Position numbers and translations under genes: made by a program
Shown: positions 1 to 64,000 of the stretch, piece by piece
How the letters are laid out: every line of letters starts with the position of its first letter
Position numbering within the stretch: position 1 is the first letter of the stretch
The notes under the pieces: generated by a model
Databases searched by the model: none
What the model was told of the DNA's origin: nothing
What the model saw: the letters and a program-made list of their open reading frames with translations, nothing else
DNA from: Fodinibius salsisoli
Lineage (GTDB): Bacteria > Bacteroidota > Rhodothermia > Balneolales > Balneolaceae
DNA: 64,000 nt
Assembly: GCF_026229185.1 (NCBI RefSeq)
Contig: NZ_JAGGJA010000002.1
Span: 248,001-312,000, forward strand
Direction: 5' to 3'

Positions 1-261
1 AATCTGTTGACTATGCGTTTTATAGCCAACAAATGTAACTCGTAGTGTATAAGTGCCAGGTTCAATATTTTTGATTGCATAACGCCCCTCAACATTAGTA
101 GCTGCACCACGATTAGGTTCTACTAATAAAACATTTGCACCTGGGACTACTTCACCCGTTTCTTCGTCGGTAACCGTTCCTTCTATACTACCGCTTTGCG
201 CCCATAGTACCGGCACAAAAAAGAGTATAAAACATAAGGTCGATAGTAACTTTTTAAACAT
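1..261 (-). CDS. N-terminus of a TonB-dependent receptor-like or other outer-membrane protein (partial)
   Basis: Read on the minus strand from an ATG at 261, the frame stays open to the window edge (87 codons). It starts with a signal peptide (MFKKLLSTLCFILFF, cleavage after WAQ) followed by a carboxypeptidase-regulatory-like beta-sandwich: GSIEGTVTDEETGEVVPGA, then a GRYAIKNIEPGTYTL stretch and V-G-Y. This layout is known from SusC/RagA-type TonB-dependent receptors and related outer-membrane proteins, where the domain precedes the plug. The barrel lies outside the window, so the receptor call is an inference from the N-terminus only. Confidence 0.7.
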   Translation of the reverse strand, partial: MFKKLLSTLCFILFFVPVLWAQSGSIEGTVTDEETGEVVPGANVLLVEPNRGAATNVEGRYAIKNIEPGTYTLRVTFVGYKTHSQQI

Positions 262-490
262 GTATGCCCCCTTAAATTTATTTATATAGATTTGATACCC
301 ATTTTAAGACCTTTATCTTATTTTGTCTTAAAACCGATATATCCCTGAGGTAATTCTTCAAGGTTTATCTTTAAATAAATTTATAGGAGAGATAGTCAGC
401 GTTAAATCAAATTAAGATGAGAAGGGTAATAGTGTGACGAGAAGAGAAATAGTGTGATAAATCTACACGACCCAAACAAACCTTATTCCT
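262..490. other. Intergenic spacer between receptor-like gene and LytTR regulator
   Basis: An AT-rich spacer holding the upstream region of the minus-strand receptor-like gene. It includes a purine-rich stretch just before its ATG (GGGGGC at about 266-271). No gene or convincing hairpin was seen. Confidence 0.4.
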
Positions 491-1249
491 TCAACTAAAA
501 CGATCTAATAGCTCCTTGTAATTTCTACTCATCGTTAATTTTTCGCCGTTATCCATGACTACCTTATAATCCCCATGAAACCATTTTTCGAGTTCTTTTA
601 CCTTCTCGACATTGACAATTGTTGACCTGTGGATCCGGAAAAATAAGTTTGAATCCAATTTCTCTACCATATTGGTCATGGTCTCCCTGATTAAATGTTT
701 TTTTGAGGAGGTATGGATACGAACATAATTACCTGCTGCTTCTATCCAGACGATGTCTTCAGACTTGAGGAAAGAATAATGATCTGATGATTTTACCAGG
801 ATCCGCGACAAGGGCTCATCATTATGCACGAATTTCAGCAGCTGATCCACCTTTTCATCTATATTAGATTGCGCTTCCCGAGCTATAATATTCTTGACAC
901 GTCCTAAGGCTTCATTAAACCGACTTTTACTGAAGGGTTTCATCAGATAATCCAGGGCATGAACTTCAAAGGCTTTCAGCGCATATTCATTATAAGCTGT
1001 CACAAAAATCGTAGCCGGCATCAGGTCGGTTTCAATATGTTGAAGCACCTCAAATCCATTAATTTCAGGCATCTGGATGTCCAGAAACAGAAGATCCGGA
1101 TTCTTTTCATGTATCTGTTCAATTGCTTCCACACCATTTTTACAAACCGCTGTTATATCAATCTCTTTGTCTTCTTTAAGCAGTTTTTCCAATCGTCTGC
1201 AAGCGAGAAGTTCATCATCTACGATGATCGTTCTTATTTGGCTCTCCAT
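491..1249 (-). CDS. LytTR-family response regulator
   Basis: 252 residues. The N-terminal receiver domain (about 5-125) has the acidic pair D11/D12, phospho-acceptor D57 in LLFLDIQMPE, T84 in FVTAYN and K104 in LMKPF. A LytTR DNA-binding domain (about 145-250) follows, with the typical FFRIHRSTIVN motif. It is the last gene of a minus-strand operon behind a LytS-type kinase (gap 11 bp) and a kinase-like protein, so it is probably the output of that system. The family binds direct repeats in promoters; the target is not shown by the sequence. All key residues are present. Confidence 0.93.
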   Translation of the reverse strand: MESQIRTIIVDDELLACRRLEKLLKEDKEIDITAVCKNGVEAIEQIHEKNPDLLFLDIQMPEINGFEVLQHIETDLMPATIFVTAYNEYALKAFEVHALDYLMKPFSKSRFNEALGRVKNIIAREAQSNIDEKVDQLLKFVHNDEPLSRILVKSSDHYSFLKSEDIVWIEAAGNYVRIHTSSKKHLIRETMTNMVEKLDSNLFFRIHRSTIVNVEKVKELEKWFHGDYKVVMDNGEKLTMSRNYKELLDRFS

Positions 1250-1260
1250 AATACTATCGG

Positions 1261-2361
1261 TTATTTCTCATTTTTTTTGAACGGAAATTCGATATACACT
1301 TTTAAGCCTCCGAGTGGGGAGTCCATGAGCTCGAACGTTGAATTGTGATACAGTTGGTTTAATCGCTGTTTAATATTTTCAAGCCCGATACCATCGACGT
1401 TAACTGAATTTTCCAACCCCGGACCATCGTCTTCAACAGCTATACTCAGCAATCCATTCTGTTTTTGGGCTGAAATCCGAATCTTCCCCGGCTGCATCTT
1501 ATGAGATATACCGTGTTTTACGGCATTTTCAACTAATGGTTGCAGTAAGAAACTGGGCACCAATCCATGGAGCGTATCCTCATCAATTTCCTTTTCTATA
1601 TGTAAACGATCGCTGAACCGGGTTTTCTCAATCTCAAGATAAGTGCCGGTAAATTCAAGTTCGTCCACCAGCGGTACCTGCTGATCATCTACTCGGTTAA
1701 TTGAGGTTCTTAAAAAACGTTTGAGTAATTTCAGTACCCTTCTGGCTTTAGTTGGTGCTTCATAAATTAGCGAATTGATACTATGAAGTGTATTAAATAA
1801 GAAATGAGGATGTAGCTGGACCTTTAGAATGTGCAGGCGTATGGAGGCAAGTTCTGCCTCCAAATGGGCATTCCTGAGCTGCCGTTCTCTATAGCGCTCA
1901 TAATATCTCCTGGAATAGTAGGCTCCAATAATTAACCAATATCCAAAAGGATCTACCATGCCTAGCCAGTTCATAATCACCGGCACAGATTCCATGAAAC
2001 TCGTCAAGCTCCATTCTACCTTCTGGTAGACCATTGTAATAACGAGCCGAAATAGTACGGCATGCACCGGTACCAAAAGAAGACTAAAAAAAAGATGCAC
2101 GCCAATGTGTTTGTAAAACCTCCCTTTCAAAGGAAATTTATTGACCAATATAATGATCAAAGGGGCAAAGGCTGCAAGGCCACCCCATATAAGGAACGAA
2201 CGTAAAACAATATAGCCTATTTCCAGTTCCAGATCGTTTCTTAGATAAAAGAGATACGTTTTACTAATAGTGGTTAGAAACAAAAAAAGCCAGACAACAA
2301 CGGCTAAGCCCAACAGGAGCCGTTCTTCTTTTAATTTTTGATAAATCTTCGCCAGCTTCAT
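1261..2361 (-). CDS. LytS/YehU-type sensor histidine kinase
   Basis: 366 residues. Several hydrophobic segments fill residues 15-150 (about four membrane spans). The His_kinase domain follows with phospho-acceptor H186 in QLHPHFLFNTLHS, then an ATPase domain with the N-box LVENAVKHG (N279) and a G-box DDGPGL followed by GIGLENIKQRL. The enzyme should autophosphorylate and pass phosphate to the LytTR regulator encoded 11 bp downstream. It lies 3 bp after a degenerate paralogue (2365-3492), so translation is probably coupled. The family is known; the signal sensed is unknown. Confidence 0.92.
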   Translation of the reverse strand: MKLAKIYQKLKEERLLLGLAVVVWLFLFLTTISKTYLFYLRNDLELEIGYIVLRSFLIWGGLAAFAPLIIILVNKFPLKGRFYKHIGVHLFFSLLLVPVHAVLFRLVITMVYQKVEWSLTSFMESVPVIMNWLGMVDPFGYWLIIGAYYSRRYYERYRERQLRNAHLEAELASIRLHILKVQLHPHFLFNTLHSINSLIYEAPTKARRVLKLLKRFLRTSINRVDDQQVPLVDELEFTGTYLEIEKTRFSDRLHIEKEIDEDTLHGLVPSFLLQPLVENAVKHGISHKMQPGKIRISAQKQNGLLSIAVEDDGPGLENSVNVDGIGLENIKQRLNQLYHNSTFELMDSPLGGLKVYIEFPFKKNEK

Positions 2362-2364
2362 TAT

Positions 2365-3492
2365 TTATAATCCGTTAGCGTTGGTCAAAAACATCGTCTC
2401 ATAATCATTCTGCACTTTTTTTAAAGGCAATATTACCGATACACGAATTTCATTACTCAGCCCCTTGGTTGTAAGTTGAACTTCTTTTCCATATTCCTTT
2501 TCCAGCCGACCCATGACCTCCGTTATACCTGTTACTTGCAATAAATCGGCCATCGGTCCTGCTAATATACCTTTCCCTTTAATCACCGCCTCTAACTGAA
2601 CCTCATCTCCCAACTGGTATGCATTATAACTTATTTCGGTAATAGTACCAGCAGTATGCTTTATGGTTCGTGCAACCTCTTCCAATAAGGGAATGAGTAC
2701 TAAAAACGGGGGTATCAGGTCGTCAAAGCATTCTTGGTCAATATTCGTTTTAATTTGGATATCATGCCCCAACCTTTTTTGCAGTAGACTGGCATAAAGA
2801 AAATAAGATCTTAAATCTTCCCGGATGGTCACTTGTTCTCGCTCTATGTTAGCTAACATAATTCGCAATAGATCACTAAAATCGGTAAGAACTTTTTCAG
2901 CTTCTTCCTTACTTGTATCCAAACTTTTGTTAACCAATTCTATACTGTTAAGCAGAAAATCTGGCTGTACCTGATTTAAAATAGCATGAAATTTAGCTTT
3001 GTTTAATTTGGCTTTTAGCAGAGGTTCCTCAAGCTCGATCTCCTTATTTTTTCGGTAAAAGTCTATGCTATAAACCACTAATAAAACGCCCGCATAAAGC
3101 ATTACCCTCATATCAAGAAATCCTAAAAAATCCCTTTTTAAATATGACCAGCCAAATGTTATATCAAAATAATGGGAAACGGTGTAGCTTTGTACCAGGC
3201 AGTGTAAACTAAACAGGATGACCGCTGCTACTAAATGGATCCCCATGCTGGTATATAGCGTCTGCTTCTTGAAACGATAGGTTCGGGCTAACCAGATGAG
3301 TATGGGTGTGGAAACAATCCAGGGGATAATGCACCAAAATTCAAATATGATGGCATCAATGACTCCTATAGGAGTACCCTCCTGAAAAAATGAGAATAGA
3401 GTCATCAGTGAGATTAACAGGATGACAATGCCCCAGATCCCCCCTACCATCAACAGCTTAAGTGCCTTTTTTTTCAGAGATAGAACCTCCAT
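2365..3492 (-). CDS. Degenerate LytS-like histidine kinase (probable pseudokinase)
   Basis: 375 residues with hydrophobic membrane segments in about 12-145 and a C-terminal half that aligns by eye with the active kinase next door. The key residues are lost. The phospho-acceptor motif reads VQPDFLLNSIELVN, with D178 (codon at 2959-2961) instead of His. The N-box region reads LIPLLEEVARTIKHT, without the Asn that coordinates Mg-ATP. The G-box aspartate is also missing (IKGKGILAG). The reading frame is intact over the full family length, so this is a maintained protein and not a decaying gene. First gene of the operon with kinase and regulator; it may be a sensory partner or allosteric subunit (inference). 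Confidence 0.8.
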   Translation of the reverse strand: MEVLSLKKKALKLLMVGGIWGIVILLISLMTLFSFFQEGTPIGVIDAIIFEFWCIIPWIVSTPILIWLARTYRFKKQTLYTSMGIHLVAAVILFSLHCLVQSYTVSHYFDITFGWSYLKRDFLGFLDMRVMLYAGVLLVVYSIDFYRKNKEIELEEPLLKAKLNKAKFHAILNQVQPDFLLNSIELVNKSLDTSKEEAEKVLTDFSDLLRIMLANIEREQVTIREDLRSYFLYASLLQKRLGHDIQIKTNIDQECFDDLIPPFLVLIPLLEEVARTIKHTAGTITEISYNAYQLGDEVQLEAVIKGKGILAGPMADLLQVTGITEVMGRLEKEYGKEVQLTTKGLSNEIRVSVILPLKKVQNDYETMFLTNANGL

Positions 3493-3701
3493 TATAATCT
3501 TTTTTCGGTGGCTGCATATAGCATTAAAGAAACGATATATTGCAATGTACGCAGCTTTTATATCACCTGCTCGTTACGATAATTTATTGATAATAAATTT
3601 ATAAGTTACCATTTAGAAAAATTAAAAAAGGCGGAGGGGTTGTGGATCGCTTAACTATGTGGCCAAGTGGATATAACCGGGACAGGCCGTTTTAAAAAGT
3701 A

Positions 3702-4385
3702 TCACGATTGTGTCTTAAAAATTTCAGGCACTGAAAACTCGATATACGAAATAGTTCGTCCTTTTTTTAAATGCTTTTTCTCAAAATAGGTTTTGTGGGT
3801 AAGCAGTGGGTCATCAGGGCGTTCATCATAGATATTTTCTACGATATCCAATGTTTTACATCCTGTTTCTTTAACGGCCCATTGGGTATAGGAAAACAGC
3901 TGATTGCTATCCGTTTTTAATCGAATTCTTCCATTCGGAACCAATACTTTTTGATAGATGGCCAAAAATTTTGGGGAGGTAAGCCGCTTATTACGATCAC
4001 TTCCTTTGGGATATGGATCGGGAAATGTAATCCAAATATCATGTACTTCCCCGGGATCGAAGTATTCATCCAGATGATCAATATACGTCCTTAAAAAATG
4101 TACATTGGCACGCTTTTTCTTCAACGCCTTACTCGCTCCTTTCCAGATCCGGGCGCCCTTGATGTCAATGCCTATAATGTTCTTCTCCGGATACCGATCG
4201 CTTAATTCCAGGGTATACTCTCCCTTTCCACAGGCAAGCTCTAACGTTATAGGGTGATCATTTTCGAAAACATCGGTATTCCATCTGCCCCTCGGCTTTT
4301 GTACTTCCCCCGATTGAAAATCGGTATACTCGGAAACATTCTGAAAAGCCGCTATATCTTGAAATCGATCAAGCTTTTTTCCCAT
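3702..4385 (-). CDS. trmB: tRNA (guanine-N7-)-methyltransferase
   Basis: 227 residues, normal for TrmB. The SAM-binding motif LELACGKGEYTLE is at about 48-60 and the family signature FPDPYPKGSDRNKRL at 121-135. The enzyme methylates G46 in the variable loop of tRNAs to m7G in the cytosol. It follows pdxH by 20 bp on the same strand and is probably the last gene of a three-gene transcript. Confidence 0.95.
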   Translation of the reverse strand: MGKKLDRFQDIAAFQNVSEYTDFQSGEVQKPRGRWNTDVFENDHPITLELACGKGEYTLELSDRYPEKNIIGIDIKGARIWKGASKALKKKRANVHFLRTYIDHLDEYFDPGEVHDIWITFPDPYPKGSDRNKRLTSPKFLAIYQKVLVPNGRIRLKTDSNQLFSYTQWAVKETGCKTLDIVENIYDERPDDPLLTHKTYFEKKHLKKGRTISYIEFSVPEIFKTQS

Positions 4386-4405
4386 TACTTACTTCAAAAT
4401 AATGA

Positions 4406-5065
4406 TTAGGGTGAAAGTCTAAATATATTCCAGTCGTCGCCCTTCTTCTCATAACATATGCGATCGTGCAGCCGTCCAGTACGTCCCTGCCAAAATTCGA
4501 TGCGCTGTGGTTTAAGTCTAAAACCGCCCCAAAAGTCGGGCAATGGAATTTCCTTGTCCTCGAACCGTTCTTTAACAGCCCTAAATTGCTTTTCCAGTTC
4601 TGATCGGGACGCCACTTCAGCACTCTGTTTTGAAGCCCAGGCTCCAAGCTGGCTCAGGCGCGGCCGCTGGTGGAAATAGACTTCCGACTCTTCTTGGCTT
4701 AATTTTTCTACCCTCCCTTCTATTCGCACCTGCCGCTCGAGAGGTGCCCAATAAAAGCAGAGCGCAGCATGGGGATTTTCCTGTAGCTCTCTTCCTTTAC
4801 GGCTTTCATAATTGGTATAAAAACGGAAGCCCTGCTTATCAATGCCTTTGAGCAGTACAATACGAGAAGAAGGGATGCCCTCTTCAGTAGCTGTTGATAA
4901 GCTCATGGCATTAGCATCAAGCAGATCGGACGATAGTGCCTGTTCAAACCACTCTGCAAACTGTTTTATAGGATCATCCCGGACGACAGACTCCAGAAGC
5001 TCTTCTCTGGCAAAATCGCGCCGAATTTGCTCGATACGTTCCTGCTTGTCTGAACTATCCGGCAT
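4406..5065 (-). CDS. pdxH: Pyridoxamine 5'-phosphate oxidase
   Basis: 219 residues from the ATG at 5065. The open frame continues upstream to 5179, but family homology begins at MPDSSDKQ, so the shorter start is chosen. Motifs of the FMN-dependent family are visible: PSSRIVLLKG, FYTNYESRKG, the CFYW segment with ERQVRIEG, and a C-terminal FWQGRTGRLHDR. The enzyme makes pyridoxal phosphate from PNP or PMP. The start overlaps the end of the upstream thioredoxin-like gene by 11 bp, which suggests translational coupling. Confidence 0.95.
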   Translation of the reverse strand: MPDSSDKQERIEQIRRDFAREELLESVVRDDPIKQFAEWFEQALSSDLLDANAMSLSTATEEGIPSSRIVLLKGIDKQGFRFYTNYESRKGRELQENPHAALCFYWAPLERQVRIEGRVEKLSQEESEVYFHQRPRLSQLGAWASKQSAEVASRSELEKQFRAVKERFEDKEIPLPDFWGGFRLKPQRIEFWQGRTGRLHDRICYEKKGDDWNIFRLSP

Positions 5066-5633
5066 ACTGGGGAGCTTTGCCCTTTTTCCACTTGATATTA
5101 CAGCCCATGCTCGGCTTCTGTTCATCTTTAACCTTTCCATCCAGCAGCAATTCAACAGCCTCTCGCAGATCATTGCCATTTACCGGCTTATCATTCCCGG
5201 GACGGCTATCATCAAACTGACCGCGATAAACCAACTTATCATTTTCATCGAAGAGAAACAGATCTGGCGTACAGGCAGCCCGGTATGCCTGGGCAACTTC
5301 TTGGCTTCCGTCATACAGGTATGGAAACGAAAATTGTTTTTCGCGGGCAAGGGCAGCCATTTTAACCGGACTGTCATCGGGATAATTCTCAACATCATTG
5401 GAGCTTATCGTCACGACTCCAATTCCCTTTTGTTGCAGGTCGCGTGCGGCAACTACGAACTCATCCAATATATGAAGCACATAGGGGCAGTGGTTACACA
5501 TAAAAACAACCAATAACCCTTTGGCATTGGCAAAATCCTGCAGCGAAACCAACTGGTTATTAACCGTATCAAATAGCTTAAAGTCAGGAGCTTGGGTACC
5601 AAGTTCCATCATGGTAGAAGGAGTCTCAGACAT
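5055..5633 (-). CDS. Thioredoxin-fold protein (AhpC/TSA-redoxin type)
   Basis: 192 residues with the pattern of cytosolic peroxiredoxin-like thioredoxins: GTQAPDF near the start, then C46-N-H-C49 in VVFMCNHCPYV, a cis-Pro region around AACTPD, and FDENDKLVYRGQFDD. No signal peptide is seen, unlike ResA/TlpA proteins. The CNHCPYV form is typical of a widespread family of thiol-disulfide proteins of unclear substrate. First gene of the pdxH-trmB unit, overlapping pdxH by 11 bp. Confidence 0.85.
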   Translation of the reverse strand: MSETPSTMMELGTQAPDFKLFDTVNNQLVSLQDFANAKGLLVVFMCNHCPYVLHILDEFVVAARDLQQKGIGVVTISSNDVENYPDDSPVKMAALAREKQFSFPYLYDGSQEVAQAYRAACTPDLFLFDENDKLVYRGQFDDSRPGNDKPVNGNDLREAVELLLDGKVKDEQKPSMGCNIKWKKGKAPQYAG

Positions 5634-5904
5634 AGGTAAAAAGTCTTTGTTAATATTAATTGGTTAGAAGGTACAAAAAATTCTGTTGTTCAGTTCCCTG
5701 AATATATAAAATGAACCATACCTTTAAAATAATGATCGCTGCCCTTTTTGAGGGTTACTTGAATATTCTGCCACAACTATTGTCTTATCACCACAATTAC
5801 TATACAAAGAAATTTATTTAACCTGATATTAACCATGTTAACGGCATAAGTTGTTACCGGATATGATCAACCATCATCGAACCTAACTTAAAAAGACGCT
5901 AAAT

Positions 5905-6516
5905 ATGGATTTACATATTCCCAGGCTACTAACCTTTTGTCAACGACTGCTACTGAGCATAATCATCTTTCCACTGGTGCTCTCGGCTCAACCACAAAAA
6001 GATAAAGGCGAACAAGCTGGCAGCTATCCTGAAATATCCCGGAATATAGACCCTGCACCGGCTGGTCCTTCCTCATATTTTTCATGCAGCAGCGATACCG
6101 TTCGTAATCAATTTAATTTCTGGATAGGCGAGTGGAACGTTTTCGTGGATGGAGAGAAAACTGCGGTAAGCCATATTGAGCGAACCCTTGACGGCTGTAT
6201 GATTTTGGAGAACTACCGGAATTTGAAAAACGGTTTTGCCGGGAAAAGCATGAACTTTTATGATCCTAAACGGCAAGAGTGGATACAGATATGGACCGAC
6301 AATCAAGGTAACGTAAGCCGATACCGTGGGAACCAAGAAGACGGTAACATGTATTTTTCAGGAATAAACACGCTCAGAGATGGCACACAAACCAAGGTAC
6401 GAATGGAATTTATTCCCCGAAAAGATGGTAGCGTCCGACAAATTTATGAACAATCTACCGACGGCGGCTCGACCTGGGAAACACTCTTTGATGGCATCTA
6501 TCGATCTCAAAAATAG
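5905..6516 (+). CDS. Exported DUF1579-like protein
   Basis: 203 residues. A hydrophobic segment at about 10-28 ending in VLSAQPQ looks like a signal peptide. The mature part starts with RNQFNFWIGEWNV, a hallmark of DUF1579-like domains, followed by HIERTLDGCMILENY and a run of antiparallel-strand patterns (NFYDPKRQEWIQIW). Such domains have a calycin-like barrel and no established function. Monocistronic by appearance. Confidence 0.7.
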   Translation: MDLHIPRLLTFCQRLLLSIIIFPLVLSAQPQKDKGEQAGSYPEISRNIDPAPAGPSSYFSCSSDTVRNQFNFWIGEWNVFVDGEKTAVSHIERTLDGCMILENYRNLKNGFAGKSMNFYDPKRQEWIQIWTDNQGNVSRYRGNQEDGNMYFSGINTLRDGTQTKVRMEFIPRKDGSVRQIYEQSTDGGSTWETLFDGIYRSQK

Positions 6517-6652
6517 TTATCAGACTTTAAGGTTTAGATCTTTTTTAGTTACACCTATACTAGTTCGCAGAATATTGGCTGACGCCTTAGCTCATTTGCC
6601 GTTTAATTGATATAATTATAAAAAGGATAGTTAAGATATTTACAAGCCGATC

Positions 6653-7489
6653 ATGGGCCTCAAAGACTCAAATTCCTTAACAACTTTCTTTTTGCCCGAT
6701 AATTTCAAGACGGTAAGAAGACAGGTTTATTGGTTTTGTGGTTTCTGGTTTTTCATAGCCATCCTTGAATTTGGTCAGGATTATATTAGTGCGATACTCA
6801 ACGGCAACGCCTTCATCGTTGTAGAATCTTTATCCTACAAGCTATTCTGGTTGTTGTTCATTCCACTTTCGTTAGCCCTCAATTACAGCTTTACAAAAGC
6901 AGATAAATTCTTTCCGGGCTTACAACCCTTTGTCTTTAAACTGATACTAATACTTTTCATCACATCAATTCATCTCATCTTATTTTCCTTTATTCTTTTT
7001 GGAATCTCAAACCTCATCCATGAAGATCCAGTTACGCTGATGTACCTGATCTATGAAAAACTATCGACCCGCCTTTATCTCGCCCTCTCCATTTACTTTT
7101 CGTTATCAGTATTTTCTTTTGTAATTAGGCGTATAAAACCTCAGGGAAAAGCGGATCAAAAGATTGCCTCAAAAACCATTACAGTTAAAAATGGCAAGAG
7201 TTCCAAGATTGTGGACATTGTCGATATCAAATGGATTGCCTCTGATGGTGCCTATCTTGACATTCATACAACCGATAAAAAATATATAGTGCTCGACAGC
7301 CTGAAAAATATCATTAAAACCCTGCCTGAAAATTTTAAACGCATTCATAGATCAACCATTGTAAATATGGATAACATCAAAGAGTTAAAATCCCGCGGCA
7401 ATGGTGACTACGATGTAATAATGGATGACGATCGGTTGCTTCGGCTCAGCAGAAACTACAGGAAACAGCTGAAGGGGGACCTTCTGTAG
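6653..7489 (+). CDS. Membrane-anchored LytTR transcriptional regulator
   Basis: 278 residues. About four hydrophobic spans occupy residues 20-162, then a basic linker, then a LytTR DNA-binding domain from about 175 with ILKW-like DIKWIASDGAYLDI and NFKRIHRSTIVNMDNI. It has no receiver domain and no kinase is adjacent, so it is a one-component membrane regulator. Its DNA-binding motif resembles that of the response regulator at 491-1249. The gene at 7616 follows in the same direction and could be co-regulated (inference). Confidence 0.85.
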   Translation: MGLKDSNSLTTFFLPDNFKTVRRQVYWFCGFWFFIAILEFGQDYISAILNGNAFIVVESLSYKLFWLLFIPLSLALNYSFTKADKFFPGLQPFVFKLILILFITSIHLILFSFILFGISNLIHEDPVTLMYLIYEKLSTRLYLALSIYFSLSVFSFVIRRIKPQGKADQKIASKTITVKNGKSSKIVDIVDIKWIASDGAYLDIHTTDKKYIVLDSLKNIIKTLPENFKRIHRSTIVNMDNIKELKSRGNGDYDVIMDDDRLLRLSRNYRKQLKGDLL

Positions 7490-7615
7490 CATTCTTACTC
7501 ACCTCATGCGATAAATAACTCAGCTTATATAATTCACTTCCCGCAGCCCCACCGAATTGTGTACATTTTGGAAGAAGAGCATATTTCGTTACAAGAAAAA
7601 ATTAACCTTTGTCCC

Positions 7616-8251
7616 ATGTATACTCTCAGAACAATCCTTCCTTTATTACTTGTACTTCTCCATTCTCATTTCGGGCTTGCACAAGAAAAATCAATACAGA
7701 ATGCAGAACTGGTTGGTGGACCATGCGAGGGATGTGAAGCTGTTTTAGACTTCGGAAACGGAGAACTTTCAGCAACCGACACACTGCCCGGATTTGAAGA
7801 GAATAAACCCAAACTAAAAATAACCGGCACCATCTATAAAAATGATGGTGAGACCCCCGCCGAAGGGGTAATCCTGTTTATTCATCACACCAATCGAGAG
7901 GGCATTTACCCTACCCGTGGTGATGCAAAAGGCTGGGAACGGGGATACGGCTACATCCATGGATGGATAAAGACCGGGACTGATGGCCGATATACCTTCT
8001 ATACATTTAAGCCCGGATCCTACAGTCAGAACCCAGCACACATTCATCCAATTATTCTCGAACCCAACGGTAAGTATTATTGGCTCAGCAGCTATCTTTT
8101 TGACGACGATCCGCTACTTTCGGATGAAGAGAGAAATAATAAATCGCCCAGAGGCGGAAGCAACGGCATTTTGTCGCTAAAGAAAGAATCCGGAATATGG
8201 GTTGGCCGAAGGGATTATACTCTGGGCAAGAATATTCCGAATTATGAATAA
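7616..8251 (+). CDS. Exported intradiol ring-cleavage dioxygenase-like protein
   Basis: 211 residues from the ATG at 7616, which places a signal peptide at the N-terminus (LPLLLVLLHSHFGLAQ). A GTG at 7559 would bury it. The core has the beta-sandwich pattern of protocatechuate-dioxygenase-like proteins: ITGTIYKNDGETPAEGVIL, then GWIKTGTDGRYTFYTFKPGSY and AHIHPII. Candidate Fe ligands are the tyrosines and the H-x-H in the last motif. Such secreted members are common in Bacteroidetes; the substrate is unknown and true dioxygenase activity is not shown. Confidence 0.72.
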   Translation: MYTLRTILPLLLVLLHSHFGLAQEKSIQNAELVGGPCEGCEAVLDFGNGELSATDTLPGFEENKPKLKITGTIYKNDGETPAEGVILFIHHTNREGIYPTRGDAKGWERGYGYIHGWIKTGTDGRYTFYTFKPGSYSQNPAHIHPIILEPNGKYYWLSSYLFDDDPLLSDEERNNKSPRGGSNGILSLKKESGIWVGRRDYTLGKNIPNYE

Positions 8252-8378
8252 TTTTCTCTCTTCGTTGCCTACAGTCGGTTGGCTATACCTGCTATCTATT
8301 TAAGATGTTGCACTGATAAACCCGCGGAAATAGGTGCGTTTTTTTACAATGTATTGTATCATAGGTGATATAAAATAC

Positions 8379-8407
8379 TAAAGTTAATTTGCATGGAATT
8401 AACTTTA
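8379..8407. promoter_or_regulatory. Perfect 11-7-11 inverted repeat
   Basis: TAAAGTTAATT (8379-8389) and its exact reverse complement AATTAACTTTA (8397-8407) are separated by 7 bases. No T-run follows on either side, so it is not a typical terminator. It lies 142 bp before the Crp/Fnr-type gene in a 298 bp gene-free stretch and could be an operator or a structured leader. This spacer holds no other feature that I can support. Confidence 0.5.
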
Positions 8408-8549
8408 GCCAAGACAAAATAACAGCAAGTAGGCTCTTCGATTTAATTTAGTAGTGTTTTTGAAGTTATGGGGCTTTAACTGCGCTACTTTTTTTATTCA
8501 ACCCGTTACCTGCAAGGCTGAAACACCAATAGTACACAAAAATTGAGTA

Positions 8550-9134
8550 ATGAGTAAAAATCAATTAATAGATTATGTACAGAACTTCGTTTCATTAGAA
8601 GATGATGAAGCTGAACAATTTGTGTCTGCCTTTGAAGAGGTCAAAGTAAAAAAGAGACAATTCATTGTGCAGCCTAATTTTACCAACAGGCACCGGTCAT
8701 TTGTAGTAAAGGGAGCGTTCAGAAGCTATGCAATAGCAAATGATGGACAAGAACACACCCTTCAATTTGCCATAGAAAATTGGTGGATATCAGATTTTAA
8801 TAGCTACATATACCAACATCCCGCAACTCTTTTCATAGTTGCATTAGAAGACAGTACGATCTTACAAATTGAATACAATACAGAGCAAGAACTTAAAAAA
8901 GCCAATCATAAGTTTGAGACATTTTTTAGAATAATGGCTGAAAAGGGACTTGCCTTTGAACACCGAAGAATCCTTTTCAACCTGACCCATTCTGCAGAAG
9001 CACGCTATGAGAGTTTTTTATCAAACTTCCCCAACTTTGTTCAGCGGGTACCACAATACGCATTAGCTTCCTACCTGGGAATGACAACGGAATATTTGTC
9101 CAGAATCAGAAATAATAGAACCGACAAAAGTTAA
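8550..9134 (+). CDS. Crp/Fnr-family transcriptional regulator
   Basis: 194 residues. The cyclic-nucleotide-binding-like beta-barrel spans about 20-125 (GAFRSYAIANDGQEHTLQF, ENWWISD), then a long dimerisation helix and a short HTH (VPQYALASYLGMTTEYLSRIR). The form matches the Bacteroidetes Crp/Fnr proteins with no Fe-S cysteines and no classical cAMP residues, so the ligand is unknown. Two small genes follow in the same direction, and a perfect palindrome with Crp-like half sites lies between (9201-9214). Confidence 0.88.
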   Translation: MSKNQLIDYVQNFVSLEDDEAEQFVSAFEEVKVKKRQFIVQPNFTNRHRSFVVKGAFRSYAIANDGQEHTLQFAIENWWISDFNSYIYQHPATLFIVALEDSTILQIEYNTEQELKKANHKFETFFRIMAEKGLAFEHRRILFNLTHSAEARYESFLSNFPNFVQRVPQYALASYLGMTTEYLSRIRNNRTDKS

Positions 9135-9200
9135 ACCAGGTCAACTTTATTTCTTGAACTACTTCATATTTATTGTTTTTGAATTGTTGAATTTTTCTCT

Positions 9201-9214
9201 TGTCAATATTGACA
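9201..9214. promoter_or_regulatory. Candidate Crp/Fnr operator palindrome
   Basis: TGTCAATATTGACA is a perfect 14 bp palindrome (half site TGTCA, spacer ATAT). It starts 67 bp after the stop of the Crp/Fnr-type gene and ends 22 bp before the ATG of the next gene at 9237. Crp/Fnr proteins are known to bind two inverted 5 bp half sites, though FNR and CRP consensus sequences differ from this one. Its position suggests control of the 9237-9961 genes by the regulator just upstream. Confidence 0.5.
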
Positions 9215-9236
9215 GATAATTCAAAACTGATAAAAA

Positions 9237-9590
9237 ATGGACCCATCATTAAATAAAACCTTCTCAACAAAAAACGAGATGGTAAAAAAAGGGCAAATCG
9301 TAGAAGCCACAGAAAAGTTTTTCGCACCTAATGCTAAAACCATTGATTTTGATGGTACAATAACAAAGGACAAATCAGAAATGGTATCCAAGATGCAAGG
9401 TTTTGCAGGTGGTATTGCCAAAGTGAATGACATCACCCTGCATCACACTTCATTGAGTGGAGATGTTTCTTTTGCTGAATTTACGTTTGACTTTGATATG
9501 AAAGACGGAAGCAAAATTTTATGGCACGAGATTCTTCGAACCGTTTGGCAAAACGGCCAAATTATTGAGGAACAATACTTTAAAGCTTAA
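9237..9590 (+). CDS. SnoaL/NTF2-like small protein
   Basis: 117 residues with the alpha+beta cone pattern of SnoaL-like proteins: an N-terminal helix (KKGQIVEATEKFF), AKTIDFDGTITKDKSEMV, then strands LHHTSLSGDVSFAEFTFDFDM and HEILRTVWQNGQIIEEQYF. No signal peptide. Members are either ligand-binding or small isomerase-like enzymes; no catalytic residue can be assigned. It sits between the Crp/Fnr regulator and a small membrane protein and likely forms a transcript with the latter (gap 11 bp). Confidence 0.75.
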   Translation: MDPSLNKTFSTKNEMVKKGQIVEATEKFFAPNAKTIDFDGTITKDKSEMVSKMQGFAGGIAKVNDITLHHTSLSGDVSFAEFTFDFDMKDGSKILWHEILRTVWQNGQIIEEQYFKA

Positions 9591-9601
9591 ACTATTGAGA
9601 T

Positions 9602-9961
9602 ATGAAATTTGTAACCAAAAAAATACACTCCTATCTGGATTATCCGGTAGCTGTGGCACTCATGGCATTACCATTCGTACTGGGATTGGGAAATTCTAAC
9701 TCACTTGCCTTGCAACTATCGGTTGGAACAGGAATTGCAGCTCTTATTCTTACACTATTAACGGACCATCAATTGGGTGTTTACCGAATTATCCCTTACA
9801 AAGGACATTTATTTGCAGATACCCTTGTAGGCATTCTGTTTGTGATAACTCCTTTCGTGTTTTTGTTTGAAGGTTTGGATGCTTACTACTATTGGATAAT
9901 CGGTGCAACGGTTTTAGCAGTCGTAAGTTTGCATAAACCAGAAGTAGCAACTTCAAATTAA
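9602..9961 (+). CDS. Small four-helix membrane protein (SPW-repeat-like)
   Basis: 119 residues, mostly four hydrophobic spans: about 15-30, 38-55, 72-92 and 94-110. Two similar segments (ALPFVLGLGNS and ITPFVFLFEG) recall the S-P-W repeats of SPW proteins, without the Trp. Function unknown. It starts 11 bp after the SnoaL-like gene and shares its likely control by the upstream Crp/Fnr-type regulator. Confidence 0.6.
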   Translation: MKFVTKKIHSYLDYPVAVALMALPFVLGLGNSNSLALQLSVGTGIAALILTLLTDHQLGVYRIIPYKGHLFADTLVGILFVITPFVFLFEGLDAYYYWIIGATVLAVVSLHKPEVATSN

Positions 9962-10191
9962 TTTTCCTAGAGTTTAAAATATTACACCCTCAAAGGATTA
10001 TTCGTAATAATAGCAACGCTTTTTTATTTCAATGTCGATACCAGATATAAAGTTGACGTTATTGATTAGTCAATACCTTCGTGGATGCTGACATCCAGTT
10101 TACTATCGTATTGGTACCCCCGCCATCCGAGTAGTAAAGTTGAGCATGGTCATTACAATGATTGGTGCTGGTACCAACCAAACAGTACTCC

Positions 10192-11253
10192 TCAAAAAAG
10201 GTGAAGCTGTCCCTCTTCCGGACGTCTAAAATGTTTTGTAGAAAGTTTAATATCATGTTCATTGAGCCCCAGTTTTTTAGTTTGAATGGCAAACATTTTT
10301 CGGATTTGGTCTGAGAAAGCACCATCCCCGCTGAACCGTTTTCCAAACTCGCTAATATTCAGCTTTCCGTCACGCATATCTTTAATCCGGTTAAGGATCT
10401 TCTCTTTTCTGTCGGGGAAATATTGTTCAAGCCAATCCTGGAAAAGGTCTTTAACGCCATATGGAAGACGCACAATCGTATAGCCCGCATGCGAGGCGCC
10501 GGCCTCTTTGGCTGCTTTCAGGATGTCCGCACATTCATGATCGGTAAGGCCCGGAATAATCGGAGCAACGTTTACTCCTACTGAGATCCCGGCCTCAGAT
10601 AGTTTTTCTATGGCCCGGAGTCTTCTGTAAGGTTGAGAGGTTCGCGGCTCCATTACGCGGGCCAAATCCCTATCCAAAGTGGTAACCGATAATGTGACAT
10701 GGGCCGCATCATATTCGGCGAGCTCGCTAAGATGGTCGATATCGCGGGTAACCAAATAGTTCTTCGTGATAATTCCCACGGGATTCCGTGCTTCGGCAAA
10801 TACCTTCAGGCAGTTCCTGGTTATTTCAAGCTCTCGTTCCACGGGTTGAAAGGGATCCGTTACTCCGCTGAGCGTAATAGCGGTGGGCTTCCAACGCTTG
10901 CTCGCAAATTTTGAGCGTAGTTTTTCAGGAGCATCATATTTAACCATTATGCGTGACTCAAAATCAAGCCCGGCCGAAAAGCCCAGGTATTCATGAGTAG
11001 GCCGGGCATAACAATAGATACAACCATGTTCACAGCCCCGATAAGGATTTAATCCGTAAATAAAAGGGATATCCGGACTATCATTTTTTGATAGTATCTC
11101 CTTGGTATCATCACGAATAAGCTTGGTTTCCTGCGATGGTTTTTGGCCCGTTTCTTCATCCAAATCGTAGTCGAGGTAGTCATCCTCAAAACGGTTGGCA
11201 GGATTATCGGAAGCTCCCCTCCCCCGAATCGGATTGTGTTTGTTCTGTGACAT
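10192..11253 (-). CDS. PA0069-family radical SAM protein
   Basis: 353 residues. The N-terminus has GRGASDNPANRFE, then NPYRGCEHGCIYCYARPTHEY with the C-x3-C-x2-C cluster motif that binds a 4Fe-4S centre and SAM. TLSGVTDPFQPVERELEITR and TKNYLVTRDIDHL follow, as in spore photoproduct lyase-related PA0069 proteins. The reaction of this widespread family is unknown. It is divergent from nothing nearby and appears monocistronic. Confidence 0.9.
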   Translation of the reverse strand: MSQNKHNPIRGRGASDNPANRFEDDYLDYDLDEETGQKPSQETKLIRDDTKEILSKNDSPDIPFIYGLNPYRGCEHGCIYCYARPTHEYLGFSAGLDFESRIMVKYDAPEKLRSKFASKRWKPTAITLSGVTDPFQPVERELEITRNCLKVFAEARNPVGIITKNYLVTRDIDHLSELAEYDAAHVTLSVTTLDRDLARVMEPRTSQPYRRLRAIEKLSEAGISVGVNVAPIIPGLTDHECADILKAAKEAGASHAGYTIVRLPYGVKDLFQDWLEQYFPDRKEKILNRIKDMRDGKLNISEFGKRFSGDGAFSDQIRKMFAIQTKKLGLNEHDIKLSTKHFRRPEEGQLHLF

Positions 11254-11345
11254 ATCGATGGATTCAGGTCAAACTTTGTTGCTTCAATAATGTGAACAAA
11301 GTTCCTGACAACATAGTGTCATCTGACCTTGAAATATCTGCCAAA

Positions 11346-11379
11346 ATAAAAAGGGATCCAGAACTTAATCCGGATCCCT
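11346..11379 (-). terminator. Rho-independent terminator of the 11411-12214 lipoprotein gene
   Basis: Stem GGGATCC/GGATCCC (11353-11359 with 11372-11378), followed on the minus strand by TTTTTATTTT. It lies about 30 bp downstream of the lipoprotein stop. Confidence 0.75.
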
Positions 11380-11410
11380 CCTCTCTCTTAGCCTCTGGAC
11401 AAACTCAATA

Positions 11411-12214
11411 TTAGCTGCAGGTCGTATTCATAAGGTTAGCATCCCAGCATAGTTTACTTCCGTCTTCCATAACATAGCCGGTCTGGCTGTCAGTATTCCA
11501 GAAAACGGTATCTGTATCCGAGTTACCCGCCTCAGTAAACGTCATGGTATGATCGGCTCCATTTTGTTCATAGGTGAAGGTCACATCAAGAGCCCCATCG
11601 TCAAAGATTTCAGTGGTTAAAGTTCGTTCGGTATCACTTGTTGCATTCCACTCTGTAGAGGCTGCAGCTTCACCGCTTTGATCAAGTACATAAAATGTCC
11701 ATTCGCCTTCGGTTCCATCATCAGTGGTATTTCCTTCCATCACTTTATAGTTATCAAAACCGCCACCCTGGCCGTCATCAAATGAAATAAACATGGCCCA
11801 ATTAGTTGATCCTGCTTGCTGTTCTGCTGTAAAGCGCGTCGAAACACTTTGTCCTTCAGCAGAATAATTATATGACCATTCCCAGGTACCATCCTCAAAA
11901 TTGGCAGCTTCATTATACGCCGGATTCAAGTAACCCATATATATCTGCCCGAGAGAAGCAAAGAATGTTCCAAATATGGCTTTGAACCGTGCTGAAGAAT
12001 AAGCGGAATAATCATCATTTAATATCTGTCGGCCCTTTGTGCCCTGAGGGTTATTTTCTTCAAAGAAGGAAATGTCAGGCTGTGCTACCTCTGTTAAATC
12101 CGGAATTGTGGGCGGATCTCCTTCTGTCTCTGGGCCGGTACTATTGTCTCCACCGCAACCTGAAAGGCTTATAGTGAATAATAAAATTAAAAAAGCATAG
12201 CTTAGTTGTTTCAT
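11411..12214 (-). CDS. Lipoprotein of unknown function, paralogue A of three
   Basis: 267 residues. A type II signal (LLFTISLSGC) predicts a lipoprotein, followed by a Thr/Pro-rich linker with PPTIPDL. The domain has GTWEWSYNY, GEWTFYVL, FTEAG near the end and a C-terminal W-N-T-D-S-Q-T-G-Y then LCWDANLMNTTCS. The same landmarks recur in 15340-16155 and 16396-17214, so the three form a local paralogous family. The two C-terminal cysteines could form a disulfide. No known domain was recognised. Confidence 0.82.
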   Translation of the reverse strand: MKQLSYAFLILLFTISLSGCGGDNSTGPETEGDPPTIPDLTEVAQPDISFFEENNPQGTKGRQILNDDYSAYSSARFKAIFGTFFASLGQIYMGYLNPAYNEAANFEDGTWEWSYNYSAEGQSVSTRFTAEQQAGSTNWAMFISFDDGQGGGFDNYKVMEGNTTDDGTEGEWTFYVLDQSGEAAASTEWNATSDTERTLTTEIFDDGALDVTFTYEQNGADHTMTFTEAGNSDTDTVFWNTDSQTGYVMEDGSKLCWDANLMNTTCS

Positions 12215-12450
12215 AACGTCTCCTTATTTTGGTTAATGGGGTCTTCTATTAGTTAATACGTATCTACAGGATAAATCAGCTCAAAAAAATTTATCATTTT
12301 TTGGAAGCCCCTTCAGCACCAAAATCCTTACACTTTTTTGATACACCTCTCCCTACGTTAAGCTGTCCGATACTAAACCTGTGCCATTGATCAGAACCAA
12401 GATTTAAAAATCATACTGGTACCCTTACCTACCGAAAATCTTGCATAAGC

Positions 12451-13815
12451 CTACGCGCAATAAACCGTTTTAACATTGACAAATTCCCGGATGCCTACAT
12501 GGGAAAGCTCACGGCCAAAACCGGACTCTTTTATTCCACCGAAAGGCAGCCGCGGATCCGACTTCACAAAATCATTAACAAAACAACAGCCTGCCTCTAA
12601 TTCTTGGGCCGCAATACGTTCGGCATGGGTCACATCCTCAGAGAAAATAGCCGCCCCAAGCCCATAGTTTGTACTATTGGCAACGGTAATAGCATCCCTC
12701 TCATTTTCTACCGTAATTACCGAAGCCACGGGACCAAAAAGTTCCTCGTGGTAAGCTGGCATACCTTCTCCAACGTTCGTTAATATTGTGGCAGGATAAT
12801 AGGCTCCCTCCTGATCAGGGATCGCCCCTCCTAATACACAATTTGCACCGGCATCAATGCTTTTTTGTACTTGCTGATGAAGCTCATTGCGCAGGCTTTC
12901 ACGAGCCATAGGACCTATATCCGTTGACTCTTCAAACGGATCTCCAGCCTTTTTCTCTTCCATTTTGCTAATCACGGCCTCTAAAAAGGGGCGAAAGTTA
13001 TCTTCCACAACGATAAATCGTTTGGCAGCAATACAACTCTGCCCGCTGTTAATGAGACGCGAAGTGACACAGGTCTCAGCCGCTTTCTCAATGTCGGCAT
13101 CTGCCAGGATGATATATGGGTCACTGCCTCCCAGCTCGAGGACGGATTTTTTTAGTTCACTTCCAGCTGTTCCCGCAACAGCCTTGCCTGCACGGGTGCT
13201 TCCGGTTAACGTAACGGCTGCTATATCTTTATGCTTAATGAGCTTCTGTGCCTGCTCACTGCCTGCAATGACCGTTCGGAAAAGGTTTTCCGGAATACCA
13301 GCCTCATGCAATAATTCTTCAATAGCAAGCGCACAGCCCGTTACGTTGGAAGCATGTTTGAGAATAGCCGCATTGCCTGCCATCAGGGCCGGGGCAGCAA
13401 ACCTGAAGAGCTGCCAGAATGGAAAATTCCATGGCATGATAGCCAGTACCGTACCTAAGGGATTGTAGGTGATATAACTTTTCCGTGCATCGGATTCGAT
13501 AAGCTCATCATCGAGAAACTCTTCCCCGTTATCAGCATAGTAACGGCACACCCACGCACATTTTTCACTTTCGGATATCCCCTGTAGCAGTGGCTTTCCC
13601 ATCTCCTTAGCCATTAACTCCGCATATTCATCTTTATGCTCTTCCAGCCTATCTGCCACAGCCTGCAATAAGGATGCTCGTTCATCAAAAGGGCGTTTCT
13701 TCCATTTCTGCTGTGCCTCCCTGGCATTTTGGGCAATAGTATGTAATTCCTCTTCGCTCATTTCATCGTAAGATGCAATAACCTCTCCGGTAGCTGGATT
13801 GACGGATTCTTTCAT
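12451..13815 (-). CDS. NAD(P)-dependent succinate-semialdehyde dehydrogenase-type ALDH
   Basis: 454 residues. The start VNPATGEVIASYDEM and length match the short SSADH group (GabD1/YneI type). The nucleotide site shows MPWNFPFWQ and LTGSTRAGKAV; catalytic residues are Glu in LELGGSDPYI and Cys in NSGQSCIAAKR. It oxidises succinate semialdehyde or a similar aldehyde to the acid. A class III aminotransferase lies 3.5 kb upstream on the same strand; together they could serve 4-aminobutyrate breakdown, but this is only inference from proximity. Confidence 0.85.
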   Translation of the reverse strand: MKESVNPATGEVIASYDEMSEEELHTIAQNAREAQQKWKKRPFDERASLLQAVADRLEEHKDEYAELMAKEMGKPLLQGISESEKCAWVCRYYADNGEEFLDDELIESDARKSYITYNPLGTVLAIMPWNFPFWQLFRFAAPALMAGNAAILKHASNVTGCALAIEELLHEAGIPENLFRTVIAGSEQAQKLIKHKDIAAVTLTGSTRAGKAVAGTAGSELKKSVLELGGSDPYIILADADIEKAAETCVTSRLINSGQSCIAAKRFIVVEDNFRPFLEAVISKMEEKKAGDPFEESTDIGPMARESLRNELHQQVQKSIDAGANCVLGGAIPDQEGAYYPATILTNVGEGMPAYHEELFGPVASVITVENERDAITVANSTNYGLGAAIFSEDVTHAERIAAQELEAGCCFVNDFVKSDPRLPFGGIKESGFGRELSHVGIREFVNVKTVYCA

Positions 13816-13881
13816 GCCGTTTTTCTTTGATTAGCATTGACTTTTCTTAACCTAAAATAAATGCATCACATTCCCCAACAT

Positions 13882-13910
13882 ACAAAAAGGACTCGCCATC
13901 TTGCGAGCCC
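13882..13910 (-). terminator. Rho-independent terminator of the sugar dehydrogenase gene
   Basis: On the minus strand, GGGCTCGC pairs with GCGAGTCC (one G-T wobble) around a short loop, followed by TTTTTG. It lies about 35 bp beyond the stop at 13945. Confidence 0.65.
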
Positions 13911-13944
13911 TATATCCAAAAAATTGTTCTCAATTGATCCTATC

Positions 13945-15120
13945 CTACTCTGATGACAGCTTATATATATTTCCATCAAAAGCGCAGAGATATAGCTCAT
14001 TATCTGCATCCACTCCAAAGGAGGAAATAGCCACATTGGCATCCACGATTTCCGTATTTACCGGGTTGTCCATATCAGAGTAATCCAGTGCCCAAATGCG
14101 TCCCGATACATAATCGGCGTAAATATACAATCCCTGGAGCTCAGCGTGTGAGGGGCCGCGATACACAAATCCACCGGTTACGGATACATCACCCTGGCTG
14201 CGATCGTATTCCCATACCGGAGGTTCTAATCCCGACTGATTGCAGTTTTCTTTGGGGCTGAAGCAATGCTTCGCCTCCATCGTATTCCAACCATAGTTGC
14301 CTCCCTTTTTGACAATATCGATCTCCTCAAATCGATTTTGCCCGACATCCCCAGCCCACAGTCGGCCGTTCTCCGGATCAAAGCTAAATCGCCACACATT
14401 ACGCAAACCGTAGGCATAAATTTCCTCCCGATAACCCTGATCGTTATTTACAAAAGGATTATCGGATGGAATTCCGTACTTCTTTCCATCATCCGGGTTA
14501 TCTACATCAATACGGAGAATGTTAGACAGCAGCGTTTTCCTGTTTTGGCCGTGTCCGTGTGGATCTCCACCCGAACCACCATCACCCACAGCAATATAAA
14601 AATACCCATCAGGGCCGAATGCTACCCCTCCGCCATTGTGATTGCCATACGGCTGTTCATAAGAAAGCAACACCTGCTCCGAAGAGGCTACGGCTTTATC
14701 AGGATCGTCGGGAGCAACCTGAAAACGAGAAATATGGGTCTTGGAATCCGGCGTCGTATAATTAACATAAAAATAGCCGTTTTGCTGGTAGTCCGGATGG
14801 AATGCCAGCCCCAGTAATCCTTCCTCATTGCTTCGATCGTCTACTCGTTCTTCAATATCCAGAAAGGTTGTAACTTCCTGTACCTGTGGATCATTAGGGA
14901 AAACAGAGATAATACCTCGCTGCTCGACCACAAAAAGACGATTACTGCCGTCGCCCGGATCCTGCAGGTCAACAGGTCGTGTAAACTCCAGTTCAGGAAA
15001 AGCTTCTTCGATGTGATAGGCGTTATCAATAGCTGGATTGTCGGTGCTCTGATCCGAACTTTTATCCGCTGCAGAACAACCGGTTACAAACATGAAAAAG
15101 ATAAGAAATGTTAGATGCAT
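13945..15120 (-). CDS. PQQ-dependent sugar dehydrogenase-like lipoprotein
   Basis: 391 residues. A short lipoprotein signal ends in FMFVTGC. The six-bladed propeller of the GSDH/YliI family is indicated by RPVDLQDPGDGSNRLFVVEQ, GLLGLAFHPDYQQNGYFYV, HNGGGVAFGPDGYFYIAVGDGG and YGLRNVWRFSFDP. The active-site His is in the first H-N-G-G motif. Soluble members oxidise aldoses with PQQ; no PQQ synthesis genes are in the window, so the cofactor would have to come from elsewhere. Confidence 0.87.
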   Translation of the reverse strand: MHLTFLIFFMFVTGCSAADKSSDQSTDNPAIDNAYHIEEAFPELEFTRPVDLQDPGDGSNRLFVVEQRGIISVFPNDPQVQEVTTFLDIEERVDDRSNEEGLLGLAFHPDYQQNGYFYVNYTTPDSKTHISRFQVAPDDPDKAVASSEQVLLSYEQPYGNHNGGGVAFGPDGYFYIAVGDGGSGGDPHGHGQNRKTLLSNILRIDVDNPDDGKKYGIPSDNPFVNNDQGYREEIYAYGLRNVWRFSFDPENGRLWAGDVGQNRFEEIDIVKKGGNYGWNTMEAKHCFSPKENCNQSGLEPPVWEYDRSQGDVSVTGGFVYRGPSHAELQGLYIYADYVSGRIWALDYSDMDNPVNTEIVDANVAISSFGVDADNELYLCAFDGNIYKLSSE

Positions 15121-15339
15121 TAGTCCACTGGATTTAGTGATGAACGGTTACGCTGAGAAATGAATCTCAGCATTGAAAAAGCATGAAATAATGAAGATAG
15201 GAAAAACAACTATTTTTCCTAATTCTAAAGGCCCACTGGAGATGGTTAAATATACCAATCCCTGTTGCCATCTTTTAAACGTATAAGGGAGTATTATGCA
15301 CTACAATAATAGCCAGGCTACTGCAACAATATACCTTAC

Positions 15340-16155
15340 CTATTCACTGCAGCTAACATTTTCCAGTGTTTCATCCCAACAGGCTTTGTTCCCTTCATTT
15401 ACATCGGGAGTAATCAAATAGCCCGCACGGGTATCTACATTCCACTGGGTAATCGTAGTATCAGCAGTTCCGGCGTTAAGGTACTCAACCGTTTTTAAGG
15501 GTGCTTCAGTTGTATACTGGATGTAACTTCCCGGTGTCCCGTTTCCTGATATAATGTCTAATCTGATCTGGTTTGCCTCCTGCTCGTCAAATTCCCAGCT
15601 CAACTCTGCCAGTGGCGTATTATTACTCTCTGTACTGCTCAAGCTGTTAATAGTCCAGTTCCCCCTCTTGCCGTCTTGCCTCACCGTTCCGCTAAGAAAC
15701 AGTTTGTCATTCAAGGTGCTTGATTCGGAGCTCACGAAAAGGGACCAGCTCACAGTATTTGCCGTAATTCGCTGGCCAATGAGCCGAGCTTGATACTGGA
15801 TGCTATCCGCCGAGGTTTGATAACTCCACTCCCACTGCTGGTCGTCATTGAGTTCCGCCACCGTATCTTCAGCAGCTGATAAAAGGGCTCTTGGTTTTGC
15901 TAAATTGCTTTCAACAATTCCTTCCAAAGAACCTGCGCGATATACAGCCTGGATGTAATAGTCAATAGCTTGCGTTGTTGCTTTTTGAGGCTCTTCTGCT
16001 CCCAGGAGTGTCGAAAATTCAATTTCCAGGGACGAAATGGGGGGCAAAGCCGGGGGCTCTTGATTGACCGATGAAGCAGGATCATCGGAACAGGCGTTAA
16101 ATAATAAAACACTCAACAAAATAACTATGGGAAGTATTGAAAACCGCTTAAACAT
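15340..16155 (-). CDS. Lipoprotein of unknown function, paralogue B of three
   Basis: 271 residues, with the lipobox VLLFNAC followed by SDDPASS and the linker PPALPPISS. It shares QWEWSYQTSAD, GNWTINSL, LSWEFDE, W-N-V-D-T-R-A-G-Y and the C-terminal KACWDETLENVSCSE with the copy at 16396-17214, and more weakly with 11411-12214. The N-terminal part also shares an Ala/Leu-rich helix region (VESNLAKPRALL) with copy C. Probably surface- or periplasm-facing; function unknown. Confidence 0.82.
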   Translation of the reverse strand: MFKRFSILPIVILLSVLLFNACSDDPASSVNQEPPALPPISSLEIEFSTLLGAEEPQKATTQAIDYYIQAVYRAGSLEGIVESNLAKPRALLSAAEDTVAELNDDQQWEWSYQTSADSIQYQARLIGQRITANTVSWSLFVSSESSTLNDKLFLSGTVRQDGKRGNWTINSLSSTESNNTPLAELSWEFDEQEANQIRLDIISGNGTPGSYIQYTTEAPLKTVEYLNAGTADTTITQWNVDTRAGYLITPDVNEGNKACWDETLENVSCSE

Positions 16156-16395
16156 ATAGACTATTGGAGGATTAAATTAATTTATGAAAAAGAGCAATGG
16201 TAAAGGTTCGATATTAATACACCCAAAACTTTTTACCAGATGCCTTTGCAAAACTCGTCGGGTCCCGAATTCTCGGTATCGTCCGGAGAATGGTCTTAGG
16301 CACTATAAACTCGCCCGACCACACAATTAGTGTTCGGACGAGGAAGTATTTCATAGGCCCTGCCATGCATTAGAACTGATAAACAGGAGCTTATA

Positions 16396-17214
16396 TTATT
16401 CGGAGCAGGGGATATCTTCAAAATTCTCGTCCCAGCAAGCTTTATCTCCATTATTATAACCCGGAGCAGTAATAGAGCCGGCTTTGGTTTCAACATCCCA
16501 CTCTAATGTTGTTTCCTGATTTTTGCCGGCATCATAGTAAACGGCCGTCTTCGTAGTGCCCTCGAAAGTATAATCAATGTAATCACCCAAGTTATCATTA
16601 CGATCGGATACGACCTCAAGACGCAGACTTAAATCATTTTCGGCATTGGCAGCCCAAGTAATTTGAGAGACTTTTTCTCCTTTACCTTCGGCGTCTAGCA
16701 GGCTGTAATACGACCAACTACCCGTTGTGCCCTGAGCCATAGAAACACCACTGAAGAACAGCTCGTCTTCCAATCCTAAGTTGGAATTGGTGACATAAAA
16801 ATTCCAACTGGCATCTCCGGCCTGGTCGCGGGCGGCCGTCAGGCGTACACCATAGTCATTTTCTTCTTTTGACGTATTATATGCCCATTCCCATTCTCCA
16901 TTTTCATTATATTGAACATCCGATTCTGAGGCAGCCTTAAGAAAAGCCCGGGGAAGGGCCAGATTTATATCCACAATAGCTTTTAGCAGCCCCGCACGCA
17001 CTACAGCCTGACCAAAGTTATTCTTTGCTTGAACTGCAGTATTTGGGGCCTTGCTTTGAGCATCAAAATTTGAAAAATCCATGGCCATTGAAGTTTCCGG
17101 TGGTACGGCTGGTGGATTCCCTCCCGTAGAATTTGTAGAACTATCACTGCATGAGCTGATAACCATCATTACTGCCAAAAGAGCGATTGAAAAAGTAGCA
17201 AATTGTCTTAGCAT
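16396..17214 (-). CDS. Lipoprotein of unknown function, paralogue C of three
   Basis: 272 residues, lipobox MMVISSC, linker with PPAVPPETS. The conserved landmarks are VDINLALPRAFL, EWEWAYNTS, GSWSYYSL, a W-D-V-E-T-K-A-G-S motif and KACWDENFEDIPCSE at the end. It is the closest relative of 15340-16155, 240 bp away. Tandem duplication is the simplest explanation for the B/C pair. Confidence 0.82.
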   Translation of the reverse strand: MLRQFATFSIALLAVMMVISSCSDSSTNSTGGNPPAVPPETSMAMDFSNFDAQSKAPNTAVQAKNNFGQAVVRAGLLKAIVDINLALPRAFLKAASESDVQYNENGEWEWAYNTSKEENDYGVRLTAARDQAGDASWNFYVTNSNLGLEDELFFSGVSMAQGTTGSWSYYSLLDAEGKGEKVSQITWAANAENDLSLRLEVVSDRNDNLGDYIDYTFEGTTKTAVYYDAGKNQETTLEWDVETKAGSITAPGYNNGDKACWDENFEDIPCSE

Positions 17215-17280
17215 AGGAGGATCTATTGATTGCCGTTCATTCTGTTCATACTTTGATAAAACAGAAATGTTCTCAAAAAA

Positions 17281-18468
17281 TTATTTACTATACTTTTCAA
17301 CGCTGTTGTTAATCTCAGTCAGTGTTTGACGCAGGTGCTCTTCCTTTATGATAAGCGGTGGTGCCAGACGGACCAGTGTATTGGAATGAAGCGTCCATCC
17401 CAAAATAATGCCTTTCTCCAGGCAGTCTTCAACGACCTGGCGGGTTAACTCTCGATCTCTGAGCTCCATCCCCAGCATAGCTCCCCGCCCTCGAATCTCA
17501 ACAATACCATCAGAAACTAACACCTCACGAACCGTCTGCTCAATACTCTTTGCAGATGTTCCAAAATCTCCATCCAGCAAGGTACGAAGCGTGGCGTGGG
17601 CAGCGGCACAAGAAACAGGATGCCCTCCAAATGTTGTTACATGATTTAAGGGCGGATCATGTTTAAATGATTCAAAGATATCAGAAGACGAAGCAAAGGC
17701 GCCCATAGGCATTCCCCCTGCCATGGCTTTGGCCAGGCACAGTATATCCGGAACAACATCATAATACTGGAAGGCAAAAAGAGTGCCTGTACGGTAGAAA
17801 CCGGTCTGAATTTCATCAAAAATCAGTAGTGCCTCTACTTCATTACAACGCTCACGCAACCGTTGCAGCCATTGCCTGTTAGCCGGAATAATGCCCCCCT
17901 CTCCCTGGATGGGCTCCATGATAACAGCTGCCGTTTCACTATCGATGAGAGAAAGAGCTTTGGGGTCATTAAAATTTCCAAAATGGATATTAGGCAGCAG
18001 TGGCTTATAGGGGTCGCGATAGACATCACGGCCGGTAACGCTAAGCGAACCATGGGTATCACCGTGATAACCGTGATTAAAAGCCACAAACTTATGACGA
18101 CCTGTATGTTTTTTTGCCAATTTCAGGGCTCCTTCATTTGCTTCCGTACCGCTGTTTACGAAATATACCCGATCTAATGATGCGGGCAACTGGGCAGTCA
18201 ATAACCGGGCATAGGCCGACTGTGGTTCTTGAATAAATTCGCCATAAACCATCACATGCAGATGACGATCCAGCTGTTGCTCAATGGCCTCAATAACCTT
18301 GGGATGGCGATGCCCCAGGCTACTCACTGCAATACCAGAAATAAAATCCGTATATCGCTTGCCATCTGTTGTGTAGATAAAAGGTCCCTCGGCCCGATCG
18401 ATTTCCAATCCCATAGGAGCGTCACTGGTTTGGGCTACATGCCGATAGAATGAAGAGGAATGTTCCAC
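17281..18468 (-). CDS. Class III PLP-dependent aminotransferase
   Basis: 395 residues. Fold type I aminotransferase features: YTDFISGIAVSSLGHRHP, FVNSGTEANEGALKLAKK, NHGYHGDTHGSLSVTG, LLIFDEIQTGFYRTG (PLP aspartate) and the Schiff-base Lys in LCLAKAMAGGMPMGAF. It belongs to the acetylornithine/4-aminobutyrate/ornithine aminotransferase group; the exact amine substrate cannot be told. No arginine genes are adjacent, so an argD role has no support from context. Confidence 0.87.
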   Translation of the reverse strand: MEHSSSFYRHVAQTSDAPMGLEIDRAEGPFIYTTDGKRYTDFISGIAVSSLGHRHPKVIEAIEQQLDRHLHVMVYGEFIQEPQSAYARLLTAQLPASLDRVYFVNSGTEANEGALKLAKKHTGRHKFVAFNHGYHGDTHGSLSVTGRDVYRDPYKPLLPNIHFGNFNDPKALSLIDSETAAVIMEPIQGEGGIIPANRQWLQRLRERCNEVEALLIFDEIQTGFYRTGTLFAFQYYDVVPDILCLAKAMAGGMPMGAFASSSDIFESFKHDPPLNHVTTFGGHPVSCAAAHATLRTLLDGDFGTSAKSIEQTVREVLVSDGIVEIRGRGAMLGMELRDRELTRQVVEDCLEKGIILGWTLHSNTLVRLAPPLIIKEEHLRQTLTEINNSVEKYSK

Positions 18469-18611
18469 TACTGAAGAAATATTTTTTAATGATTAACGGT
18501 AATAGGTATAATATAACGGAATGTACGCGTATCTTTTTAAGATAATCCTGTATTTAACATTCTATAATCTTAACTAACCAGCAATACGCTTCAACGAAAT
18601 TATTAGATTCT

Positions 18612-19439
18612 ATGAGCAACTTATTCGACACCGTCTTTTCTAAATCCCACTTCTCAGTCGCTCTACTGGTTTTGTCAGTATTACTAATGGGCTGCCAAAC
18701 ATCAGAAGAAGAAACTAACCAATCTTCCGATTCGGAATGGATTACCCTCTTTAATGGTAAAGACTTAGACAACTGGACTCCAAAGTTTACGGGCTACGAT
18801 CTGGGAACGAACTACAATAATACTTTTCGGGTCGAGGATGGTCTTTTGACGGTATCTTACGAAGAGTGGGATCAATTTGATGGTGAATTCGGGCATCTTT
18901 TCTATAATGAAAGGGCATTTTCAAATTATAAGATTCGTGCTGAATATCGCTTTATCGGCGAACAAGCCCCCAACGGTCCGGGTTGGGCCATCCGCAATAA
19001 TGGATTAATGTTACATAGCCAGGATCCTAACTCTATGTCCAAGGATCAGGATTTCCCAACCTCTATCGAAGTTCAGCTTTTAGGCGGAAATGGCGAAGAT
19101 CCACGCTCTACGGCCAACCTCTGCACTCCCGGAACGAATGTAGTGATGGATGGGGAACTTTTTACTCCTCACTGTGTCAACTCCAATTCGAAAACCTATC
19201 ATGGCGATCAATGGGTGACCGTTGAGGTTGAGGTACGTGGAAGTGACATTGTAAAGCATTATGTAAACGGCGAAACCGTAATGGATTACACCGATCCCCA
19301 GTATGACAAAAACGATGGGCGGTCAAAAGGATTAGTCGACGGAGACAATTTGCTTATTGATAACGGATATATTTCTATACAGGCGGAGAGCCATCCTACA
19401 CAGTTTCGTAAGATAGAGGTCCTTCCCCTGGACGAATGA
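18612..19439 (+). CDS. Lipoprotein with DUF1080 (3-keto-disaccharide hydrolase-like) domain
   Basis: 275 residues. The lipobox is VLLMGC, followed by an acidic Glu/Ser linker. The domain begins WITLFNGKDLDNWTPKFTG, the hallmark of the concanavalin-like DUF1080 fold, with IRAEYRFIGEQ, GWAIRNNGLMLHSQ, PTSIEVQLLGG and a C-terminal GYISIQAESHPTQFRKIEV. Family members bind or cleave glycosides. Cysteines in LCTPGTN and HCVNSNS may pair. A terminator follows directly. Confidence 0.88.
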   Translation: MSNLFDTVFSKSHFSVALLVLSVLLMGCQTSEEETNQSSDSEWITLFNGKDLDNWTPKFTGYDLGTNYNNTFRVEDGLLTVSYEEWDQFDGEFGHLFYNERAFSNYKIRAEYRFIGEQAPNGPGWAIRNNGLMLHSQDPNSMSKDQDFPTSIEVQLLGGNGEDPRSTANLCTPGTNVVMDGELFTPHCVNSNSKTYHGDQWVTVEVEVRGSDIVKHYVNGETVMDYTDPQYDKNDGRSKGLVDGDNLLIDNGYISIQAESHPTQFRKIEVLPLDE

Positions 19440-19446
19440 ACGTTTA

Positions 19447-19487
19447 AGGCTCCAATAAGTCAATACATATTGGAGCCTCTTGTTTTT
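19447..19487 (+). terminator. Rho-independent terminator after the DUF1080 gene
   Basis: AGGCTCCAATA (19447-19457) pairs exactly with TATTGGAGCCT (19468-19478), followed by CTTGTTTTT. Confidence 0.85.
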
Positions 19488-19507
19488 AAATTAAATCAAC
19501 TACTGCT

Positions 19508-19954
19508 GTGACATACGTTGCGGTTCTCATATCGTTGATATATTTGTTTAATGGCTGCAAGGGGTCAGAAGAGCAACCGCAGCAGCCCCAAGACTATACT
19601 ACCGATTCTCTTTCACAGCTAAATGCAAGCACTCCTGATACGCTTCCGATAATTGCCCATCCAGAACCCGGGTTACCACCGGGACAAGCTACACTGCAAG
19701 CAGAAGTAACTGAGATCTTTTTCAACCAAAAAGAATCTACCGGGCGCCTTAGCCTTCAGGTGCATAGCGTAGAGCAGTATGGCCCCTCAACACCAGCCAT
19801 ACCCGCAAATGATACGCTTAGTATTCTTCTAATGGCTAACCAATTCCAAAACGTTGAAGAAGGAGATACCATCCAGGTTACCGTACAACACAATATTGAA
19901 AGCATCGGTCAAGACAAAAAGCCCGGCTGGTCATTAGTTGATATCAAAAACTAA
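19508..19954 (+). CDS. Small lipoprotein of unknown function
   Basis: 148 residues if the GTG at 19508 is the start; no ATG is available upstream of the lipobox LIYLFNGC. The mature part begins with a Gln/Pro-rich acidic linker and contains a beta-rich domain with AEVTEIFFNQKESTGRLSLQV, LSILLMANQFQNVEEGDTIQV. It may be an OB- or Ig-like fold; no family recognised. The next gene starts 13 bp after its stop, so the two may be co-transcribed. Confidence 0.65.
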   Translation: MTYVAVLISLIYLFNGCKGSEEQPQQPQDYTTDSLSQLNASTPDTLPIIAHPEPGLPPGQATLQAEVTEIFFNQKESTGRLSLQVHSVEQYGPSTPAIPANDTLSILLMANQFQNVEEGDTIQVTVQHNIESIGQDKKPGWSLVDIKN

Positions 19955-19967
19955 CCGCCTTAACGTT

Positions 19968-22900
19968 ATGAATAAATACGCTACGAAACGCTTACTGATT
20001 CTTGCCGGAGTTTCGCTACTGCTTGTTCTGGGTGGCCTCTTCTATTTTCATTCCTCCTCTCCAAAGGATATATCCCTCTTATCGGCTAAGAATGAAAACT
20101 ATGAAGCTAAGCTTTCCGAACTGGATAAAATGGATCGGATTGAGAAAAAGGAAGCACGGGCAGACTATTTCTTCCGGCTGATGCGAGATCCGGCCACAAA
20201 CGCCATCCCTGAAAACATACGCAACCGGGAACTTGACTTTGCTCGCTCCTTACCTTCCATCCAACAGCTTCGGAGTCGGGCAAAGGCTAAGAACCCTTCT
20301 TTTCAGGCGGTTGAATACAGCTGGAGTTCGGCCGGTCCCTTTGACCTCGGCGGGCGTACTCGTGCTTTAGCAGCCGATCAGCGCAATCCGGATATTTTGC
20401 TGGCGGGCGGAGTTTCCGGTGGAATGTGGAAGTCCACAAATCGTGGGTTAAGCTGGCAGCTCAGAACTCCCGACCTGCCCAACCTGAGTGTCACGTCTGT
20501 GGCTCAGGATCCTTTAAACCCGGATACCTGGTATTATGCTTCAGGCGAAGTGCTCGGCAACTCAGCCAGCGCCACAGGGGCAGCCTATTATGGCGAAGGT
20601 ATTTACAAATCTACCGATAATGGGGACAGTTGGTCTCTTTTGCCCCAGACCAATAGTTCTGATATCAGTGGCCTGGTGGCGCCTTTTAATACGGTCAGTC
20701 GCATTATAGTAAGTCCTACAACCGGCAGCGTTTTTGCCTCAAGTACAGGGTTTGGCATTTATAAATCGACAGATGGTGAAACTTTTTCAGGTCCCATACT
20801 GGGCACGGCCGGAGAGCAGCTTTTTACCGATGTAGCCGTAGCCTCAGATGGAACGTTAGGTGCAGTTATTTCAGAAGCGGCCTTCGATGATCAACAATCC
20901 ACCAATCCAAATACGACGAACCATACTCCGGGCATTTTTATTTCTACCAATGATGGATCTGTATGGATCGATATTACTCCGAAAGATTTTCCCACAACCC
21001 ACCGAAGGAGTGTCCTTACCTTTGCTCCAAGCAATCCTGATATTTTATATGTACTCACTCTTAAAGGAGCCAACAACAATACCAATCAGGGGATAAGCTT
21101 TTTTAAAATCAATATTTCAGATCCTTCGAATCCCATAGCTGAGGACCGCTCGGCGAATCTGCCAGACTTTCGAGATAACAGCGGTGATGGCTCCGGATAT
21201 ATGGAAATGCAGGGTGGATATAATATGACCGTTGCCGTTAAACCTGATGACGAAGATTATGTGTTTGTAGGGGGGACGAATCTGTTTCGCTCTACGGATG
21301 GCTTTGCTTCGGTGCCGGCGGGAGGTTATGATGAGACGAATACCAGCCTAAAAAATGAATTTTGGATTGGCGGCTATAATAAAGGCAATACCTTTGCCCA
21401 ATATCCCAAACACCACCCCGATCAACATCGGGTGGTGTTTCCAGAACCTGTTGATAACCCCAACCTTATGATGTCTGGCCATGACGGTGGTTTGAGCTAT
21501 ACCAGCGACGTCTCAGCCTCCTCCGTCGCTTGGGTTAACAGGGATGATAATTACGTAACCTCACAATTCTACACCTCAGCTTTGCCTGAGACATCCGGTG
21601 ATAACCGAATTATGGGCGGTACTCAGGATAATGGCACTCCCCTCTTTCAGGCCGGGCAACCGCAAAGTGAGCCAACAGTCGATATCTCTTCGGGAGATGG
21701 TGGTTATTCCTTCTTTACGGAGGAGAACCTATTTGTTTCTCAACAAAATGGAACGGTTCTTCGATGGACTAATGATTTTTCCCAACTTGCTTATGTCTAT
21801 CCCTCTGAGGCCGATGGACAGTTGTTTATTCATCCGTATGAGATCGATCCAAACGATGCCAACATCATGTATTATCCGGAAAATGATCATCTCTGGAGAA
21901 ATACAAGCCTGAGTGATATTCCCAATAGCAATTCCAGCTCGGGAGCCTCCGAAGGATGGGAAGAGCTGCCAAACCTAACGGTAGGAAATGGGTATATTAT
22001 TTCGACTTTGGAAACCTCTATTGTACCGGCCAACGTACTCTTCTTAGGTGGATACTCGCCCAGTCGGGAGCCTGTTATAAAACACATTCGCAACGCCCAT
22101 ACGACTTCGAGTGAGATCACCGATATCTCTTTGCCGTCGGAACCCTCTTTAAGCGGAGCCTACATCAAAGATATTGCCGTTAATCCGGCTAATATCAATG
22201 AAATTCTGGTCGTGCTCTCTAATTACAATATCGTTGGACTTTATCGGACAACAGATGGTGGTGAAAACTGGACTGCGGTGGAAGGCAATCTGACTGGCAA
22301 CGAAAATAACCCGGGGCCTTCACTTCGTGCCGCCACAATCATACCGGCAGAAGCGGGTGTCTTGTATTTACTGGCCACCAGCACAGGCTTATACTCTACA
22401 CAATCACCTGATGGTTCAAATACCCAGTGGGGACAAGAGGCTCAAAATGTTGTCGGAAATGTAGTTACGGAACATCTTTCCATGCGAATATCCGACGGTG
22501 ATGTGGCGGCCGGCACACACGGTCGCGGCATGCTGTCAGGCAATTTCGAAGGCATCATTAATATCCCAGATTTACCCACCATCCAGCTTGATTCGGGAGA
22601 GGATGCTAAGCAACCCGGGGAGCAAGTGGTAATCAGGGCTTTGAACTTTTCGTTCAGCCCTACATTGACCGACAATGAAGTTATGCTGATCGATACTTTT
22701 GAAGACCAGACGCAAGAAACTCCTGCTGAAGTGATCGAAACCAACGGATCAGAATTAACCCTGCGAATTCCCCGGGATGCAACGCTGCCCAATGCCCCAG
22801 ATAATGAAGTGCAATTAAGTATTAAAGTCGGCGATACGGCTCCCCCCTCTATCCCTTTTACAGTTCTTCCACCTAACCGTTTCTCACTCAATCAAAACTT

Positions 22901-23153
22901 CCCAAATCCCTTCAGAGGCACCACGAATATCTCTTTCGATGTTGCTATGGACAGTGAAATCACACTGATTATTTATTCCATCAACGGTCAAAAAGTTCAA
23001 AGCCCTATCCACGAACAGACTTTTAATGCAGGAACGTACAATCAACAAATTGACCTCTCCAATTTGGCAAGTGGCGTCTATATCTTTCGGATAATCGCAA
23101 AATCAGGTGGACAGACTCAAATAGAGTCCAAAAAAATGACACTCATCAAATGA
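19968..23153 (+). CDS. Secreted BNR/VPS10-repeat protein with T9SS type A sorting domain
   Basis: 1061 residues from the ATG at 19968; the frame is open 30 bp further, into the previous gene, but the signal anchor (KRLLILAGVSLLLVLGGLFYF) fits this start. BNR/Asp-box motifs of sortilin-like propellers appear at about 155 (GGMWKSTNRGLSWQ), 215 (GIYKSTDNGDSWS), 270 (GIYKSTDGETF) and 770 (GLYRTTDGGENWT). An IPT-like region follows, then from about 970 the C-terminal FSLNQNFPNPFRGTTNISF and GVYIFRII, typical of T9SS type A cargo. Probably secreted or surface-attached; substrate unknown. Confidence 0.88.
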   Translation: MNKYATKRLLILAGVSLLLVLGGLFYFHSSSPKDISLLSAKNENYEAKLSELDKMDRIEKKEARADYFFRLMRDPATNAIPENIRNRELDFARSLPSIQQLRSRAKAKNPSFQAVEYSWSSAGPFDLGGRTRALAADQRNPDILLAGGVSGGMWKSTNRGLSWQLRTPDLPNLSVTSVAQDPLNPDTWYYASGEVLGNSASATGAAYYGEGIYKSTDNGDSWSLLPQTNSSDISGLVAPFNTVSRIIVSPTTGSVFASSTGFGIYKSTDGETFSGPILGTAGEQLFTDVAVASDGTLGAVISEAAFDDQQSTNPNTTNHTPGIFISTNDGSVWIDITPKDFPTTHRRSVLTFAPSNPDILYVLTLKGANNNTNQGISFFKINISDPSNPIAEDRSANLPDFRDNSGDGSGYMEMQGGYNMTVAVKPDDEDYVFVGGTNLFRSTDGFASVPAGGYDETNTSLKNEFWIGGYNKGNTFAQYPKHHPDQHRVVFPEPVDNPNLMMSGHDGGLSYTSDVSASSVAWVNRDDNYVTSQFYTSALPETSGDNRIMGGTQDNGTPLFQAGQPQSEPTVDISSGDGGYSFFTEENLFVSQQNGTVLRWTNDFSQLAYVYPSEADGQLFIHPYEIDPNDANIMYYPENDHLWRNTSLSDIPNSNSSSGASEGWEELPNLTVGNGYIISTLETSIVPANVLFLGGYSPSREPVIKHIRNAHTTSSEITDISLPSEPSLSGAYIKDIAVNPANINEILVVLSNYNIVGLYRTTDGGENWTAVEGNLTGNENNPGPSLRAATIIPAEAGVLYLLATSTGLYSTQSPDGSNTQWGQEAQNVVGNVVTEHLSMRISDGDVAAGTHGRGMLSGNFEGIINIPDLPTIQLDSGEDAKQPGEQVVIRALNFSFSPTLTDNEVMLIDTFEDQTQETPAEVIETNGSELTLRIPRDATLPNAPDNEVQLSIKVGDTAPPSIPFTVLPPNRFSLNQNFPNPFRGTTNISFDVAMDSEITLIIYSINGQKVQSPIHEQTFNAGTYNQQIDLSNLASGVYIFRIIAKSGGQTQIESKKMTLIK

Positions 23154-23159
23154 TAAAAT

Positions 23160-23198
23160 GAGGCGTTAAGAATGCTCCAACATATTTCCCAACGCCTC
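23160..23198. terminator. Possible bidirectional terminator between convergent genes
   Basis: GAGGCGTT (23160-23167) pairs with AACGCCTC (23191-23198) with a 23-base loop, between a plus-strand and a minus-strand stop. On the minus strand it is followed by ATTTTATCATTTG, a weak T-rich tail. The plus side lacks one. Confidence 0.4.
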
Positions 23199-23214
23199 TG
23201 CTATCTGGACGACG

Positions 23215-23832
23215 TCAACTCCACTGGGCAATCAACGTTTCAAAGTCCGCCTGTAACGTCTTCCCTTTATCATCCGCATACCATTTGTGCAGCTTTTTAG
23301 CCCATTCCTTTTTACTGATTTCAGGATCATCTTTCCATTCCATCGCCTTCTGCTGAAACTCACCGGGGCGTGGTCCCCATGTTCCGATCTCTTCCAACGT
23401 ATCGGCATCAAAACATATCAGTTTGGGGATAGAACGCCCCCCATTGGTCAAGTATTCATCCATAATATCCAGATGCTCATCCCTCAGGATAAACTTCAAC
23501 TCGATATGGTCATTCTGTTCAGCCATCTTGGCAATTCCCGGAATATTTTGGGCTGCATCGCCACACCATGCTTCGGTAAGCACCAGCCAAACCCAGTCTT
23601 CATCCACCGATTGAATCTGCTTTTTGAGTGAACTTGTAAGCTCCAACTGCTTATCCAGCCGCCGCATCCGCTGGACATTCATTTTGGTATAATTAAGCAT
23701 TGCTTCTGAATGATTGGATCCTGTTGTCTTTCCCTGATCGAGCAAATCGTCAATCAAGGTCCGGTATTCCCTATAGCTCATAGCATCAGCAATGATTTCT
23801 GGGGTAACAAGTTGTTCTGCCGTCTGGCTCAT
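23215..23832 (-). CDS. Thioredoxin-family protein lacking the resolving cysteine
   Basis: 205 residues. A helical N-terminal part (YREYRTLIDDLLDQGKTTG) precedes a thioredoxin-like domain with VWLVLTEAWCGDAAQNIPGI, then GGRSIPKLICFD (cis-Pro) and GTWGPRPGEFQ. The active-site motif is W-C-G-D-A, so only one cysteine of CxxC remains, as in the Thioredoxin_9 group common in Firmicutes and Bacteroidetes. The physiological role is unknown. Convergent with the T9SS gene. Confidence 0.85.
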   Translation of the reverse strand: MSQTAEQLVTPEIIADAMSYREYRTLIDDLLDQGKTTGSNHSEAMLNYTKMNVQRMRRLDKQLELTSSLKKQIQSVDEDWVWLVLTEAWCGDAAQNIPGIAKMAEQNDHIELKFILRDEHLDIMDEYLTNGGRSIPKLICFDADTLEEIGTWGPRPGEFQQKAMEWKDDPEISKKEWAKKLHKWYADDKGKTLQADFETLIAQWS

Positions 23833-23889
23833 AATATTTTTCTCGAAAATTTAAGTTTGTCTTTTGAATATTGGGAGGCTTTAACAGCT

Positions 23890-24825
23890 TTAGCCAAGTA
23901 ACCATTCAGCTATAGATGAAAAAAATATAGATCCGCTATGCTTAAGCATAAGGGTGACAATGAGAAATGATACAAATGCCAGCGAAGTTCCATATTTCAT
24001 ATACATCACGCTCTGGTAATCACTTTGGCTACGTTTAATCAAGGCTTTCAACCTATTATTGATTACCATTCCAACCACACTTCCAGTGATTCCAAATAAT
24101 AATCCCAGCTTCAGATGCTGTAAACAGATTCCCAGGGTAGTCAATAATACGCCGCTAAAGAAGGCCATTCCAAAGAAATAAAGGACAATGGTTTTACCGT
24201 ATGTAATGGCAAATGTACGGTCGCCACGCTTTTGATCTTCTTCCTGCTGGTATAGCTGGGATACGGGGTATAAGCTGAGTAAAATAAGGGTAACGCCAGC
24301 AGCAACAATCCAGATAAAGAAACCAAGCGGTTCATGTCCCGCTGCAATATAGCCCATTAAGACCGTATTAAAACCTGTACTGAAACCAATGGCAATTAAG
24401 CTCTTAAACGGGCGTCCTTTCCAGCGGGTCCATGGACTTGAATACAGCCAAAAAAATAGCATACTCAGGGCGTACAGGGCCACAAAGAATGTTCCCATCG
24501 GAAGTGCCACAAGCAGCCCTATCATTTGGAGAAATAGGGAAGCCAGCCACATCCAGGGATGCATCTTGGGAGGATTTTTTAACCCGCCAATCGGTCCCTC
24601 ATCCCGATCCCAAAAGGAATTATAGGCTGTTGCGCCTCCAAACAGTAAGAGATGGATATTTAAAAACTGGACAATAAACCAGTTGGTATCGAAATCATCA
24701 CTCAACAGGCCACCCATTAAAAAAGCACCTGACAAGATAAAAAACTGGTAGTGAAGGCGTAGATGAAGCACAAAATGCCAAATCTGAACAAGCCAGGGAA
24801 CGTTCCGTTTGGTAATCTCAGCCAC
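23890..24825 (-). CDS. UbiA-family membrane prenyltransferase
   Basis: 311 residues with about eight to nine hydrophobic spans. The first polar motif, AYNSFWDRDEGPIGGLKNP, matches the N-x3-D-x-D-like prenyl-diphosphate/Mg site of UbiA enzymes. The second region YQQEEDQKRGDRTFA corresponds to the D-x2-x-D loop. It would transfer an isoprenoid chain to an aromatic or lipid acceptor in the membrane. The acceptor cannot be told and no quinone genes flank it. Confidence 0.82.
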   Translation of the reverse strand: MAEITKRNVPWLVQIWHFVLHLRLHYQFFILSGAFLMGGLLSDDFDTNWFIVQFLNIHLLLFGGATAYNSFWDRDEGPIGGLKNPPKMHPWMWLASLFLQMIGLLVALPMGTFFVALYALSMLFFWLYSSPWTRWKGRPFKSLIAIGFSTGFNTVLMGYIAAGHEPLGFFIWIVAAGVTLILLSLYPVSQLYQQEEDQKRGDRTFAITYGKTIVLYFFGMAFFSGVLLTTLGICLQHLKLGLLFGITGSVVGMVINNRLKALIKRSQSDYQSVMYMKYGTSLAFVSFLIVTLMLKHSGSIFFSSIAEWLLG

Positions 24826-24908
24826 GCAAAATTATTAATGAAAGATTAAGTTTATCATACCGATTTTAGACTTATCAATCCACCGAAAGTTTGGTATTTT
24901 AGGAAGCC

Positions 24909-25814
24909 ATGATTACGACTAACATTACCATACCAAGCTACATTTCCACAAAGCTCAGCGCTAAAGAGTGGAAACAAGAAAAAAATGAGCACGAGCGGCT
25001 AATAGCCAAACAGATTGATGATTATCTTGATCGCCGGAGTCAACAACAGAAAGATCCGGTGATGGATTTCCTTTTCGAATATTATGCTTTTCGTCCGGCC
25101 CATCTCAAGCGCTGGTCACCGGGCTTGGGAACGCTTTTGCAGGATGGCGGCAGCTACGACTGGCGGTTTGATGAAATGGAACCAATTGGTGAGGATTCTT
25201 TTTTGGACATAACCCACTTCCCTGATGATCGTATTTCGGCACTACAGTGGATTTTAACGGTACTCGAAAATTCGCTGCATCGAAAACCTTCATTCGGATG
25301 TTTTGGCATGCACGAATGGGCCATGGTCTATAAAGCAGACCGTATTCGTCATAATCACCTTTCGTTGCGCATGGAAATGGACGAGCTTGCCGAATTTGTG
25401 GAGTCACGTCCGCTGGTCTGTACCCATTTCGATGCTTTCCGCTTTTTTACCGATGAGGCCAAACCGTACAATAAGTTCGAGTTAAATCGGAATAACTTCC
25501 ATGAGATGGAACAACCCGGCTGCCTGCATACCAATATGGATTTATACAAATGGTCCTTCAAGATGTATCCCTGGATTTCCAGCAGTACTATTCGCCGAGC
25601 TTTTGAACTGGCCGTCCAAACAAGAGTAATGGATATGAAAGCCAGTCCCTATGATTTGCGAGAACAGGGCCTGGAACCCATCAGGATTGAGACCGAAGAA
25701 GGACGGCTTGAGTATGTAGAAAAACAGCGTGCCATCCACCAGAAGTCACAACCCATTCGCCAGCAATTAATTACAGAATACCAGGGCATATTACAGGCAC
25801 TGGATGAGCTATAA
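24909..25814 (+). CDS. Conserved protein often labelled 3-methyladenine DNA glycosylase
   Basis: 301 residues. I recognise the segment DFLFEYYAFRPAHLKRWSPG, which marks a conserved family present in many bacteria and usually named 3-methyladenine DNA glycosylase in annotation. No helix-hairpin-helix motif with catalytic Asp, typical of AlkA or Tag, is evident. Conserved-looking segments include GCFGMHEWAMVYK, RFFTDEAKPYNKFELNR, QPGCLHTNMDLYKW and VMDMKASPYDLREQG. The last are rich in His, Asp and Tyr, suggestive of an enzyme. The glycosylase name should be treated as unproven. The gene is divergent from UbiA. Confidence 0.6.
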   Translation: MITTNITIPSYISTKLSAKEWKQEKNEHERLIAKQIDDYLDRRSQQQKDPVMDFLFEYYAFRPAHLKRWSPGLGTLLQDGGSYDWRFDEMEPIGEDSFLDITHFPDDRISALQWILTVLENSLHRKPSFGCFGMHEWAMVYKADRIRHNHLSLRMEMDELAEFVESRPLVCTHFDAFRFFTDEAKPYNKFELNRNNFHEMEQPGCLHTNMDLYKWSFKMYPWISSSTIRRAFELAVQTRVMDMKASPYDLREQGLEPIRIETEEGRLEYVEKQRAIHQKSQPIRQQLITEYQGILQALDEL

Positions 25815-25934
25815 GATCTAATTCAAGTTCGAGCTTAATGCTATGCTCCAAGGGAGCTCCGTTCCCGCTTCTTGAAATTAAGAAAACTCGGGAGTAAAAC
25901 TCACTCAAATCTGATATGTACAATAAAAGCTTGC

Positions 25935-27125
25935 TTACTTTGGAAAAGAAACTTTCCCAAAATTTACTCTTTCCTTTTTTTCATTCAAACCAATTTGGAA
26001 TCCTTTTCCAGAAAGGGCCTCATTAGCCAAAACGGCAAAGCAAACGGCTTCTTTGGCATCCGGGTTAAAGTATTGCGCGCCAAAAGGAACAAATGCTGCT
26101 TTTGGCAACTGTTGCTTCAAACGATACATCAAAGCGTTATTATGAATCCCTCCCCCGCTCGTTAGTATTTCCATTTCATCCGAAGCATCCACTTTTTTAA
26201 TCGCCTCTGCAATTGTTTCTGCCGTTAATTCAACCAGGGTAGCTAACAGATCCTTATCCGATATTGCTTTGACATTGGCCTGGTCACGGGCCTGTTCTAC
26301 ATACTTCCAGTTAAATAACTCTGGGCCCGTTGTTTTCGGCATTGCTTGCTCAAAATAAGGATTGGCTTTTAACGCCTCCAGCAAGGCTTTATTCACAACT
26401 CCTTTTTGTGCTTCGGTTCCACCTTCATCAAACGGTTTATCCAGCAGGCGGCGAGCTGCGGCATCCAGCAGGGTATTCCCCGGCCCGGTGTCAGCACTTA
26501 TAGCATCCAAGGCAGAAGAAGCCGGTACATAGGTGAAATTGGCAATTCCTCCAATGTTGAGTAATATTCGATCTTTATGAGAATCACGGAACAAGAGCTG
26601 GTCAATTAAAGCCGCCATGGGTGCCCCTTCCCCTCCAGCAGCGGTATGTTTCTGACGAAAATCGCTGATCGTCAAAATGCCCGTTTTATGTGCTATATGA
26701 TCCCCGTCACCTATCTGTAAAGTTGCATGTGGAAACTCCGCCCGTTGATGTTTTGATTTCGGCGCATGATAGATCGTCTGGCCGTGGCTGGCTATACAGT
26801 CAACTTCAGAAGGATTGATGCGCCATCCTTCCAGTGTATCCAAAATGATCTCAGCCGTAAAATGTCCCAGGTAGGTGTGCATCAGGCAGACATCTTCCAA
26901 GCTGCACCGCGGCACAGAGATAACCTTCTGTAATAGGTCCTTCAGCTTCTCAGAATAGGCGACGGTTTCAAATTCCAACAAAGAAATTTCCGTTTCTTTA
27001 CCCTTTCCGGTCAACTGGCACAGTACCAGATCGAGTCCATCCATAGAGGTGCCCGACATCAATCCAAGTATAATTTTCTTTTTCTTTTGAGCAGCTTGGG
27101 CAAGCAGGGAAATTTGATTATTCAT
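25935..27125 (-). CDS. anmK: Anhydro-N-acetylmuramic acid kinase
   Basis: 396 residues, close to the family length. The signature GLMSGTSMDGLDLVLCQL (about 22-39) is the AnmK N-terminal phosphate-binding motif. IASHGQTIYHAP, LQIGDGDHIA, RILLNIGGIANFTYV and SADTGPGN are ASKHA-type active-site motifs, with LTSGGGIHN near the C-terminus. The enzyme phosphorylates anhydroMurNAc and opens the anhydro ring to MurNAc-6-P in peptidoglycan recycling. It is divergently arranged with the small gene at 27206. Confidence 0.95.
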   Translation of the reverse strand: MNNQISLLAQAAQKKKKIILGLMSGTSMDGLDLVLCQLTGKGKETEISLLEFETVAYSEKLKDLLQKVISVPRCSLEDVCLMHTYLGHFTAEIILDTLEGWRINPSEVDCIASHGQTIYHAPKSKHQRAEFPHATLQIGDGDHIAHKTGILTISDFRQKHTAAGGEGAPMAALIDQLLFRDSHKDRILLNIGGIANFTYVPASSALDAISADTGPGNTLLDAAARRLLDKPFDEGGTEAQKGVVNKALLEALKANPYFEQAMPKTTGPELFNWKYVEQARDQANVKAISDKDLLATLVELTAETIAEAIKKVDASDEMEILTSGGGIHNNALMYRLKQQLPKAAFVPFGAQYFNPDAKEAVCFAVLANEALSGKGFQIGLNEKKERVNFGKVSFPK

Positions 27126-27205
27126 ACATTGATTGACTTATCAGGATTATGTATTCTGGAACAGAAAATAACAGGAAGATTCACCTAACACGCAATTGTT
27201 TTATC

Positions 27206-27457
27206 ATGGATGAATTGAATGACACCGATTATGAAGCATATGAACAAGATATCGAACTATTGGTCGATACCCTTCGCAAGTGTTTCGATGCCCCTAAAGC
27301 CCGATACAACGTTATAGGTCACCAGAATACCCTTTTTATTGAAATTGAAGGACTGGATGAGCTAAGCAATGAAGAAATTTCGGAAGTTGCTGAACCCGTT
27401 CTTGAAGAATTGGATATGGATTTTGACGAAATATCCCTCCTGCCTCTTAAAAAATGA
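27206..27457 (+). CDS. Small acidic protein of unknown function
   Basis: 83 residues from the ATG at 27206 (MDELNDTDYEAYEQDIEL). An ATG at 27149 would add 19 basic residues unlike the rest and overlaps the anmK promoter region. It is strongly acidic, with a predicted helix-strand-helix pattern (LVDTLRKCFD, FIEIEGLD, EVAEPVLEELDMDFD). No family recognised. It lies 62 bp before the threonine synthase gene, same strand. Confidence 0.62.
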   Translation: MDELNDTDYEAYEQDIELLVDTLRKCFDAPKARYNVIGHQNTLFIEIEGLDELSNEEISEVAEPVLEELDMDFDEISLLPLKK

Positions 27458-27519
27458 TATCCTGCAGTAAGTAAACTATCTTTAAAAAGTATCTCTTTTA
27501 GCACCCTAAAGTCTAATCT

Positions 27520-29223
27520 ATGCCCACTGCAACCACCGCTTATCAGCTCAAATGCGTAGCCAACGGTCATCTGAATACTGCCCGGGAAACCACCACCTAT
27601 TGTACCCAATGTGGCAGCGTCTTGCGGGTTCATTATGATGAACCTTCTGCTGACCTTCAATACCCACTGGAATCGATTGTTCCGGATCCGTTGAAAACTC
27701 ATCCTATTGCCCTTGAGCAGCTCAATCGTCTTTCAGAAACGTACCATGCGGAGCTGTGGGCTAAACTGGAGTTTCAGCACCCTACGGGCTGTTTCAAAGA
27801 CCGCGGTAGTTATATTGAAGTTCAAAAAGCGATGGAATTAGGCGCTGATGCTATCTGCCTGGCATCCACAGGTAATATGGCGGCCTCCGTTGCAGCATAC
27901 GCATGCTATTTCAATATTCCGTGCTTTGTTTTTGTCCCTGAAAAAACGACAGAAGCAAAGCTCGCCCAGGCCACTATTTTCGACGCCAATATAATTCGTA
28001 TCAAAGGCTCATTTAGTACCTGCGAACAGCTGTGCCGAGAATTTGCCAAATCTGGCAATTATTATCTTGCCGGCGATTTTGTATTCCGGGAAGAAGGCCA
28101 GAAATCATTCTCCTATGAACTGCTGGAACAGAACGGGGCCGATGCTGACTACGTGTTTATTCCCATCGGTTGCGGCACAAATTTCAGCGCTATCTTCAAG
28201 GGGTTCAAGGAAATGAAAGCAGCTGGCTTAATTGACCAAATTCCAAAGCTGATTGCTATCCAGCCGGACCAAAGCTCCCCGGTAGTAGAAGGTATTTTCA
28301 AAAAGAAAAAAATTGTCAAGCAGCAGGTACACACCATGGCCAGCTCCGTGGCCGTGCCCGATCCGGTTGATTTCTATAAAGTGCTGGAAGGCATTAATGA
28401 ATCTGATGGTATGGCTATGACCGTTACGGAAGATGACATTTTAGATGCCCTAAAAGAGCTGGCTGTTGTAGAAGGACATTTTGTGGAACCCGCAGGTGCT
28501 CTCCCCCTTGCTGCTTTTAAAAAGCGGCGAAAGAAATTTAAAGATAAAAAATGCGTGTTTGTCGCAACCGGCTCTGGCTTTAAGGATACCGGAGTGGTCA
28601 CCAAGCATTCGCTCAATTCGCCCGTGCTGTCTGCTGACCTGGATAAAGTGATTAACTACATTCATTCCGGATTCATTGAAATGCAGAAAAAATCCTGGGG
28701 TAAATCGCGTGATACTTTCATGGCAAACCTCAAAATGGATGAACAACATGAACAGCTCTATAACGATTATATTTCCAAGATCAACCGGAAAGGAAAGACG
28801 TTAAGCAATAACGAAATTGAAGTGCTGCAGTCACTCATTTTTGATGAAGACGTGGATTTGGATTACCCGGTAGAAGTGCTTGACTATGAACTGACTATGC
28901 GCAAACATGGCTTGGTGCATGCGGCTGTTAAGCTCGACCTGGAAGGCAAAGAAGTTATTTCGGAAGCCAAGGGAGTGGGACCTATAGATGCTATTCTTAC
29001 GGCCATTCGCACAGAAACCGACAATGTTTTTCCTCTCCAGGTGAAAAACCATGAGGTGGATATTCTTAGTCCTGATACTGATTCCCTGGTAATGGTCACC
29101 CTTACGCTTGCCAACAGCGAACAGCAGTGGGTCTCAAAAGGAGCCTCACCCGACACCCTAGAAGCCGTTATCCAGGCATTCACCAAAGGACTGGCGATTG
29201 CGATGAAACCTGATGAAGACTAA
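27520..29223 (+). CDS. Threonine synthase fused to a LeuA-type allosteric domain
   Basis: 567 residues, well above a usual threonine synthase of this class (about 400). Residues 1-45 hold a zinc-ribbon-like C12, C28, C31. The PLP-enzyme core has K93 in HPTGCFKDRG, ASTGNMAASVAAYA and IPIGCGTNFSA. After ATGSGFKDTGVV (about 350) comes a helical linker, and from about 445 a domain with HGLVHAAVKLDL, EAKGVGPIDAILTAI and a G-A-S-P-D-T-L-E-A-V end. This matches the regulatory domain of alpha-isopropylmalate synthase, which binds branched-chain amino acids. It would convert phosphohomoserine to threonine under feedback control (inference). Confidence 0.85.
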   Translation: MPTATTAYQLKCVANGHLNTARETTTYCTQCGSVLRVHYDEPSADLQYPLESIVPDPLKTHPIALEQLNRLSETYHAELWAKLEFQHPTGCFKDRGSYIEVQKAMELGADAICLASTGNMAASVAAYACYFNIPCFVFVPEKTTEAKLAQATIFDANIIRIKGSFSTCEQLCREFAKSGNYYLAGDFVFREEGQKSFSYELLEQNGADADYVFIPIGCGTNFSAIFKGFKEMKAAGLIDQIPKLIAIQPDQSSPVVEGIFKKKKIVKQQVHTMASSVAVPDPVDFYKVLEGINESDGMAMTVTEDDILDALKELAVVEGHFVEPAGALPLAAFKKRRKKFKDKKCVFVATGSGFKDTGVVTKHSLNSPVLSADLDKVINYIHSGFIEMQKKSWGKSRDTFMANLKMDEQHEQLYNDYISKINRKGKTLSNNEIEVLQSLIFDEDVDLDYPVEVLDYELTMRKHGLVHAAVKLDLEGKEVISEAKGVGPIDAILTAIRTETDNVFPLQVKNHEVDILSPDTDSLVMVTLTLANSEQQWVSKGASPDTLEAVIQAFTKGLAIAMKPDED

Positions 29224-29230
29224 AATTAAT

Positions 29231-29830
29231 TTATACCAAAAGCGAGTGGTCGACCTGCTCCCTGATGTCACTCAGTGCGAACCCCATATGGTTTTCCACC
29301 GTTTTGCGAGTAATTCCCAAGACCTCTGCTATCTCTTTATAACTAAGCCCATGCTTTCGGTGTAAAATGAATACCGACCGTCGGCGATCAGGCATCTCAG
29401 AGACAATCTCCCAAATTTGATCAATTAAAAGTTGCTCCCTGTGTGTATCACTATTTCGTACAATCGACAAATGGCTTACTTCCTTTTTGGAAAAAGCAGT
29501 GCGTATATTTTCGCGATGCTGACGTCGGTCAATATAATTCAGGGTTTCGTTCCGGACTGACTGAAATAGATATGCTTTTACGGAGCTATGAATATGCCAC
29601 TCCTCTCTTTTCTTCCACAATGTGCAAAATACATCCTGTACAATATCCTGGGCACGCTCTTTTGACTTTATCATCTGAGCTGAAAATCCCCGCAGGTCAT
29701 AATAATACTTTAAAAACAGTCGTTTAAATGCCTTCTCATCGCCTTGTTGGACCTCTTCGGCAAGATGCTGATCAGAATTACTTATTTTTTCCTGAACGTT
29801 TCTCATAAAAAGTGCTGAAACTCTTTTCAA
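29231..29830 (-). CDS. RNA polymerase ECF sigma-70 factor, orphan
   Basis: 199 residues from 29830; an alternative ATG at 29806 (MRNVQEK) is equally plausible. Region 2 has FKRLFLKYYYDLRGFSAQMI and KERAQDIVQDVFCTLWKK; region 4 has MPDRRRSVFILHRKHGLSYKEIAEVLGITRKTVENHM. The pattern is of the Bacteroidetes expansion ECF family, normally next to a FecR-type anti-sigma factor. None is present here: the neighbours are threonine synthase (convergent, 7 bp) and aspartate kinase (divergent). Confidence 0.9.
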   Translation of the reverse strand: MKRVSALFMRNVQEKISNSDQHLAEEVQQGDEKAFKRLFLKYYYDLRGFSAQMIKSKERAQDIVQDVFCTLWKKREEWHIHSSVKAYLFQSVRNETLNYIDRRQHRENIRTAFSKKEVSHLSIVRNSDTHREQLLIDQIWEIVSEMPDRRRSVFILHRKHGLSYKEIAEVLGITRKTVENHMGFALSDIREQVDHSLLV

Positions 29831-29961
29831 AACTATTCATAGTAACCACTTTTGTGGCCATACTTTCATACAATACTTAAATACCGACTAAAATAATAAC
29901 AAAAGCATTAATAACTAACTATTTTAATGCCATTCGATTAATATTTTTAAGAAATAAACCT

Positions 29962-31311
29962 ATGACTATTTTAAAATTCGGTGGCACCTCGATGGGTAAT
30001 GAGAATACATGGCGCCAGGTGCTACAAATTATTACCCGCTACGAACATCCCTTTATTATTGTTTCAGCCACTTCTGATACAACCCGGCAACTTATTAAAA
30101 CTGCCAAACTTGCTCTGGCTGATCCAGAAAAGGCCTATGAGCATGCATCGAAAATAGAACAAAGGCATCAGAAGCTGATCACAAATTTTTTGGCCAATGT
30201 TACTATAACACATCACAGTATAAGAAAAAAATGCCAAGAATGGATTAAGAAACAAAATCAACAGCTGCATAAACTTATCGCCCAAATTGATGCAGAAAAA
30301 GAAATAAATCCTGCAACGATGGATGCTATAGCTTCCATCGGCGAGCAACTCTCTTCTTATCTTTTTGCTCAATGCGGCCAAGCTTTGGGTCTGCCTACCC
30401 AGTGGATCAATGCTGCGGATGTAATACGTACCAATTCAGATTTTGGGCAGGCCACACCGGATCTGACCTATATCACCAATAACCTTTCGGCCATACACCA
30501 ACTCTCTGCCGATACCATTCCAGTAATGGGGGGCTTTTATGGTCAGGACAACCATGGAAATATTACGACCCTTGGTTTTGAAGGATCAGACTACTCTGCA
30601 AGCCTGATGGGGGCCGCACTCTCTGCTGATGCTATTGAAATTTGGACGGATGTCAGCGGTATTTATACCTGTGATCCACGTGTTATTGATGAGGCTTATC
30701 CCATTCCAGAGCTTAGCTTTCAGGAAGCTACCGAATTAGCCTACTTCGGTGCTAAGGTACTGCATCCTTCCACAACCAAGCCTGCTGCCCTGAAAGATAT
30801 CCCAATTAAAGTAAAAAACATTTTTGATCCCGATGCACCCGGAACACACATCAGTACGAAGGTAACATCCAACGGAACCGCCAAAGCGATGACCTTTAAA
30901 GAAGAAGCGCTTATCTGTACCGTTAATTCTAGCCATACTGTGATGGGATATGAATTTTTGGCTAACGTCTTTAAGACGCTGCAATCACTCCATTTACCGG
31001 TCGATGTAGTAACAACGACCGAAGCTTCTGTATCTATTGCGATACCTCCCTGTTCCCAGTTGGAAACTCTTGTTGAACAACTACAGTCGGCAGGCCGTAT
31101 TGATCTCCAGGAAAACCAAGCTATTATTAGTATAGTTGGTTGTAATCCTCAACAATCGACTTTGCTGATAAAAGAAACATTGGATGGGATTGGTGAAGAT
31201 ATTATCAATATGCTTTCGTTTAGCCATGCCAAACGAAATCTAAATGTAGTGCTCAACAGTGATCGATTACTGACTGCCGTTAAAGCGATACATCGCAAGA
31301 TATTTACTTGA
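29962..31311 (+). CDS. lysC: Aspartate kinase, monofunctional
   Basis: 449 residues. The kinase domain opens with TILKFGGTSMGNENTW, has the DAIASIGEQLSSYLFA segment, GFEGSDYSASLMGAAL and WTDVSGIYTCDPRVIDEA. Two C-terminal ACT-like segments (about 310-449) include TVNSSHTVMGYEFLAN and ISIVGCNPQQ, so it is probably feedback regulated by lysine or threonine. It catalyses the first step of the aspartate pathway; asd (48057) and threonine synthase (27520) are nearby but not in one operon. Symbol by family type; the effector class is not certain. Confidence 0.9.
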   Translation: MTILKFGGTSMGNENTWRQVLQIITRYEHPFIIVSATSDTTRQLIKTAKLALADPEKAYEHASKIEQRHQKLITNFLANVTITHHSIRKKCQEWIKKQNQQLHKLIAQIDAEKEINPATMDAIASIGEQLSSYLFAQCGQALGLPTQWINAADVIRTNSDFGQATPDLTYITNNLSAIHQLSADTIPVMGGFYGQDNHGNITTLGFEGSDYSASLMGAALSADAIEIWTDVSGIYTCDPRVIDEAYPIPELSFQEATELAYFGAKVLHPSTTKPAALKDIPIKVKNIFDPDAPGTHISTKVTSNGTAKAMTFKEEALICTVNSSHTVMGYEFLANVFKTLQSLHLPVDVVTTTEASVSIAIPPCSQLETLVEQLQSAGRIDLQENQAIISIVGCNPQQSTLLIKETLDGIGEDIINMLSFSHAKRNLNVVLNSDRLLTAVKAIHRKIFT

Positions 31312-31337
31312 TTCTACCATATCTAGATATCCAAGAT

Positions 31338-32411
31338 CTATTGAGAATCTGAAGGTGCCTGTTGTTCCGAAGCACTGACGATGCCGAGTCGCTTGGCACG
31401 CTCTACCCATTTTTTGCGAGCCATCTTCTGCATATCTTCAATAGTATCTACCTCATCGATGATTTCCATCCCCAGTAAGGTTTCCACCAGGTCTTCCATC
31501 GTCACAACCCCTGCGAAGCCACCGTATTCATCCACCGCCATAGCGATATGTTCCTGCTTTTTCATCAGGCGCTCAAAAAAGTCCTGCAGCGGAGTCATTT
31601 CAGGCACAATCAAAATATCACGCTTAAACTCCTTTAATTTTGTTTCCGTTTCATTACGCGCCATCATCAAGAGCAGGTCATTCTTTAGCACATAGCCTGT
31701 CACATCGTCTCTTGCTTCTCCATAGACGGGTAAACGGGAAAAATGAAGCTGCTCCACATGATCACTGACTTCCCCAACCGGAAGGTTTTCCTGGAACCCC
31801 ACTACAACCGTGCGCGGGGTCATAATATCTTTGACGCGCAACGAGCTGAAGCGAATGAGATTCTTAAAAATACGTGATTCTTCCTCTTCAAATACGCCTT
31901 CTTCCACTCCCAAATCGGCCAGGGCTCCAAATTCTTCTCTGCTAAAGCTTGGTTCATTCTCGCCCGAAATCATCCGTGTAATGGCCTGAGACATCAACAC
32001 AAAAGGATACAATAACACCATTAGAATGTGGAGGGTCTTGGCGGTAAAGGGTGCCAAGCGTCTCCAATAAGTAGCACCGATGGTTTTGGGAATAATCTCA
32101 GACAACACTAAAATAAGAAAAGTCAGCACGGCCGAAGTTATCGCTACATAAGCATCTCCAAAAATGATTTGGGCCTGTGCGCCAACACCGGCTGCACCTA
32201 CTGTATGTGCGATTGTATTTAAACTCAGTATAGCCGAAAGCGGACGATCAATATCTTCTTTATAATTGCGGAGCAGTTCACCCGTTTTACTGCCCTTGCG
32301 ATCCATAATCGCAATATAAGAATGACTGACCGAAAGCAGCACCGCTTCCAGCATTGAGCATAAAAATGATACCCCGATTGCCAGTGATAAATAAAATATG
32401 AGTAAAGACAT
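31338..32411 (-). CDS. CNNM/CorC-type membrane protein with CBS pair
   Basis: 357 residues from the ATG at 32411 (MSLLIFYLSLAIGV); an upstream GTG-type extension to 32477 adds unlikely residues. The DUF21 membrane domain covers 1-175 with three to four spans and LSEIIPKTIGATYW. A CBS pair follows: IMTPRTVVVGF through SRLPVYGE, and IAMAVDEYGGFAGVVTMEDLVETLLG. The usual C-terminal CorC_HlyC domain is missing: after the CBS pair only a short helix remains. Related proteins take part in magnesium efflux or tolerance; transport here is inferred. Confidence 0.87.
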   Translation of the reverse strand: MSLLIFYLSLAIGVSFLCSMLEAVLLSVSHSYIAIMDRKGSKTGELLRNYKEDIDRPLSAILSLNTIAHTVGAAGVGAQAQIIFGDAYVAITSAVLTFLILVLSEIIPKTIGATYWRRLAPFTAKTLHILMVLLYPFVLMSQAITRMISGENEPSFSREEFGALADLGVEEGVFEEEESRIFKNLIRFSSLRVKDIMTPRTVVVGFQENLPVGEVSDHVEQLHFSRLPVYGEARDDVTGYVLKNDLLLMMARNETETKLKEFKRDILIVPEMTPLQDFFERLMKKQEHIAMAVDEYGGFAGVVTMEDLVETLLGMEIIDEVDTIEDMQKMARKKWVERAKRLGIVSASEQQAPSDSQ

Positions 32412-32533
32412 AGGCCAAAAATAGAACAATTGTATCTTTTTTAAAAAATGCTCTGCACTAAAAGTTATAAAAACCATTTAGCTCTACCTGCTATGTTGAT
32501 TATATTAAGGGTTCTAACCAAAAACACATTTCA

Positions 32534-34489
32534 TTGCTTTCATTAGATAATATTTCTCTGACATACGGCCAGAAGACGTTACTGAATGACGTTAGTGTTC
32601 TTATTAATCCCGGTGAGCGTATCGGGCTGGTAGGCCCCAATGGCGCTGGTAAATCAACACTACTCAAAATTATAGCAGGCGAAACACTCCCCGATTCGGG
32701 TAATGTTAATACCTCCAAGACAGCCACCATCGGTTATCTGCCACAGGATGGTGTAGATCCAGACCCAGGCTGCACGGTTTATGAAGAGGTGGAGCGCGCG
32801 TTTAAAGAACTCCAGAAGCTGGAGCACAAAGTTCAGAAAGCCCAGCAGAAAGTGGCCAACCTGGATGAGGAATCCAGTAAGTATACCCAAGCGATGGAAC
32901 AACTGGGAATATTGCAAAGCAAACTCGAACAGTCTGGGGCATATACGCTGCAATCAGATATTGAAAAAGTTTTAATGGGACTCGGATTCACGCCCGATGA
33001 TTTTAACCGATCTACTACTGAATTTAGCGGTGGATGGCTGATGCGAATTGCCCTGGCCAAGCTTTTGCTGAAAAAACCTACCTACCTGCTGCTTGATGAG
33101 CCGACCAACCACCTGGATATTGAATCGCTGCGCTGGATTGAACAATTTCTTCATAAGTACGAAGGCACGGTCATCATTGTATCACACGACAAAGCCTTCC
33201 TGAATGAAATTACCAGCCGTACGCTTGCTTTGGATCGTGGAGATCTGCTGGATTATTCGGGCAACTATTCCTACTACAAGGAAAAAGATAAAGAGCGGCA
33301 GGAGCATCTGCGGAAGGCTTACAAAAATCAGCAGAAAGAGATTAAAGAGATCCAGGAGTTTATCGATCGCTTTCGGTATAAAGCCAGCAAGGCAAAACAA
33401 GTGCAAAGCCGCATCAAGAAGCTGGAAAAGATGGATATAATTGAGCTGGATGAGCATGAAGAAGAAATTTACTTTGAATTTCCTCCGCCGGAACGCAGTG
33501 GGGCTATCGTAATGCAGCTGAACAACATCCAGAAGCAATATGACGACAACGTCGTTTTTGAGGACCTCTCCTGTTCTATCGATCGCGGAGATAAAATTGC
33601 CGTTTTAGGTCCTAATGGTGCGGGTAAATCAACGATGATTCGGATGATGGGCGGCCTGGAAGAACCGACCAGCGGCAGCCGTGAGCCGGGACATAATGTA
33701 ACAACTTCTTACTTTGCCCAGCACCAGGCCGATGAGCTTGATCTCGATAAAACCGTCTTTGAGATCATGCGCGATGCCGCGCCTAAAGCTGACGAAACGA
33801 GGCTGCGCACCATATTAGGCTGTTTTCTATTTCAGGGCGATGACGTGTTCAAAAAAGTAGCGGTATTGTCTGGTGGAGAAAAAAGCCGCCTTGCCCTGGC
33901 ACGGATGCTTCTGATGCCGGCCAACTTCCTGATTTTTGATGAGCCGACCAACCACCTGGATATGAAGTCCAAGGATATTCTGCAGCAGGCCCTGAATCAG
34001 TATGAAGGGACCTTTATGATTGTATCGCACGATCGCGATTTCCTGGATCCTATTGTAGACAAAGTGCTGGAAGTGCGCCCTAATGAAACGAACACTTTTT
34101 TGGGCAATGTATCCTATTACCTGCAGAAAGTGGAAGAACGCGAAGAGCTTGCTGGCCAAACGCAACAAAATGGGCAGCAAGAAGACAGCGGACTTTCCCG
34201 AAAGGAGGAACGTCGCCTGGAAGCCCAAAAACGCCAGCAAAAATACCAGGCCCTCAAGCCCCTCAAGAAAAAGATTGATCCCCTCGAAGATAAGATTGAA
34301 ACTATGGAAAGCCGAAAGGCTGAAATTGAAGAACGAATGGCTCAACCGGACTTTTATGATGATGAAGAGCAAGTAAAAGAAATTTCCATGGAGTACGATA
34401 AGCTAAAAGCCGGACTGGTTGAAGTGTATGCCGAATGGGAAGAGCTGGCTATGGAAATGAGTGAGATTGAAGAACAATTTGAAGCCTAA
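32534..34489 (+). CDS. ABC-F family ATPase (ribosome-associated type)
   Basis: 651 residues with two ATP-binding cassettes and no membrane span. Walker A GPNGAGKST occurs twice (about 34 and 359), with ABC signatures FSGGWLMRIALAK and LSGGEKSRLALAR and Walker B LLLDEPTNHLD and LIFDEPTNHLD. A long charged linker (about 235-310) and a C-terminal coiled coil (565-650) resemble Uup/EttA-type factors that act on the ribosome. No ATG fits: the start codon is TTG at 32534. It ends 12 bp before the SDR gene. Confidence 0.9.
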   Translation: MLSLDNISLTYGQKTLLNDVSVLINPGERIGLVGPNGAGKSTLLKIIAGETLPDSGNVNTSKTATIGYLPQDGVDPDPGCTVYEEVERAFKELQKLEHKVQKAQQKVANLDEESSKYTQAMEQLGILQSKLEQSGAYTLQSDIEKVLMGLGFTPDDFNRSTTEFSGGWLMRIALAKLLLKKPTYLLLDEPTNHLDIESLRWIEQFLHKYEGTVIIVSHDKAFLNEITSRTLALDRGDLLDYSGNYSYYKEKDKERQEHLRKAYKNQQKEIKEIQEFIDRFRYKASKAKQVQSRIKKLEKMDIIELDEHEEEIYFEFPPPERSGAIVMQLNNIQKQYDDNVVFEDLSCSIDRGDKIAVLGPNGAGKSTMIRMMGGLEEPTSGSREPGHNVTTSYFAQHQADELDLDKTVFEIMRDAAPKADETRLRTILGCFLFQGDDVFKKVAVLSGGEKSRLALARMLLMPANFLIFDEPTNHLDMKSKDILQQALNQYEGTFMIVSHDRDFLDPIVDKVLEVRPNETNTFLGNVSYYLQKVEEREELAGQTQQNGQQEDSGLSRKEERRLEAQKRQQKYQALKPLKKKIDPLEDKIETMESRKAEIEERMAQPDFYDDEEQVKEISMEYDKLKAGLVEVYAEWEELAMEMSEIEEQFEA

Positions 34490-34501
34490 ATCCATTTTTA
34501 A

Positions 34502-35269
34502 ATGGGTAAGCTAACGAACAAGGTTGCATTAATAACAGGAAGCACGCGTGGCATGGGAACAGCTATCGCGAAACTTTTTGCCAAAGAAGGCGCCAAGGTA
34601 GTTGTGACCGGCAGGGATGAAAAGGCAGGAAAAAGCGTTGTACAAGAAATCAAAGATGCGGGCGGCTCCGCATTTTTTGTAAAAGCAGATATCAGCTTGC
34701 CCGAAGCCAACAAGCGACTTGTAAACGAAACGATTGCCCAGTTTGGTCAGCTGGATATTCTGGTTCCTAATGCTGGCATGCTGGGACTCGGCTCCATTAC
34801 CGAAGTGGATGAAAAAGTATGGCACCAAACCCTGGACACAAACCTCAATGCCATATTTTACCTGTTGCGGGCGGCCATCCCGAAGATGCAGCAAACTGAT
34901 CCTACCGCTGCTATTGTCGTCACAGGATCCATTGCTGCTCACAAAGGCTTCCCAAATCATGCGGCTTACTGTGCCTCCAAAGGTGCCGTAGAATCATTGG
35001 TTCGCCAGGCCGCCGTTGACTATGCTCCGGATATTCGGATTAATATGATTCAACCCGGTCCGGTAGAAACAAAACTTTATAAAGATTCTGCCATAGCCTT
35101 CCCCAATGCTGATACGATACTGGATGAAGTACCAAAGTCGCTGCCGATGCAACGAACGGGAGCTCCGGATGATATTGCCCAGGCCGTCCTCTTCTTGGCC
35201 AGCAGCGATTCCTCCTGGATGACCGGATCAATCATCACTATCGATGGCGGTGCTTCTGCATCCGGTTGA
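34502..35269 (+). CDS. Short-chain dehydrogenase/reductase
   Basis: 255 residues. Classical SDR: cofactor motif ALITGSTRGMGTAIAK (about 9-24), VTGRDEKAG, NAGMLG, VVTGSIAA with catalytic Ser, and the YCASKGAVESL Tyr-x3-Lys. C-terminal MTGSIITIDGG. An Arg after the third strand (VTGRDE) suggests NADPH preference. Substrate unknown. It probably shares a transcript with the ABC-F gene. Confidence 0.9.
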   Translation: MGKLTNKVALITGSTRGMGTAIAKLFAKEGAKVVVTGRDEKAGKSVVQEIKDAGGSAFFVKADISLPEANKRLVNETIAQFGQLDILVPNAGMLGLGSITEVDEKVWHQTLDTNLNAIFYLLRAAIPKMQQTDPTAAIVVTGSIAAHKGFPNHAAYCASKGAVESLVRQAAVDYAPDIRINMIQPGPVETKLYKDSAIAFPNADTILDEVPKSLPMQRTGAPDDIAQAVLFLASSDSSWMTGSIITIDGGASASG

Positions 35270-35295
35270 TTGTTGCATTCTTACTTCTTCAGTAA

Positions 35296-35724
35296 TCAGG
35301 TAGCAAAAATCTGCTCTTCGTTTCGAAAGGCCTTAAACTCCAAGGCATTACCACTGGGATCTTTGAAAAACATGGTCGCCTGCTCACCGGCTTCTCCTTC
35401 AAACCGGATGTAGGGATCAATGATAAAATCTATTCCCTTTTCTTGCAGCCGCTCGGCGAGTTCCTGCCATTGCTCCCATTCTAATATAAGTCCGAAATGT
35501 TTCGCCGGCACCTTATGACCGTCAACCTCGTTGGTGGAAGAGCGGCCCGCTTCATCCGGACTAAGATGAGCCACGACCTGGTGTCCCCAGAAGTTAAAGT
35601 CAATCCAATGATCAGAGCTTCGGCCCGTTGTACAACCCAGAATATTCTTGTAAAAATGAAGGGTCTCCTCCAGATCTGCAACGGGAAAAGCTAAATGAAA
35701 AAGCGGCACTTTTTTGTTACTCAT
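35296..35724 (-). CDS. VOC-family (glyoxalase-like) protein
   Basis: 142 residues. Two beta-alpha-beta-beta-beta units: FHLAFPVADLEETLHFYKN with WIDFNFWGHQVVAHL, and KHFGLILEWEQWQELAERL with TMFFKDPSGNALEFKAF. Candidate metal ligands are H9, the H in WGHQVVAH, H in KHFG and E in ALEFK. The family holds dioxygenases, lyases and resistance proteins; the exact substrate is unknown. It is convergent with the SDR gene and has its promoter toward the 35795 gene. Confidence 0.87.
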   Translation of the reverse strand: MSNKKVPLFHLAFPVADLEETLHFYKNILGCTTGRSSDHWIDFNFWGHQVVAHLSPDEAGRSSTNEVDGHKVPAKHFGLILEWEQWQELAERLQEKGIDFIIDPYIRFEGEAGEQATMFFKDPSGNALEFKAFRNEEQIFAT

Positions 35725-35794
35725 CTCAAAAGTTGTTTTGTTATTATCCTGTAGTAGGTATGAATGATCACAAGATATAAATCAAATTTAAGCT

Positions 35795-36550
35795 ATGCGA
35801 TCCAAAAAAATTACTTTTAAGGGAGCTTTTGGTGATGAGCTGGCGGCTCGGGTTGATCTGCCGGATGCGTCTCCCAAGACTTTTGCCTTGTTTGCCCACT
35901 GTTTTACCTGTTCCAAAAACCTTAAGCCCGTAAAAAATATCAGTCGTAAACTAAATGAGCGGGGCATTGGGGTACTTCGATTCGACTTTACCGGCCTGGG
36001 AGAAAGCGAGGGTGATTTTGCCGATACAAACTTTTCCTCCAATATCGATGACCTTATTGAAGCGGCCGCATTCATGTCGGATGAATACCAGGCACCTGAA
36101 ATATTGATTGGCCATTCCCTGGGTGGAGCTGCTGTTCTGCAGGCAGCACACCGGATCCCCTCCAGCAAAGCGGTAGCGACAATTGGGGCACCGGCCCACC
36201 CCGAGCATGTCAAAAAGAATTTTGGCGGTCAACTGGATGTCATTAATGCCGAAGGGGCCGCGACCGTTCAGTTGGCCGGGCGTAAATTTACCATCAAAAA
36301 GCAGTTTATCGAAGATCTGGAAGCGAGTAATATGAATAAACGTACCCAGGAACTTGCCCGCGCGCTCATGATTTTCCATTCCCCGATTGATAATACGGTA
36401 GGCATTGATAACGCCGCACAAATCTATCGTATGGCAAAACATCCCAAAAGTTTTGTTTCGCTGGATGATGCCGACCATCTTCTCATGAAAGAAGAAGATA
36501 GCACCTATGTAGCTGAAGTGCTTGCCAGCTGGGCCGGAAGATATTTTTGA
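35795..36550 (+). CDS. Alpha/beta hydrolase of the OsmC-associated type
   Basis: 251 residues. FALFAHCFTCSKNLK, LRFDFTGLGESEGDFADTNF, the nucleophile elbow ILIGHSLGGAAVL (Ser about 113) and a DDADHLLMK His motif match the N-terminal half of bifunctional hydrolase/OsmC proteins. Here the OsmC domain is absent and the ORF stops cleanly after WAGRYF. Likely a cytosolic hydrolase of unknown substrate. Confidence 0.85.
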   Translation: MRSKKITFKGAFGDELAARVDLPDASPKTFALFAHCFTCSKNLKPVKNISRKLNERGIGVLRFDFTGLGESEGDFADTNFSSNIDDLIEAAAFMSDEYQAPEILIGHSLGGAAVLQAAHRIPSSKAVATIGAPAHPEHVKKNFGGQLDVINAEGAATVQLAGRKFTIKKQFIEDLEASNMNKRTQELARALMIFHSPIDNTVGIDNAAQIYRMAKHPKSFVSLDDADHLLMKEEDSTYVAEVLASWAGRYF

Positions 36551-36624
36551 CAACCGAATGAATTACAAATAACTTAAAGATCTGATCTACGATATTAATT
36601 TAAATTAAACCTACACATCCACTT

Positions 36625-37227
36625 ATGAAATTATTAAAACCATTTTCAATATGCATACTGATGCTCTTGTTCGGTATCAGCTGTGCCCAACAGCAGTCGG
36701 AAGACGACATGCACGATCCGCAAACCGAAACCCAGAATATGGAAGAAGAAGTCCACAAAACGATGGACAGTGCTCCTCAATTTTCAAAAATGGTTGCTGT
36801 TGTTCATCCTACTGAAGGCAACCAAGTTTCCGGTACGGTAACTTTTACTAAAACAGCCGACGGCGTACAGGTACAGGGAACAATCAGTGGCCTCGCCGAA
36901 GGAAAGCATGGCTTCCATATTCACCAATATGGCGACTGCACGGCATCAGACGGAACCTCAGCGGGCGGACACTACAATCCGGCTGGTAGTGAGCACGCTG
37001 CTCCTTCTGATTCTGCCCGCCATATGGGAGACATGGGGAATATCGAAGCTGACGCCGAAGGAAATGCTACGGTTGATTATCTAGACCCTGTTATTGAGCT
37101 GGATAAAATTCGGGGACGTGCAGTTATCCTTCATGGTGGTGAAGATGACTTGAGCTCACAGCCCTCCGGTGCCGCTGGACCTCGCAAGGCTTGTGGTGTA
37201 ATTGGCATTGCTAATACTGGAAACTAA
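36625..37227 (+). CDS. sodC: Cu/Zn superoxide dismutase lipoprotein
   Basis: 200 residues. The lipobox LLFGISC is followed by a Gln/Glu-rich linker. The SodC barrel shows GKHGFHIHQYGDCTASDG and SAGGHYNP (Cu and Zn His ligands), ARHMGDMGNIEAD and ILHGGEDDLSSQPSGAAGPRKACGVI, with the disulfide Cys pair. It dismutes superoxide in the periplasm or at the surface. A terminator follows immediately. Confidence 0.95.
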   Translation: MKLLKPFSICILMLLFGISCAQQQSEDDMHDPQTETQNMEEEVHKTMDSAPQFSKMVAVVHPTEGNQVSGTVTFTKTADGVQVQGTISGLAEGKHGFHIHQYGDCTASDGTSAGGHYNPAGSEHAAPSDSARHMGDMGNIEADAEGNATVDYLDPVIELDKIRGRAVILHGGEDDLSSQPSGAAGPRKACGVIGIANTGN

Positions 37228-37252
37228 GTTTTTCCTAGCAGTATTTTTATTG

Positions 37253-37292
37253 AGCCGTCAGTTCTTTACGGAGCTGACGGCTTAATTATTTT
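37253..37292 (+). terminator. Rho-independent terminator after sodC
   Basis: AGCCGTCAG (37253-37261) pairs with CTGACGGCT (37274-37282), followed by TAATTATTTTA. Confidence 0.8.
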
Positions 37293-37316
37293 ACCCCTTC
37301 TATTCCTTGGTACAAG

Positions 37317-38330
37317 CTACTCATCAACTATAATTTCCCTCCTCAATTTTTCGTGGCTTGAGGTTAGAAAAAAGAAAATCGCTATTCCTGTTAAAAATGT
37401 CAGCATAGAAACAATCATGAGCATACCTGATGGTTGAATGATAAATAAAGCTGCTACAAACTGTGCTATAATGATCAAATACAACATTACCGCAATAGAT
37501 ATCCGGTTAATTTTACCCAACACATTGGCGCCCAAAGGAGCTCCTAAAATGACAAAGGGAATACAAACCAGCCAATAGTTTATTGCTTCTACCTGCATAT
37601 CAGCTACTACAAAGCCATGCATAAGGGTTCCGACAATGGCATTGGTGGTCATTAACACCACCGAGGTAGGAGTGGCTATCTTCTCGGACAGGCTATACTT
37701 CATCGTCACAAATGAGAAGGTACAGATGTCAATGCCATTGCCAAAAACTGCGCTCAATACGCCACCCAGCAGGCCAACTAACACCAGCTCTGTTTTTTGG
37801 TAGCCAGACAGTACAGGGAGGCTTGAACGCGTATCGCGCTTGCGAATATGATTGATGACAAATAAAGCAATACCGAAGCTTAGCCAAAAGGAAACGAACA
37901 TCATTTTGGCATAAGCCGGGGGCACAATAGGGGCGATCCAGATCGTACCGGCAATAACTCCCAGGAGTCCGCCCAAACCCGAGAGTAACAGATAGGTCCT
38001 TTCAACGGGAATACGTTTGGCGAAGATCCATAAACTTGCTGCCGTCATCCCAATACTCTGGATGGCTAAACTAAAGTTTCGAGCTACATCCGGGGTAATC
38101 TTAAACATGAGTGTCATCACCGGATAGGCAATTGCTCCGCCACCCTCAGAGCTGATACCGGCTACAAAAGAACCAAAAATCATGGTTAGTGACATAAACC
38201 AATTATCAATGAAAAGTCCCCATTTATCCCACGTATGCATGTATGTGAACCAGATAATATAGACCACAACGGCGGGCAGTATAAAATAAAATAATACCCT
38301 TTTGCTCTTATAAAATGTGTGCGAACTCAT
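37317..38330 (-). CDS. TauE/SafE-family anion exporter-like membrane protein
   Basis: 337 residues from the ATG at 38330 (MSSHTFYK); a GTG 9 bp upstream is also possible. About eight to nine hydrophobic spans. The family motifs GSFVAGISSEGGGAIAYPVMTL and GGVLSAVFGNGIDICTFSF mark the two inverted halves. Members export or take up sulfoacetate, sulfite or other organic anions; the substrate here is not given by context. It is divergent from sdpR-like at 38483. Confidence 0.85.
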   Translation of the reverse strand: MSSHTFYKSKRVLFYFILPAVVVYIIWFTYMHTWDKWGLFIDNWFMSLTMIFGSFVAGISSEGGGAIAYPVMTLMFKITPDVARNFSLAIQSIGMTAASLWIFAKRIPVERTYLLLSGLGGLLGVIAGTIWIAPIVPPAYAKMMFVSFWLSFGIALFVINHIRKRDTRSSLPVLSGYQKTELVLVGLLGGVLSAVFGNGIDICTFSFVTMKYSLSEKIATPTSVVLMTTNAIVGTLMHGFVVADMQVEAINYWLVCIPFVILGAPLGANVLGKINRISIAVMLYLIIIAQFVAALFIIQPSGMLMIVSMLTFLTGIAIFFFLTSSHEKLRREIIVDE

Positions 38331-38456
38331 TACTAACACCAGTTTATTCTTTTCTGACCAGTTCCAAATGAACCGGAAATTATTATAGAATGCAACTTTG
38401 GTATTTGGCCAAAAGATCAGCTACATACTTCTATTGAATAACCGTTGACTTTCGTT

Positions 38457-38476
38457 ATTTAGATAGTTATCTAAAT
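38457..38476. promoter_or_regulatory. Operator-like palindrome upstream of the SdpR-type gene
   Basis: ATTTAGATA and TATCTAAAT form a perfect 9-2-9 inverted repeat ending 6 bp before the ATG of the ArsR-type gene. A TTGACT box (38445-38450) lies just before it. Autorepression by the encoded ArsR protein is the likely role. Confidence 0.6.
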
Positions 38477-38482
38477 ATTTAA

Positions 38483-38752
38483 ATGAATGCATTATTTAAA
38501 GCTCTCAACGATCCAACGCGTCGAAAAATCCTGCAAATGCTACGGGATCAAGATCTAAGTGCGGGCGAAATTTCGGACCAATTTGACATCAGTAAACCCA
38601 GTATTTCGCACCATCTGGATATCCTGAAACGAGCCCAGTTGATAAGCGGAGAACGCGAGGGACAATTTATCCGGTATTCGATAAACACCACCGTACTCGA
38701 AGAGGCCGCCAACTGGTTTTTGGAAATCATTAATCAATCATCGGACCCATGA
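38483..38752 (+). CDS. ArsR/SdpR-type autorepressor
   Basis: 89 residues, a single winged helix: FKALNDPTRRKILQMLRD, LSAGEISDQFDISKPSISHHLDILKRAQLI, and the wing GEREGQFIRYSINTTVLEE. No Cys metal site is seen. In the B. subtilis sdp system SdpR represses its own operon and SdpI inactivates it at the membrane when the toxin SdpC is present. Here the SdpI-like gene overlaps by 4 bp (ATGA), and no sdpC toxin gene was seen. Confidence 0.9.
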   Translation: MNALFKALNDPTRRKILQMLRDQDLSAGEISDQFDISKPSISHHLDILKRAQLISGEREGQFIRYSINTTVLEEAANWFLEIINQSSDP

Positions 38753-39402
38753 AGACGCTCAAATATGCTCTTAAATACGAATGGTATAATCTCCTACTTC
38801 TACTACTCCCCTTTATAGTGATTCCCTTTATTTGGGATTTGCTGCCGGCCCAACTCCCCACCCACTGGAACTGGCAGGGCGAAATCGACGGATATAGTAG
38901 CAGAATTACTGGCCTGCTCATACTCCCACTTATCAACATAGGGGTATATGCTCTGCTGCTTTATTTGCCCGTAATAGATCCCAAAAAGCGTATTACCGTT
39001 AACCAAAAGCCGATTCCCGTTCTGCGAACCCTGATGGTGGTGTTGCTTACCGGTATTCACGGCTGGGTGATATTCAACGGACTGGGAACAGAAATTCAGT
39101 CACAAGGCTGGCTCTATTTAGTGCTGGCAGTATTCTTTCTGGTCATGGGTAACTACCTGCGCACCATCAAGCCCAATTACTTTATCGGGATTCGCGTGCC
39201 ATGGGCCCTCGAAAATGCTGAAAACTGGAAGGAAACTCACCGGCTTGGCTCTTATGTATGGGTGGCAGGCGGACTTTCCCTGATTCTCCTCTTCCCTTTC
39301 CTTCCACTTCAGACCTATGCTACCCTTTTTACGGTTGTTGTCATAGCCCTGGCACTCATTCCCGCAGTCTATTCCTTCTATCTTTATAAAACTCAATCCT
39401 GA
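38749..39402 (+). CDS. SdpI-family membrane protein with DUF1648 domain
   Basis: 217 residues with about six hydrophobic spans. The N-terminal DUF1648-like PAQLPTHWNWQGEIDGYSSR is followed by KPIPVLR and GNYLRTIKPNYFIGIRVPWALENAENWKETHRLG, the SdpI signature. Start overlaps the sdpR-type stop, so translation is coupled. It would give immunity to, or sense, a membrane-active peptide in the known system. No toxin neighbour is apparent. Confidence 0.9.
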   Translation: MKTLKYALKYEWYNLLLLLLPFIVIPFIWDLLPAQLPTHWNWQGEIDGYSSRITGLLILPLINIGVYALLLYLPVIDPKKRITVNQKPIPVLRTLMVVLLTGIHGWVIFNGLGTEIQSQGWLYLVLAVFFLVMGNYLRTIKPNYFIGIRVPWALENAENWKETHRLGSYVWVAGGLSLILLFPFLPLQTYATLFTVVVIALALIPAVYSFYLYKTQS

Positions 39403-39407
39403 TAATT

Positions 39408-40811
39408 ATGAGAAGGTCACTGATCATTGTTTTCTGCTTGATGCTTGCAACATCTTCGTTTGCTCAAAATAATGGAATACTGCAAGGCGACTGGCGAGGC
39501 AACATTGAAATTCCTGCTCAACCACTGGATATCACCGTTCATTTTAGTCACGAAGATACAGCCTATACCGGTACCATCGATATTCCGCAACAGATGGCTT
39601 CCGGCCTCTCGCTACAAAACATTACGTCCCCGAAACCCGATTCTGTTTATTTTGAACTGATGGCCGGCCCGGGCCTCGCCCAGTTCCATGGGAACTTCCA
39701 AAACGATACCACCATTACCGGTCGTTTTCTTCAGAACGGTATGGCCTTTCCTTTCCGACTCTCTAAATCAGCCGAACATAAGGATCAAAGTCAGCCCAAA
39801 AATCTACCCTACCGACAAGAAGATCTTGTGATCCAACGAGACTCTATCGTTATTGCTGGTACGCTCACTCTTCCTTCTGATCAACCTCCAAGACGAGCTG
39901 TAATCCTGATTTCCGGCAGTGGTGCTCAGGATCGGGATGAAACCATGGTCGGCTTCAAGCCTTTTGCCCGCCTAGCCGACTCTCTTACACGTCTGGGCAT
40001 GGCTGTTTTTCGATTTGATGATCGGGGTGTTGGACAATCAACCGGTCAACCTGATGCTGAGCTTTCTGAGTTGGTTAAGGATGTTGAAACTATTCACCAA
40101 ACGCTGAAAAAAAGCCACCGCCTCTCTAATACCGAAATAGGCCTGTTAGGTCACAGCCAGGGTGGTATAATTGCCGCAAAGCTGGCTGCACAAAATCCAA
40201 CTATCCCATTCATCATTATGATGGGAAGTCCAGCCTTTCCCCTTTCTGACATCATTATCCAACAATCAGAGGCCATAGCCTCTACAGCCAGTCAACCGGA
40301 TTCTACCATACAGCAGAATATAAATCTGCAGAAGCGTATTTTTGAAGCAGTGCGAAACGATACTGGAATGTCTGAGGTTCGACATATTATAGCTCAGAAG
40401 ATATATAAAAGGGTTCAGCAGCTGCCGAAATCCCAGCAACAACAAATTAGTGATTTGCAAGTCTATGCCGACAATCAGGCCAAACAACAACTTCAAGCCG
40501 TCACCAGTCCCTTATTCCGATCTTTGATAGATTACAACCCAACACAGGATTTAACACAATTAGACATCCCGGTATTGGCTATTTTTGGAGAAAAAGATCT
40601 TCAGGTTCTACCCCAACCTAACAGCACCCAAATGCGTAATGCACTCAAACAGGGCAAAGCTCCATTTACCATTGAAATTATCCCCTCGGCAAATCACTTA
40701 TTTCAAAAAGCAAAGACGGGACTGCCTACCGAATATGGAACCCTTGGAGAAACATTTTCGGATTCCTTTTGGCAAGTTATAACTGAGTGGATTCAGAATC
40801 TGGACGCATAA
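39408..40811 (+). CDS. Exported alpha/beta hydrolase
   Basis: 467 residues. Signal peptide at the N-terminus (LIIVFCLMLATSSFAQ). Residues 25-125 form a lipid-binding-like beta domain (LDITVHFSHEDTAYTGTID). The hydrolase follows: VILISGSGAQDRDETMVGFKPF, FRFDDRGVGQSTG, the nucleophile elbow GLLGHSQGGIIAA, and LDIPVLAIFGEKD with the H in NHLFQKA. Typical of the secreted or periplasmic esterase group. It is 5 bp after the SdpI-like gene, so it may be under the same repressor. Confidence 0.87.
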   Translation: MRRSLIIVFCLMLATSSFAQNNGILQGDWRGNIEIPAQPLDITVHFSHEDTAYTGTIDIPQQMASGLSLQNITSPKPDSVYFELMAGPGLAQFHGNFQNDTTITGRFLQNGMAFPFRLSKSAEHKDQSQPKNLPYRQEDLVIQRDSIVIAGTLTLPSDQPPRRAVILISGSGAQDRDETMVGFKPFARLADSLTRLGMAVFRFDDRGVGQSTGQPDAELSELVKDVETIHQTLKKSHRLSNTEIGLLGHSQGGIIAAKLAAQNPTIPFIIMMGSPAFPLSDIIIQQSEAIASTASQPDSTIQQNINLQKRIFEAVRNDTGMSEVRHIIAQKIYKRVQQLPKSQQQQISDLQVYADNQAKQQLQAVTSPLFRSLIDYNPTQDLTQLDIPVLAIFGEKDLQVLPQPNSTQMRNALKQGKAPFTIEIIPSANHLFQKAKTGLPTEYGTLGETFSDSFWQVITEWIQNLDA

Positions 40812-40920
40812 AAATATTGCCATAATTAGTGGCTATAAATCTATGTGCTTGACTAAAGTTAGGTTATCAACTATGTTGGTAAAGCAGTTCAATAAAAACA
40901 TCAAATAAATCACTATCATT

Positions 40921-41121
40921 ATGTCAGTTATAAAAGTATTGGAGATTATGAGCGACTCGCCGGAATCATGGGAAGATGCTACGGCGAAAGGGATAAAAAA
41001 AGCCTCAGAAACGGTTAGCAATATCAAATCAGCAAACGTTCAAAATCAAAGTGTAACGGTATCTGGCGGAACGGTCGATACTTATCGCGTAAACCTTAAA
41101 GTCACATTTGAGGTAAGCTGA
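40921..41121 (+). CDS. Dodecin
   Basis: 66 residues with the full dodecin pattern: VIKVLEIMSDSPESWEDATAKGIKKAS, then TVSNIKSANVQNQSV and TYRVNLKVTFEV. Twelve subunits form a shell that stores riboflavin or FMN, or other ligands. Flavin-binding Trp is present in ESWEDA. A terminator follows. Confidence 0.95.
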   Translation: MSVIKVLEIMSDSPESWEDATAKGIKKASETVSNIKSANVQNQSVTVSGGTVDTYRVNLKVTFEVS

Positions 41122-41148
41122 TCTAACTCAATCTTTAAGACTTCAAAG

Positions 41149-41176
41149 AGGCTTGAGGCTATCCTCAAGCCTTTTT
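41149..41176 (+). terminator. Rho-independent terminator after dodecin
   Basis: AGGCTTGAGG (41149-41158) pairs with CCTCAAGCCT (41163-41172), followed by TTTT. Confidence 0.85.
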
Positions 41177-41478
41177 AATTTTTGGTCTGGATTTTCTTTA
41201 CTGCTATTGTATAATTCCATTTTTTCAATGATGCGGGTGCTTCGGAAATGCGTGCCATCTTGATTTTAGCTGAAGGAACCAGTCCCAAATATTGTCTTTC
41301 CACTTCACTTACCCCAACTGGATAGATGGCTGAGGTACGATCCATTTTTAAAGCCAATTCCTCATTCACGATATTGTGGCTTGATCGTAACAATTGGCGG
41401 ATCAATACCCATCAGATTGAACCAACTGAATGGTGCCGTATTTACAGCTCCTTTCTCATCTGCAGATGTAATCCATGC
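41175..41478 (-). pseudogene. Remnant of a flavin reductase-like protein
   Basis: No single frame covers this. On the minus strand, frame one gives AWITSADEKGAVNTAPFSWF then NLMGIDPPIVTI, the N-terminal core of FMN-binding flavin reductase domains, ending in a stop at about 41361. A second frame starts over the same bases and gives NIVNEELALKMDRTSAIYPV and LVPSAKIKMARISEAPASLKK, the middle of the same family. The roughly 25-30 residues normally between these are missing. The C-terminal part and the true N-terminus are absent too. So the gene is internally deleted, frameshifted and truncated at both ends, next to the dodecin terminator. Confidence 0.75.
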
Positions 41479-41499
41479 TATTCAATAACTTGTAGCGGC

Positions 41500-41715
41500 T
41501 CACCGATACAGTCGCTTCTTGATGGTTCCTTTCTTAGCTAAGAAGGCATCAGTGATTTCTTCAATACCGAAACCGCAGAGAATGCGAAGAGAAAGCCCGA
41601 TTTGTGCTTTTATTGGAATGGCGGGATGACAAATGACAAACATCATCTGTAGCTGGCTGTCATTAATGTTTTGCGGAGAAAAACCGATTTTTTGAGTTAA
41701 AGTAACAGTTACCAA
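41500..41715 (-). pseudogene. Fragment of an ECF42-type sigma factor
   Basis: 71 codons. The sequence NINDSQLQMMFVICHPAIPI followed by AQIGLSLRILCGFGIEEITD and AFLAKKGTIKKRLYR matches the region between sigma-2 and sigma-4 of ECF42 (DUF6596, YCII-associated) sigma factors, where the D-x-L-x-x-M-F-x-x-C-H-P-A motif is characteristic. The N-terminal region 2 and the long C-terminal extension are absent, and a stop follows KKRLYR. It is a degraded fragment and joins directly to the flavin reductase remnant. Confidence 0.75.
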
Positions 41716-41743
41716 TGCCCAACATCTACCCTACCGGCCGAAT

Positions 41744-42634
41744 TTATACTCCACTTCTATTAAAATGCGCCACTTTTCGTACAGGGCCACGCCATATATC
41801 AGGCTGTGAATCCGTTGGTGTTGTTCTATTTGCGCCCTTATTAACATCGTTCAGCCTTGTTTGGTGATTCGGTGTCTGAATGAGGATTTGGGTTGCCGAC
41901 ACGGCCAGCCCCAAGTTGATGAGATTGAATAAGGCATCTGAAAGCTCTTCATATTCTGCATACACCTCGTCGTCGGCGAATACCACGTCGTTCCATGAGC
42001 CCATGCCGCCAAACACCCAAGCGCTTCGGCAGGCGTTGAGCAACTGATGGTGTGCCGGAGATCCGTAGGTGTCGGGAAATATTTTGTACCCGTCCGCGGC
42101 AGCCGAGGGACTTTCGGTCAGCGCTTTTATTCCCCGGTCAAAACATTTTCCAAAATTTGCATATTCATATTTGTAGGCAAAAGCGCTGATCTCTTGAAGC
42201 TGTTGTTTGAGCCAGACCTTGAGAGTGGGTACGTCTGGCAGTGGCTGGTCGGGATCATTGCGATCTCCAAGTTCCCACTTGGCTTCCCAAAAGTCTGATG
42301 TTTCGGCTTTGGCAGCCTCGACCAGCCACCTCCCTCCGCCGCCAACAAAGGCCACCGACATTCTATTTGACACTTGGTCATTGTTGGTGGATACGTAGTG
42401 AGCAGAAAGCTGAGTAACGCCCGTGTTCCCCAGCTTCTCAAACCATACCTCAGGGGTGGGGGCGTATTCTGTTTCGCTTCTTTGAGTGCCAGATCCCTGC
42501 AGGTCTGCAAATTTGACGAATTTTCAATATTTAAAGACCGAGCTTTCAAAATACGAATGGTCATCCAGCCGGCCGGCAAGATACTCATTTCCATGAGCGA
42601 CTAAAGATAACAGTTGTGTAATACTTGCTTGCAT
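41744..42634 (-). pseudogene. Hypothetical protein gene interrupted by an in-frame TGA
   Basis: From an ATG at 42634 the minus strand reads MQASITQLLSLVAHGNEYLA and stays coherent to a stop at 41744, 296 codons, except for one TGA at codon 37 (42524-42526; ESSVFKY-stop-KFVKFADLQ). After it the frame continues through PTPEVWFEKLGNTGVTQLSA, NRMSVAFVGGGGRWLVEAAK and GKCFDRGIKALTESP. The product is not recognised. A GTG or ATG near 42373 could restart a shorter 209-residue protein. The last 50 residues look low in complexity and may be extended read-through. A nonsense mutation or sequencing error explains it most simply. Confidence 0.65.
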
Positions 42635-42639
42635 TATTT

Positions 42640-43018
42640 TTGCTATAAGGGCTGGAGGACTGCACTTAAGATATACCGCAGCCGAACTTTTATTTTATCT
42701 GACTGTGCCCCAAGGCCTTGTACCATTATTAGCCAAGAGAAAAATGTCAAATGAAGTCTACTAATTTGGCCGGCAATTAGCAAGAAGGAAGAGATGGGGT
42801 TTATTTTTAAATAATAATTTTTAAATTGCTCGCTATCGTTTACACTGGTTTAACTTTACCAATACTAAGATATACATCCCAGATAAATCCCAAAGGGAAT
42901 CACTATGGGGAACACACATCCCCCAAAAGGTGCTATTACCTTTTCGTCACCATGCTTCTGCTGTTTACGCTCATGTGGTTCTCAAACTATTTCATAGTCT
43001 TAAGCCGGATATAACACT
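42640..43018. other. Gene-free spacer before the DUF6795-like gene
   Basis: 379 bp with AT-rich tracts. The plus strand holds a 62-codon frame (42826-43014) ending in a hydrophobic stretch (MLLLFTLMWFSNYFIVL), with no support from homology or context. I see no RNA gene or clear promoter here. Confidence 0.4.
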
Positions 43019-43558
43019 ATGGGTCGCTCAACAAAAATTGTCGTCTCACTCAGCATCGTCGTACTGGGTCTGTTCTTTTCTTTCGTCATCTATACCTCTA
43101 ACCAACCTTCGGGCTCTGCCATGATTTTTTTCAACGAACTCTTCAAGCAACAGGAAGTGGATGCAGTACTTTTTTCGGGTGTCTCGGGGACCATTCTCTT
43201 CAACGGTACGCCTGTGCCCAACGCGGAGCTGGACTTTTCTGTCCGCTGGAATGACGAAGAGATTACCCAAACATACACGACCGATGCAAACGGACGGTTT
43301 GTTATACCCAAAATAGAACGCCGGATTAAAACTTCACCTCTCGTTCAACTGGTCATTAGTCAATCCATTGTTGCCCGATACCAGGGCGAAGACTACTCCA
43401 TTTGGATTAAAGGCAAGAGAGATACCGAGGAATTCTCCGAGCTGGGTGGCAAGCCCATCAACTTTCGGTGTGAACTCACAGCCCCCCTCAAAAGAATTGA
43501 GCTCGAGAGTGGTGCTTTGGGAACTCCCGGGGAATGGGATGGCGTAGAGATCCCATAG
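43019..43558 (+). CDS. DUF6795-like membrane-anchored protein
   Basis: 179 residues. One N-terminal membrane segment (IVVSLSIVVLGLFFSFVIY), then a soluble beta-sandwich: FSGVSGTILFNGTPVPNAEL, WNDEEITQTYTTDANGRFVIP, and a Cys in NFRCEL. The G-x-I-x-x-N-G-x-P-V pattern with T-D-A-N-G-R-F is that of carboxypeptidase-regulatory-like DUF6795 domains. Function unknown. The gene is isolated, flanked by noncoding DNA. Confidence 0.7.
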   Translation: MGRSTKIVVSLSIVVLGLFFSFVIYTSNQPSGSAMIFFNELFKQQEVDAVLFSGVSGTILFNGTPVPNAELDFSVRWNDEEITQTYTTDANGRFVIPKIERRIKTSPLVQLVISQSIVARYQGEDYSIWIKGKRDTEEFSELGGKPINFRCELTAPLKRIELESGALGTPGEWDGVEIP

Positions 43559-43947
43559 AAGAAGCCTTTTTCTACACAAAACGGTTTAGTCAAGCGGTAA
43601 AACATATATGACACAGTTATTGCCTCGCTATTACTTGTTCACTCAATAATGTATTCTTCTGGGTCGGATGAAATGCAGATAGATTGCTCTAACGGAAGAT
43701 ATTGGCCTATTCCCAAACCTAGCTGCCTTATCTTGACATAAACTTAGGATATAAAATAAGAGCTTACGTACAGAAACAGGCTTTAGGACCTCTGGAGGCA
43801 CTCTCTTTCGTCAAGGGTCTTAACACGATAGGGTTAAACATAGTAGACTCAAGGGTCCTAACTAGTGGTGTTAAGAGATCTGACACGATTATGCCAGCCC
43901 CCCTGACATAGCAGGGACGCTTATATGCAATGTTGGCATTCGTGCTA
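43559..43947. other. Gene-free spacer with short direct and inverted repeats
   Basis: 389 bp without a credible gene. TCAAGGGTCTTAAC (about 43811) and TCAAGGGTCCTAAC (about 43850) form an imperfect direct repeat. TCTTAACAC (43818-43826) and GTGTTAAGA (43868-43876) are exact reverse complements. Origin and function unclear. Confidence 0.4.
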
Positions 43948-44469
43948 CTATTTACCCGCTACGACTTTTTTATCTTTCCGGAAAAGATAATTATAGACCA
44001 GGGAGGGTATACAAAAATCCACCATGCTTACAAGTAAGGCGATAATGAGTAAAATTCCTCCCATCACATATCCCCATACCATAAGGGAAGCACCAAATAA
44101 ATAAATGATCATACCCAGCCAAATGGCAGCGATACCACACGCAAATTTTGCCTGAGCAGTTCTGCGAGGCAACTTGGGACGGTCAAGCCAGTGCCGTACA
44201 CCATAATTGTACAGGTAATCAAATGGATGGTAGGGCAAAATTACTGTTAACAAAGCAATGGTGGCAGCCACGGCCAAAATTGGAATGCTGGTTAAAACAA
44301 GTCCGGTTACAAATAACAGCGTACACAACTGGTAGGCAAACCTGTTACCAACGGCATGTATGAATATCTCTTCATCCGTAAACCCGGTATCATATCCCTG
44401 TGCTTTAATCCTAGAAATCCGTGACGGTGAAATCAGGCAATTCGCTTTTGGGGTTTTGTATTTTTCCAT
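43948..44469 (-). CDS. DUF4395-domain membrane protein
   Basis: 173 residues. Three to four membrane spans, with the typical DUF4395 motifs GNRFAYQLCTLLFVTGLVLT, YHPFDYLYNYGVRHWLDRP and FACGIAAIWLGMIIYL. A C-terminal basic tail (FRKDKKVVAGK) is cytoplasmic. The domain is often beside thioredoxin or rhodanese genes, but none is adjacent here. Function unknown. Confidence 0.8.
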   Translation of the reverse strand: MEKYKTPKANCLISPSRISRIKAQGYDTGFTDEEIFIHAVGNRFAYQLCTLLFVTGLVLTSIPILAVAATIALLTVILPYHPFDYLYNYGVRHWLDRPKLPRRTAQAKFACGIAAIWLGMIIYLFGASLMVWGYVMGGILLIIALLVSMVDFCIPSLVYNYLFRKDKKVVAGK

Positions 44470-44682
44470 AGCTTCATTTTTTATGATTAGTACTTTTTCA
44501 ATAAAAACTACGGAGCTGTCAGTTTTTATAGCATGATGCTCAACGGCCTTGCGTTTAAAATGTGTGCGAACCAGCGTCTATCTGTTAAATAACGAACGGA
44601 GAGTTAAAAAACTAGTTGCCGGCAAAATAGGTGAGAAATATCTCCTCGGCATTTTCCTTTTTAAGGGGGCATCGATACAAGG
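44470..44682. other. Spacer between DUF4395 gene and AlbA-type pseudogene
   Basis: No gene seen; base composition becomes markedly AT-rich toward 44700, where the decayed gene begins. Confidence 0.4.
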
Positions 44683-45603
44683 TTAACCTTTATCTAAATC
44701 GACTGCTTCAACAATTTCTTCAAACAAATAACTTTTCGTCTGCACATCATTTGAATAATAAAGCTTCAATTCTATTTTTCTCCTATCAATAAGGTTTAAA
44801 TTTGATTTAGAAATTTTTATTCTGGCACTTCCAAAATCTGTTGTTTCGCCCTGAAAAAGAGGCTCTTTTTAGAAAAAGGTGTAATAATAGTTGCCATCAC
44901 TATCCGTTCTACAGAAGTGAAATCGTAGGTTTGATTCATCTCTAACACGAAATTTAGATGGAATCTTTAATTCAAGTTTGTAGTCTTTTTCAATTAAAGT
45001 ACTAATATTTTCGATTAAAAGATCAAACTGAATTTCCCGTCCCGTTGGTTTTCCATTTTTTCTTAGTAAAGTCCCATTTTTAAAGTCTAGCTCTTTTAAA
45101 ACTAATTGTGTTCGATCTTTCTAGTTATACAAATTTCGTACTTCATATTCATGCATTGCAGTAGATTGGAAATTAAATCTTCTATAGAATCTATTGTCCG
45201 TACACATATGGGGAGCTAAACTACTGGCAGGTATCTTAATTAGATATATAGTGTTCTCAATATTTTCCTCAAATCGAATGGGATATATTTTTAAGTTCGT
45301 TATTCGTCTTTGAATATTACCGTTTATCACTTGTTCTAACCATTCTTTGGTAAATTTATTCCCATTAACGAATGATTTTGAAGTAGCGACATGATTTTTT
45401 CTGCTATGCCATAAATAATTATTCCTCCATCAGAATTGGCGACTGCAGAAACATCTTTTCCTATCTCTTTTTTGTCTTTTCTTTTTTTGGAAAGAGATCC
45501 AGCTCTCTTGAATTCCAGTATTAAAGATTCTTCTACCTCATTTTTAATTAGATTATTAATGTCATCTTGATTGTAATTTTCCTTATCAAAAAAATCTTCT
45601 ATT
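44683..45603 (-). pseudogene. Decayed AlbA_2/Schlafen-type gene
   Basis: Minus-strand translation recovers EVEESLILEFKRAGSLSKKR, then KKEIGKDVSAVANSDGGIII with YGIAEK, the AlbA_2 (divergent AAA-4) pattern with E-F-K-R and A-N-S-D-G-G. A one-base loss in a run of A at about 45390 shifts the frame. It continues as HVATSKSFVNGN, TKEWLEQVINGNIQRRIT and YLIKIPASSLAPHM. In-frame stops occur at 45121-45123 (TAG) and 44869-44871 (TAA); the 45330-44683 section shares one frame, ending in LFEEIVEAVDLDKG. No start codon precedes the first stretch, which opens after a stop at about 45605. The region is far richer in A+T than its neighbours, suggesting acquisition. Confidence 0.75.
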
Positions 45604-45605
45604 TA

Positions 45606-46417
45606 AGATGAGATTATATTTCTTTTACATCGCTAACCTATATTTATGTCAAACAGCCAAAGACATAATATCATTATCGTACAAAAGATAGTTTGCCAAA
45701 AATTCTGTTCAAACACAAAAAACGTAATTTGGGGATATGACCATGCATGGGCCCTATCCCTGCCCCGTGGAATAATCCATCAGGACCCATCCACTCCTAC
45801 GCTAAAGCTACGGTGGGCAGGGCTCTGGCTCCTTCAATGCACCGGGACCACAAGGAAGGAGGACGCCTAGATGTCGATTGGAAATATTGGTTAAATGTCC
45901 CTCCTTGTGCCGTGGTTTTGCGGTATAGGGAGGGATTAGGGTGGGTCAAAAAAACGGGAGCAAAGCTCTCTCAGAACGATTGGACATTCCCCCAGGCCAA
46001 GTCCCTGTCTCCTCCGTACCAACTCCTACTGGCAAGGGAGATGCTATGATGGCATAGTCCGGAGAGGAAAATCTGGGAAAGCGACCTCATAACAAACGCA
46101 TTTCAGCTACGGCCTGAGAGATAATAGGGTTTCCCTGTAGAGGCCCGATCGCATCTATCTCTCGCATCAGGTTGTGGTATGAATAGCCAGGAGACGCATA
46201 CGATGCGTCTCTACGATATATGACAACCCGGTCTTGGGTGAATTTTGTTATTTGCACCCACCTGTCGCAAGCGTCTCGTTTGTGACAACCCTTAGCACGA
46301 GCGGACCCACTATGTTAAAACTTCGTAGGACACGCGCTCACGCTATTACAGGATTTTATGATCTTCAAACGATCCATCGGATGGCGAAACCAGCCGTCTG
46401 ATCGGGTTTCCAATCTA
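45606..46417. other. Long noncoding region before glyQS
   Basis: 812 bp. Plus-strand frames of 74 and 100 codons (45646-45870, 45747-46049) have implausible composition and no family resemblance. The segment from about 45740 to 46060 is more G+C-rich than the pseudogene before it. It contains TACCAACTCCTACTGG (46017-46032), whose reverse complement recurs at 58133-58148. No RNA gene recognised. Confidence 0.5.
46191..46211. repeat. Perfect 9-3-9 palindrome
   Basis: GAGACGCAT and ATGCGTCTC separated by ACG. It lies in a noncoding stretch with no T-run on either side. It could be a short palindromic unit of a dispersed family, or a protein site. Confidence 0.5.
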
Positions 46418-47887
46418 CTATTCCGGTTGCCAGCTGTTCATCTTGTCGTTGATAGCTTCACGGAGTCGGCTGACCGGCACACGATCCTGCGTCATATCAT
46501 CGCGGTAGCGGATGGTCACCGTATCTTCGCCTTCCGACTCTACTCCATCGAAGTCCACCGTAATACAGAAAGGCGTTCCTGCTTCATCCTGTCGGCGGTA
46601 GCGCTTACCAATAGAACCGGACTCATCATAAAGCACATTAAAATCTTCGCGCAGATCGTGCTCAATCTTGTGCGCCAGATCCTGCAGCTTATCCTTCTTG
46701 ATAAGCGGGAAGATGCCCACTTTGGTCGGGGCTATCTTGGGATTCAGTTTCAATACGGTACGGGTATCGCCGTCCACTTCTTCCTCGCGGTAGGCATCGC
46801 AAAGCACCATCATCACCGCGCGGTCGAGCCCAATAGAGGTCTCGATCACATAAGGCGTATAGCGCTTCTGCTTCTTCTGGTCGTAATACTCCAGCTTCTT
46901 GCCCGAATACTCGTGATGCTGCGTAAGGTCAAAATCCGTTCGGTTATGGATACCCTCTACTTCCTGCCATCCAATGGGGTATTCATACTCAATATCGGCA
47001 GCTGATGCAGCGTAGTGCGCCAACTTATCTTCGGGATGCGGATGCGTGCGTAGCTTATGCTCCCGGATACCCAGTGCTTTATGCCACTCCAGTCGCTTGT
47101 TGAGCCACTTCTCATATTCTTCAGCGTCGGTGCCCGGTTCTACAAAGTATTGCATCTCCATCTGCTCGAACTCCCGCATACGGAAGACAAACTGCCGGGC
47201 AACTACCTCGTTCCGGAAGGCTTTCCCCACCTGGGCGATACCAAAAGGTACCTTCTGGCGGGCGGTATCCATTACATTCTTGAAGTTCACGAAGATACCC
47301 TGGGCCGTCTCGGGACGCAGATAGACCGCGTCGCCGTCGTCCCCGGAGGAAGTTGCTCCAAACTGTGTCTTGAACATCAGGTTGAACTGGCGCACATCGG
47401 TCCACTCAAAAGCGCCGGATTCGGGCGCCCGGATTTCGTTATCCATAATCAGCTCGTGCAGATCTTCGCACAGCCCTTTCCTGGAGCCGGCCGTATCGAG
47501 TAACTCTTGAAGTTCATCAGCCTCATCAGCTTTATCTTTGCTGCGAAGCTTGGCGATATGCCCTTCCACCAGCATATCGGCACGGTAGCGTTTGTTCGAT
47601 TGTTTATCGTCAATCATCGGGTCGTTAAAGCCATCCACGTGTCCGCTGGCCTCCCACACCTTGGGGTGCATAAAGATAGAGGCATCCAGCCCTACAATAT
47701 TATCGTGGTATTGGGTCATCGCTTTCCACCAGAAATCACGGATATTGCGCTTCAGCTCGGTGCCTAAAGGACCGTAATCATAGACGGCTCCCAGTCCACC
47801 GTAAATTTCTGAGGACTGATAAATGAAACTTCGGGCTTTCGCCAGTGAAACTATGGTATCTAAATTCTTGAGTTCAGTAACGGACAT
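46418..47887 (-). CDS. glyQS: Glycine--tRNA ligase (single-chain, dimeric type)
   Basis: 489 residues. The class II core starts AKARSFIYQSSEIYGGLGAV and has YDYGPLGTELKRN, YLRPETAQGIFVNFKNV (motif 2 region), FGIAQVGKAFRNEV, RMREFEQMEMQYFV and IGLDRAVMMVLCDAY (motif 3). The anticodon-binding domain at the C-terminus begins KIAPTKVGIFPL. It is the eukaryote/archaea-like single-subunit form. The gene is transcribed alone; its upstream side faces asd. Confidence 0.95.
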   Translation of the reverse strand: MSVTELKNLDTIVSLAKARSFIYQSSEIYGGLGAVYDYGPLGTELKRNIRDFWWKAMTQYHDNIVGLDASIFMHPKVWEASGHVDGFNDPMIDDKQSNKRYRADMLVEGHIAKLRSKDKADEADELQELLDTAGSRKGLCEDLHELIMDNEIRAPESGAFEWTDVRQFNLMFKTQFGATSSGDDGDAVYLRPETAQGIFVNFKNVMDTARQKVPFGIAQVGKAFRNEVVARQFVFRMREFEQMEMQYFVEPGTDAEEYEKWLNKRLEWHKALGIREHKLRTHPHPEDKLAHYAASAADIEYEYPIGWQEVEGIHNRTDFDLTQHHEYSGKKLEYYDQKKQKRYTPYVIETSIGLDRAVMMVLCDAYREEEVDGDTRTVLKLNPKIAPTKVGIFPLIKKDKLQDLAHKIEHDLREDFNVLYDESGSIGKRYRRQDEAGTPFCITVDFDGVESEGEDTVTIRYRDDMTQDRVPVSRLREAINDKMNSWQPE

Positions 47888-48056
47888 TGCTACAGTATTT
47901 TTGCGGTTGACGACTTTAAAGATGGCCTAAAATAGTAAAAAATATGCCTTTAATTAATTCTCCTTTTATTCTATTTTCGTTAGCCTGCTATTATGCAGGA
48001 CAACATTAGCTTATAAACTGATTAATATTCAGCAGTAAAGATAAATCTCTAATAAA

Positions 48057-49115
48057 ATGCATTCATATCAAATTGGTGTACTTGGTGCCACTGGCGCTGT
48101 CGGACAAAAATTCATTCGCTTACTCGAAGATCATCCCTGGTTTACAGCTACTAAGCTGGGTGCTTCAAAACGTTCCGCCGGCAAGAAATACAAACACGCC
48201 GTGCACTGGGTAGAAAAGACGGAGCTACCCGCCGAGGTAGCCGATATTGAAGTATCCGAATGCCAATCTGCTGAATTCCAGGACGTTGATTTTGTTTTCT
48301 CCGGTCTGGACTCTTCCGTAGCCGGTGATATTGAGAAGGAATTTGCAGAAGCGGGCATTCCGGTCATCTCCAATGCCAAGAATTACCGCATGCACGACCA
48401 AGTTCCTTTGCTGGTACCCGAAGTAAATCCGGAGCATGCCGAACTGATCAAAAAGCAAACGTTTAGCAGCGATGGCAGCGGCTGGATTGTCACCAATCCA
48501 AATTGTGTATCCGTGCCGCTTTCGATGTCGCTAAAGCCACTGGATGATGCTTTCGGCATTGATTCGCTGGTGGTAACTTCGATGCAGTCTGTTTCCGGGG
48601 CCGGATATCCCGGGGTACCAAGCCTTGATATAGTAGCGAACGTCGTGCCCTATATCGGCGGTGAGGAAGACAAGGTAGAAACGGAATCGACCAAGCTGCT
48701 GGGCCAGGTAAAAGGCGATACAACCGAATTCCGAGATTTCACCATTCAGGCTACAGCTGTGCGTGTTCCTACGATCGAAGGGCATCTGCTCTCTGTGGCA
48801 ATTAAGCTAAAAAATCCACCGGCTGATATAGAAGAAGCACGTGAAGCGTTTACGGATTGGGATAATCCTATAGCCGATCTTGATTTGCCCTCTTCGCCGA
48901 AACAGCCCATTCGCCTCTACGAAGAGAATCGCTATCCACAGCCTCGCCTGCATGCCGACCGAGAAGGTGGAATGCAAACGGCTATCGGACGGTTACGCAA
49001 AGGAAACCTAATGGACCTGGGCTACGTGACGATGGCGCACAATACCATCCGTGGTGCGGCCGGCGGTGCAATATTAAATGCAGAATTGTTAGCTGCCAAA
49101 GGTTACTTTGGATAA
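48057..49115 (+). CDS. asd: Aspartate-semialdehyde dehydrogenase (archaeal/fungal type)
   Basis: 352 residues. N-terminal GVLGATGAVGQKFIRLLEDHP is the NADP site. The catalytic Cys is in IVTNPNCVSVPLS, with QSVSGAGYPGVPSLDI, then a VRVPTIEGHLLSVAIKL strand and MAHNTIRGAAGGAILNAELL. The length, the H-P-W-F-T segment and the N-P-N-C-V-S motif match the archaeal/fungal group and not the usual bacterial one. It reduces aspartyl-phosphate to the semialdehyde, linking aspartate kinase (29962) with threonine, methionine and lysine synthesis. Divergent from glyQS. Confidence 0.92.
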   Translation: MHSYQIGVLGATGAVGQKFIRLLEDHPWFTATKLGASKRSAGKKYKHAVHWVEKTELPAEVADIEVSECQSAEFQDVDFVFSGLDSSVAGDIEKEFAEAGIPVISNAKNYRMHDQVPLLVPEVNPEHAELIKKQTFSSDGSGWIVTNPNCVSVPLSMSLKPLDDAFGIDSLVVTSMQSVSGAGYPGVPSLDIVANVVPYIGGEEDKVETESTKLLGQVKGDTTEFRDFTIQATAVRVPTIEGHLLSVAIKLKNPPADIEEAREAFTDWDNPIADLDLPSSPKQPIRLYEENRYPQPRLHADREGGMQTAIGRLRKGNLMDLGYVTMAHNTIRGAAGGAILNAELLAAKGYFG

Positions 49116-49125
49116 TACATTTTAG

Positions 49126-49161
49126 GTTCTGAATTCAGCGCTGCTGGATTCAGAACTTTTT
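49126..49161 (+). terminator. Rho-independent terminator after asd
   Basis: GTTCTGAATTCAGC (49126-49139) pairs with GCTGGATTCAGAAC (49143-49156, one mismatch), followed by TTTTTACT. It also lies at the end of the convergent gene at 49160. Confidence 0.8.
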
Positions 49162-49552
49162 ACTCTCCTCCCATCTGGTTTAGTTTATACTCCGAAAATT
49201 CCATTCGAGCACGAGAAACCAATTTTTCTGCTTCTTCCTTATCTTTTCTCTTAATCTTTAGCGTTCGGCTGCCCGGTTCGGTGCCCGGCAAATCATTAAA
49301 GGCATCCATAGAAGTTCCTTCCAGGATGATCTTATTGCTAAACCATCCTTTCTCAAACGTTATTTCCTCCAGGTTGCTATACGGTATAATTGTGGTCTTG
49401 CTATCCGATTTGATCATCCCTACGAAGCTATCTTTTAGCTGATATTCCAATTCGAAGCCATCATTCGTAAGCTTGATGAGTCCCTCGACTTCCTTTAGTC
49501 CATGCGAGACTCCGGTAATTTCAAAAGGGACGGTTCTGTTGCTAATATTCAT
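49160..49552 (-). CDS. Small PH-like/GRAM-like protein of unknown function
   Basis: 130 residues, no signal peptide or membrane span. A strand-rich pattern (VPFEITGVSHGLKEVEGLIK, FELEYQLKDSFVGMI, TTIIPYSNLEEITFEKGWF, KIILEG, TLKIKRKD) ends in a helix (EEAEKLVSRARMEFSEYKL), as in pleckstrin-homology-like folds. No family name can be assigned with confidence. It is convergent with asd. Confidence 0.6.
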   Translation of the reverse strand: MNISNRTVPFEITGVSHGLKEVEGLIKLTNDGFELEYQLKDSFVGMIKSDSKTTIIPYSNLEEITFEKGWFSNKIILEGTSMDAFNDLPGTEPGSRTLKIKRKDKEEAEKLVSRARMEFSEYKLNQMGGE

Positions 49553-49709
49553 GATATTTTGATACTGTTTTTGGAGGAACTCACATGATAAATAAAAAAA
49601 TCAAAAAATTATGTAAGGATTTGTCTTTAAAAGGTACTTACCTATAGAACGTTTGAAAAATAACGTCTAAAGCCGTTGATAAAAGAGAGAAAATAAAATG
49701 TCCTTCCGG

Positions 49710-49745
49710 GGTGAAGTAGTGGAGAACTACTTCACCTCTTTTTAA
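49710..49745 (+). terminator. Terminator-like hairpin in the leader of the giant gene
   Basis: GGTGAAGTAGT (49710-49720) pairs with ACTACTTCACC (49726-49736) around 5 bases, followed by TCTTTTTAATC. It is plus-oriented and lies 64 bp before the ATG of the 2382-residue gene, but no plus-strand gene lies between asd (already terminated at 49161) and it. It may attenuate the giant gene or end a small RNA. Confidence 0.65.
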
Positions 49746-49768
49746 TCGACACAGGTTGGCGTGGGATT

Positions 49769-49790
49769 TACAGAGTAGCTACGCTCTGTA
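49769..49790 (+). promoter_or_regulatory. Second leader hairpin before the giant gene
   Basis: TACAGAG (49769-49775) and CTCTGTA (49784-49790) are exact complements with a loop holding GTAGCTAC, itself palindromic. It ends 18 bp before the ATG at 49809. A purine-rich GAGAGAGA precedes the start. Confidence 0.4.
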
Positions 49791-49808
49791 TAATTAAGAG
49801 AGAGACTT

Positions 49809-52800
49809 ATGAACAACCATCATTTACTCATTTGGCTTCTCCTATTGGCTATACCCTCTATTGGGTACAGCCAGTCGACCAATTTCGAAGATGGCTTTGA
49901 GGATGGTGATTTTACCAATAATCCCACTTGGGCGGGCGATGATACGCTTTATACAATTATCTCAGATGGCACAAATAATCTACTCCGGTTACAAGGCAAT
50001 GATGAGGATGGAGGCGTTGACTACTTAAGCGTGGCCTCAGAAGATTCAATAGGCAGCTGGGAGTTTTATGTGCAGCTCGATTTCTCACCTTCCGGGGGTA
50101 ATAAAGCCGATATCTTTCTAATGAGCAATATTGCCAATCTGGAGGGCCCCGTTAATGGATATGCCCTGCGCGCCGGAGAAAGCGGTAGCAACGATGTCTT
50201 TCGGATTGTACGATATGACAGTGGTGCAGAGGGGACTACGGTCCTATCCGGGACAACCGATATAAGTAGTGGCGGCACTTTTCGTGTAAAGGTTGGGCGA
50301 GAATCTGGCGGCATTTGGACTCTGCAGGTTGCTGAAGGCTATAGCGGGATACTAACTCAAGAAGGAAGCTCTCAAGCAGATGATACTTATAATACGACCA
50401 ATTATTTCGGTGTTCGATCTACTTATACCTCTTCCCGGGCAGACCTTTTTCATTACGATTTCAAAATCGACCTTCCACCTTTAATGATGACCGATGCGAC
50501 TGCCCGTGGTGATACTATCGAAGTGACATTTAACCGCCCTTTTGACCAAAGTTCCATACAAAGCGCAGACTTTTTCGTAAATCAAGGAATAGGTGCACCA
50601 TCCAATGTTATAACTTCTTCGCCCTCATCGGCCAAACTTTTCTTTGCCACCCCTTTTTCTTCTAATCAATATGAATTATCGGCTCAGAACATCCAGGATT
50701 TGCAGGGGAATATGATTGTCGAAGATGCCACTGCATCATTTGTAGTGTTTGGATCCCCTGCTGAGAAGGATATCATACTCAACGAATTTATGTATGACCC
50801 GCCCACGGGTCAGCCGGAATATGTGGAGCTTAGAAATACCTCCGACAAATACCTGAATTTACAGCATTGGCAAATTGGAGATGATTCAAACAATCAAGAA
50901 CTATCATCAGATACCCTGGCCATTGCCCCTGACGATTTCCTTGTCATCTCATCGGATACCACTACCCTCTCAACCATTTTTGGTGACCATAACTACCTGC
51001 AGGCGAACCTGCCTTCGCTCAATAATATAGGAGATGCCCTCAAACTGCTGACTAATTCTGGCATACCCGCTGATTCTCTCTACTACCAATCCTCCTGGGG
51101 CGGCGATCAGGTGGCACTGGAACGCCGGTCAGATTCCGTTTCCGCAATTTACCAAGAAAACTGGGCCAACTCCCCCTCCCTCAACAACGGTACGCCCGGC
51201 ACCGAAAACCAAGTGGCATCGGATACGCAACCACCAGACTTACGTTCCTTAAACATCCTGTCCGATTCTAAACTACAACTTTTGTTCAATGAACGGCTCG
51301 ACTCCTCATCCGCAGCCCCAATCCACTACACTATTCCCGGAATTGATATCAATTCTGCTACGCTAACAGCGCCCGATACCATTCATTTAGCTTTGAATAC
51401 TGCGCTGGAAAATGCCCGTGAATACCAGCTAACAATTTCAGGAGTACAAGATATCTTTGGTAATACCAGCACCTCACGGGATACCAGCTTTACCTACTAT
51501 AAAATATCTGCAGTAGATTCGACTGACATATTCATTAATGAATTTATGTTTGATCCTCCATCCGGGCAGTCAGAATATGTGGAGCTTTATAACCCATCAT
51601 CCAAAACGCTGGATTTACAAGATTGGACTCTCAACGATGCCACGGGCTCCGAAGCGATAATATCCTATCAGCAATACTTACTCCCTCCGGATAGTCTGGT
51701 TGTACTGGCTCCCGATTCTACTTTGCTGGTTGATCATCCCGGAGCCTCCCTGATCGAAATGGGCAATCGCTTCCCCTCTCTTAATAACAGTGGTGACAGA
51801 ATAGTATTACGTGATTCCTCCCGGGTGCTTTTAGATTCTCTACAATATGCTGACCACTGGGGTGGAGAACAAATAGCTCTCGAACGACGAAGCCAAACCG
51901 TAGCTGCCCGATACTCCGCAAACTGGGGCGATGCCCCCAATGGGTTTGGAACGCCAGGCCAACTAAATCAGATTGAAGACGACCAAACACCACCAGCGAT
52001 AGATGAGCTTACAATTATTGACAACAACTCTCTTCAGTTAATAATCAGCGAGCACCCAGATATCTCCTCTGCTGAATCGATTAACAGTTACGCCATCTCA
52101 GGCAATCCAACTATCGGTGCTGCTCATGTCCGACAACCAGATACTGTAAGCATCAGTTTATCAGATTCCCTTTTAAACAACACCACCTACACCTTTTCAC
52201 TTGATGGCTTAGAAGACGTATTCGGTAATACCGCAACTGATGTGGATACCACCTTCACCTATTATGAAGTCAGCCCCGCAGATTCGGGACAGGTCTTTAT
52301 CAGTGAGTTTTTATTTGATCCAGAGGAAGGGAAAAGTGAATATATTGAGCTCTACAATCCTACCCAACGGTCATTCGACCTGCAACATTGGACGGTTAAT
52401 GATAACACCGGAACGACTCGAACCATTACTGATGAGCGCTATATTTTGCCGCCGGATGGCTATATCGTTCTTGCAGCCGATCGTTCTTTATCCACGCAAT
52501 ACAGCGATATCTCACTGATCAGCATGGGCACCCAATTCCCCTCTCTCAATAATAGTGGGGATGACATCGTACTGCGCGACTCTTCGGGCATCTTGCTTGA
52601 TTCTCTGCAGTATGCCAGCTCCTGGAGTGTTTCCGAAAAAGCCAGCGAGCGCAAAAGTTATAAACTGCCATCTATTTATAAAGCAAACTGGGCAAGTCCG
52701 GTTGATAGTTCAGGCTCCCCCGGAATGGCCAACACCGTGGCCCCGGATACCCAGCCACCAAGCGTTACTTCTTTTTCAATTTTGGATGAGCACTCATTAC

Positions 52801-55800
52801 AAATCATATTCGATGAATACTTGTCCTCGCCCTCTACAAATGGATTATTCTCTATTTCGGGCGATATACAGATCGGTAATACCCAGTTCCAGGCGCCTGA
52901 TACTGTTTTACTTTCCCTATCCCAGCCCTTAGAGAATGCTGAATTATATACCTTAACTATTTCCGATGTTCAGGATTTATTTGGTAATGCTATGGCCCAA
53001 CGAGATACTTCTTTTACCTACTACAAACCTACGCCCGTGGATTCGGGGCAGGTATTTATCAATGAATTCCGCGCCGAACCATACCCTGGGAGTACAGAGT
53101 ATATCGAGCTGTACAATCCCACCTCCTATTCATTCGACCTGCAACATTGGACGATCAATGACAACCGCCGGAATCCAGCAAGTATTACCAATTCGTCATT
53201 TATCCTGCCACCCCAAAGCTTTGTACTCATCGCTCCCGATAATACGCTATTAACCGAGCATCCGAGTATTAAATTGGTGGCTATGGACCAGTTTCCCTCT
53301 CTGAATAACAGCGGTGATGATATCGTATTGCGCAATATTAACGGTATGCTGTTGGATTCCCTGCAATATAATGCAGAATGGCGAACCGACAGTACCGCTT
53401 TCGAACGGCGTTCTACCTCCGTTTCCGGCTTTTATAAAGAAAATTGGGGACACTCTTTATCTCCAGCCGGTGGTACTCCGGGTACGTTCAACCAAGTGGA
53501 GATGGATACGAATCCACCCATTTTAAACAATCTTGAAATCATCTCAAAACAGCAACTACAGTTAGCTTTTAATGAACGTCTGGATTCTACAGGCAGCCAA
53601 AGAGACCATTTCGGCAGCAATAATCTGGATATAAGCTCCGTGAGTCATACTGCTCCGGATTCTATCACTTTACATCTGGCTACAGACCTGAAGAATGCTC
53701 AACAGTATGAACTTACGCTTTCAGGCCTGCAGGATATCTTCGGAAACCAAATTAGCCCCGAAGATACGACACTGACTTATTTTGCAGTATCTACAGCAGA
53801 TTCAGGCGATGTATTCATCAATGAATTTTCCTTTAATCCCAAAGAAGGTGATACGGAATACATCGAACTGTATAACAACTCCTCAAAATCTTTCGATCTC
53901 CAGGGGTGGACGGTTAATGATAATACCGGTAACAGATCCCGACTATCCGATCAAAAGCACCTGCTACCACCGGATAGTTATATACTTTTAGCCGAGGATT
54001 CTACACTGGCAAAACGACATCCCGACCTACCCGTTATACCGATGTTCAGCCGTTTTCCATCTCTAAACAACGGTGGTGACGACATTGTGCTGCGCGACTC
54101 CTCAGGAACTTTACTTGACTCACTTCGCTACACCGACACCTGGGCCATGCCCGGAAAAGCAGCTGAACGTAGAAGCCATGAACTCTCGGCGAATATCAAA
54201 GCTAACTGGGGAAGTCCCGCTGATACAACCGGCTCTCCCGGTTTACCCAACCTGATTGCCCCGGATGCTCAGTCACCCGTACTTAAAACGTTGGATATTC
54301 TGGGAGACCAAGAGTTACAGCTTATTTTTGATGAGCAAATTGCTGATATCGCTGAATATGGAAGCTTCAAGATATCTTCTTCGACTCAAATTTCGGATCT
54401 GACGTTCTTCGCTCCCGATACCGTCCACTTACAGTTATCCGAACCATTACAAAATGCCACCGAATACCAGTTCTCTATCTCGGAGATACAGGATATGTTT
54501 GGAAACAAATTGACAGCGATCGATACCCTTTTCACCTATTATAAACCATCAGAATCCGATTCGGGGCAGGTGTTCATCAATGAATTCAGCTATAATCCGG
54601 CGGCTGGTCAAACTGAATATATCGAACTCTATAATCACACAAACCACTCTTTTGATCTCCAGGGCTGGACTCTAAGCGATAACAGGGACGAACAAAACCT
54701 GATCACAGATGAGGCTTTCATTCTCCCTCCCGATAATTATGTAGTTTTATCACCAGATAATTCGCTTTTAGAAACGGCTCCGGATCTTCCCCTGATTGCT
54801 ATGGGAAGCCGGTTCCCGGCACTTAACAACAGCGGTGATGACATTGTAATTCGAAACGAAGAAGGCTTGCCTCTTGATTCGCTGAAGTACACTTCGGCCT
54901 GGGGTGGAGAAGAGATTGCTTTAGAGCGTCTAAGTACCAATATTTCGGGAACTTTTAAAGAAAACTGGGGGCCAGCACCTGGTAAGACAGGTTCTCCCGG
55001 ACTACAGAATAGCATTAAGGCTGACCAACAACCTCCGAGTCTGTCTGATGTAAACATTAAAAAGGAGTCAGAACTGCAACTGATATTTTCTGAACGTCTG
55101 ACTGCCGTCAGTGCTGTTAAAAAGTCTAACTACACCCTTTCTCCTGTCCGCAACATACAGCTTATTGCCGCCCGTTCTGATACAGTAACACTTTATCTAT
55201 CGGATCCGCTCATTTCCGGCCAGCATTACACGCTAACCGTTTCAGGAGTCACGGATATATTTGGCAATCAAAGCTCTGAAAACCAAAAAGACCTTGAATA
55301 TATAGAAATAGCTCAGGCCAAAGCCGGAGATATTATTATCAATGAAATGATGACCAATCCCGGGTTAAATTCAGCAGAGTTTGTGGAACTTTATAATCGT
55401 TCGGGCAAAAATATTGACCTTGACAACTGGGCGTTCAGTGACGCCCGCGATGAGGTCAATCTACCTTCCGGTATTATCCTGAAAACCGGAGAATATCTCA
55501 TATTGACTGAAAGTGCCACCTTAGGCCAATCAATTGACCAGGCCCTTACCATTTCTGGTTTTCCAAGTTTGAATAACACAGAGGAAACCCTCAGCCTATA
55601 TGATAGCAATGGACAGCTGATTGACTCTCTGCATTATACTTCGGACTGGCCTGAGGCAGTATCGTCTGCTTCCCTGGAACGTAAGGATCCCAAGGCTGCT
55701 TCGAATGATCCAGCTAACTGGACCACCAATACTACCGAACAGAAAAATTCCGCTGGTATACAAAACAGTACCTACCAAGAAGATATTCTGCCACCCGAGG

Positions 55801-56957
55801 TTCGGTTTACCAAGGTGCGCGCCGATGGTAAAATTGAAGTTTACTTTACCGAGTTCATCCAACGTTCGCAAGACCTGCAGTTTACGATGGATGGGCAGTC
55901 CCTCGAAAAATATTCTTTCGATCCCCATTCCGGGAACCGTATTATCCTCGAGGAACCAGCTTCTCTGGCAAAAGCAATTGATATTCAGGGCCTTACCGAT
56001 ATCCGCGGCAATACCACCCCTAATGCAAGTATTTTGGTGGCGCGTCCACTTCAAAAGGGCGACCTCGTCATTAATGAGATTATGTATAACCCTCTGGATG
56101 AGGGAGATGATAATCAGGCCGACCAAAGTGAATATGTAGAGCTATACAATACCAGAGATTATGCACTATCGCTGGAAGGCTTGATCTTGCATGATGCGCC
56201 CGACGAGGATAACGATGTACGAAAACTACAGCCTGTTTCCACTACGGCCAAGTGGGTAAAACCCGGGCAAACCGTCCTGGTCTATGCCGATCAGGCTCTG
56301 GATTTTCAAAAGTCAAAAGTAGCCTCTTTCTTTAATTTGGATTCACTAAATACCGCATCATTGCTACAAATCGACCGAAGTAGCCTTAGCCTAAGTTCAG
56401 CGGATGATGCCATTTTCATTGCCGACAGCAGTGGAGCTGTTATTGATTCGGTATACTATAGCGAGGAGTGGCAAAATCCGAACCTTATCGATTATCGGGG
56501 CCGTGCTCTTGAACGCATCTCGCCCAAGGGCGCAAGCAATACCGCCAGCAACTGGGGATCAAGTGTGCATCCCAAAGGTGGAACGCCCCACGCTCAGAAC
56601 TCTCTTTACCAAGAGCAGCCCGATACGCCACAAAAAATGGGGATTACTTTTGCACCCAATCCCTTTTCACCGGATGGCGACGGTTATGAGGATAATTTGG
56701 TCATTAACTACAAACTGGATAAGGAAGATTACCTGCTGAGAGTCAACATCTTTGATCGATATGGCCGGCACATCAAAGAATTAGCGGATGGCAAACCAGC
56801 CGGCTTTGAAGGCACCCTCATCTGGGATGGACGCCGTGATGATGGTCGGCGCAACCGTATCGGTATCTATATTATCGTTTTTGAAGCTATCAACAGTTCC
56901 ACGGGCAGTGATAAGGCCTATAAAAAGACGGTCGTAATTGCTCGTAAGCTGAACTGA
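49809..56957 (+). CDS. Giant exported protein: eight lamin-tail/Ig-like repeats and a gliding/T9SS-type C-terminus
   Basis: 2382 residues. A signal peptide (HLLIWLLLLAIPSIGYSQ) precedes an N-terminal concanavalin-like domain (about 25-215). Then come alternating Big_5/SbsA-like Ig domains (for example PPDLRSLNILSDSKLQLLF) and lamin-tail domains. Eight lamin-tail starts carry I-N-E-F-x-x-(D/N)-P then Y-(V/I)-E-L-Y-N, at nucleotides 50778, 51534, 52300, 53059, 53816, 54575, 55338 and 56070. From about 2280 comes FAPNPFSPDGDGYEDNL, then INIFDRYGR-like and WDGRRDDGRRNRIGIYII, a FlgD-Ig/gliding-motility-type C-terminus. Bacterial lamin-tail domains often sit with nucleases; no nuclease domain is seen. 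Probably a surface adhesin or matrix protein; function unknown. Confidence 0.88.
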   Translation: MNNHHLLIWLLLLAIPSIGYSQSTNFEDGFEDGDFTNNPTWAGDDTLYTIISDGTNNLLRLQGNDEDGGVDYLSVASEDSIGSWEFYVQLDFSPSGGNKADIFLMSNIANLEGPVNGYALRAGESGSNDVFRIVRYDSGAEGTTVLSGTTDISSGGTFRVKVGRESGGIWTLQVAEGYSGILTQEGSSQADDTYNTTNYFGVRSTYTSSRADLFHYDFKIDLPPLMMTDATARGDTIEVTFNRPFDQSSIQSADFFVNQGIGAPSNVITSSPSSAKLFFATPFSSNQYELSAQNIQDLQGNMIVEDATASFVVFGSPAEKDIILNEFMYDPPTGQPEYVELRNTSDKYLNLQHWQIGDDSNNQELSSDTLAIAPDDFLVISSDTTTLSTIFGDHNYLQANLPSLNNIGDALKLLTNSGIPADSLYYQSSWGGDQVALERRSDSVSAIYQENWANSPSLNNGTPGTENQVASDTQPPDLRSLNILSDSKLQLLFNERLDSSSAAPIHYTIPGIDINSATLTAPDTIHLALNTALENAREYQLTISGVQDIFGNTSTSRDTSFTYYKISAVDSTDIFINEFMFDPPSGQSEYVELYNPSSKTLDLQDWTLNDATGSEAIISYQQYLLPPDSLVVLAPDSTLLVDHPGASLIEMGNRFPSLNNSGDRIVLRDSSRVLLDSLQYADHWGGEQIALERRSQTVAARYSANWGDAPNGFGTPGQLNQIEDDQTPPAIDELTIIDNNSLQLIISEHPDISSAESINSYAISGNPTIGAAHVRQPDTVSISLSDSLLNNTTYTFSLDGLEDVFGNTATDVDTTFTYYEVSPADSGQVFISEFLFDPEEGKSEYIELYNPTQRSFDLQHWTVNDNTGTTRTITDERYILPPDGYIVLAADRSLSTQYSDISLISMGTQFPSLNNSGDDIVLRDSSGILLDSLQYASSWSVSEKASERKSYKLPSIYKANWASPVDSSGSPGMANTVAPDTQPPSVTSFSILDEHSLQIIFDEYLSSPSTNGLFSISGDIQIGNTQFQAPDTVLLSLSQPLENAELYTLTISDVQDLFGNAMAQRDTSFTYYKPTPVDSGQVFINEFRAEPYPGSTEYIELYNPTSYSFDLQHWTINDNRRNPASITNSSFILPPQSFVLIAPDNTLLTEHPSIKLVAMDQFPSLNNSGDDIVLRNINGMLLDSLQYNAEWRTDSTAFERRSTSVSGFYKENWGHSLSPAGGTPGTFNQVEMDTNPPILNNLEIISKQQLQLAFNERLDSTGSQRDHFGSNNLDISSVSHTAPDSITLHLATDLKNAQQYELTLSGLQDIFGNQISPEDTTLTYFAVSTADSGDVFINEFSFNPKEGDTEYIELYNNSSKSFDLQGWTVNDNTGNRSRLSDQKHLLPPDSYILLAEDSTLAKRHPDLPVIPMFSRFPSLNNGGDDIVLRDSSGTLLDSLRYTDTWAMPGKAAERRSHELSANIKANWGSPADTTGSPGLPNLIAPDAQSPVLKTLDILGDQELQLIFDEQIADIAEYGSFKISSSTQISDLTFFAPDTVHLQLSEPLQNATEYQFSISEIQDMFGNKLTAIDTLFTYYKPSESDSGQVFINEFSYNPAAGQTEYIELYNHTNHSFDLQGWTLSDNRDEQNLITDEAFILPPDNYVVLSPDNSLLETAPDLPLIAMGSRFPALNNSGDDIVIRNEEGLPLDSLKYTSAWGGEEIALERLSTNISGTFKENWGPAPGKTGSPGLQNSIKADQQPPSLSDVNIKKESELQLIFSERLTAVSAVKKSNYTLSPVRNIQLIAARSDTVTLYLSDPLISGQHYTLTVSGVTDIFGNQSSENQKDLEYIEIAQAKAGDIIINEMMTNPGLNSAEFVELYNRSGKNIDLDNWAFSDARDEVNLPSGIILKTGEYLILTESATLGQSIDQALTISGFPSLNNTEETLSLYDSNGQLIDSLHYTSDWPEAVSSASLERKDPKAASNDPANWTTNTTEQKNSAGIQNSTYQEDILPPEVRFTKVRADGKIEVYFTEFIQRSQDLQFTMDGQSLEKYSFDPHSGNRIILEEPASLAKAIDIQGLTDIRGNTTPNASILVARPLQKGDLVINEIMYNPLDEGDDNQADQSEYVELYNTRDYALSLEGLILHDAPDEDNDVRKLQPVSTTAKWVKPGQTVLVYADQALDFQKSKVASFFNLDSLNTASLLQIDRSSLSLSSADDAIFIADSSGAVIDSVYYSEEWQNPNLIDYRGRALERISPKGASNTASNWGSSVHPKGGTPHAQNSLYQEQPDTPQKMGITFAPNPFSPDGDGYEDNLVINYKLDKEDYLLRVNIFDRYGRHIKELADGKPAGFEGTLIWDGRRDDGRRNRIGIYIIVFEAINSSTGSDKAYKKTVVIARKLN
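50778..56870 (+). repeat. Internal tandem repeat array, unit about 757 bp
   Basis: Units inside the giant gene start with ATCAATGAATT-like sequence at 50778, 51534, 52300, 53059, 53816, 54575, 55338 and 56070. Spacing is 756, 766, 759, 757, 759, 763 and 732 bp. Each unit encodes a lamin-tail domain plus an Ig-like domain. Shared words such as AACAGTGGTGATGACAT recur in the middle units. The last two units are more diverged. Confidence 0.8.
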
Positions 56958-57431
56958 AAATTACTTTTATTGCTTATAATCTGCTTTGGATAGAAATGGA
57001 TAAAAAGTCAGAAATTTTAATACCCGGCATTCTGTTCAAACCCTTCTTCAGGAACTGGAAACCCTTGCTTATGCTTTGAATCTAAATTAGCTTCATTTCC
57101 ATCACTAAGTGGTACATTTTACAAAACATCATCGCATGATTGGTTTTCGACTAAAGCCATCGACAGAGTCAACTTCAGCTGCTTGGTCGGTAAACACAAC
57201 AATTGGAAGCCCGAACCCGCCAAATTGTGCCCCCTCGCCGGCCTGTCCAGCAGCCCGGGCATCACCAAGTCATAGCATTCGGGACAGGCTTTGCCAAGGG
57301 AGGCTACACTTAAAACTGTTCACTATTCCAATTTTTAATTCCCCATCCTTAGTTATACTTCTCTTTCATAAGAATTGCTTTTTATGTATCCTCCATTGCT
57401 AAAAAATATTACCGTAAATAGTATTTCTTCC
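56958..57431. other. Intergenic region with a SusD-like C-terminal remnant
   Basis: On the minus strand 57017-57118 reads PLSDGNEANLDSKHKQGF then PVPEEGFEQNAGY and a stop, resembling the C-terminal tail of RagB/SusD proteins, which end in P-I-P-x-x-E-I-D-x-N-P-x-x-x-Q-N-P-G-Y. A stop precedes it and nothing else of the gene is present. The G+C-rich stretch at about 57170-57300 has open minus frames but no recognised family. Confidence 0.45.
57017..57118 (-). pseudogene. SusD/RagB-like C-terminal fragment
   Basis: 33 codons ending in GFPVPEEGFEQNAGY and a TAA. The P-V-P and Q-N-A-G-Y pattern is the conserved end of SusD-family lipoproteins. Too short to be certain. Confidence 0.4.
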
Positions 57432-57926
57432 ATGAGCGATTCAATAACCATTTTTGAGCGTGCAGCAGCAAATGTAAAAGAACAGGGCTTTACTATTGTA
57501 GACTCTGACCAAGAACGTCCGTGGGGTGGGTTTTTTGTCATCAATGAACAGCAGGCGCTACAGTTTGCCCGGACCTACTTCCCGGAGCAGGCTATTGAAG
57601 ACTTTGAGGATGCAGGTAAGCTGAGTCCTAAAATTTTGGTGGTCAGGCCCGGGAAGAGGTTGTCGTGGCAGTATCATCACCGGCGGGCCGAAATATGGAA
57701 AGTGCTCGAAGGTCCGGTAGGCGTCGTACGGAGTGACACTGATGAGCAGGGCTCTCTTGAAAAACATATCTCCGGCGATACCGTTAAGCTCCAGCAGGGA
57801 GAACGCCATCGGTTAGTAGGGCTGGACGAGTGGGGCCTCCTGGCCGAGATCTGGCAACACACGGATCCCGATAATCCCTCCAATGAGGAGGATATCGTCC
57901 GCGTCCAGGATGATTTTGGGAGGTAA
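57432..57926 (+). CDS. Cupin protein of the mannose-6-phosphate isomerase type II group
   Basis: 164 residues from the ATG at 57432 (MSDSITIFERAAAN); an upstream ATG at 57375 would add a Leu/Pro-rich stretch with no homology. The domain has RPWGGFFVINEQQ, KILVVRPGKRLSWQYHHRRAE, WKVLEGPVGVV, GDTVKLQQGERHRL and LAEIWQHTDPDNPSNEEDI. These match the cupin half of GDP-mannose pyrophosphorylase/phosphomannose isomerase enzymes; the H-H-R-R-A-E cluster binds metal. The substrate is probably a phosphosugar, but this stand-alone form is not proven to be an isomerase. Confidence 0.82.
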   Translation: MSDSITIFERAAANVKEQGFTIVDSDQERPWGGFFVINEQQALQFARTYFPEQAIEDFEDAGKLSPKILVVRPGKRLSWQYHHRRAEIWKVLEGPVGVVRSDTDEQGSLEKHISGDTVKLQQGERHRLVGLDEWGLLAEIWQHTDPDNPSNEEDIVRVQDDFGR

Positions 57927-58647
57927 CATCCATCAAGCCCTGCCTCTTACTAAGGGAGATTCTCTGTATCTTCTCCAGCCCTCTTGCAACTCATAGTCCA
58001 TAGGCTATAACCGCTTGAAAACAGAATCTTCCAATAGCCGTACAAAATTATTTTTAACCGGTCAGCGGCCAGATACCTGTGCGAGAATAATGACTCTATC
58101 ACAGCCCTACCTGCGCCCTAATTTCTCCACTTCCAGTAGGAGTTGGTAAGGAGATGGTAGGGGCTTGGCAGGGAACAGGCTACGGGCTGAATATTTCATT
58201 TTGGGAGCTATCAAAGTAGGAAATGTCAGAAAGTCAAGCTAAATGACGTTTTTGATTCCATCTTGCCTGGTCCCGCTTCTGTGGGCTGTGTCATTCAAAA
58301 AAGTGATAGAAGTATGGCATTAATTATGATCGGGCAATCATTTTTTTGCCACTCTTCCCTGCTCCGGAGGGAAGGGCCGGGGATGGGTCACCGCTGCACG
58401 GCACTCCGCTCCGTTGCTGAAGGCTTTACCACGCCGAAGTAGCTCAGCTACGTAGGCTGTGCTATAGGAGCGTAAGTGACCTTTCTTAAGGGAGAATATT
58501 TTGTTGTCTGCCTCAAACTCTTCATTCACCTACCTTAGAATCCTTCACTTCCAAATAGGTGCAGCGTAGTCGAAGGGTACATCAGGCAATGCTAATTAGC
58601 CCAAAAAACTGCGGGAGTATAACCCCCTTAGAGCTGTGTGGGTCACC
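57927..58647. other. Long noncoding region, first part
   Basis: 721 bp without a supported gene. It holds CCAGTAGGAGTTGGTA (58133-58148), an inverted 16 bp match to 46017-46032, and a short TTCCCT/AGGGAA inverted repeat at about 58357. A 63-codon minus frame (58338-58529) lacks homology. Confidence 0.45.
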
Positions 58648-58790
58648 ATTCGAGCATTGGGTACTCATCGGATGAGTACCCAAAGACATAGTTGAGTGTT
58701 TGGTCAAATCACTCATCCGATGAGTGATACTGCCCCACTTTCCGCTTGAGACTCCTCGTCGTAAGCGCCTGGGAGTGACAAGATGGGGTG
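58648..58790. repeat. Dispersed palindromic repeat, copy A
   Basis: Begins ATTCGAGCATT, then the perfect palindrome GGGTACTCAT-CGG-ATGAGTACCC (58659-58681), a second palindrome ATCACTCAT-CCG-ATGAGTGAT (58708-58728) and the shared tail TTGAGACTCCTCGTC with GGGAGTGACAAGATGGGG. Related copies lie at 61366 and 63433. Confidence 0.7.
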
Positions 58791-58802
58791 AATCATGCGC
58801 AT

Positions 58803-58846
58803 AAAAAAATATCTGGCCGCAGCACGTAGCATAACGACCAGATATT
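58803..58846 (-). terminator. Rho-independent terminator of cysN
   Basis: On the minus strand, AATATCTGGTCG and CGGCCAGATATT pair (one mismatch) around a 15-base loop, followed by TTTTTTTAT. It lies 40 bp beyond the cysN stop. Confidence 0.8.
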
Positions 58847-58867
58847 CTAAGCTTTTATATAAAATAA

Positions 58868-58876
58868 GGGGGGGGG
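58868..58876. repeat. Nine-base poly-G tract
   Basis: A run of nine G (plus strand) ends 9 bp before the cysN stop position, between terminator and stop. Such tracts are length-variable and error-prone in assembly. Confidence 0.6.
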
Positions 58877-58885
58877 ATCGAAACC

Positions 58886-60166
58886 TTACAGGATCATTCC
58901 GGCTCCTACCGTCTCATTGGTATACTCATCAATAATGATAACGCTTCCCGTGGCACGGTTCCGCTTATAGCTGTCATAGAAGAGCGGCTCCGTGGTGCGG
59001 ATATGAATACGTCCAATATCGTTTAGACCGATTTCTTTATCTCCTTCCACCCGGTGCAATGTATTGATATTCACCTTGTACTTCACCTCTTTGATGATAC
59101 AGCGAGCATCCTTGGTGGTATGCTTGATGGCATATTTGCCATTAGGCTTGAGTGGTTCTTTGTTGAGCCAGCAGACCATCAGATCAATATCCTGCCCTAC
59201 GGTAGGCTGATTGTCGGGCTTAGCAATCATATCTCCGCGACTAATGTCGATATCGTCTTCAAGGGTCATTGTAACCGACATAGGAGCAAAGACCTCTTCT
59301 TCCTCATTCTCATAAGTCTCTACCGTATCGATGGTGCTGGTAAAGCCGGAAGGAAGTGCAATTATTTCATCACCAGGCTTAAAGACGCCACCGGCTACCT
59401 TACCCGCATAGCCCCGGTAATCGGGATATTCTTCGGACTGCGGACGGGTAACCCACTGTACGGGGAAGCGACTGTCCACGTGGTTATGGTCGCTGTCAAC
59501 CTGTACATTCTCGAGGGTATAGAGCAAAGAGGATCCGCCGTACCAAGGCATATTATCCGACTTATCCACTACATTATCCCCGTAAAGCGCACTGATGGGG
59601 ATATAGTGAATGTCGGGAATATCCAGTTTAGAAGAAAAGGAACGAAACTGTTGGCGAATTTCCTTAAAACGCTCTTCGCTGTAATCCACCAGATCCATCT
59701 TATTGACACAAAGGATGATGTGCTCAATCTGTAGTAAAGAAGCGATGAATGAGTGCCGACAGGTCTGCTCAATGACGCCATTACGGGCATCAACCAGGAT
59801 GATCGCCAGGTTAGCTGTGGAGGCGCCGGTCACCATATTCCGGGTATACTGCACGTGGCCCGGGGTGTCGGCGATAATAAACTTACGGTTGGGCGTCGAA
59901 AAGTAGCGATAAGCTACATCGATGGTAATGCCCTGCTCTCGTTCGGCAGACAGTCCGTCAGTTAATAATGCCAGGTTCGTGTATTCATCTCCCTTCTTAC
60001 GGCTGGACTCCTCGATCTTTTCCATCTGATCATCAAAGATGGCCTTAGAATCGTATAGCAGACGGCCAATCAGTGTACTTTTGCCGTCATCTACACTCCC
60101 CGCCGTTGTAAAGCGGAGGAGGTCCATATTAAGATATTTGCTTGCTTCAGTTTCGTTAGTACTCAT
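58886..60166 (-). CDS. cysN: Sulfate adenylyltransferase subunit 1 (GTPase)
   Basis: 426 residues from the ATG at 60166 (MSTNETEASKYLNMD); an upstream TTG would add two residues. EF-Tu-like GTPase: GSVDDGKSTLIGRL (P-loop), ADTPGHVQYTRNMVTGAS, NKMDLVDYSEERF. The C-terminal domain ends after TGSVIIIDEYTNETVGAGMIL, with no APS kinase fusion. It regulates ATP sulfurylase activity of CysD by GTP hydrolysis. Downstream of cysD (74 bp spacer); terminator follows. Confidence 0.95.
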   Translation of the reverse strand: MSTNETEASKYLNMDLLRFTTAGSVDDGKSTLIGRLLYDSKAIFDDQMEKIEESSRKKGDEYTNLALLTDGLSAEREQGITIDVAYRYFSTPNRKFIIADTPGHVQYTRNMVTGASTANLAIILVDARNGVIEQTCRHSFIASLLQIEHIILCVNKMDLVDYSEERFKEIRQQFRSFSSKLDIPDIHYIPISALYGDNVVDKSDNMPWYGGSSLLYTLENVQVDSDHNHVDSRFPVQWVTRPQSEEYPDYRGYAGKVAGGVFKPGDEIIALPSGFTSTIDTVETYENEEEEVFAPMSVTMTLEDDIDISRGDMIAKPDNQPTVGQDIDLMVCWLNKEPLKPNGKYAIKHTTKDARCIIKEVKYKVNINTLHRVEGDKEIGLNDIGRIHIRTTEPLFYDSYKRNRATGSVIIIDEYTNETVGAGMIL

Positions 60167-60241
60167 TGTCAAGAATTGAGAATTGTAAATTAAAAACCAG
60201 GAATTAAAGATAATTCCTAATTCATAATTGAAAATTTTTAA

Positions 60242-61147
60242 TTAGAAGTAGCCTTGTTTCTTTCGTTCTTCCATAGCGGCTTCAGCCCGCTTGTCGTCCG
60301 TACGGTTGCCTCGTTCCGTAATACGTGCGGAAGCAACTTCTTCAATAATTTGGGGGACGGTTGCAGCATCCGACTGAAAAGCACCGGTACAGGTCATATC
60401 TCCAATCGTTCGGAAACGTACGGTTCTGGTTTCATACTCTTCTTCATCAGTAAGAGTGATAAACTCCGACTTGGCCAGGAAAGTATCTGCTCGCTCAACG
60501 ACCTCACGTTCATGAGCCAGGTACAGGTCCGGGATATCAATATCTTCTGCAGCAATATACTGCCATACATCCATTTCGGTCCAGTTACTCAGCGGAAATA
60601 CACGGAAGTGCTCGCCATGCCCCTTCTTGCCGTTATACAAATTCCAGAGTTCCGGTCGCTGGTTCTTGGGATCCCACTGTCCAAACTCATCACGGTGAGA
60701 GAAAAAGCGCTCTTTAGCACGTGCTTTCTCTTCATCGCGTCGGGCGCCACCGAAAGCGGCATCAAACTCATGCTCTTCCAGCGCCTTAAGTAGAGCAGGA
60801 ATCTGCAGTTTATTCCGGCTGGCGTTAGGACCGTTTTCTTCTCGTACTTCTCCGGAATCGATCAGATCCTGAACTTTGGCTACAATCAGCTCAACACCAA
60901 GTTCATCCATCAGGTTATCGCGAAATTCAAGGGTTTCATCAAAGTTATGACCGGTATCCACATGCAGAAATGGAAAAGGAATTTTGCCCGGCCAAAAAGC
61001 TTTCTGTGCGAGCTTGGCCATTGTGATCGAATCCTTGCCTCCGGAAAACATAAGGACCGGATTCTCGAACTGAGCGGCTACCTCCCTCATTATGTGAATA
61101 GATTCAGCTTCTAACTGCCGAATATGGCTTAATTTGTACTTACGCAT
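60242..61147 (-). CDS. cysD: Sulfate adenylyltransferase subunit 2
   Basis: 301 residues. PP-motif MFSGGKDSITMAKLAQKAF (about 33-51), the HVDTGHNFDETLEFRD segment, DAAFGGARRDEEKARAKERFFS and FPLSNWTEMDVWQYIAAEDI. It makes adenosine 5'-phosphosulfate from ATP and sulfate together with CysN. Its upstream spacer (424 bp) carries dispersed repeat copy B, so transcription from cysC is not necessarily continuous. Confidence 0.95.
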   Translation of the reverse strand: MRKYKLSHIRQLEAESIHIMREVAAQFENPVLMFSGGKDSITMAKLAQKAFWPGKIPFPFLHVDTGHNFDETLEFRDNLMDELGVELIVAKVQDLIDSGEVREENGPNASRNKLQIPALLKALEEHEFDAAFGGARRDEEKARAKERFFSHRDEFGQWDPKNQRPELWNLYNGKKGHGEHFRVFPLSNWTEMDVWQYIAAEDIDIPDLYLAHEREVVERADTFLAKSEFITLTDEEEYETRTVRFRTIGDMTCTGAFQSDAATVPQIIEEVASARITERGNRTDDKRAEAAMEERKKQGYF

Positions 61148-61571
61148 AGATAAAATTCTGTATTGATTTTATGAAGCTGCTAAAGCTAAGCATTAATAGT
61201 AAGAAAAACCATGTATGATTTACGTTATTTAACAGCCTGTCTACTATCAAAAGTTAAAAATGTTTCGACTGACTTTTGAAATACAGCCTACTATTTCGAA
61301 TCCCTTTACTCCCTAATAAAATATCTGACGAACTGTCCATCAGTCAGGGTTAGGGATAAGGGCATTATTCAAGCATCCCATACTTATGGGATGAGTAACA
61401 GGAGCTCTTATTCAAAAATGAGTTAAATCACTCATCCAATGAATGATACCGACCGATTCCCATTTGGGATCCCTTTCTCCGTTTGCATGACAACAGTCAA
61501 CTTCTCTTTTTCAACTTTCAAAGATAAGAGTTCCCAGTTACCGAACCTGCAAAATGAACGATAAACCGCTG
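61148..61571. other. Spacer between cysC and cysD with repeat copy B
   Basis: 424 bp without a gene. It contains the upstream region of cysD and the diverged dispersed repeat at 61366-61450. No terminator or riboswitch recognised. Confidence 0.5.
61366..61450. repeat. Dispersed palindromic repeat, copy B (diverged)
   Basis: ATTCAAGCATCCCATACTTA then GGGATGAGTA, and ATCACTCATCCAATGAATGAT, correspond to both palindromes of copy A with several mismatches. The tail beyond is poorly conserved. Confidence 0.5.
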
Positions 61572-62105
61572 TTACCCTTCCCTGTTTTCCAGGTAATCCA
61601 AAACCATCTGAACGCCTTCTTCAGGTGTAATATCCGTGGTATCAATTTCAAGTTCGGGGTTTTCAGGGGCTTCATACGGATCACTGATGCCAGTAAAGTT
61701 ATCAATCTCGCCTTTACGGGCCTGGGCATAGAGTCCTTTAACATCGCGTTCCTCACAAACTTCAAGCGGGGTAGAAACGTAGATCTCCACAAAATCCTCA
61801 CACATATTACGGACAAAATCTCGTGCTTCCTGGTAGGGAGAGATGAAGGAGCCAATGACAAAAACCTCGTGTGCCTGCAGGCGACTGGCGATGTAGCCAA
61901 CACGCTTAACATGAGCGTTACGTTCTTCTTTGCTAAATCCTGTCTTGGGGAAGACTTCACGGATGGCATCTCCATCGAGGTGTTCTACCCGATAGCCCCG
62001 TTCTTTCAAGGCCGGGTATACTTTTTCTGAAATAGTACTCTTCCCGGATCCGGACAAGCCGGTAAACCAAAGAACCGCCGGCTTTAATTTCTTTTCTTTA
62101 GACAT
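61572..62105 (-). CDS. cysC: Adenylylsulfate kinase
   Basis: 177 residues. P-loop FTGLSGSGKSTI (about 14-25), LDGDAIREVF, RNAHVKRVGYIASRLQ, SFISPYQEARDFVRN, EIYVSTPLEVCEERDVKGLY and ISDPYEAPENPE, the APS kinase pattern. Phosphorylates APS to PAPS in the cytosol. A stand-alone enzyme here, not fused to CysN. Same strand as cysQ (212 bp upstream) and cysD. Confidence 0.95.
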   Translation of the reverse strand: MSKEKKLKPAVLWFTGLSGSGKSTISEKVYPALKERGYRVEHLDGDAIREVFPKTGFSKEERNAHVKRVGYIASRLQAHEVFVIGSFISPYQEARDFVRNMCEDFVEIYVSTPLEVCEERDVKGLYAQARKGEIDNFTGISDPYEAPENPELEIDTTDITPEEGVQMVLDYLENREG

Positions 62106-62317
62106 AATGACTATAAGTATAGCGTTTTAAAGGTTTAGTTGATTTATGACGGATGACCAATGACGGTATTTATACTAATGGAAAATTTAGAATGATGAAT
62201 TTTGACCAGTTAATATTTATAGAATAAGATCCAATCCTCAACAAATTCTTACATATTTTTCTGGCAATAGAAGAAAAAGTGACAATATAGCTTGATTGAC
62301 AATCAATAATTCATCAT

Positions 62318-63091
62318 TCAAAATTTAAAATCACCTTCCACTCCTATCAAAAAGCCCGTGTTCTTCAAATCAGGCTTATTATAGGTCAATGGTGATGGAT
62401 GGGCCCCTTCGCGTGCGGAATATCGATACACACAATCCCCAGCGGCCACATCCCATTCCATTGTAGGCCCCATACGTGGATAAATGTCAGCCTCACCTTC
62501 CGCTACCAGGCAAAACTTGATCGAACTTCCGGCCGGCACCGTCTTGGTTACCGTCAATCCTTTTTCTTCCAATTCTTTGATAAGGCTATTAGAGCCGTGC
62601 GATCGACTTTGTACCGCCGTCAGCTCGCTTTTGCCATCGCTAAGCTTCGAGTAAATACGTTCTGGTTTTTCATCGGCGAGCTGTTTAAAGGCGCCCTCCT
62701 CTTTGGTGGCATAATAGGTTGTTTGTTTATCGGGTACATAAACCACCCCTAAGACGGGTGTCCCCTGATCAATAAGGGCTATGTTAACCGTAAACTCCCC
62801 ATTCTTTTTAATAAACTCTTTCGTCCCGTCCAAGGGATCAACAATCCAGAAACTTTCCCAGTTTTTGCGATCCTCGTATTCGGGGATACCGGATTCTTCC
62901 GAGATCACCGGCGTATCAGGATCGATCTCGGCGAGAGCTTCAACAATAATATGGTGAGCAGCAAGGTCGGCCTTGGTCAGCGGAGAATCGTCGTCTTTCT
63001 GCATGACCTCCACATCATCATTATAAAATTCCAGCATTGCCTCTCCAGCCCGCTTTGCTACCTTAACAATTTCTTCAACCATTACTGCCAC
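62318..63091 (-). CDS. cysQ: 3'(2'),5'-bisphosphate nucleotidase
   Basis: 257 residues. Inositol-monophosphatase fold: SPLTKADLAAHHII, VISEESG (E65/E66), IVDPLDGTKEFIKKNGEF (D85/D88), and MEWDVAAGDCVYRYSA near the C-terminus. It removes the 3' phosphate of PAP, the by-product of PAPS use. Part of the sulfate-activation gene block. Simple AT-rich sequence separates it from cysC. Confidence 0.93.
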   Translation of the reverse strand: MAVMVEEIVKVAKRAGEAMLEFYNDDVEVMQKDDDSPLTKADLAAHHIIVEALAEIDPDTPVISEESGIPEYEDRKNWESFWIVDPLDGTKEFIKKNGEFTVNIALIDQGTPVLGVVYVPDKQTTYYATKEEGAFKQLADEKPERIYSKLSDGKSELTAVQSRSHGSNSLIKELEEKGLTVTKTVPAGSSIKFCLVAEGEADIYPRMGPTMEWDVAAGDCVYRYSAREGAHPSPLTYNKPDLKNTGFLIGVEGDFKF

Positions 63092-63619
63092 GCTAATTTA
63101 TTATTTGATATTCTAAATCTATTTCGCGCCAAAGATAGTAAATAATTAGGCTTCTTCGAATAAGGAAATAGTATCTTTTTAATGGGCCTCTGGGCCTTTC
63201 TGTCAGAAGTTGCAAACATGCCATCGTTTATCTGCTGGCAGAATCTTGATTCCAGTTGATATGGTTGGGAAAGCTTCCCGACCTACACAGGCTAAGTCCT
63301 AACGCTCCCTTCCCTACCCTATGGAATCCTCCGAGAAATCGTAGGGTCACAGTGTAGCATGCCACTGGGCCTGCTTGTAGGAAAGGGGCAGCCTGTGCTA
63401 CAAAGTCTTTAACATAGTAGTGGGATGGGGCATCATTCGAGCGTTACATACTCATCAGATGAGTATGCCTACTATATTCCTCATTTGAGACTCCTCGTCA
63501 CAAGCTCCTCGGAGTGACAACATGGGGATGGATTTGGATCAACCTGCCAAACATTTCACATTCACCCCAATACATGCACTCTGAAACTTTAGTAGACTTA
63601 CATCTTGCATCCTAAACAT
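63092..63619. other. Spacer between the permease gene and cysQ, with repeat copy C
   Basis: 528 bp without a supported gene. It carries the cysQ upstream region and the third dispersed repeat (63433-63530). A short CTTCCCTACC stretch and other G+C-rich words resemble 57.9-58.6 kb only loosely. Confidence 0.5.
63433..63530. repeat. Dispersed palindromic repeat, copy C
   Basis: ATTCGAGCGTT, palindrome ATACTCAT-CAG-ATGAGTAT (63448-63466), then TTGAGACTCCTCGTC and GGAGTGACAACATGGGG. The tail matches copy A closely. The second palindrome of copy A is lacking. Confidence 0.65.
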
Positions 63620-64000
63620 TTAAAACGGCCAGATCATCGGTACTAATATGATGGTAATCGTGGCGACCAGCAGATTCAGGGGTAAGCCTATTTTCGTAAA
63701 ATCCGTAAATTTATATCCCCCCGGGCCATAGACCATGAGGTTCGTCTGATAGCCAATAGGTGTTGAGAAGCTGGCAGAGGCTGCCATAATGATCGTCATT
63801 ACAAACGGCATATAATTAACCCCAAACGAAGCAGCCATCGATATGGCAATGGGGAAAATAAGCACGGCCGAAGCATTATTGGTAATGAGTTCGGTGAGTA
63901 TCCAGGTAGCCAGGTAGGTGCCAATCAAGGCTAAGTGGGGATTCGATTCTACAACCCCTAAAAAGCTCTCGGCCATAATTTCAGCGGCTCCGGTCTCCTG
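63620..64000 (-). CDS. SLC13/DASS-type permease, C-terminal part (partial)
   Basis: Frame open to the window edge; 126 codons are visible, ending in IILVPMIWPF. Hydrophobic spans with ILTELITNNASAVLIFPIAI and ASASFSTPIGYQTNLMVYGPGGY match the second half of the SLC13 anion-transporter signature, with the S-N-T-like T-P-I-G motif. Beside sulfate-activation genes it is probably a sodium-driven sulfate permease, but other anions are possible. The N-terminus, which may carry TrkA-C domains, lies outside the window. Confidence 0.8.
   Translation of the reverse strand, partial: QETGAAEIMAESFLGVVESNPHLALIGTYLATWILTELITNNASAVLIFPIAISMAASFGVNYMPFVMTIIMAASASFSTPIGYQTNLMVYGPGGYKFTDFTKIGLPLNLLVATITIILVPMIWPF

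Follow-up and report, generated by a model that had tools for sequence, protein, structure and literature searches.

Introduction

To our knowledge, the sensor domain of LeuA and CimA has so far been known only on acyl-transferring synthases of the HMGL type. Here we describe a protein of Fodinibius salsisoli in which this domain follows a PLP-dependent enzyme resembling threonine synthase (ThrC). The gene lies in a 64,000-nucleotide stretch of contig NZ_JAGGJA010000002.1, which is called the window below. Literature searches for a PALP-LeuA_dimer fusion or for the domain name returned no paper describing such a fusion, the one match being a paper on methylthioalkylmalate synthase.

Two solved regulators are closest to the C-terminal part of the protein. 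The regulatory domain of LiCMS from Leptospira interrogans (3f6g/3f6h) shares its fold, and the equivalents of LiCMS Asp431, Ile458, Val468, Pro493, and Asp494 are mostly kept in the fusion, whereas the fusion has I, L, M, or V in place of Y430, H in place of Y454, and in most cases T in place of Q495; moreover, the LiCMS domain sits on an HMGL-type synthase and that of the fusion on a PLP enzyme. LeuA of Mycobacterium tuberculosis (1sr9/3fig) shares with the fusion the regulatory domain and the last part of the linker (Z of about 13), but the fusion is devoid of the HMGL-like domain.

As regards the enzymatic part, the threonine synthases of Bacillus subtilis (6cgq), Thermus (1uim), and Arabidopsis (1e5x/2c2b) have in common with the fusion the PLP fold, the lysine of the FKDRG motif, and the TGxGxK motif, at 25–35% identity in structural alignments. 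The threonine ammonia-lyase IlvA belongs to the same PLP superfamily and follows the same plan, a PALP core with a C-terminal sensor of branched-chain amino acids; however, its sensor is of the PF00585/ACT type, whereas that of the fusion is PF08502, and the motifs of the fusion core are ThrC-like. CapA2 (9k3c) can be aligned by fold with residues 3–387 of the fusion, that is, into the linker, but its 430-residue chain is aligned to the end without reaching the LeuA part, and the identity is 19%. Finally, a Microcystis ThrC resembles the fusion in being a ThrC-like protein apart from both canonical ThrC and IlvA; it differs in having kept threonine synthase activity, which follows Michaelis-Menten kinetics with O-phosphohomoserine as the substrate, and the accessible part of the report mentions no LeuA domain (PMC12172450).

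Domain architecture

The sequence-only reading of this locus had proposed a threonine synthase extended by about 200 residues, of which the last 115 resembled the allosteric domain of LeuA, and had named beforehand a profile search of the C-terminal region as one test that could refute the proposal. This search finds PF08502 over 123 residues (positions 436–558 of the protein, 7–127 of the 131 profile positions; 63.4 bits against a cut-off of 24.9, E = 2.6e-17), within the 216 residues that follow the PALP core (Table 1). In contrast to LeuA and CimA of the same genome, which contain the HMGL-like domain PF00682, the fusion has no match to this domain in the Pfam scan at E <= 1, nor one to PF00585 or ACT.

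Table 1. Coordinates of the fusion gene, its parts, and associated genes (window positions, or locus and position for the last row).
Feature	Position	Strand	Remarks
Small conserved gene, 83 aa, putative partner	27206..27457	+	62 nt upstream of the fusion, same strand
Fusion protein, ThrC-like PLP enzyme with LeuA_dimer domain	27520..29223	+	567 aa, ATG to stop, intact ORF; conserved in relatives
N-terminal Cys-containing stretch, residues 1–45	27520..27654	+	alignment of relatives
PLP fold-type II catalytic core, PF00291 PALP, residues 63–351	27706..28572	+	E 1.3e-63
M120, replaces threonine-synthase Thr (T88, Thermus numbering)	27877..27879	+	alignments
G185-D186, replace Asn-Ser of the threonine-synthase NSxNxxR motif	28072..28077	+	alignments
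Helical linker, residues 352–435, last part LeuA-linker-like	28573..28824	+	LeuA model matches
LeuA_dimer regulatory domain, PF08502, residues 436–558	28825..29193	+	profile and predicted fold
I489-D490, at LiCMS Y430-D431 positions of the ligand pocket (roles presumed)	28984..28989	+	alignment
H511, replaces pocket Tyr/Phe (LiCMS Y454; role presumed)	29050..29052	+	alignment
Unfused ThrC-like genes beside a Rid-family-like gene	L157:6307-8000, L208:39-1780, L209:1-1572, L210:1-1194		

The main alignment (A1) comprises the window protein and 26 relatives out of 34 loci found; two loci with the window's own gene (L002, L003), four near copies (L004, L011, L012, L019), and two short C-terminal fragments (L034, L035) were left out, and one row (L033, from G025) is cut at its start. 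Two further alignments, A2 and A3, have 17 and 15 rows. All 27 members of A1 match both PF00291 and PF08502 at E <= 0.001.

The AlphaFold model of the whole fusion, built from a 27-row alignment, has mean pLDDT of 82.9 and pTM of 0.66, and therefore the relative placement of the domains is not secure. The tail modeled alone has pLDDT of 80.6, and all 12 of its Foldseek matches at E <= 0.001 are chains of M. tuberculosis LeuA or of the isoleucine-bound regulatory domain of LiCMS. In VIA comparisons, the tail model aligns with 3f6h at Z of 15.9 (119 residues, 2.2 A) and with 3fig at Z of 13.2, the best unrelated fold scoring 8.4. A chance match or a profile artifact is rejected, since all 27 members match the profile and the predicted fold is in line with it, and the identity of the tail as a LeuA_dimer domain is virtually certain.

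LeuA profile models start to match the fusion at residues 401–407, and the leucine-bound LeuA structure is aligned from residue 65 of the tail model, i.e., residue 429 of the protein. Hence, the domain was apparently acquired together with the last part of the LeuA linker. At the opposite end of the protein, C12, C28, and C31 are kept in all 26 rows that cover the N-terminus and C15 in 12 of them; the zinc ribbon PF08271 is matched by only one of the 27 members.

Occurrence, origin, and selection

The fusion was found in 31 of 58 searched genomes (own genome included), three of which (G025, G046, and G049) contain it as a piece at a contig end. The carriers belong to one order, Balneolales; among relatives retrieved by sequence search, those with a name are a protein of Fodinibius sediminis, at 85%, and one from a Gracilimonas MAG, at 67%, and several genera of the same family, as well as two families of the order, are without the fusion. 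In an even sample of 394 genomes of the phylum, again including our own, the tail profile exceeds 280 bits in 35 genomes, all from one order, the next best match being a LeuA-type protein at 58 bits. A search with the core profile, limited to E <= 1e-62, again retrieves 35 genomes, every frame being 565–614 aa long; no unfused orthologue was found in the sample at this threshold, beyond which weaker homologues lie. Among 247 plasmid records with a tblastn match, none covers 80% of the query.

In the tree of regulatory domains, the 27 fusion domains form one clade (support 100/98) apart from 26 CimA, 13 LeuA, and six other domains, although the long branches make sister relations unsafe. This rejects the idea that the fusion recently took up its domain from a CimA or LeuA encoded in the same genomes. 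One origin of the fusion fits the data; the fusion is old and fixed in a single clade of the sampled genomes.

Reading frames are intact in all 13 fusion genes tested. Below, "canonical ThrC" denotes a TIGR00260 match above 230 bits, and "thrB" a TIGR00191 match above its cut-off. One pair of genomes, G005 and G008, is devoid of thrB, canonical thrC, ilvC, and leuA at the search cut-offs; it is the only one, among four pairs where both genomes are without thrB and canonical thrC, in which dS could be measured (about 1.3). The dN/dS ratio is 0.011 for the whole gene, 0.014 for the core, and 0.008 for the regulatory part. Nine other pairs were compared: four yielded a ratio of 0.009–0.020 for the whole gene or a part of it, four are synonymously saturated throughout, and one (G007 versus G000) gave a value only for the regulatory part, 0.064. 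The fusion in G005 and G008 is under very strong purifying selection, its sensor half being as constrained as the enzyme half. The ratio of about 0.01 is thus found in bacteria that apparently cannot synthesize threonine, leucine, or isoleucine.

Genomic context

In 28 of 30 loci, the fusion has a small gene upstream of it (24 identified by a motif and four more by tblastn). Neither approach gave a match in the G035 locus; at locus L026, the sequence before the fusion extends for just 214 nt, and L004 and L023 seem to come from a single genome. The small gene ends 5–6 nt from the fusion in two loci and reaches it in one. Its 102-codon ORF has no Pfam match, and the 83-residue product is a possible small partner of the fusion.

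Genes of the aspartate family are frequent neighbors. By sequence reading, dapD, dapA, and dapB occur near the fusion in 11, 11, and 10 of 18 loci, respectively, and aspartate-kinase-containing genes in seven of these 18. Canonical thrC is the convergent neighbor of the fusion in six genomes of the same genus (G001, G002, G003, G006, G009, and G010) and lies about 3 kb away in G011, while in several Fodinibius-type genomes the fusion is located beside thrC-thrB-thrA. At the own locus, the genes that follow the fusion encode a sigma factor of the ECF type and a monofunctional aspartate kinase. An Rfam scan of window positions 24000–32600 gave no match, and a scan for promoters and terminators (7 and 4 sites versus shuffle means of 4.0 and 2.2) led nowhere. 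Elsewhere in the window, two adjacent similar lipoprotein-like ORFs of 271 and 272 aa (15340–17214, minus strand) look by eye like a tandem duplication.

Comparison of the core with threonine synthases

The closest solved structures to the core are threonine synthases (VIA Z of 33.9–40.5), threonine deaminases reaching 33.1 at best, and alignment with ThrC identifies the Schiff-base lysine as K93 of FKDRG. The fusion passes the TIGR00260 (thrC) cut-off marginally, with 171.9 bits against 167.1; complete fusions from G004, G016, G027, and G034 fall below it. Together with the kept equivalents of R160, K61, and T317 (Thermus numbering) and with thrC-thrB-thrA, dap, or aspartate kinase genes adjoining many fusion loci, these observations speak for a genuine threonine synthase that would supplement or replace canonical ThrC, its LeuA domain restraining the aspartate family at high levels of isoleucine or leucine.

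The details of the active site argue against this explanation. We compared 15 fusions with 16 threonine synthases, of which five have solved structures and 11 are canonical ThrC proteins of the order (those with available loci, out of 41 found in 58 genomes). Seven Thermus positions, namely T88, N154, S155, N157, R160, N188, and N191, are identical in all 16 threonine synthases; in all 15 fusions they are occupied by M, G, D, a gap, R, C/A, and N, respectively. Hence, five of the invariant residues (T88, N154, S155, N157, and N188) are replaced in every fusion, whereas the equivalents of R160, N191, the PLP lysine (K61), and T317 are kept. In the wider set, the position of M120 is Met in all 26 fusions covering the region and Thr in 16/16 threonine synthases, and G185 and D186 are Gly and Asp in 27/27 fusions versus Asn and Ser in 16/16. 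In structures of ThrC, these positions presumably lie close to the substrate or the cofactor; the argument relies on their conservation. In agreement with it, the 16 threonine synthases and 15 fusions fall on opposite sides of a branch with 98/97 support (midpoint root, partial reference sequences).

Gene content also argues against a threonine synthase. The own genome has ordinary thrA-thrB-thrC genes on another contig (L143, with the dap genes), and its canonical ThrC scores 290.6 bits with TIGR00260, compared to 173 for the fusion. Both thrB and canonical ThrC are already present in 22 of the 31 fusion genomes. In the remaining nine (G005, G007, G008, G013, G014, G017, G021, G024, and G031), eight of which are at least 90% complete, both are below the cut-offs and the fusion is kept. 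Eight of these nine have weaker GHMP-kinase matches under the TIGR00191 cut-off, and a homoserine kinase of another family may operate there; the alternative kinase thrB_alt (TIGR00938) was found in none of 14 genomes tested, all nine included. One homoserine dehydrogenase is kept in eight of the nine, a profile search finding none in G031, and we infer that in those eight it serves methionine.

This point is weakened by three of the nine genomes (G017, G021, and G024), which carry another ThrC-like protein of approximately 400–420 aa. That of G017 is a "threonine synthase" by NCBIfam PRK08197 (518 bits versus 303), and the NSxN residues are missing in all four rows of the PRK08197 type, this one included. 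In a PRK08197-type "threonine synthase" at L138:6921-8123 (518 bits), the ThrC residues give way to STLKEPYR and GGGTG; this protein is possibly another misnamed ThrC relative.

Thus, of the initial assignment as threonine synthase, the family resemblance and the marginal profile match stand, but the replaced invariant residues, the position outside the ThrC clade, and the separate canonical thrA-thrB-thrC speak against the function. The fusion is probably not an O-phosphohomoserine threonine synthase, and a threonine synthase under branched-chain control is unlikely.

Other reactions known in the superfamily were also considered. The deaminase signature, a Ser at the PLP ring nitrogen and a GGGG loop, is absent from the fusion, which counts against a deaminase-type lyase. 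Cysteate synthase is rejected as its identity, given a TIGR03844 score of 43 bits against a cut-off of 324.9; papers on the cysteate synthase of sulfonolipid synthesis, such as PMC11211663, provided only background. More generally, the fusion might be an amino-acid-regulated beta- or gamma-replacement enzyme acting on another substrate, for instance in a reaction resembling that of cysteate synthase or on a substrate whose amine is held by Asp186. A single non-ThrC structure, CapA2 of Alistipes finegoldii, stands between the threonine synthases in the first 12 VIA rows (Z of 35.2, 377 residues aligned, up to residue 387 of the fusion), an Asp is invariant at the position of ThrC Ser155, and selection is strong in the genome pair without thr or ilv pathway markers. 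On the other hand, the low TIGR03844 score and the 19% identity to CapA2 count against such an enzyme, and no gene of a corresponding pathway was recognized beside the fusion; we consider it rather unlikely.

The putative ligand pocket of the regulatory domain

Pocket positions were read from the alignment with LiCMS, the numbering being consistent with the chain range 390–516. We take the LiCMS residues Y430, D431, L451, Y454, I458, V468, P493, and Q495 to be the ligand contacts; they correspond in the fusion to I489, D490, V508, H511, I515, V524, P544, and T546, respectively. Literature searches on the roles of the contact residues gave no paper on them among the matches listed. Among the 27 fusion domains, the kept positions are D490 (26/27), V524 (27/27), and Ile or Val at 515 (26/27), along with the GxGP motif, whereas H511 (27/27) and T546 (24/27) are changed relative to LeuA and CimA. 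Elsewhere, the position of H511 is Tyr in 26/26 CimA, Tyr or Phe in 12/13 LeuA, and Tyr in 6/6 other domains, i.e., aromatic in 44 of 45. With the putative anchoring aspartate and the aliphatic wall kept and the aromatic residue turned into histidine, we read the pocket as a candidate amino-acid site of altered specificity.

Another possibility is that the domain binds no amino acid and is only an oligomerization module, or acts on another protein such as the domain-less LeuA of this order. The unusual H511 and T546 and a LeuA without PF08502 in the own genome are compatible with it. However, D490, V524, and the GxGP motif are kept, the domain in the measured pair is under as strong selection as the core, 11 of the 31 fusion genomes have no LeuA match beyond the fusion itself, and in two families (f3 and f4) LeuA is domain-less although no fusion occurs among the genomes searched. 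We regard a non-sensing domain as improbable and consider the tail likely to be an amino-acid-binding regulator. The initial suggestion of a branched-chain amino acid sensor holds insofar as the domain is a genuine one of the LeuA/CimA type with a partly preserved pocket; leucine or isoleucine as the ligand is a guess, because an invariant His replaces the Tyr/Phe of the LeuA and CimA pocket.

Branched-chain amino acid pathways and relatives of the core

The functional rationale offered at the outset, that threonine is the precursor of isoleucine, is weakened in this genome. It encodes a citramalate synthase of 530 aa with a LeuA_dimer domain of its own, and hence 2-oxobutyrate can be obtained without threonine; no PF00585-type threonine deaminase was found in the genome, where short TdcB-like dehydratases were recognized by sequence reading. 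Threonine therefore need not feed isoleucine, and, as far as gene content shows, the fusion is not needed for isoleucine in F. salsisoli. LeuA of this genome (L036:16873-18063, 396 aa) has no PF08502 and adjoins the CimA that has one. Lack of the regulatory domain is common for LeuA in the order: in 36 of the 37 genomes with LeuA (own genome included), the matches extend no further than position 389 of the 494 in the model, and only in G035 does LeuA (503 aa) match to the end of the model.

For the survey, CimA was defined as a PF08502-bearing frame other than the fusion or LeuA of G035. IlvA or CimA is already present in 18 of the 31 fusion genomes, and only two of the 20 carriers with ilvC (G014 and G035) are without both PF00585-type IlvA and CimA; replacement of IlvA is therefore rejected as a general role of the fusion. 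Two genomes, G019 (78% complete) and G044 (88%), have ilvC with neither IlvA nor CimA, and no fusion. In G032 (locus L150), ilvA and one more ORF lie between ilvC and an acetyltransferase gene, and its sister G014 (L148) has neither; the gene names in this pair are from sequence reading, that of ilvA also from a profile. G014 by reading possesses ilvB, ilvN, ilvC, ilvD, and leuABCD, with no cimA found and no ilvA beside ilvC. At the other extreme, eight of the 31 fusion genomes, all from the nine without thrB and canonical thrC, are devoid of thrB, canonical thrC, ilvC, and leuA alike. A literature search on auxotrophy in Balneolaceae gave no paper naming the family among the matches listed.

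Within the order, the unfused ThrC-like proteins nearest to the fusion all come from one genus and are 35–37% identical to the fusion core, and the STGN-Met motif is found in all three that cover the region. In 4/4 loci of this genus, the gene adjoins one of the Rid family type (enamine/imine deaminase; Table 1). Rid proteins clear the enamine and imine products of dehydratases. The one Rid-like protein scanned scores 103.1, just below the cut-off of 106.25, and the Rid-linked ThrC-like proteins are not orthologues of the fusion, their sister position having 82/69 support in one tree and not being resolved in another. A biochemical precedent comes from cyanobacteria, where an atypical ThrC apart from the canonical ones is reported to have threonine deaminase activity in vitro, with isoleucine and alanine as inhibitors (PMC12172450).

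Proposed function

Given the gene content of G014 and G035, the Rid-adjacent relatives, and the cyanobacterial precedent, a deaminase-type lyase is our first choice for the activity, tentative as this assignment is. We thus favor an amino-acid-gated ThrC-like lyase of the threonine/serine deaminase type over a threonine synthase, with a probability of about 0.4. According to this model, a PLP enzyme of the ThrC superfamily would have lost the site common to threonine synthases and have its activity gated by an amino acid bound in the C-terminal domain of the LeuA/CimA type. The chemistry would be an alpha,beta-elimination, as in threonine or serine ammonia-lyases, yielding a 2-oxo acid and ammonia. 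The LeuA-type domain may dimerize and bind a small aliphatic amino acid, as LiCMS and LeuA do; ligand binding would alter catalysis via the linker, and the cell could burn or spare the substrate depending on the supply of branched-chain amino acids. The sequence-only reading was therefore half right, being partly supported: a real sensor of the branched-chain type is attached to an enzyme that probably is not a threonine synthase.

In a broader scenario, plausible enough to entertain but short of an even chance, the sensor was recruited once in the ancestor of Fodinibius and Gracilimonas, where it would gate a PLP enzyme of a new kind, derived from ThrC but distinct from both threonine synthases and classical deaminases, and the conserved 83-residue protein would be its partner. 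The enzyme would matter enough to these bacteria to explain its very low dN/dS. An imported branched-chain or similar amino acid would then be the switch for an unrecognized reaction.

A regulatory module long studied on two biosynthetic enzymes is found here fixed on an unrelated enzyme class, and the fusion shows how amino-acid sensing can move between pathways. The data suggest that "threonine synthase" would be a misleading name for the family. The compactness of the enzyme allows for direct tests of its substrate and effector, and its persistence in genomes that lack the pathways expected to account for it hints at a reaction hitherto unrecognized.
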